From: an uncultured Oscillospiraceae bacterium | Lineage (GTDB): Bacteria > Bacillota > Clostridia > Oscillospirales > Oscillospiraceae | Assembly (NCBI GenBank): GCA_934546725.1 | Contig: CAKTED010000019.1 | Coordinates: 1-12,124, forward strand | DNA: 12,124 bases | Direction: 5' to 3' | In this document: positions 1 to 12,124 of the stretch, in pieces | How the letters are laid out: every line of letters begins with the position of its first letter | Numbering within the stretch: position 1 is the first letter of the stretch | Notes under the pieces: model-generated | Databases searched by the model: none | Told to the model about the DNA's origin: nothing | What the model saw: only the letters and a program-made list of their open reading frames with translations | Program-made: the position numbers and the translations under genes

Positions 1-1
1 G

Positions 2-196
2 TGGCTGTTCACGATCCCCTCCGCCGCCATAAGCGCCTTTGTTTTCAACGCGTCGCCTGTCGTGGTCTTCTGCTTTCTCAAGGCCGACCAGCTGCTCAAG
101 TGCATCCCGAACGGCATCGTATGCAACCGCTATAAATGGGTGCGCAGTCTTACGCGCGAGACCGCCCCGCAGGGTACGGGAGCTGAATCAAAATGA
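2..196 (+). CDS. MATE family efflux transporter, C-terminal fragment
   Basis: Only the last 64 codons are in the window; the gene enters from the left edge, open from base 2, and ends at TGA 194-196. The fragment holds a hydrophobic segment (SAAISAFVFNASPVVVFCFL) followed by a basic cytoplasmic tail with KADQLLKC and NRYKWVRSLTR. This ending is characteristic of Gram-positive MATE (NorM/DinF-type) multidrug or metabolite exporters, whose last helix is followed by a 'K-W-V-x-x-L-T-R' tail. MATE proteins are 12-helix membrane antiporters driven by Na+ or H+. The stop codon overlaps the start of the next gene (ATGA), so the two are probably translated together. The family call rests on the tail alone and the substrate cannot be inferred. 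Confidence 0.8.
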   Translation, partial: WLFTIPSAAISAFVFNASPVVVFCFLKADQLLKCIPNGIVCNRYKWVRSLTRETAPQGTGAESK

Positions 197-1065
197 ACAT
201 TATCGGAGTTGACGTGGGTGGAACGTTCGTCAGGCTTGGAGCGCTGCGCGGCGAGCGGGTCGAGGCGCTTGTGAAGCGTCCGTCGGCTGAGATTTTCTCC
301 TCGCCAGGCGGCGCTGCCGCAGGACTTGCCGCCGCGATAGCGGAATACTGCGGCGGAGAAGCGCCGGACGCCGTGGGCGTCGGCATTCCCGGAACGCTCA
401 GCCGCGACGGCGCGCAGGTGCTGAACGTTCCGAATATTCCCGGTCTGAACGGCCTTCCGCTGCGCGATATGCTCTCCTCGGCGCTGGGCGCGCCGGTCTT
501 TGTGGAAAACGACATTACCATGCTCGCAACGGGCGATTCGCGGCGCATGGGTCTTGAGCGCGGCGTGGTGTTCGGCTGCTATATCGGCACGGGTCTCGGC
601 GGCGCGGTGCTCGTCGACGGCAGGCTGCTGCGAGGCCGCAGCGGGCTCTGTGAGCCGGGGCATATATCCGTTTTCGGGCTTGACAGGCCCTGCGGCTGTG
701 GAAAATCCGGCTGCGCGGAGGCCTATGTTGCCGGCCGCGCGCTGGAAAGACTGCGCGACGAGCGCTTTCCGGGCGTTCCGACGGGTGAAATTTTTCTCGC
801 CATGAGCGCAGATGAACGCGGGCGCTACGTCGATATTCTCGCGCACCTGCTTGCCTCGGCGGTGCAGCTGCTGGACCCGGACGCCATTATCATGGGCGGC
901 GGCGTCTGCGCCATGCGGGGCTTTCCGCGCGGTGAGCTGCTCGCCCGGCTCGGCGAGCTGTGCATGTCGCCCGTCCCCGCCACAACGCTGAACCTGCTCT
1001 ATCCCGAGCCGGGCGACGACGCCGGGGTCTTCGGCGCTTCGGTCTTCGCCGCCGCGCCGGATTGA
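193..1065 (+). CDS. ROK family sugar kinase (AlsK-like)
   Basis: A 290-aa ROK-family kinase, a usual length for a stand-alone kinase. There is no N-terminal winged helix, so it is not a NagC/XylR-type repressor. The phosphate-binding loop is GVDVGGT (residues 5-11). The catalytic aspartate is probably D107 in V-E-N-D. A second nucleotide-binding segment, YIGTGLGGAVL, is at 130-140. The ROK zinc-binding signature follows: H157 in EPGH, then C167-G-C169-x3-G-C174-x-E176. The C-terminal half carries LLDPDAIIMGGGV, and its pattern around GGGVCAMRGFPR resembles E. coli D-allose kinase AlsK more than glucokinases. It probably phosphorylates a hexose in the cytoplasm; allose is only a suggestion. 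ATG 193 overlaps the upstream MATE stop, implying a shared transcript. Confidence 0.88.
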   Translation: MNIIGVDVGGTFVRLGALRGERVEALVKRPSAEIFSSPGGAAAGLAAAIAEYCGGEAPDAVGVGIPGTLSRDGAQVLNVPNIPGLNGLPLRDMLSSALGAPVFVENDITMLATGDSRRMGLERGVVFGCYIGTGLGGAVLVDGRLLRGRSGLCEPGHISVFGLDRPCGCGKSGCAEAYVAGRALERLRDERFPGVPTGEIFLAMSADERGRYVDILAHLLASAVQLLDPDAIIMGGGVCAMRGFPRGELLARLGELCMSPVPATTLNLLYPEPGDDAGVFGASVFAAAPD

Positions 1066-1097
1066 GCCTGTTGCTGCATGTTGCCCGGGCCTGTGCC

Positions 1098-1160
1098 CCT
1101 CCTCGGGGGATCCCCGCTGCGCGAGGATGACGGAGGAAGCGACGACCCTCGCGCGTCCTC
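1098..1160 (-). repeat. interspersed hairpin repeat, inverted copy
   Basis: Read on the minus strand this contains GAGGACGCG, then CCTCCGTCATCCTCGCG, the loop and GCGGGGATCCCCC, ending GAGGAGG. It closely matches 9391-9450 on the plus strand. The core is an 8-bp stem ATCCTCGC/GCGGGGAT (one T-G wobble) around the loop GCA. This is the only copy seen left of position 5940. It lies in the convergent gap between the ROK kinase and mrp. Confidence 0.75.
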
Positions 1161-1197
1161 TGCACCTGTGTCCTCGTTACCGCCTTACACCTCCCAT

Positions 1198-1252
1198 GCA
1201 AAATAACACAAACGCCGCAGCCGGTCGCAAAAAACGAACCGACTGCGGCGTT
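1198..1252 (-). terminator. Rho-independent terminator of the rpmH-mrp operon
   Basis: On the minus strand, 18 bases past the mrp stop, AACGCCGCAG (1252-1243) pairs perfectly with CTGCGGCGTT (1220-1211). An inner CGGT/ACCG pairing is separated by one mismatch. The hairpin is followed by the U-rich tract TGTGTTATTTT (1210-1200). The strand polarity of the U tract and the position right after mrp support it as the end of the minus-strand operon. It may also stop transcription arriving from the ROK kinase, although the plus-strand tail is less U-rich. Confidence 0.85.
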
Positions 1253-1270
1253 AACAATTTGTCGCTTAAC

Positions 1271-2143
1271 TTACAGCGCCTCAAGGGCGTCGCCGAGAGC
1301 CTTCATCTCGGGAAGGTCGATCTTCTCGATCTCGCCCGCGTCGCAGGCGGCGGCGATCTCGGGCATTATCGGCAGCTTTGCCAGGACCTTGAGGCCCTGC
1401 TCGGCGGCCACGGCGTCAATATTGCTCTCGCCGTAGATCCTGTGCTCCTTTCCGCAGTCCGGGCAGCGGAAGCAGCTCATGTTCTCAACAAGGCCGAGGA
1501 CGGGGATATCCATAAGCTTCGCCATGTTCACTGCCTTGGCAACGATCATGGATACGAGGTCCTGCGGCGAGGTGACGACAATGATGCCGTCCACGGGCAG
1601 GGACTGGAAAATCGTGAGCGGCACGTCGCCGGTTCCGGGAGGCATATCAACGAACATATAGTCCACATCGCCCCAGACAACATCCGTCCAGAACTGCTTC
1701 ACCGTGTTTGAAATAATGCTTCCGCGCCATACGACGGGCTGGGTCTCATCGTCAAGGAAAAGGTTGACGGATATGAGCTTCACGCCGCCCTTGCTCTCGG
1801 CCGGGATGATGCCGAAGGAGTTTGCTTTCGCGCGCTCGTGAACTCCGAAGCACATGGGGATGGACGGGCCGGTCATGTCGGCGTCCAGGATGGCAACGGA
1901 GTGATTGCGGCGGTTCATCATCGCCGCGGAAAGGGACGTTACGAGCGATTTGCCCACGCCGCCCTTGCCGGAAACAATGCCGATGACCTTTTTCACATGG
2001 CTCTGCGCATTGCAGGGTGCGGTAAGGTCGGGCGTCCCGCAGCTGCCGCCGCAGGAGGAGCAGCTGCCGCAATCGCCGCAGTCTCCGCCGCAGCTGCCGC
2101 CGCAGCCCTCCTGCTCCATGCTCTCGTTTTCGTAATCAGACAT
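1271..2143 (-). CDS. mrp: Mrp/NBP35-family Fe-S cluster carrier ATPase
   Basis: A 290-aa P-loop protein of the Mrp/ApbC/NBP35 group, which binds and transfers Fe-S clusters to apoproteins in the cytoplasm. The deviant Walker A motif is SGKGGVGKS (58-66), with the signature lysine near its start. LDADMTGPSIP at 86-96 is the family's switch I region. The Walker B-like segment VDMPPGTGD is at 165-173. The C-terminal CxxC, NMSCFRC (C224, C227), is the expected bridging cluster site of the dimer. The N-terminus is a Gly/Cys/Ser tract with cysteines at 14, 18, 22, 25, 28, 31 and 35, plus C44. Similar Cys-rich leaders occur in anaerobe Mrp proteins and may hold an extra cluster. ATG 2143 is preceded by AGGAGG at good spacing. 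It is the last gene of the operon. Confidence 0.93.
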   Translation of the reverse strand: MSDYENESMEQEGCGGSCGGDCGDCGSCSSCGGSCGTPDLTAPCNAQSHVKKVIGIVSGKGGVGKSLVTSLSAAMMNRRNHSVAILDADMTGPSIPMCFGVHERAKANSFGIIPAESKGGVKLISVNLFLDDETQPVVWRGSIISNTVKQFWTDVVWGDVDYMFVDMPPGTGDVPLTIFQSLPVDGIIVVTSPQDLVSMIVAKAVNMAKLMDIPVLGLVENMSCFRCPDCGKEHRIYGESNIDAVAAEQGLKVLAKLPIMPEIAAACDAGEIEKIDLPEMKALGDALEAL

Positions 2144-2166
2144 GCTCTAAAACCTCCTGATTATGT

Positions 2167-2214
2167 TCAGACGGCGCGCAAACGGGCAACCATCCTCGCC
2201 TGCGCGCCGCCTGA
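2167..2214 (-). promoter_or_regulatory. strong stem-loop between acpP and mrp
   Basis: Arms 2167-2180 and 2201-2214 (GGCGCGCA/TGCGCGCC core) form a 14-bp stem with one G-U pair in the RNA and a 20-nt loop. There is no U tract on the mrp side (ACATAATCAGGAGG follows), so it is not a standard terminator. A second small palindrome, ACGGCCCGGCCGT, lies at 2230-2242, directly after the acpP stop. The likely role is protecting the acpP 3' end, or processing or partial attenuation before mrp. No promoter for mrp fits between the stem and the mrp ribosome binding site. Confidence 0.6.
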
Positions 2215-2243
2215 CATGAAATTTTCCATACGGCCCGGCCGTC

Positions 2244-2474
2244 TCAGCCAAGCCGGTTTTCGATATAGTTTACCACATCGCCGACGGTTTTAAGCTCGGC
2301 GATCTCCTCATCCTCGATCATAATGCCAACCTCGTCCTCCACGGACATCATGAGCTCGACAACGTCGAGAGAGTCTGCGCCAAGGTCGTTTACAACGTCG
2401 GTATTCTCGTTTATCTGATCCTCATCGATCCCGAACTGGGAAGAAAGGATACTTTTGATCTTATCAAGTACCAT
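2244..2474 (-). CDS. acpP: acyl carrier protein
   Basis: A 76-aa acidic helical protein, the normal size for a type II fatty acid synthase acyl carrier protein. The motif DLGADSLDVVELMM places the phosphopantetheine attachment serine at S35. The rest fits the four-helix fold: MVLDKIKSILSSQFGI for helix I and an acidic recognition helix around residues 36-50. ATG 2474 is chosen because GAAGGAG lies eight bases upstream. An in-frame ATG at 2495 would add seven residues, but that extension encodes the ribosome binding site itself. It follows jag by 29 bp and precedes mrp by 100 bp. ACP carries growing acyl chains for membrane lipid synthesis. Its place behind jag is unusual, since the common neighbours plsX, fabD/F and rnc are absent here. 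Confidence 0.95.
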   Translation of the reverse strand: MVLDKIKSILSSQFGIDEDQINENTDVVNDLGADSLDVVELMMSVEDEVGIMIEDEEIAELKTVGDVVNYIENRLG

Positions 2475-2503
2475 TAAAAAGGCTCCTTCCGTCATCGAGA
2501 GGC

Positions 2504-3178
2504 TCAGGCTCTGTACCTGGGCTTACCGTCGTCCCGCCTGGGGGCCACGTTGTTGCCGTAGGCCACAACGATGCGGCGGTTCGGCTCCGTACCTGTGGAG
2601 AAGGTGGAAACGCCGTCGTAATCCTGCAGCGCCGTGTGGATAACGTGGCGCTCATAGGAATTCATCGGCTCAAGGGTCATGTTCTTGCGGTATTTTACTA
2701 CCTTTGCAGCAACCTTTTCTGCCAGATGCTGGAGCGATTCCTCGCGCTTTGCGCGGTAGTTCTCGGCGTCCACGCTGATGTGGACGTGCTTCTCGCTTGC
2801 GCGATTCATTGCGTAATTCGTAATGTGCTGGATGGCGTCGAGCGTTTCGCCGCGGCGGCCTATGAGCATACCCAGCTTCTCGCCGGTAAGGTTGACGCAG
2901 ATGGTGGTCTCGTCCTTCTGCTCAATGACAGGTGTCGCGTCGGAGCCAAGTCTTTCAAGCAGTCCCCTGAGGAAGCTTTCTGTCTGCTCGACAATATCGT
3001 CCGGTCTTTCATAGGTGACCCTGACTTTGGCCGGAGAAGCGCCTATGCCGAGAAAACCGGATTTGGCGCGCTCCAGAACCTCAACGGAGACCTCCTCGCG
3101 GGTGCAGCCCAGCTCCGCCAGCGCGGACTGGATCGCATCGTCCTCGGTCTTACCCGTTGCCTCAATAACTTTAATCAT
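2504..3178 (-). CDS. jag: RNA-binding protein Jag/KhpB
   Basis: A 224-aa protein with the three-part Jag layout. Residues 1-52 form the Jag-N domain, with its hallmark KSGFLGIG at 39-46. Residues ~80-140 form a KH domain, with the RNA-binding loop IGRRGETLD at 106-114. Residues ~150-212 form an R3H domain, with the R-x3-H signature R177-H181 in NSYERHVIH. Jag/KhpB is known to bind RNA, often with KhpA, and in streptococci it affects cell elongation and division; in Bacillus it is encoded next to spoIIIJ (yidC). Here it directly follows yidC (15 bp). ATG 3178 has AAGGAGAG upstream. The last 12 residues are basic and probably disordered. Confidence 0.95.
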   Translation of the reverse strand: MIKVIEATGKTEDDAIQSALAELGCTREEVSVEVLERAKSGFLGIGASPAKVRVTYERPDDIVEQTESFLRGLLERLGSDATPVIEQKDETTICVNLTGEKLGMLIGRRGETLDAIQHITNYAMNRASEKHVHISVDAENYRAKREESLQHLAEKVAAKVVKYRKNMTLEPMNSYERHVIHTALQDYDGVSTFSTGTEPNRRIVVAYGNNVAPRRDDGKPRYRA

Positions 3179-3193
3179 AAGGCACTCTCCTTA

Positions 3194-4564
3194 TCAGTCC
3201 TCAGCCTCAGGCCCGTCCTGAGCGTCGGCGCCGGTCCCGTCTTCGGCGACGGCGTCGCTTCCCGTCTCCGGTGCAGTGCCTTCGGTGCCTTCTGCGGCTG
3301 TGGGAAGAGCCGTGCTATCCGCCGCGATCGCGTCCCCGGCGGGCAGCTCCTCCGCCGTGACCCGCTCCTCCTCCGTTTCGGGTTCCGGAACGTAGTTTTT
3401 GCTGAAGCGGTCAGGCTTGTAGTTTCTTCCGCGGGCATAGGGGCGGTCGCCCACCGCGGAGGGATTTTCCTTTTTCTTTTCGGTCTTGACGTATTTGCCG
3501 TTGGCGGTCTTCACGACCTCGCCGCGCGCGATGGCGCGCTCAATATCGTTCTCCTCCGCCTTCTGCTTTTCCTTCATGGCGATCTTGCGCCTGCTGGTGT
3601 TGGGATTGGCCACGGTAGCTCCGGCGGCGCGCAGCTTCTCGGTCTCGGCGCGCTTTGCCGCGCGCTCTGCCTCGATGGCGGCCTGCTTTTCGCGGCGCTC
3701 GGCATCCTCCGCGTCAAGTATCTTCTTGTAATGCTTCGTGAGCACAACGTCCTGCAGGATGGAGAAAACGCTGCTGGCGATCCAGTAAATGCCGAGAGCG
3801 CCGGGCATTACGAAGCCTATCCACAGGGACATTATGGGCATCATGAGCATCATGGTCTTGCCGCCGGCGGCCTCGGTGGTATTGTTGCCGCTGGCCTTAT
3901 TGCTGATGACCATGGAAAAATACGAAAGCGCGGCGGAAATGACGGGGATGAGGAACAGGCCGAGCTGCGGCCATATCGCCTCCCCGTTGGAGAAAAACTC
4001 CCATACGCGGAACGAGGGGTTCGCGCCCAGGTCAAGCCCGAGGAAGGAGTAATCGATGGTCTGCAGCTTGTCGCTTATGCCTGCAAACTTGTCAAAATTC
4101 TGTGTAATGAACTGAGACTGGGCGATCTGTATATAGGCGGAGTTCGTCCCGCCGGAAAAGCCCAGCGTCTCAAGGACCTTCTGAATGGCGGCATAGGCCT
4201 CGTCGCCAACGCCCATCATGATGGTGATGGGGTAACGGATGGCCTGGTAGAGCGCCAGAAGGATGGGGAAGGGAATGAGCGACCAGATGCAGCCGCCCAT
4301 GGGGTTTATGCCCTCTTCCTTATAAAGCTTCGCAACCTCTTCCTGATACTTCTGCTTGTTGCCCTCATACTTCTTTTCCAGCTCCTTCATGAGCGGCTGG
4401 AAGCGAGTGGAGCGCATAAGACTCTTCTTGCTCTTCATGCTGAAGGGCAGGAGGATAAGCCTTACTATGAGCGCGAAGAGGATAACGGCAAGACCGTAGT
4501 TGTTTACGAAGTTATACAGAACGAGCATCAACCAGCCGAAGGGTTTTGCTATTGCAGATAACAT
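3194..4564 (-). CDS. yidC: YidC/Oxa1/SpoIIIJ membrane protein insertase
   Basis: A 456-aa insertase that helps place proteins in the cytoplasmic membrane, alone or with SecYEG. Five hydrophobic segments are visible at about 22-41, 92-110, 198-221, 238-256 and 257-273. R35 in ALIVRLILLPF is the conserved groove arginine. Residues 42-90 are the charged cytoplasmic hairpin loop (KKSLMRSTRFQPLMKELEKK). No signal peptide or lipobox is present, unlike Bacillus SpoIIIJ but as in many clostridial homologues. After the last helix a long tail follows: a basic, coiled-coil-like part (281-365) and then an acidic, low-complexity end (395-456). About 175 residues past the membrane domain is long for the family. 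ATG 4564 has ACGGAG nine bases upstream. It lies 36 bp after yidD, with a hairpin between them. Confidence 0.95.
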   Translation of the reverse strand: MLSAIAKPFGWLMLVLYNFVNNYGLAVILFALIVRLILLPFSMKSKKSLMRSTRFQPLMKELEKKYEGNKQKYQEEVAKLYKEEGINPMGGCIWSLIPFPILLALYQAIRYPITIMMGVGDEAYAAIQKVLETLGFSGGTNSAYIQIAQSQFITQNFDKFAGISDKLQTIDYSFLGLDLGANPSFRVWEFFSNGEAIWPQLGLFLIPVISAALSYFSMVISNKASGNNTTEAAGGKTMMLMMPIMSLWIGFVMPGALGIYWIASSVFSILQDVVLTKHYKKILDAEDAERREKQAAIEAERAAKRAETEKLRAAGATVANPNTSRRKIAMKEKQKAEENDIERAIARGEVVKTANGKYVKTEKKKENPSAVGDRPYARGRNYKPDRFSKNYVPEPETEEERVTAEELPAGDAIAADSTALPTAAEGTEGTAPETGSDAVAEDGTGADAQDGPEAED

Positions 4565-4586
4565 TCAATAATTCTCCGTTTCAGAG

Positions 4587-4611
4587 CTGTGCCCTCTGTT
4601 TCAGGGCACAG
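4587..4611 (-). promoter_or_regulatory. stem-loop across the yidD stop codon
   Basis: CTGTGCCCT (4587-4595) and AGGGCACAG (4603-4611) form a perfect 9-bp inverted repeat with a 7-base loop. The yidD stop (4603-4601) lies at its edge, and the yidC ribosome binding site follows within about 10 bases. There is no U tract, so transcription termination is unlikely. A ribosome finishing yidD would open this hairpin, so it could tune yidC translation or mark an mRNA cleavage site. Confidence 0.5.
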
Positions 4612-4810
4612 GGTCATAGCCCCCCTCGTGAAAAGGGTGGCAGCGCAGCAGTCTCCTGAGAGCCAGCCAGGAGCCCTTGAGCGCGCCGTACTTTTCTATG
4701 GCCTGGAGAGCATATTCCGAGCAGGTCGGAATATACCGGCAGCACGGCGGACGCAGCGGCGAAATCCTTCGCCGGTAGAATCTGATCAGGAACAAAAACA
4801 GCTTTTTCAC
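4601..4810 (-). CDS. yidD: membrane protein insertion efficiency factor YidD
   Basis: A 69-aa protein with the family's full signature. It has an amphipathic basic N-terminus ([22 protein letters not shown]) and then the cysteine motif [12 protein letters not shown]. The C-terminal block is [17 protein letters not shown]. YidD is a small, inner-membrane-associated factor that helps the YidC pathway, and its gene conventionally lies between rnpA and yidC, as here. The start is GTG 4810, supported by GGAGG at 4822-4818 with seven bases between. It begins 15 bp after the rnpA stop. Three conserved cysteines (C23, C24, C30) and C57 are present. Confidence 0.95.
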
Positions 4811-4825
4811 GGAACCGCCTCCGGC

Positions 4826-5164
4826 TCAGCCCGAAATGAGCTTCAGCCGCCCGGCCGCCTGGAGAAAGTCTCTCTCAAGCTCCGCGTATGGCGCATCCTT
4901 AGCCCTTGTTCTTGCCACGGCTACTATGTCCCATCCCGGCGAAAAGCGCTCCTCATTGAGCCGGTATATCTCTCTCAGGCGGCGGCGGACAAGGTTTCTG
5001 TAAACCGCCTTTCCCACCTTTGAGCCCACGGTTATGCCGTATCTGTTCTTCTCGGCGCCGTTTTTCCGGCAATAGAGGACCACAAGAGGCGTGGCAACGC
5101 TCCTGCCTCTTGCATAAACCCTGCGGAATTCATAATTCTGATTTAGGGACACGGTAAATTTCAT
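4826..5164 (-). CDS. rnpA: ribonuclease P protein component
   Basis: A 112-aa basic protein, the usual size. It is the protein subunit that, with the rnpB RNA, removes the 5' leader from tRNA precursors. The family signature is clear in YRNLVRRRLREIYR (residues 55-68: R56, N57, R60, R61, R64, E65), which binds RNase P RNA. The N-terminus NQNYEFRRVYARGRS matches the substrate-leader binding cleft, and YGITVGSKVGKAV forms the central beta strand. ATG 5164 lies only six bases past the rpmH stop. No good ribosome binding site is visible in front of it, so translation probably depends on ribosomes ending rpmH. The rpmH-rnpA pairing is nearly universal in bacteria. Confidence 0.96.
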   Translation of the reverse strand: MKFTVSLNQNYEFRRVYARGRSVATPLVVLYCRKNGAEKNRYGITVGSKVGKAVYRNLVRRRLREIYRLNEERFSPGWDIVAVARTRAKDAPYAELERDFLQAAGRLKLISG

Positions 5165-5170
5165 GACAGC

Positions 5171-5305
5171 TTAGTAGGAGAGCTTTTTGCGGCCCTTGGC
5201 TCTGCGGGCGGAAAGCACCTTGCGGCCGTTCTTCGTGGCCATTCTCTTGCGGAAGCCGTGCACCTTGGAGCGGTGAAGCTTCTTGGGCTGATAGGTTCTG
5301 AGCAT
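5171..5305 (-). CDS. rpmH: 50S ribosomal protein L34
   Basis: A 44-aa highly basic protein reading [18 protein letters not shown], then [20 protein letters not shown] and RKKLSY. This is an almost perfect bacterial L34, whose core is the RTYQPKK...HGFRKRM...GRKVLxxRRAKGRKxLS pattern. L34 binds 23S rRNA in the large subunit. ATG 5305 is preceded by AGGAGGTG with eight bases between, the strongest ribosome binding site in the operon. It is the first gene of the minus-strand operon and lies 131 bp downstream of good promoter hexamers. In many bacteria dnaA sits divergently upstream. Here a DtxR-family regulator gene lies there instead, in the same direction. Confidence 0.98.
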
Positions 5306-5429
5306 TGCGATGACACCTCCTGAAAATAATAGAAAATAAAAAAATACTCAACATCCCCGCCCTTTCGGACGGAGAAGCAGTTGACGGTGTAAAGTCTGCC
5401 GCATTAACGGGCAGAGTATCATAACACAG
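5306..5429 (-). promoter_or_regulatory. structured 5' leader of the rpmH operon
   Basis: The inferred transcript start near 5429 gives a leader of about 120 nt. Two hairpins can form. The first pairs TCTGCC with GGCAGA (5395-5400/5410-5415). The second, TCTCCGTCC/GGGCGGGGA (5354-5375), is a 9-bp stem with two G-U pairs closed by a GAAA tetraloop. Eight nucleotides after it comes a U-rich stretch (plus-strand A-run 5333-5346), then the rpmH ribosome binding site. The hairpin-plus-U layout resembles a weak attenuator. Its U tract starts too far from the stem for a confident terminator call. Confidence 0.5.
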
Positions 5430-5435
5430 CTTAGT

Positions 5436-5465
5436 ATTTTACCCTACAATACCGCCCCGTGTCAA
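5436..5465 (-). promoter_or_regulatory. rpmH: sigma-A-type promoter of the rpmH operon
   Basis: On the minus strand a perfect -35 TTGACA (5465-5460) is followed after 18 bases by TAAAAT (5441-5436), five of six to the -10 consensus. It lies between the DtxR-family gene and rpmH and points into the operon. The predicted start is near 5429. Confidence 0.75.
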
Positions 5466-5467
5466 TA

Positions 5468-5492
5468 TTTTTTGAGAACATTGCTCAAAAAA
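5468..5492 (-). terminator. possible weak terminator after the DtxR-family gene
   Basis: TTTTTTGAG (5468-5476) and CTCAAAAAA (5484-5492) form a perfect 9-bp inverted repeat with a 7-base loop, ten bases after the regulator's stop codon. Most pairs are A-T and only a short U-rich tail follows (TATT), so termination would be inefficient. The rpmH -35 box begins three bases beyond it. It might instead act as a stability element. Confidence 0.35.
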
Positions 5493-5501
5493 GCGCTGCA
5501 T

Positions 5502-5885
5502 TTACTCCTCCGGCGGCTCCGAATACCGCTCGGCGTGGCGCTTTATCGCCTCGAAGGACTCGTCGCTTATAACGTGCTCCATCTTGCAGGCGTCCTCCGC
5601 CGCCGTGGTCCCGTCCACGCCCAGCGCGCAAAGAAAGCGCGTCAGGAGCGTGTGGCGCTCGAATATCTTCTCCGCCACCTCGCGGCCGCTGTCCGTAAGA
5701 GTAAGGAATCCGTCCCTGTCGGCGGAAACATAGCCCCCGTTTTTGAGTATTCCCATCGCCCGGCTTACGCTCGGCTTGGAATATCCCATGTATTCGCCAA
5801 CGTCTATCGCGCGCACCGCGCTCATTTTTCTGCTCAGCACCAGTATCGTTTCCAGATACATTTCGCCGGATTCCTGCAAATGCAT
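5502..5885 (-). CDS. DtxR/MntR-family metal-dependent transcriptional regulator
   Basis: A 127-aa cytoplasmic repressor with an N-terminal winged helix-turn-helix (about 5-65, VGEYMGYSKPSVSRAMGILKNGGYV) and the metal-binding dimerisation domain. The C-terminal SH3-like domain of DtxR (about 226 aa) is missing, as in MntR. Aligning the family's metal ligands by eye gives M9, E12, H78, C100, E103 and H104. M9 and C100 match DtxR/IdeR (Met10, Cys102), whereas Bacillus MntR has Asp8 and Glu99. This favours iron sensing, but ligand identity alone does not prove it. ATG 5885 is chosen for its GGGAGG box. In-frame ATGs upstream, at 5909 and 5939, lack one, and the latter overlaps the promoter. No metal transporter gene is adjacent. 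Confidence 0.88.
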   Translation of the reverse strand: MHLQESGEMYLETILVLSRKMSAVRAIDVGEYMGYSKPSVSRAMGILKNGGYVSADRDGFLTLTDSGREVAEKIFERHTLLTRFLCALGVDGTTAAEDACKMEHVISDESFEAIKRHAERYSEPPEE

Positions 5886-5918
5886 TATTCCGCCTCCCTG
5901 CGTGTTCATATTATTTCC

Positions 5919-5947
5919 ATTATATCCGCTTTGGCGCAAAAGCGCAA
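5919..5947 (-). promoter_or_regulatory. promoter of the DtxR-family regulator gene
   Basis: On the minus strand a perfect -10 TATAAT (5924-5919) lies 17 bases after TTGCGC (5947-5942), a weak -35. The start is predicted near 5912, giving a short leader before ATG 5885. The spacer contains GCGC-AAAA-GCGC (plus strand 5934-5945), a small inverted repeat that could be an operator. It does not resemble the DtxR or MntR consensus boxes. Confidence 0.65.
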
Positions 5948-6004
5948 GTCTATTTTGCCGTCAGCCCGAATTGTGTTTGTAAAGGGTGTCCGAGCACCCC
6001 AACC

Positions 6005-6059
6005 GTGGACGCGGAGGCCCAAACTTTCCGTCATTCAGAGGGCGAAGCCCCCATGGAGG
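6005..6059 (+). repeat. interspersed hairpin repeat, copy 2
   Basis: Starts GTGGACGCGGAGGCCC, passes CCGTCATTCAGAG and ends CCCCCATGGAGG. The core hairpin is GGGC (6040-6043), loop GAA, GCCC (6047-6050). The GGAAT segment present in other copies is missing, so it is slightly shortened. Confidence 0.75.
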
Positions 6060-6060
6060 C

Positions 6061-6138
6061 GCAGAGCAGTCCGTCATCGTTCCCTCCATCAACCATCCAG
6101 GGGATTCTTCGGTCGCCTCCGGCTCCCTCTGAATGACG
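6061..6138 (-). repeat. interspersed repeat, opposite orientation, copy 3
   Basis: Read on the minus strand: CGTCATTCAGAGGG, hairpin GGGAGCC/GGCGACC (plus 6111-6117 and 6121-6127) with loop GGA, then GAAGAATCCCC. The stem has tandem G-A mismatches flanked by Watson-Crick pairs. Together with copy 2 it forms a 110-bp unit bounded by the perfect 14-bp inverted repeat CGTCATTCAGAGGG at 6029-6042 and 6125-6138. Its outer half (6061-6108) is duplicated at 6463-6510. Confidence 0.7.
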
Positions 6139-6200
6139 TTCAGGAGCAGAGGTGCGCAGCAGGGTGCGGCGGTAAACAGTAGCACCCTGCACCCTGGTCC

Positions 6201-6269
6201 GTGGACGCGGAGGCCCAAATTTCCCGTCATTCAGAGCCCACGCAGTGGGCGTGGAATCCCCCATGGAGG
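6201..6269 (+). repeat. interspersed hairpin repeat, copy 4
   Basis: A full copy: GTGGACGCGGAGGCCC, AAATTTCCCGTCATTCAGA, hairpin GCCCAC (6236-6241), loop GCA, GTGGGC (6245-6250), then GTGGAATCCCCCATGGAGG. It is nearly identical outside the hairpin to 9469-9540 and, for the first 50 bases, to 12047-12124. Confidence 0.8.
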
Positions 6270-6287
6270 GCAGGGGAGTACGACACC

Positions 6288-6358
6288 GTGGACGCGGAAA
6301 GCCACCACTTCCGTCATCCTCGCGCCATCCCCCGCCTCGGACGCGAACCCGGCGCAGC
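6288..6358 (+). repeat. degenerate interspersed repeat, copy 5
   Basis: Begins GTGGACGCGGAAAGCC and CCGTCATCCTCGCGC like the other copies, but the expected GCGGGGATCC is replaced by about 25 unrelated bases. The sequence GCGCAGCGG then resumes (6351-6359). It looks like a copy broken by a small insertion or rearrangement. The right end is approximate. Confidence 0.5.
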
Positions 6359-6462
6359 GGATCGCGGCCGAAAAGGAGGAGCAAGGGAGTGGGCAAAGCT
6401 TTCGCCGTCAGGCGGAAGCTGAGCTTAACGGACTTTGCGACGACGCAATCTCCCATTCAGGG

Positions 6463-6531
6463 GCAGAGCAGTCCGTCATCGTTCCCCCGGCAGAACCATC
6501 CAGGGGATTCCCGCGCGAAGCGCGAGAATGA
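6463..6531 (-). repeat. interspersed repeat, opposite orientation, copy 6
   Basis: Shares a 24-bp identical block (6463-6486 versus 6061-6084) and a 17-bp block AACCATCCAGGGGATTC (6494-6510 versus 6091-6107) with copy 3. The hairpin is different: CGCGC (6512-6516), loop GAA, GCGCG (6520-6524), followed by AGAATGAC. Confidence 0.7.
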
Positions 6532-6574
6532 CACCCCAACAGCGGACGCGAGCACCCCCCGCTGCGTCATCATA

Positions 6575-7642
6575 TCACCCGTGCCAGGCGTAATACTTCG
6601 CAAGCAGCGCCTCGGCCGCGCTCTTCGTGCTCACGCCGAGCTTTCCGTAGGAGTAGCGCAGCATGAGCGGCGCATCCTCGCCGTACCGTTCATAAAGCGC
6701 CGCAAACCAGCGCTCCGAACCCGGCGCGGCCTCCGTATCATCGCTCTTCAGCCCCGCAATGTACTCCCTCGCCTGCTCGCGGCTCATCCCCATTGCCGAA
6801 AGCTGCGCCGAGTTCGGCATGAGCCCCTTCTTCAGCATGGCCTCGCCGAGCGCCGCAAGCGTCTTCGTCCCCTCGGCCGTCGGCGTGCCGGAGGCGGTGT
6901 AGCCGCTGAGCTTTGCGGCGGAAAGCTCATATTCCGCCTGCTGCTGCGCGATCTTCGCTTCAAGCTCCCGCTCGTCCAGCTCGTGCTGCTCAGACCATTT
7001 CCACAGCTGGGCAATGCTCGAAAGCCGCTCCTGCGCCAGGTCGAGCAGCCGCTCCGCCTTCTCGTACTCCCCGTCCGCCTGAAGCGCCGCTATCTTCGCC
7101 GCCGTATCCGCCGCAAGCTCCGTCTGCGCGCGCGATATCGCCGCGCGGCTGCGCGCCGCCGTGCTCTGTATGCTGTCGTACTGCGCGCGTCCAATGCCGC
7201 CGTCGTCTCCTCTCAGCTCGGCGTAAAGCGCGGAATTATCAAGTGCCTGCGCCTCGTCAATGTCCACCGCCCGGCGCTGCGCCTCAAATTCGGCGTCCGC
7301 CTCCGCCTGCGCGTTCCGCGCCTCCAGCACGGCGGCGTTCGTCGCGGCGTCAACGGCCCTTTCGGCGCGTTTGCCCGCGTCGGCATACCCGTCATTGATC
7401 TGCGCCGTCACCTCCGAAGCCGTCGCGCCCGCGCCCGAAGCACCGGCAGCGGATGAAGCACCGCCCGAGGGCAGCGGAACGTCGGAGGCGGCGTCGATCG
7501 TGCCCGTGGCCTGCGCCGCCTGCTGCTTTTTCATCTCCATCGCCGCCACCTCAAGGTGGTGCCTGCGCTCCCGCTCCGTCCACTGCGGCGTATCCTTCGC
7601 CGAGCTGCCGTAGGTCTCCCGAAGTCTCTGCAAAATGTTCAT
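6575..7642 (-). CDS. phage coiled-coil structural protein, unidentified
   Basis: A 355-aa protein rich in Ala, Glu and Gln, with long helical and probably coiled-coil stretches at about 80-245. Examples are EAQRRAVDIDEAQALDNSAL, SRAQTELAADTAAKIAAL and EKAERLLDLAQERLSS. Residues 46-76 are a Gly/Ala/Ser-rich linker. A short C-terminal part (MSREQAREYIAGLKS, then YYAWHG) may be a separate domain. No signal peptide, membrane span or catalytic motif is seen. The composition is like internal virion (ejection) or scaffold-like phage proteins, but the exact role is not recognised. ATG 7642 has GGAGG (7656-7652) immediately after the stop of the gene upstream (15-bp gap), so the two are co-translated. 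The stop lies beside a repeat remnant. Confidence 0.75.
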   Translation of the reverse strand: MNILQRLRETYGSSAKDTPQWTERERRHHLEVAAMEMKKQQAAQATGTIDAASDVPLPSGGASSAAGASGAGATASEVTAQINDGYADAGKRAERAVDAATNAAVLEARNAQAEADAEFEAQRRAVDIDEAQALDNSALYAELRGDDGGIGRAQYDSIQSTAARSRAAISRAQTELAADTAAKIAALQADGEYEKAERLLDLAQERLSSIAQLWKWSEQHELDERELEAKIAQQQAEYELSAAKLSGYTASGTPTAEGTKTLAALGEAMLKKGLMPNSAQLSAMGMSREQAREYIAGLKSDDTEAAPGSERWFAALYERYGEDAPLMLRYSYGKLGVSTKSAAEALLAKYYAWHG

Positions 7643-7657
7643 CCTGCTCCCCCTCCG

Positions 7658-9346
7658 TTATTCCACCGCGCATACGGGCGCAAAGCCCGAGGTATCAAGC
7701 ACGGCGGATACCTTCCGCGCCGCGCTGCTCTGCGCTGACGGCGTGTACGGTACCATGCCCCAGACGGCTCTGAGCAGGCAGTCAAAAAGATGCCACTCGC
7801 CGCCGCTTTTTACAACGAAATACCGCTCCGGCGCGGGCTGAAGCGCGTATCCCTCGGGCGCGGCATCCCCCGCGCAGCAGATGCGGCGGCTGCTCATGTC
7901 CGAAACGTTCACGATGCAGCGCCCGACGGGCAGATACTTCCCACCCCACAGCCCGCCGAGCGGCGCGCCGTTGAAGAAGCACAGCTCCGTCGAAAGCTCC
8001 TCCGGCAGCTGGAACGTCTCCTCAATGTCCATCGAATCCGCGCCGAGCCGGTAAAGCGTCTTACCGTAAACGCAGTATACGCCGCTTTCGTCCCCGGCGG
8101 CTATGCTCGCCCCGCCGATGCTCTCGCCGCCCACCGTCAGCACCGGCACGGCCGAGGAGCCGGAGGTCGTGATCGTACATTTCGCGGGCCGGTACCCCTG
8201 CGCCGTGCTTATGATGAAGTAGCAGTTGCCGCCGGAAAGGCGCACCGCCCCCTGCGCGTATGCCCCCGCGAGGCCGGTGGCAAATTCCGAGCTTGCGCTC
8301 ATAACGTCCGGCGCGTAAACCTTCAGCTTCGACTCGTCCGCGCCGTATTTGAGCATGACGAAAAGCTGCTCCCCGTAAACGTTCAGCACCGCGTCGTAAG
8401 TAGAGCCCTGCTCGTAGGCCCGCGTGAGCTTCGTTATGAGCGGCGCGCCCGCGGCGTCGCTCTCCACATCGCGGCGCTCAAAGTAAATGTACCCGCCCTC
8501 GTAAAATACGGCGCAGATAACTCCGCCAAGGCGCGCGCAGCCGCGATAGCCGTAGTTGCTGCCGGAGCAGAGCTTCGCGCTCGCCCCGCTTATGAGGCTG
8601 ATGAGGTAGTATTCCACCCCCGCCTTCACGATCATGTATTCGCCCGCCGCGTCGAGCCACAGAATGCTGTACGATGCGCTGGCCGACGCCGTGGCGGACA
8701 TCACCTCGCCCGTAAGCGTAACTGCGGAGCATTTCGCGCTCAGAACGTCCACGCTCTTCAGCTGCACCCCGTCATCGCCGAACGTAAGCCCCCACAGCTT
8801 CCCGTTTATGAAAACGCGGTTGGACGTGTATGTCCCTAGAACCGCCTCCGCGCCCTTGAGCGGCGCGCACATCGCCGCGAACGGGTATTCGCGCACGATC
8901 TCGCCCGCAACGACGCCGTCCGCCGCAATGGCGTTCTCAATGCTCGTCACCCGCCCCGAAAGCGCGGAAACGCCCAGCGCCGCGATAAGCTCGTTCACCT
9001 GCTCCTTTGAATAGTAGCCGCCGAGAACGTCGCCCTCAAGCGCCGCCGCAACAAGCTGCGCCAGCGTCCCGCCGTCCAGCGCGATGTTCCCCGCCAGTGA
9101 GCTTATCGCCGCCGCCAGCTCGTTTATGAGCGCCTGAACGTTCTCACCCTGCATGCCGCCCGGCGAACGCGCGCCTATCTCTTCCGCTCCGGACTGGGAC
9201 TCCAGCCTGTCCACCGCCGCGTTGAAAGCGTCGCGCGCCTCGTCGTGCAGCAGCTGCATGTCCTGCCGCACCTGCTCCTCGCTGTCCTCATACGTCGGAA
9301 AATCGCTCTTTTTCGTCCAGCTTTTTGAAAAAACAAGCTTCTGCAT
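7658..9346 (-). CDS. phage tail fibre-like or receptor-binding protein, hypothetical
   Basis: A 562-aa protein. The N-terminal segment (MQKLVFSKSWTKKSDFPTYE, then DSEEQVRQDMQLLHDEARDAFN) resembles a conserved module at the start of tail-associated proteins in Firmicutes prophages, probably an anchoring domain; this is recalled, not searched. Residues ~65-145 contain helical Ala-rich repeats (VQALINELAAAISSLAG). From ~150 to the end the sequence is beta-rich, with many Gly/Tyr/Ser turns and no catalytic motif, as expected of a beta-propeller or fibre domain. ATG 9346 is chosen because AAAGGGTG precedes it. An open frame continues upstream to 9499, but it runs through repeats 9391-9450 and 9469-9499 and has no ribosome binding site. 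The next gene starts 15 bp after its TAA. Confidence 0.7.
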   Translation of the reverse strand: MQKLVFSKSWTKKSDFPTYEDSEEQVRQDMQLLHDEARDAFNAAVDRLESQSGAEEIGARSPGGMQGENVQALINELAAAISSLAGNIALDGGTLAQLVAAALEGDVLGGYYSKEQVNELIAALGVSALSGRVTSIENAIAADGVVAGEIVREYPFAAMCAPLKGAEAVLGTYTSNRVFINGKLWGLTFGDDGVQLKSVDVLSAKCSAVTLTGEVMSATASASASYSILWLDAAGEYMIVKAGVEYYLISLISGASAKLCSGSNYGYRGCARLGGVICAVFYEGGYIYFERRDVESDAAGAPLITKLTRAYEQGSTYDAVLNVYGEQLFVMLKYGADESKLKVYAPDVMSASSEFATGLAGAYAQGAVRLSGGNCYFIISTAQGYRPAKCTITTSGSSAVPVLTVGGESIGGASIAAGDESGVYCVYGKTLYRLGADSMDIEETFQLPEELSTELCFFNGAPLGGLWGGKYLPVGRCIVNVSDMSSRRICCAGDAAPEGYALQPAPERYFVVKSGGEWHLFDCLLRAVWGMVPYTPSAQSSAARKVSAVLDTSGFAPVCAVE

Positions 9347-9390
9347 TTTTTCACCCTTTCTGATTATTAAATAATGTATCCTCCCACCCC

Positions 9391-9450
9391 GCGGACGCTT
9401 TGCCCCATCCCCCTCCGTCATCCTCGCGAAGCGGGGATCCCATACGGAGG
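9391..9450 (+). repeat. interspersed hairpin repeat, copy 7
   Basis: GCGGACGC, then CCTCCGTCATCCTCGC, loop GAA, GCGGGGATCCCATACGGAGG. The stem ATCCTCGC/GCGGGGAT (9420-9427/9431-9438) has 8 pairs with one wobble. It is the plus-strand counterpart of 1098-1160, which differs in the loop (GCA) and a few flanking bases. Confidence 0.8.
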
Positions 9451-9468
9451 TGCACAGCACCCCATCCC

Positions 9469-9540
9469 GTGGACGCGGAAACACAAAATTCTCAGTCATT
9501 CAGAGGGGTGCGAAGCACCCCGTGGAATCCCCCATGGAGG
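9469..9540 (+). repeat. interspersed hairpin repeat, copy 8
   Basis: GTGGACGCGGAAACACAAAA, TCAGTCATTCAGA, hairpin GGGGTGC (9505-9511), loop GAA, GCACCCC (9515-9521), then GTGGAATCCCCCATGGAGG. The 7-bp stem is perfect and unrelated in sequence to the stem of copy 4, although the flanks match. Confidence 0.8.
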
Positions 9541-9575
9541 CGCACACGCCCCAACAGTGGACGTGCAAGCCCCCG

Positions 9576-11372
9576 TCACCGTTCCTCCCCGCGCAGGCGG
9601 AAGAAGACCCGCGCCGAGAGCACGCTCATGTCCTGCCCCGGCTCGCCGTTAAAAAGCCGCATGGAAAAATTGCGCACATGGCGGCACCCGGGTCGGCGCA
9701 CGGCGCTTTTCGACCATCGCATGCAGCCGAGCATGCGGTAGCCGAGATTTCGCGGCGAAAGCCGCCACGAGCAGGCCCGGATCGGAACGGGATCGCGCCG
9801 CCGCTCATAATCGCTGATGTACTCAAGGTTCAGAACGCAGTCCGTCGTGGACGAAACGGTCAAAATCACCTTTTCCACATCCTTGAGCCGCTCGTACCCG
9901 CCCATGGACAGCGCCGCGAAGCGAAATTCCCGCTCAATGCCCGCTCCGAAGTCCGTAAAGCCGTCGTAAAAACGGCATATCCGCCCGTCCGGCGTAATGA
10001 ACCATATGTCCCGCCCGTCGCGCACGAAGGCCGCCGCGTGAACGTTCGTCAGCAAAAACCAGCTCGGCTTCGCCGCCGTGCTCACGGAGTAGTCCCAGAG
10101 GTAAATGTTCCCGTTCGCGGCCAGCCAGTAGCGCGCGCCGTCGTCCATGGAGGCGCAGACCCCCGCCGCCGCGTCGGCAAGCAGTCCCCCGCGCAGCTCC
10201 CCGCCGTCCACGTTCCGGCTCAGGTGCTGCAAATTGTTCTCCAGCGCGGCAGAGCTGTCCAGAAGACGGTAAACGCCCGCCTTTTTCGAGCAGAAAACGA
10301 GGTTGTTTTCCACCAGGCGTATGCTCCCCGGCATGTCGCAGCCGAGCGAATCGTTTATCTGCGCGAACGGCAGCTGAATGTACTCCCTGCCGTCTATCTC
10401 CGTCAGCGAAAGCGCCGCGCGCCCCACGCCGGTTGCCGTGAATATCGCCAGCATCCCCTGCTGGCGGCCAAAGCCCGTGATCTCGCCGCCGCAGAGATTG
10501 TACTGCGGCATGGGAAAGTAGCCCGCGTCCATCGCCGCGTGGTTGCCGTTCCAGAAGTATGCGTCCGGCTGCTCCCCGGCCCCGGCCATGACTATGCATA
10601 TCTTCGTCCCGCCGCCGAAAACGCAGGCAAAGCGGCAGTCCATAACGCTTTTGTACGCCTCCTCGTTTTCAAGCAGGTACGTTATGCGCACGCCCCCCTG
10701 CTGCGCCGCCGTGCCGAGCGTAACAACGCTCTCCCCGTCGTAGGAAAAATCCGCCGTTGCCGCGCCGTCCACCTCCACGCGCTCAATGCTCGCGCCCGTG
10801 ACCGGCAGGTGATACTCCGTCGTGTCCTTCGCAGCGGCGTACCATACGGTCTTCAGCCCCGTCAGGCGGTTCTCCGGCTGATAAGCGTCTCCCGCGCCCG
10901 TCGCCGGGTCCGCGTTTATCAGCGTCACGGGGATGTACGGCTCAACGTCCCCGGCGCTCAGCCCCTCCCCGTCTCGCACGATCCTGACGTAAGCGCCCGG
11001 GTTTTTGTAGTACAGCGCTCCGCCGTAAAGGAAAAACGTCCCCGCCGTTTCCGCCAGTCCGCTGTAAAGGCTTTCCGCCTCGCCCGTCTCCGGCTCGAGC
11101 GCGTATATCGCGTCCCCCGCGTGAAATATCGCCCGCCCCTCAAAAAGCCGCTCATACGCCGCCAGCCCGGTTTTCCCCGTTTCGTGAACGAGTCTCTGCC
11201 CGCGCCGCGAGGCAAGCGCGCCGTCGCGCCAGATCAGGTTTTTCATGGCGGGCGACTGGTTCGCCGCCAGCCGCCCCTCCTCGTCAAAAATGTTCAGCCC
11301 GCCGTCGAGCCTGTCAAGCTCAATGTATCTCAACGCCGCCTGCGACGGCAGCCGCGAAAGACTAACCCTCAT
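9576..11372 (-). CDS. phage neck/stabilisation protein (P22 gp10- or T7 gp12-like), probable
   Basis: A 598-aa beta-rich protein. The opening ELDRLDGGLN (residues 18-27) followed by NQSPAMKNLIWRDGALASRR (39-58) is the start typical of podovirus tail-neck proteins (P22 gp10 or T7 tail tube B type), which form a propeller-like ring below the portal. Repeated blade-like segments follow, such as AIFHAGDAIYALEPETGEAE, GNIYLWDYSV and DIWFITPDGRICRFYDGF. No enzymatic motif is seen. ATG 11372 is chosen because GGAGG lies eight bases upstream, and it overlaps the preceding gene by 11 bp. A start at 11393 lacks a ribosome binding site. The stop codon sits in sequence resembling the repeat family. The family call is from pattern memory, not a search. 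Confidence 0.7.
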   Translation of the reverse strand: MRVSLSRLPSQAALRYIELDRLDGGLNIFDEEGRLAANQSPAMKNLIWRDGALASRRGQRLVHETGKTGLAAYERLFEGRAIFHAGDAIYALEPETGEAESLYSGLAETAGTFFLYGGALYYKNPGAYVRIVRDGEGLSAGDVEPYIPVTLINADPATGAGDAYQPENRLTGLKTVWYAAAKDTTEYHLPVTGASIERVEVDGAATADFSYDGESVVTLGTAAQQGGVRITYLLENEEAYKSVMDCRFACVFGGGTKICIVMAGAGEQPDAYFWNGNHAAMDAGYFPMPQYNLCGGEITGFGRQQGMLAIFTATGVGRAALSLTEIDGREYIQLPFAQINDSLGCDMPGSIRLVENNLVFCSKKAGVYRLLDSSAALENNLQHLSRNVDGGELRGGLLADAAAGVCASMDDGARYWLAANGNIYLWDYSVSTAAKPSWFLLTNVHAAAFVRDGRDIWFITPDGRICRFYDGFTDFGAGIEREFRFAALSMGGYERLKDVEKVILTVSSTTDCVLNLEYISDYERRRDPVPIRACSWRLSPRNLGYRMLGCMRWSKSAVRRPGCRHVRNFSMRLFNGEPGQDMSVLSARVFFRLRGEER

Positions 11373-11982
11373 AGCCAGAGCCTCCGTAAGCATCCGCCAC
11401 GGAATATCGCTCCGCCCGCGCCGGAAGCTTCAGCCGTTCAAGACGCGCCTCAAACTCGTTGAGCAGCGCGGCGTAGGCAAAGCTGTCGTCGTGCATGGCC
11501 AGGTGCGCCGCGGCGTAGTACGGCAGCAGCGCGTGCGTCTCCGGCGCGTTGTCCGCCTCCGCGTCCTCGTCCGGCCCGGGGCCGAAAAGACGCGGATAGC
11601 GGCAGTATTCAAGCGTAACGTCGCCAAAAAGCCCCTCCGGCACAAGCAGCGCCGAGCCGCCGACCATGTGGTATTCGTGGCTGCGGGAAAATTCCCCGTC
11701 GCGTATCACGATAAGCCCGCGCCCCGAAAGGCGGAAAAGGTCCTGCGGCAGCTCGAACCTCAGCCATCCGCCGACCCTCTCGCCAAGGTAGCTCTTCAGC
11801 TCGAAAAGCTCCGTTATCGGCCTTACGGTCGTGGCTATCAGCAGCTGCCCGTCGTCCGCCGCCATCGGCAGCCTGTTCAGATAGTCCGCCTGCTCGTTGT
11901 AGCTCTCGCTTATTTTCTCCCCCGCCATGCTGTATCTGTTCATCAGCCGCAGTGTATCATCCCGTATCTGCCCGTATGTCAT
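11362..11982 (-). CDS. phage head-tail adaptor-like protein, probable
   Basis: A 206-aa protein with no signal or membrane segment. The N-terminus TYGQIRDDTLRLMNRYSMAG plus YNEQADYLNRLPMAADDGQ is helical. The middle is beta-rich (WLRFELPQDLFRLSGRGLIV, SALLVPEGLFGDVTLEYCRY). The C-terminal ALLPYYAAAHLAMHDDSFAY plus ALLNEFEARLERL recalls the 'PYYxAAHLxxxDD...L...F...L' helix of connector/adaptor proteins (P22 gp4, T7 gp11 or gp6-like). Its position directly before a gp10/gp12-like gene fits an adaptor that joins portal and tail. ATG 11982 is chosen because GGAGG stands seven bases upstream; the frame is open to 12078, but only through repeat sequence. TAG overlaps the next gene's start by 11 bp. 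Confidence 0.65.
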   Translation of the reverse strand: MTYGQIRDDTLRLMNRYSMAGEKISESYNEQADYLNRLPMAADDGQLLIATTVRPITELFELKSYLGERVGGWLRFELPQDLFRLSGRGLIVIRDGEFSRSHEYHMVGGSALLVPEGLFGDVTLEYCRYPRLFGPGPDEDAEADNAPETHALLPYYAAAHLAMHDDSFAYAALLNEFEARLERLKLPARAERYSVADAYGGSGYEG

Positions 11983-12046
11983 TGTCTCTCCTCCTTCATA
12001 TGTCTCCGCCCCTCCCGGCTCCCTCCCGCCGCCCGTGCATGCCCCA

Positions 12047-12124
12047 GTGGACGCAGAAAGCCCAAATTCTGCTGTCATTCAGAGCCCACGCAGTGGGCGA
12101 AGAATCCCCCCGGTGGTTCCTCCC
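12047..12124 (+). repeat. interspersed hairpin repeat, copy 9 (runs off the window edge)
   Basis: GTGGACGCAGAAAGCCCAAA, TGTCATTCAGA, hairpin GCCCAC (12084-12089), loop GCA, GTGGGC (12093-12098), then GAAGAATCCCCC. The hairpin is the same as in copy 4, but the right side reads GAAGAAT instead of GTGGAAT. It lies 65 bp upstream of the adaptor-like gene. Confidence 0.8.

Follow-up and report, generated by a model that had tools for sequence, protein, structure and literature searches.

Putative CGTC-type REP hairpins, partly remnants of head-to-head pairs, in an Oscillospiraceae-related bacterium

The window, a 12,124-nt stretch of DNA from an uncultured Oscillospiraceae bacterium analysed here at its full length, carries short hairpin-forming repeats and raises the question of what these repeats are and what moves them. 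The repeats form a genuine family. Defined by the flanks alone, the pattern GTC-AT[T/C]C-N5..34-G[A/G]AT-CC matches the window seven times, compared with a mean of 0.065 and a maximum of 1 in 200 first-order Markov sequences, and the reversed window gives 0 matches with both the fold rule and the loose rule. The seven matches are complete copies (Table 1) and are accompanied by two truncated ones, at 6029-6049 and starting at 6311; a fold-rule match at 6313 is a long spurious fold overlying the latter and was rejected. An earlier note on this DNA had listed eight copies, seven of which are recovered by the flanks alone while the eighth (6005) is the truncated hairpin at 6029-6049. The starts it gave at 6005, 6201, 9469 and 12047 belong not to hairpins but to a distinct 5' flanking block, GTGGACGCGGAAGCCC. 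This block has seven matches with at most 3 mismatches, against 0.32 expected, and is separate from the hairpins, its match at 6245 lying within the 3' side of one of them. The window's own copies are all intergenic and are spread over its chromosomal and prophage parts, with gene context from the longest ORF, unreliable in GC-rich DNA, used only where Pfam supports it. The prophage-like genes at 6575..11985 give two weak PHROGs matches, one match at 4.5e-20 and none for 6575-7642, and three of the four proteins are syntenic with the viral contig L079.

Table 1. Repeats and neighbouring features of the window
Feature	Positions	Strand	Tag position	Remarks
CGTC hairpin, stem ATCCTCGC, loop GCA, tail CCC	1107..1131	-	1131	ROK-family gene and Mrp/NUBPL-type gene either side
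5' flanking block GTGGACGCGGAAGCCC	6005..6020	+		other copies at 6201, 6288, 9469, 9557, 12047
REPIN-like head-to-head unit	6029..6138	.		truncated hairpin 6029-6049, spacer ~6050-6100, hairpin 6101-6138 (-); likeness to G002 spacers equalled by 0/500 shuffles
Hairpin of this unit, loop GGA	6101..6138	-	6137	two G.A mismatches
CGTC hairpin, stem GCCCAC/GTGGGC, loop GCA, tail CCCCC	6226..6262	+	6226
Truncated CGTC hairpin, 5' half only	6311..6330	+		read from sequence; absent from the earlier list
Half unit without partner hairpin	6447..6533	.		spacer stretch from 6452, then hairpin 6502-6532 (-)
Hairpin of this half unit, loop TTC in tag orientation	6502..6532	-	6532
Four prophage-like genes around repeats	6575..11985	-		tail-fibre-like, virion-structure-like, two function-unassigned
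241-nt stretch with two hairpins (9417, 9495)	9338..9578	.		flanked on either side by a prophage protein match
CGTC hairpin, stem ATCCTCGC, loop GAA	9417..9441	+	9417
CGTC-type hairpin, tag AGTC, stem GGGGTGC/GCACCCC, loop GAA	9495..9533	+	9495
CGTC-type hairpin, tag TGTC, stem GCCCAC/GTGGGC, loop GCA	12074..12110	+	12074

The tags of the seven complete copies read CGTC in four copies, TGTC in two and AGTC in one (n=7), in line with the CGTC family, only the first base being free to vary because GTC is fixed in the search pattern. AT occupies stem positions 1-2 in 7/7 copies, GTCAT itself being demanded by the pattern, and all seven tails start with CCC. Three hairpins display a continuous stem of 8-10 bp closed by a 3-nt loop; in the common build an internal loop separates an outer stem of 4-5 bp from an inner stem that ends in a triloop. 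Among the 106 distinct hairpins of the fold-chosen set, 77 have a tandem GA/GA internal loop directly after the outer stem. Pairing within fold-chosen sets is partly by construction, because the hairpins were picked by their fold, and the less biased flank-only copies were used for exchanging stem arms between copies. The mean inner-stem energy of the window copies is -7.63 with their own arms and -4.02 with swapped arms, none of 1000 swaps equalling the former. The same result (0/1000 each) is obtained in the genomes G002, G144, G102 and G074, with weaker separation in G126 (5/1000) and G075 (12/1000), and covariation is not seen in G016, where 383/1000 swaps equal the own arms (n=6). The predicted covariation of stem arms against a shuffled null is thus borne out in the window and four relatives, and the arm-swap test likewise supports selection on a folded strand. 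Pairing is nevertheless not kept in every copy, as had been stated, GGGAGCC/GGCGACC containing two G.A mismatches and ATCCTCGC/GCGGGGAT one T.G. Nor is the loop an invariant GNA. Read in tag orientation, the complete window copies have loops GCA (three), GAA (two), GGA (one) and TTC (one), that is, GNA in 6/7, the 6532 copy showing GAA on the opposite strand only; the truncated 6029-6049 copy has GAA. Across the window and seven genomes, GNA loops are found in 73 of 153 copies, precisely the genome-wide departure that the earlier note had named as counting against its loop rule. When folded as single-stranded DNA, four of eight window copies are strongly more stable than shuffles (z -2.4 to -3.6) and two moderately so (z -1.5 and -1.7), the truncated copy (z 0.1) and the 6137 copy (z 0.3) being no better than shuffles. 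In five of the eight the minimum-energy form is the whole hairpin including the outer stem. The repeats may plausibly be recognised as single-stranded DNA.

Many of the hairpins lie in pairs. Under a loose rule, 34 of 44 neighbouring hairpins less than 150 nt apart in G002 are head-to-head, and the corresponding fractions are 22/38 in G102, 13/22 in G144, 9/12 in G016, 5/5 in G126, 4/6 in G074 and 3/7 in G075, such that head-to-head pairs predominate overall, as in the CGTC family. Because this rule considers only complete hairpins, it scores neither of the two neighbouring pairs of the window as head-to-head and passes over the window pair with its truncated member. This pair, at 6029-6138, is degenerate, one hairpin being truncated and the other mismatched. 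In G002, 15 of 18 strict pairs, when aligned end to end, share a common spacer, and the pairs are nearly symmetric and found in either orientation. The window spacer starting at 6050 scores above all 500 shuffles when compared with 14 G002 spacers. The stretch from 6452 is identical to that from 6050 at 32 of 35 bases and matches the G002 spacers more weakly (7/500 shuffles equal), and the stretches after hairpins 6226 and 9495 also resemble them less strongly (5/500 and 1/500).

The repeats are patchily distributed, with at least eight matches in 7 of 149 relatives of G002 and flank matches numbering 97 in G102 and 35 in G126. Many single matches to the broad pattern end in TTCGAATCCC, resemble tRNA 3' ends and were set aside by eye. 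Evidence for presence and absence comes from comparisons between species. Copies differ between the sister genomes G102 and G144 at corresponding places, in both directions; clean empty sites, recognisable by defined ends or by target duplications, are not found in 14 alignments, and no transposition event is seen. Similarly, the same two prophage protein matches are 241 nt apart in the window and 27 nt apart in L079, which is without the 9338-9578 stretch, a comparison compatible with gain or with loss. Away from this stretch the phage contigs L079 and L080 carry a CGTC hairpin of their own, a CGTC-type hairpin being present in L079 upstream of the gene corresponding to that at the 12074 hairpin. 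Searches of viral contigs yielded a single stretch for each of the two patterns, hairpin and flank (L169, L170). Some copies in G102, G144 and G126 lie in frame within genes, of YfhO-, Rnf-, phosphoesterase- and recombinase-type. The REP-like nature proposed in the earlier note is supported by the head-to-head pairs with a common spacer and by presence and absence at corresponding places, and the repeats are probably mobile.

The reading that best accommodates these observations, to which we assign a probability of roughly 0.7, is that the repeats are CGTC-type REPs, partly remnants of head-to-head pairs, and are mobile but non-autonomous, depending on a factor in trans that in some hosts seems not to be RAYT/Y1. 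In the unit, a spacer of ~45-50 nt would be flanked by two imperfect hairpins with their tags pointing outwards, and the window copies of this Oscillospiraceae-related host would in part be remnants of such units. The pair and a similar spacer occur in both the window and G002, compensating changes preserve the stems, and copies vary from one sister genome to the other, as they do when the window is set beside a related phage. The element may be copied as single-stranded hairpin DNA. The trans-acting factor would then read not the stem sequence but the GTCAT tag, together with the tandem G.A mismatch and the small size of the loop.

A RAYT/Y1 (TnpA-REP) enzyme encoded elsewhere in the genome could move the repeats, as proposed for GTAG REPs and as the earlier note had suggested. 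Y1_Tnp matches over the cut-off are present in 5/7 CGTC-rich genomes and in 56/142 other relatives, and CGTC hairpins lie ~430 nt from the RAYT gene of L267 and ~70 nt past the RAYT stop at L268, where the RAYT 3' end is cut by the contig edge. Against this, neither a Y1_Tnp match at E<=10 nor a RAYT-profile match at E<=0.1 is detected in G102 and G126, and G144 is without a RAYT-profile match, its only two Y1_Tnp matches comprising a strong one and another located where a contig ends (all three being MAGs of unstated completeness). Moreover, nine near-full-length RAYT genes with E below 1e-44, of which one carries an internal stop, are present in four CGTC-bearing relatives, and all nine loci have at least two GTAG palindromes in or beside them, compared with 0/9 on reversed sequence. 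The check for RAYT genes with the repeat at their flanks gives a CGTC hairpin at one of these nine loci, L267, and at one of four partial RAYT pieces. PMC3733652 reports the same negative, no transposase found with CGTC REPs, in other phyla. RAYT/Y1 is therefore an unlikely partner, and at least some hosts seem to use another factor in trans. The genomes examined yielded no gene that would mobilise the CGTC repeats. The large serine recombinase of G102/G144, which contains CGTC copies, was rejected as the mover and treated as a target, because outside these genomes only one distant match (L113, 4.2e-17) occurs among the loci examined.

Slightly less probable still is that the repeats work at the RNA level, as 3'-end stabilisers, processing sites or attenuators, and have spread along with host transcripts. 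Inner-stem G.T mismatches outnumber A.C ones by 10 to 3 among 444 positions, as RNA pairing allows, and two window copies lie between same-direction genes, but these counts are small and the folding programme itself favours G-U. The near symmetry of the pairs, in either orientation, also speaks against this origin, as does the Rfam search, in which the repeats match no family and the sole match in the window is a microRNA far under its cut-off. An RNA-level role, which the earlier note had allowed, is possible and gained no clear support. The remaining alternative, MITEs of a conventional DDE transposase with GTCATTC...GAATGAC as terminal inverted repeats and the hairpins incidental, accounts for the inverted pair ends and for the consensus of 15 pairs folding mainly into one long hairpin, but is just as improbable given that the arms within each end covary beyond what terminal inverted repeats require, that the 14 alignments reveal no target duplications and that no ORF cluster (the clusters being unannotated) recurs beside the repeats in more than three of eight groups.

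A non-autonomous CGTC-type REP with a factor in trans bears on a question left open in 2013 (Di Nocera 2013, PMC3733652), namely what moves CGTC REPs, and no later account was found in the literature searched. In the genomes compared here, the abundance of CGTC hairpins is uncoupled from the detection of RAYT genes. Because of this decoupling, and because sister species differ, a search for the factor is practical, and the tag, tandem G.A mismatch and small loop together offer a precise bait. A bolder and rather doubtful version holds that the CGTC pairs are live single-stranded DNA hairpin elements moved by a novel non-Y1 enzyme, now spreading in gut Oscillospiraceae and their kin and writing in-frame protein segments. 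If the non-Y1 enzyme is real, G102 and G126, rich in CGTC hairpins and with RAYT undetected, are where it could be found.

The repeats match in most points the 2013 description of CGTC-tagged REPs (PMC3733652). The class itself was already known, though little understood, and Bacillota, to which the hosts here belong, is not among the five phyla listed for the super-family in that paper. As in CGTC families 1-4 of that account, the repeats combine a terminal CGTC/TGTC tag, variable stems and head-to-head pairs with no transposase found alongside; AT first stem pairs, fixed here by the search pattern, are described for those families too. In contrast to those families, tails here are CCC and theirs mostly CCA, which does not exclude membership because the paper says that 'most' tails fit CCA. 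Stems here are often broken by GA/GA and closed by a triloop, and differ from the build given in the paper's text, where the stem has 8-9 bp and the loop 4-5 nt (PMC3733652). By its tag and palindrome as described there, Neisseria dRS3, a CGTC-1 element in the paper, would belong to the same super-family (PMC3733652). GTAG REPs and REPINs are likewise tagged imperfect hairpins for which the head-to-head pair is the proposed mobile unit, but the tag here is NGTC in 7/7 window copies and it is GTAG palindromes that accompany the RAYT genes of these relatives. The Rickettsia elements RPE-4 and RPE-6 are equated with CGTC-4 and CGTC-1, and many RPEs lie in frame within genes (PMC3733652). The window's own copies differ in host and intergenic position, whereas, likened by description, the in-frame genic copies of G102, G144 and G126 are a counterpart of the Rickettsia elements outside their phylum, in an unrelated one.

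The CGTC-tagged hairpins add a new group of hosts to a known repeat super-family; their units are REPIN-like, sister genomes differ in the copies they carry, and no link to RAYT emerges. In its available portion, PMC3733652 lists CGTC REPs from five phyla that do not include Bacillota and finds no dedicated transposase for them. The sole mention of CGTC in the available portion of PMC6006769 lies in its reference list. Among the matches listed in a search of article titles, with subscription papers and preprints outside its scope, no title on a CGTC repeat family in Bacillota was found.

The flank pattern on its own identifies seven copies in the window (random sequence yields 0.065 on average), and two truncated copies lie there as well, which bears out the repeat family described in the earlier note. 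The starts that it placed at 6005, 6201, 9469 and 12047 are not hairpin starts and belong to a separate 5' flanking block that recurs in its own right (Table). The copies lie among rnpA, yidC, jag, Mrp/NUBPL-type, ROK and iron-dependent-repressor genes assigned by Pfam, an acyl carrier protein-like ORF recognised by eye and prophage-like genes from ~6575 onward. The window YidC displays 69% identity to L001 and L002, from Oscillospiraceae MAGs of buffalo caecum and sheep rectum (genomes G001 and G002), and 68–70% to L003 and L004. All genome-wide counts derive from relatives' genomes. A strict pattern searched in 149 genomes around G002 gives at least one match in 36, some single matches being chance or tRNA-like, and at least eight in seven: G002 (62), G102 (25), G144 (23), G075 (14), G126 (11), G074 (9) and G016 (8), with no match of the reversed-pattern control in any of these seven. 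The wider pattern gives 97 in G102, 65 in G144, 63 in G002, 35 in G126, 29 in G074 (control 1), 17 in G075 and 12 in G016. Loci were retrieved for a portion of these matches.

Stem covariation stands against a shuffled null. Swapped arms were as good as own arms in 0/1000 trials in the window (n = 7), G002 (31), G144 (36), G102 (39) and G074 (9), in 5/1000 in G126 (12) and in 12/1000 in G075 (13), these copies not being independent events since they share ancestry; G016 alone of the seven genomes is without signal (383/1000, n = 6). Across 15 aligned G002 pairs, copies too alike to tell, two-sided change affects only 1 of 26 predicted base pairs. Among hairpins chosen by fold, the outer stem varies on both sides across genomes (ATTCC/GGAAT, ATCCT/AGGAT, ATTCT/AGAAT, ATGCT/AGCAT and ATTGC/GCAAT) and is followed by a GA/GA internal loop in 77 of 106. 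Tandem G.A mismatches and cGNAg loops display unusual stability in DNA. The GNA loop is preferred, not invariant; the uniformity claimed previously arose from mixed strands, as in tag orientation the window has six GNA loops and one TTC. Of 153 flank-only copies (window and seven genomes, distinct per genome), 111 have a triloop fold and 73 a GNA loop, or 66/141 when counted once across all genomes, the remainder including TTC, AAA, AAC, ATC and four-base loops.

Under the strict rule the G002 copies resolve into 18 head-to-head pairs and a further 26 copies, some of which have partners, visible in the printed context, that the rule missed. Fifteen pairs were aligned, leaving aside one with a differing end and two with an extra hairpin inside: the A end reads GTCATTCAGAG-stem-loop-stem-CGAAGAATCCCC and is followed by a spacer of ~45 nt and the reversed B end, GTCATTCCGAGC-NN(N)-GCGAGGAATCCC. 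The spacer within the window pair at 6029–6138 resembles 14 G002 spacers better than 500/500 shuffles (best match 18 identical over 21 nt), with weaker likeness from 6447, after 6226 and after 9495, where 7, 5 and 1 of 500 shuffles, respectively, are as good. Because of this pair anatomy and the 6029–6138 likeness, the head-to-head pair is likely the unit. G002 also has another type of pair, at L135, L139, L149 and L150, in which GTCATTCCGAGC..GTGGGAATCC is combined with an inverted partner resembling GTCATTGCGAGG..GCAATCTCC and the spacer is a distinct one.

The sister genomes G102 and G144, 84–99% identical in most long orthologous stretches, share pairs at L191/L182, L202/L188, L199/L179 and L198/L179 (1977/3752). 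Presence or absence of single copies, a comparison proposed in the earlier note, is seen both ways, with copies in G102 only (L205 at 700, L206 at 4736, a second pair in L207) and in G144 only (L179 at 2044), but none of the 14 alignments examined, some including G126, contains a clean empty site. The viral contigs L079 and L080, seemingly one phage, share three syntenic proteins with the window (42–66% identity). Two of the protein matches are 27 nt apart in the phage, and 241 nt that include two hairpins lie between them in the window, a comparison that cannot separate gain from loss. The copy at 12074 may be common to both, since it lies upstream of the gene at 11362–11985 and a CGTC-type hairpin lies upstream of the matching gene in L079 (1087) and L080 (3485).

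A Y1/RAYT gene, which the earlier note proposed to look for, was not detected in G102 or G126. Y1_Tnp (PF01797) exceeds the cut-off in 61/149 relatives and five of the seven CGTC-rich genomes, with no match at E<=10 in G102 and G126. A profile built from seven RAYTs matches in G002, G016, G074 and G075 and gives nothing at E<=0.1 in G102, G126 and G144, an absence that is not proof, since all are MAGs whose completeness is not stated. All nine RAYT loci with E below 1e-44 carry at least two GTAG palindromes (reversed sequence 0/9), and one has a CGTC hairpin, ~430 nt away. One of four partial RAYT pieces, a 3' end cut by the contig boundary, is followed by a CGTC hairpin ~70 nt past the stop, beyond a terminator-like hairpin. 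At the 54 Y1 matches given a locus, many of them weak and not the full set of matches, CGTC-like hairpins occur in 3/47 and 1/7 (reversed 1/47 and 0/7) and at least two GTAG palindromes in 10/47 and 2/7 (reversed 4/47 and 1/7). Several GTAG palindromes sit within the RAYT reading frame (L118, L119, L122 and others), and the available portion of PMC6006769 places them inside the frames of other RAYTs. In G002, a RAYT gene (L099, 310–774) lies between gyrB- and gyrA-like sequence, recognised by eye, with GTAG palindromes downstream.

Positions of the flanking block and of in-frame repeat copies
Feature	Gene or sequence	Location	Basis or remark
16-nt block GTGGACGCGGAAGCCC	window	6005, 6201, 6288, 9469, 9557, 12047	~25 nt ahead of several hairpins
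In-frame copy	YfhO gene	G102 and G144	Pfam
In-frame copy	Rnf-Nqr subunit	G102	Pfam
In-frame copy	phosphoesterase	G126	Pfam; just after signal-peptide-like start (by eye)
In-frame copies	large serine recombinase	L206 3323-5416 (G102), L174 270-2171 (G144)	Pfam for G102

Some copies in G102, G144 and G126 lie within Pfam-supported genes and leave the frame open (Table). In the serine recombinase, CGTC and other repeat copies, four in G102 and one in G144 by a loose rule, are in frame between the zinc ribbon and the C-terminus. Four of the ten ORFs scanned (L207, L199, L176 and L186) are without Pfam match, their strand being possibly misread. The in-frame habit of the G102, G144 and G126 copies is that of the Rickettsia RPEs, cited in the available portion of PMC3733652 for in-frame insertion within genes.
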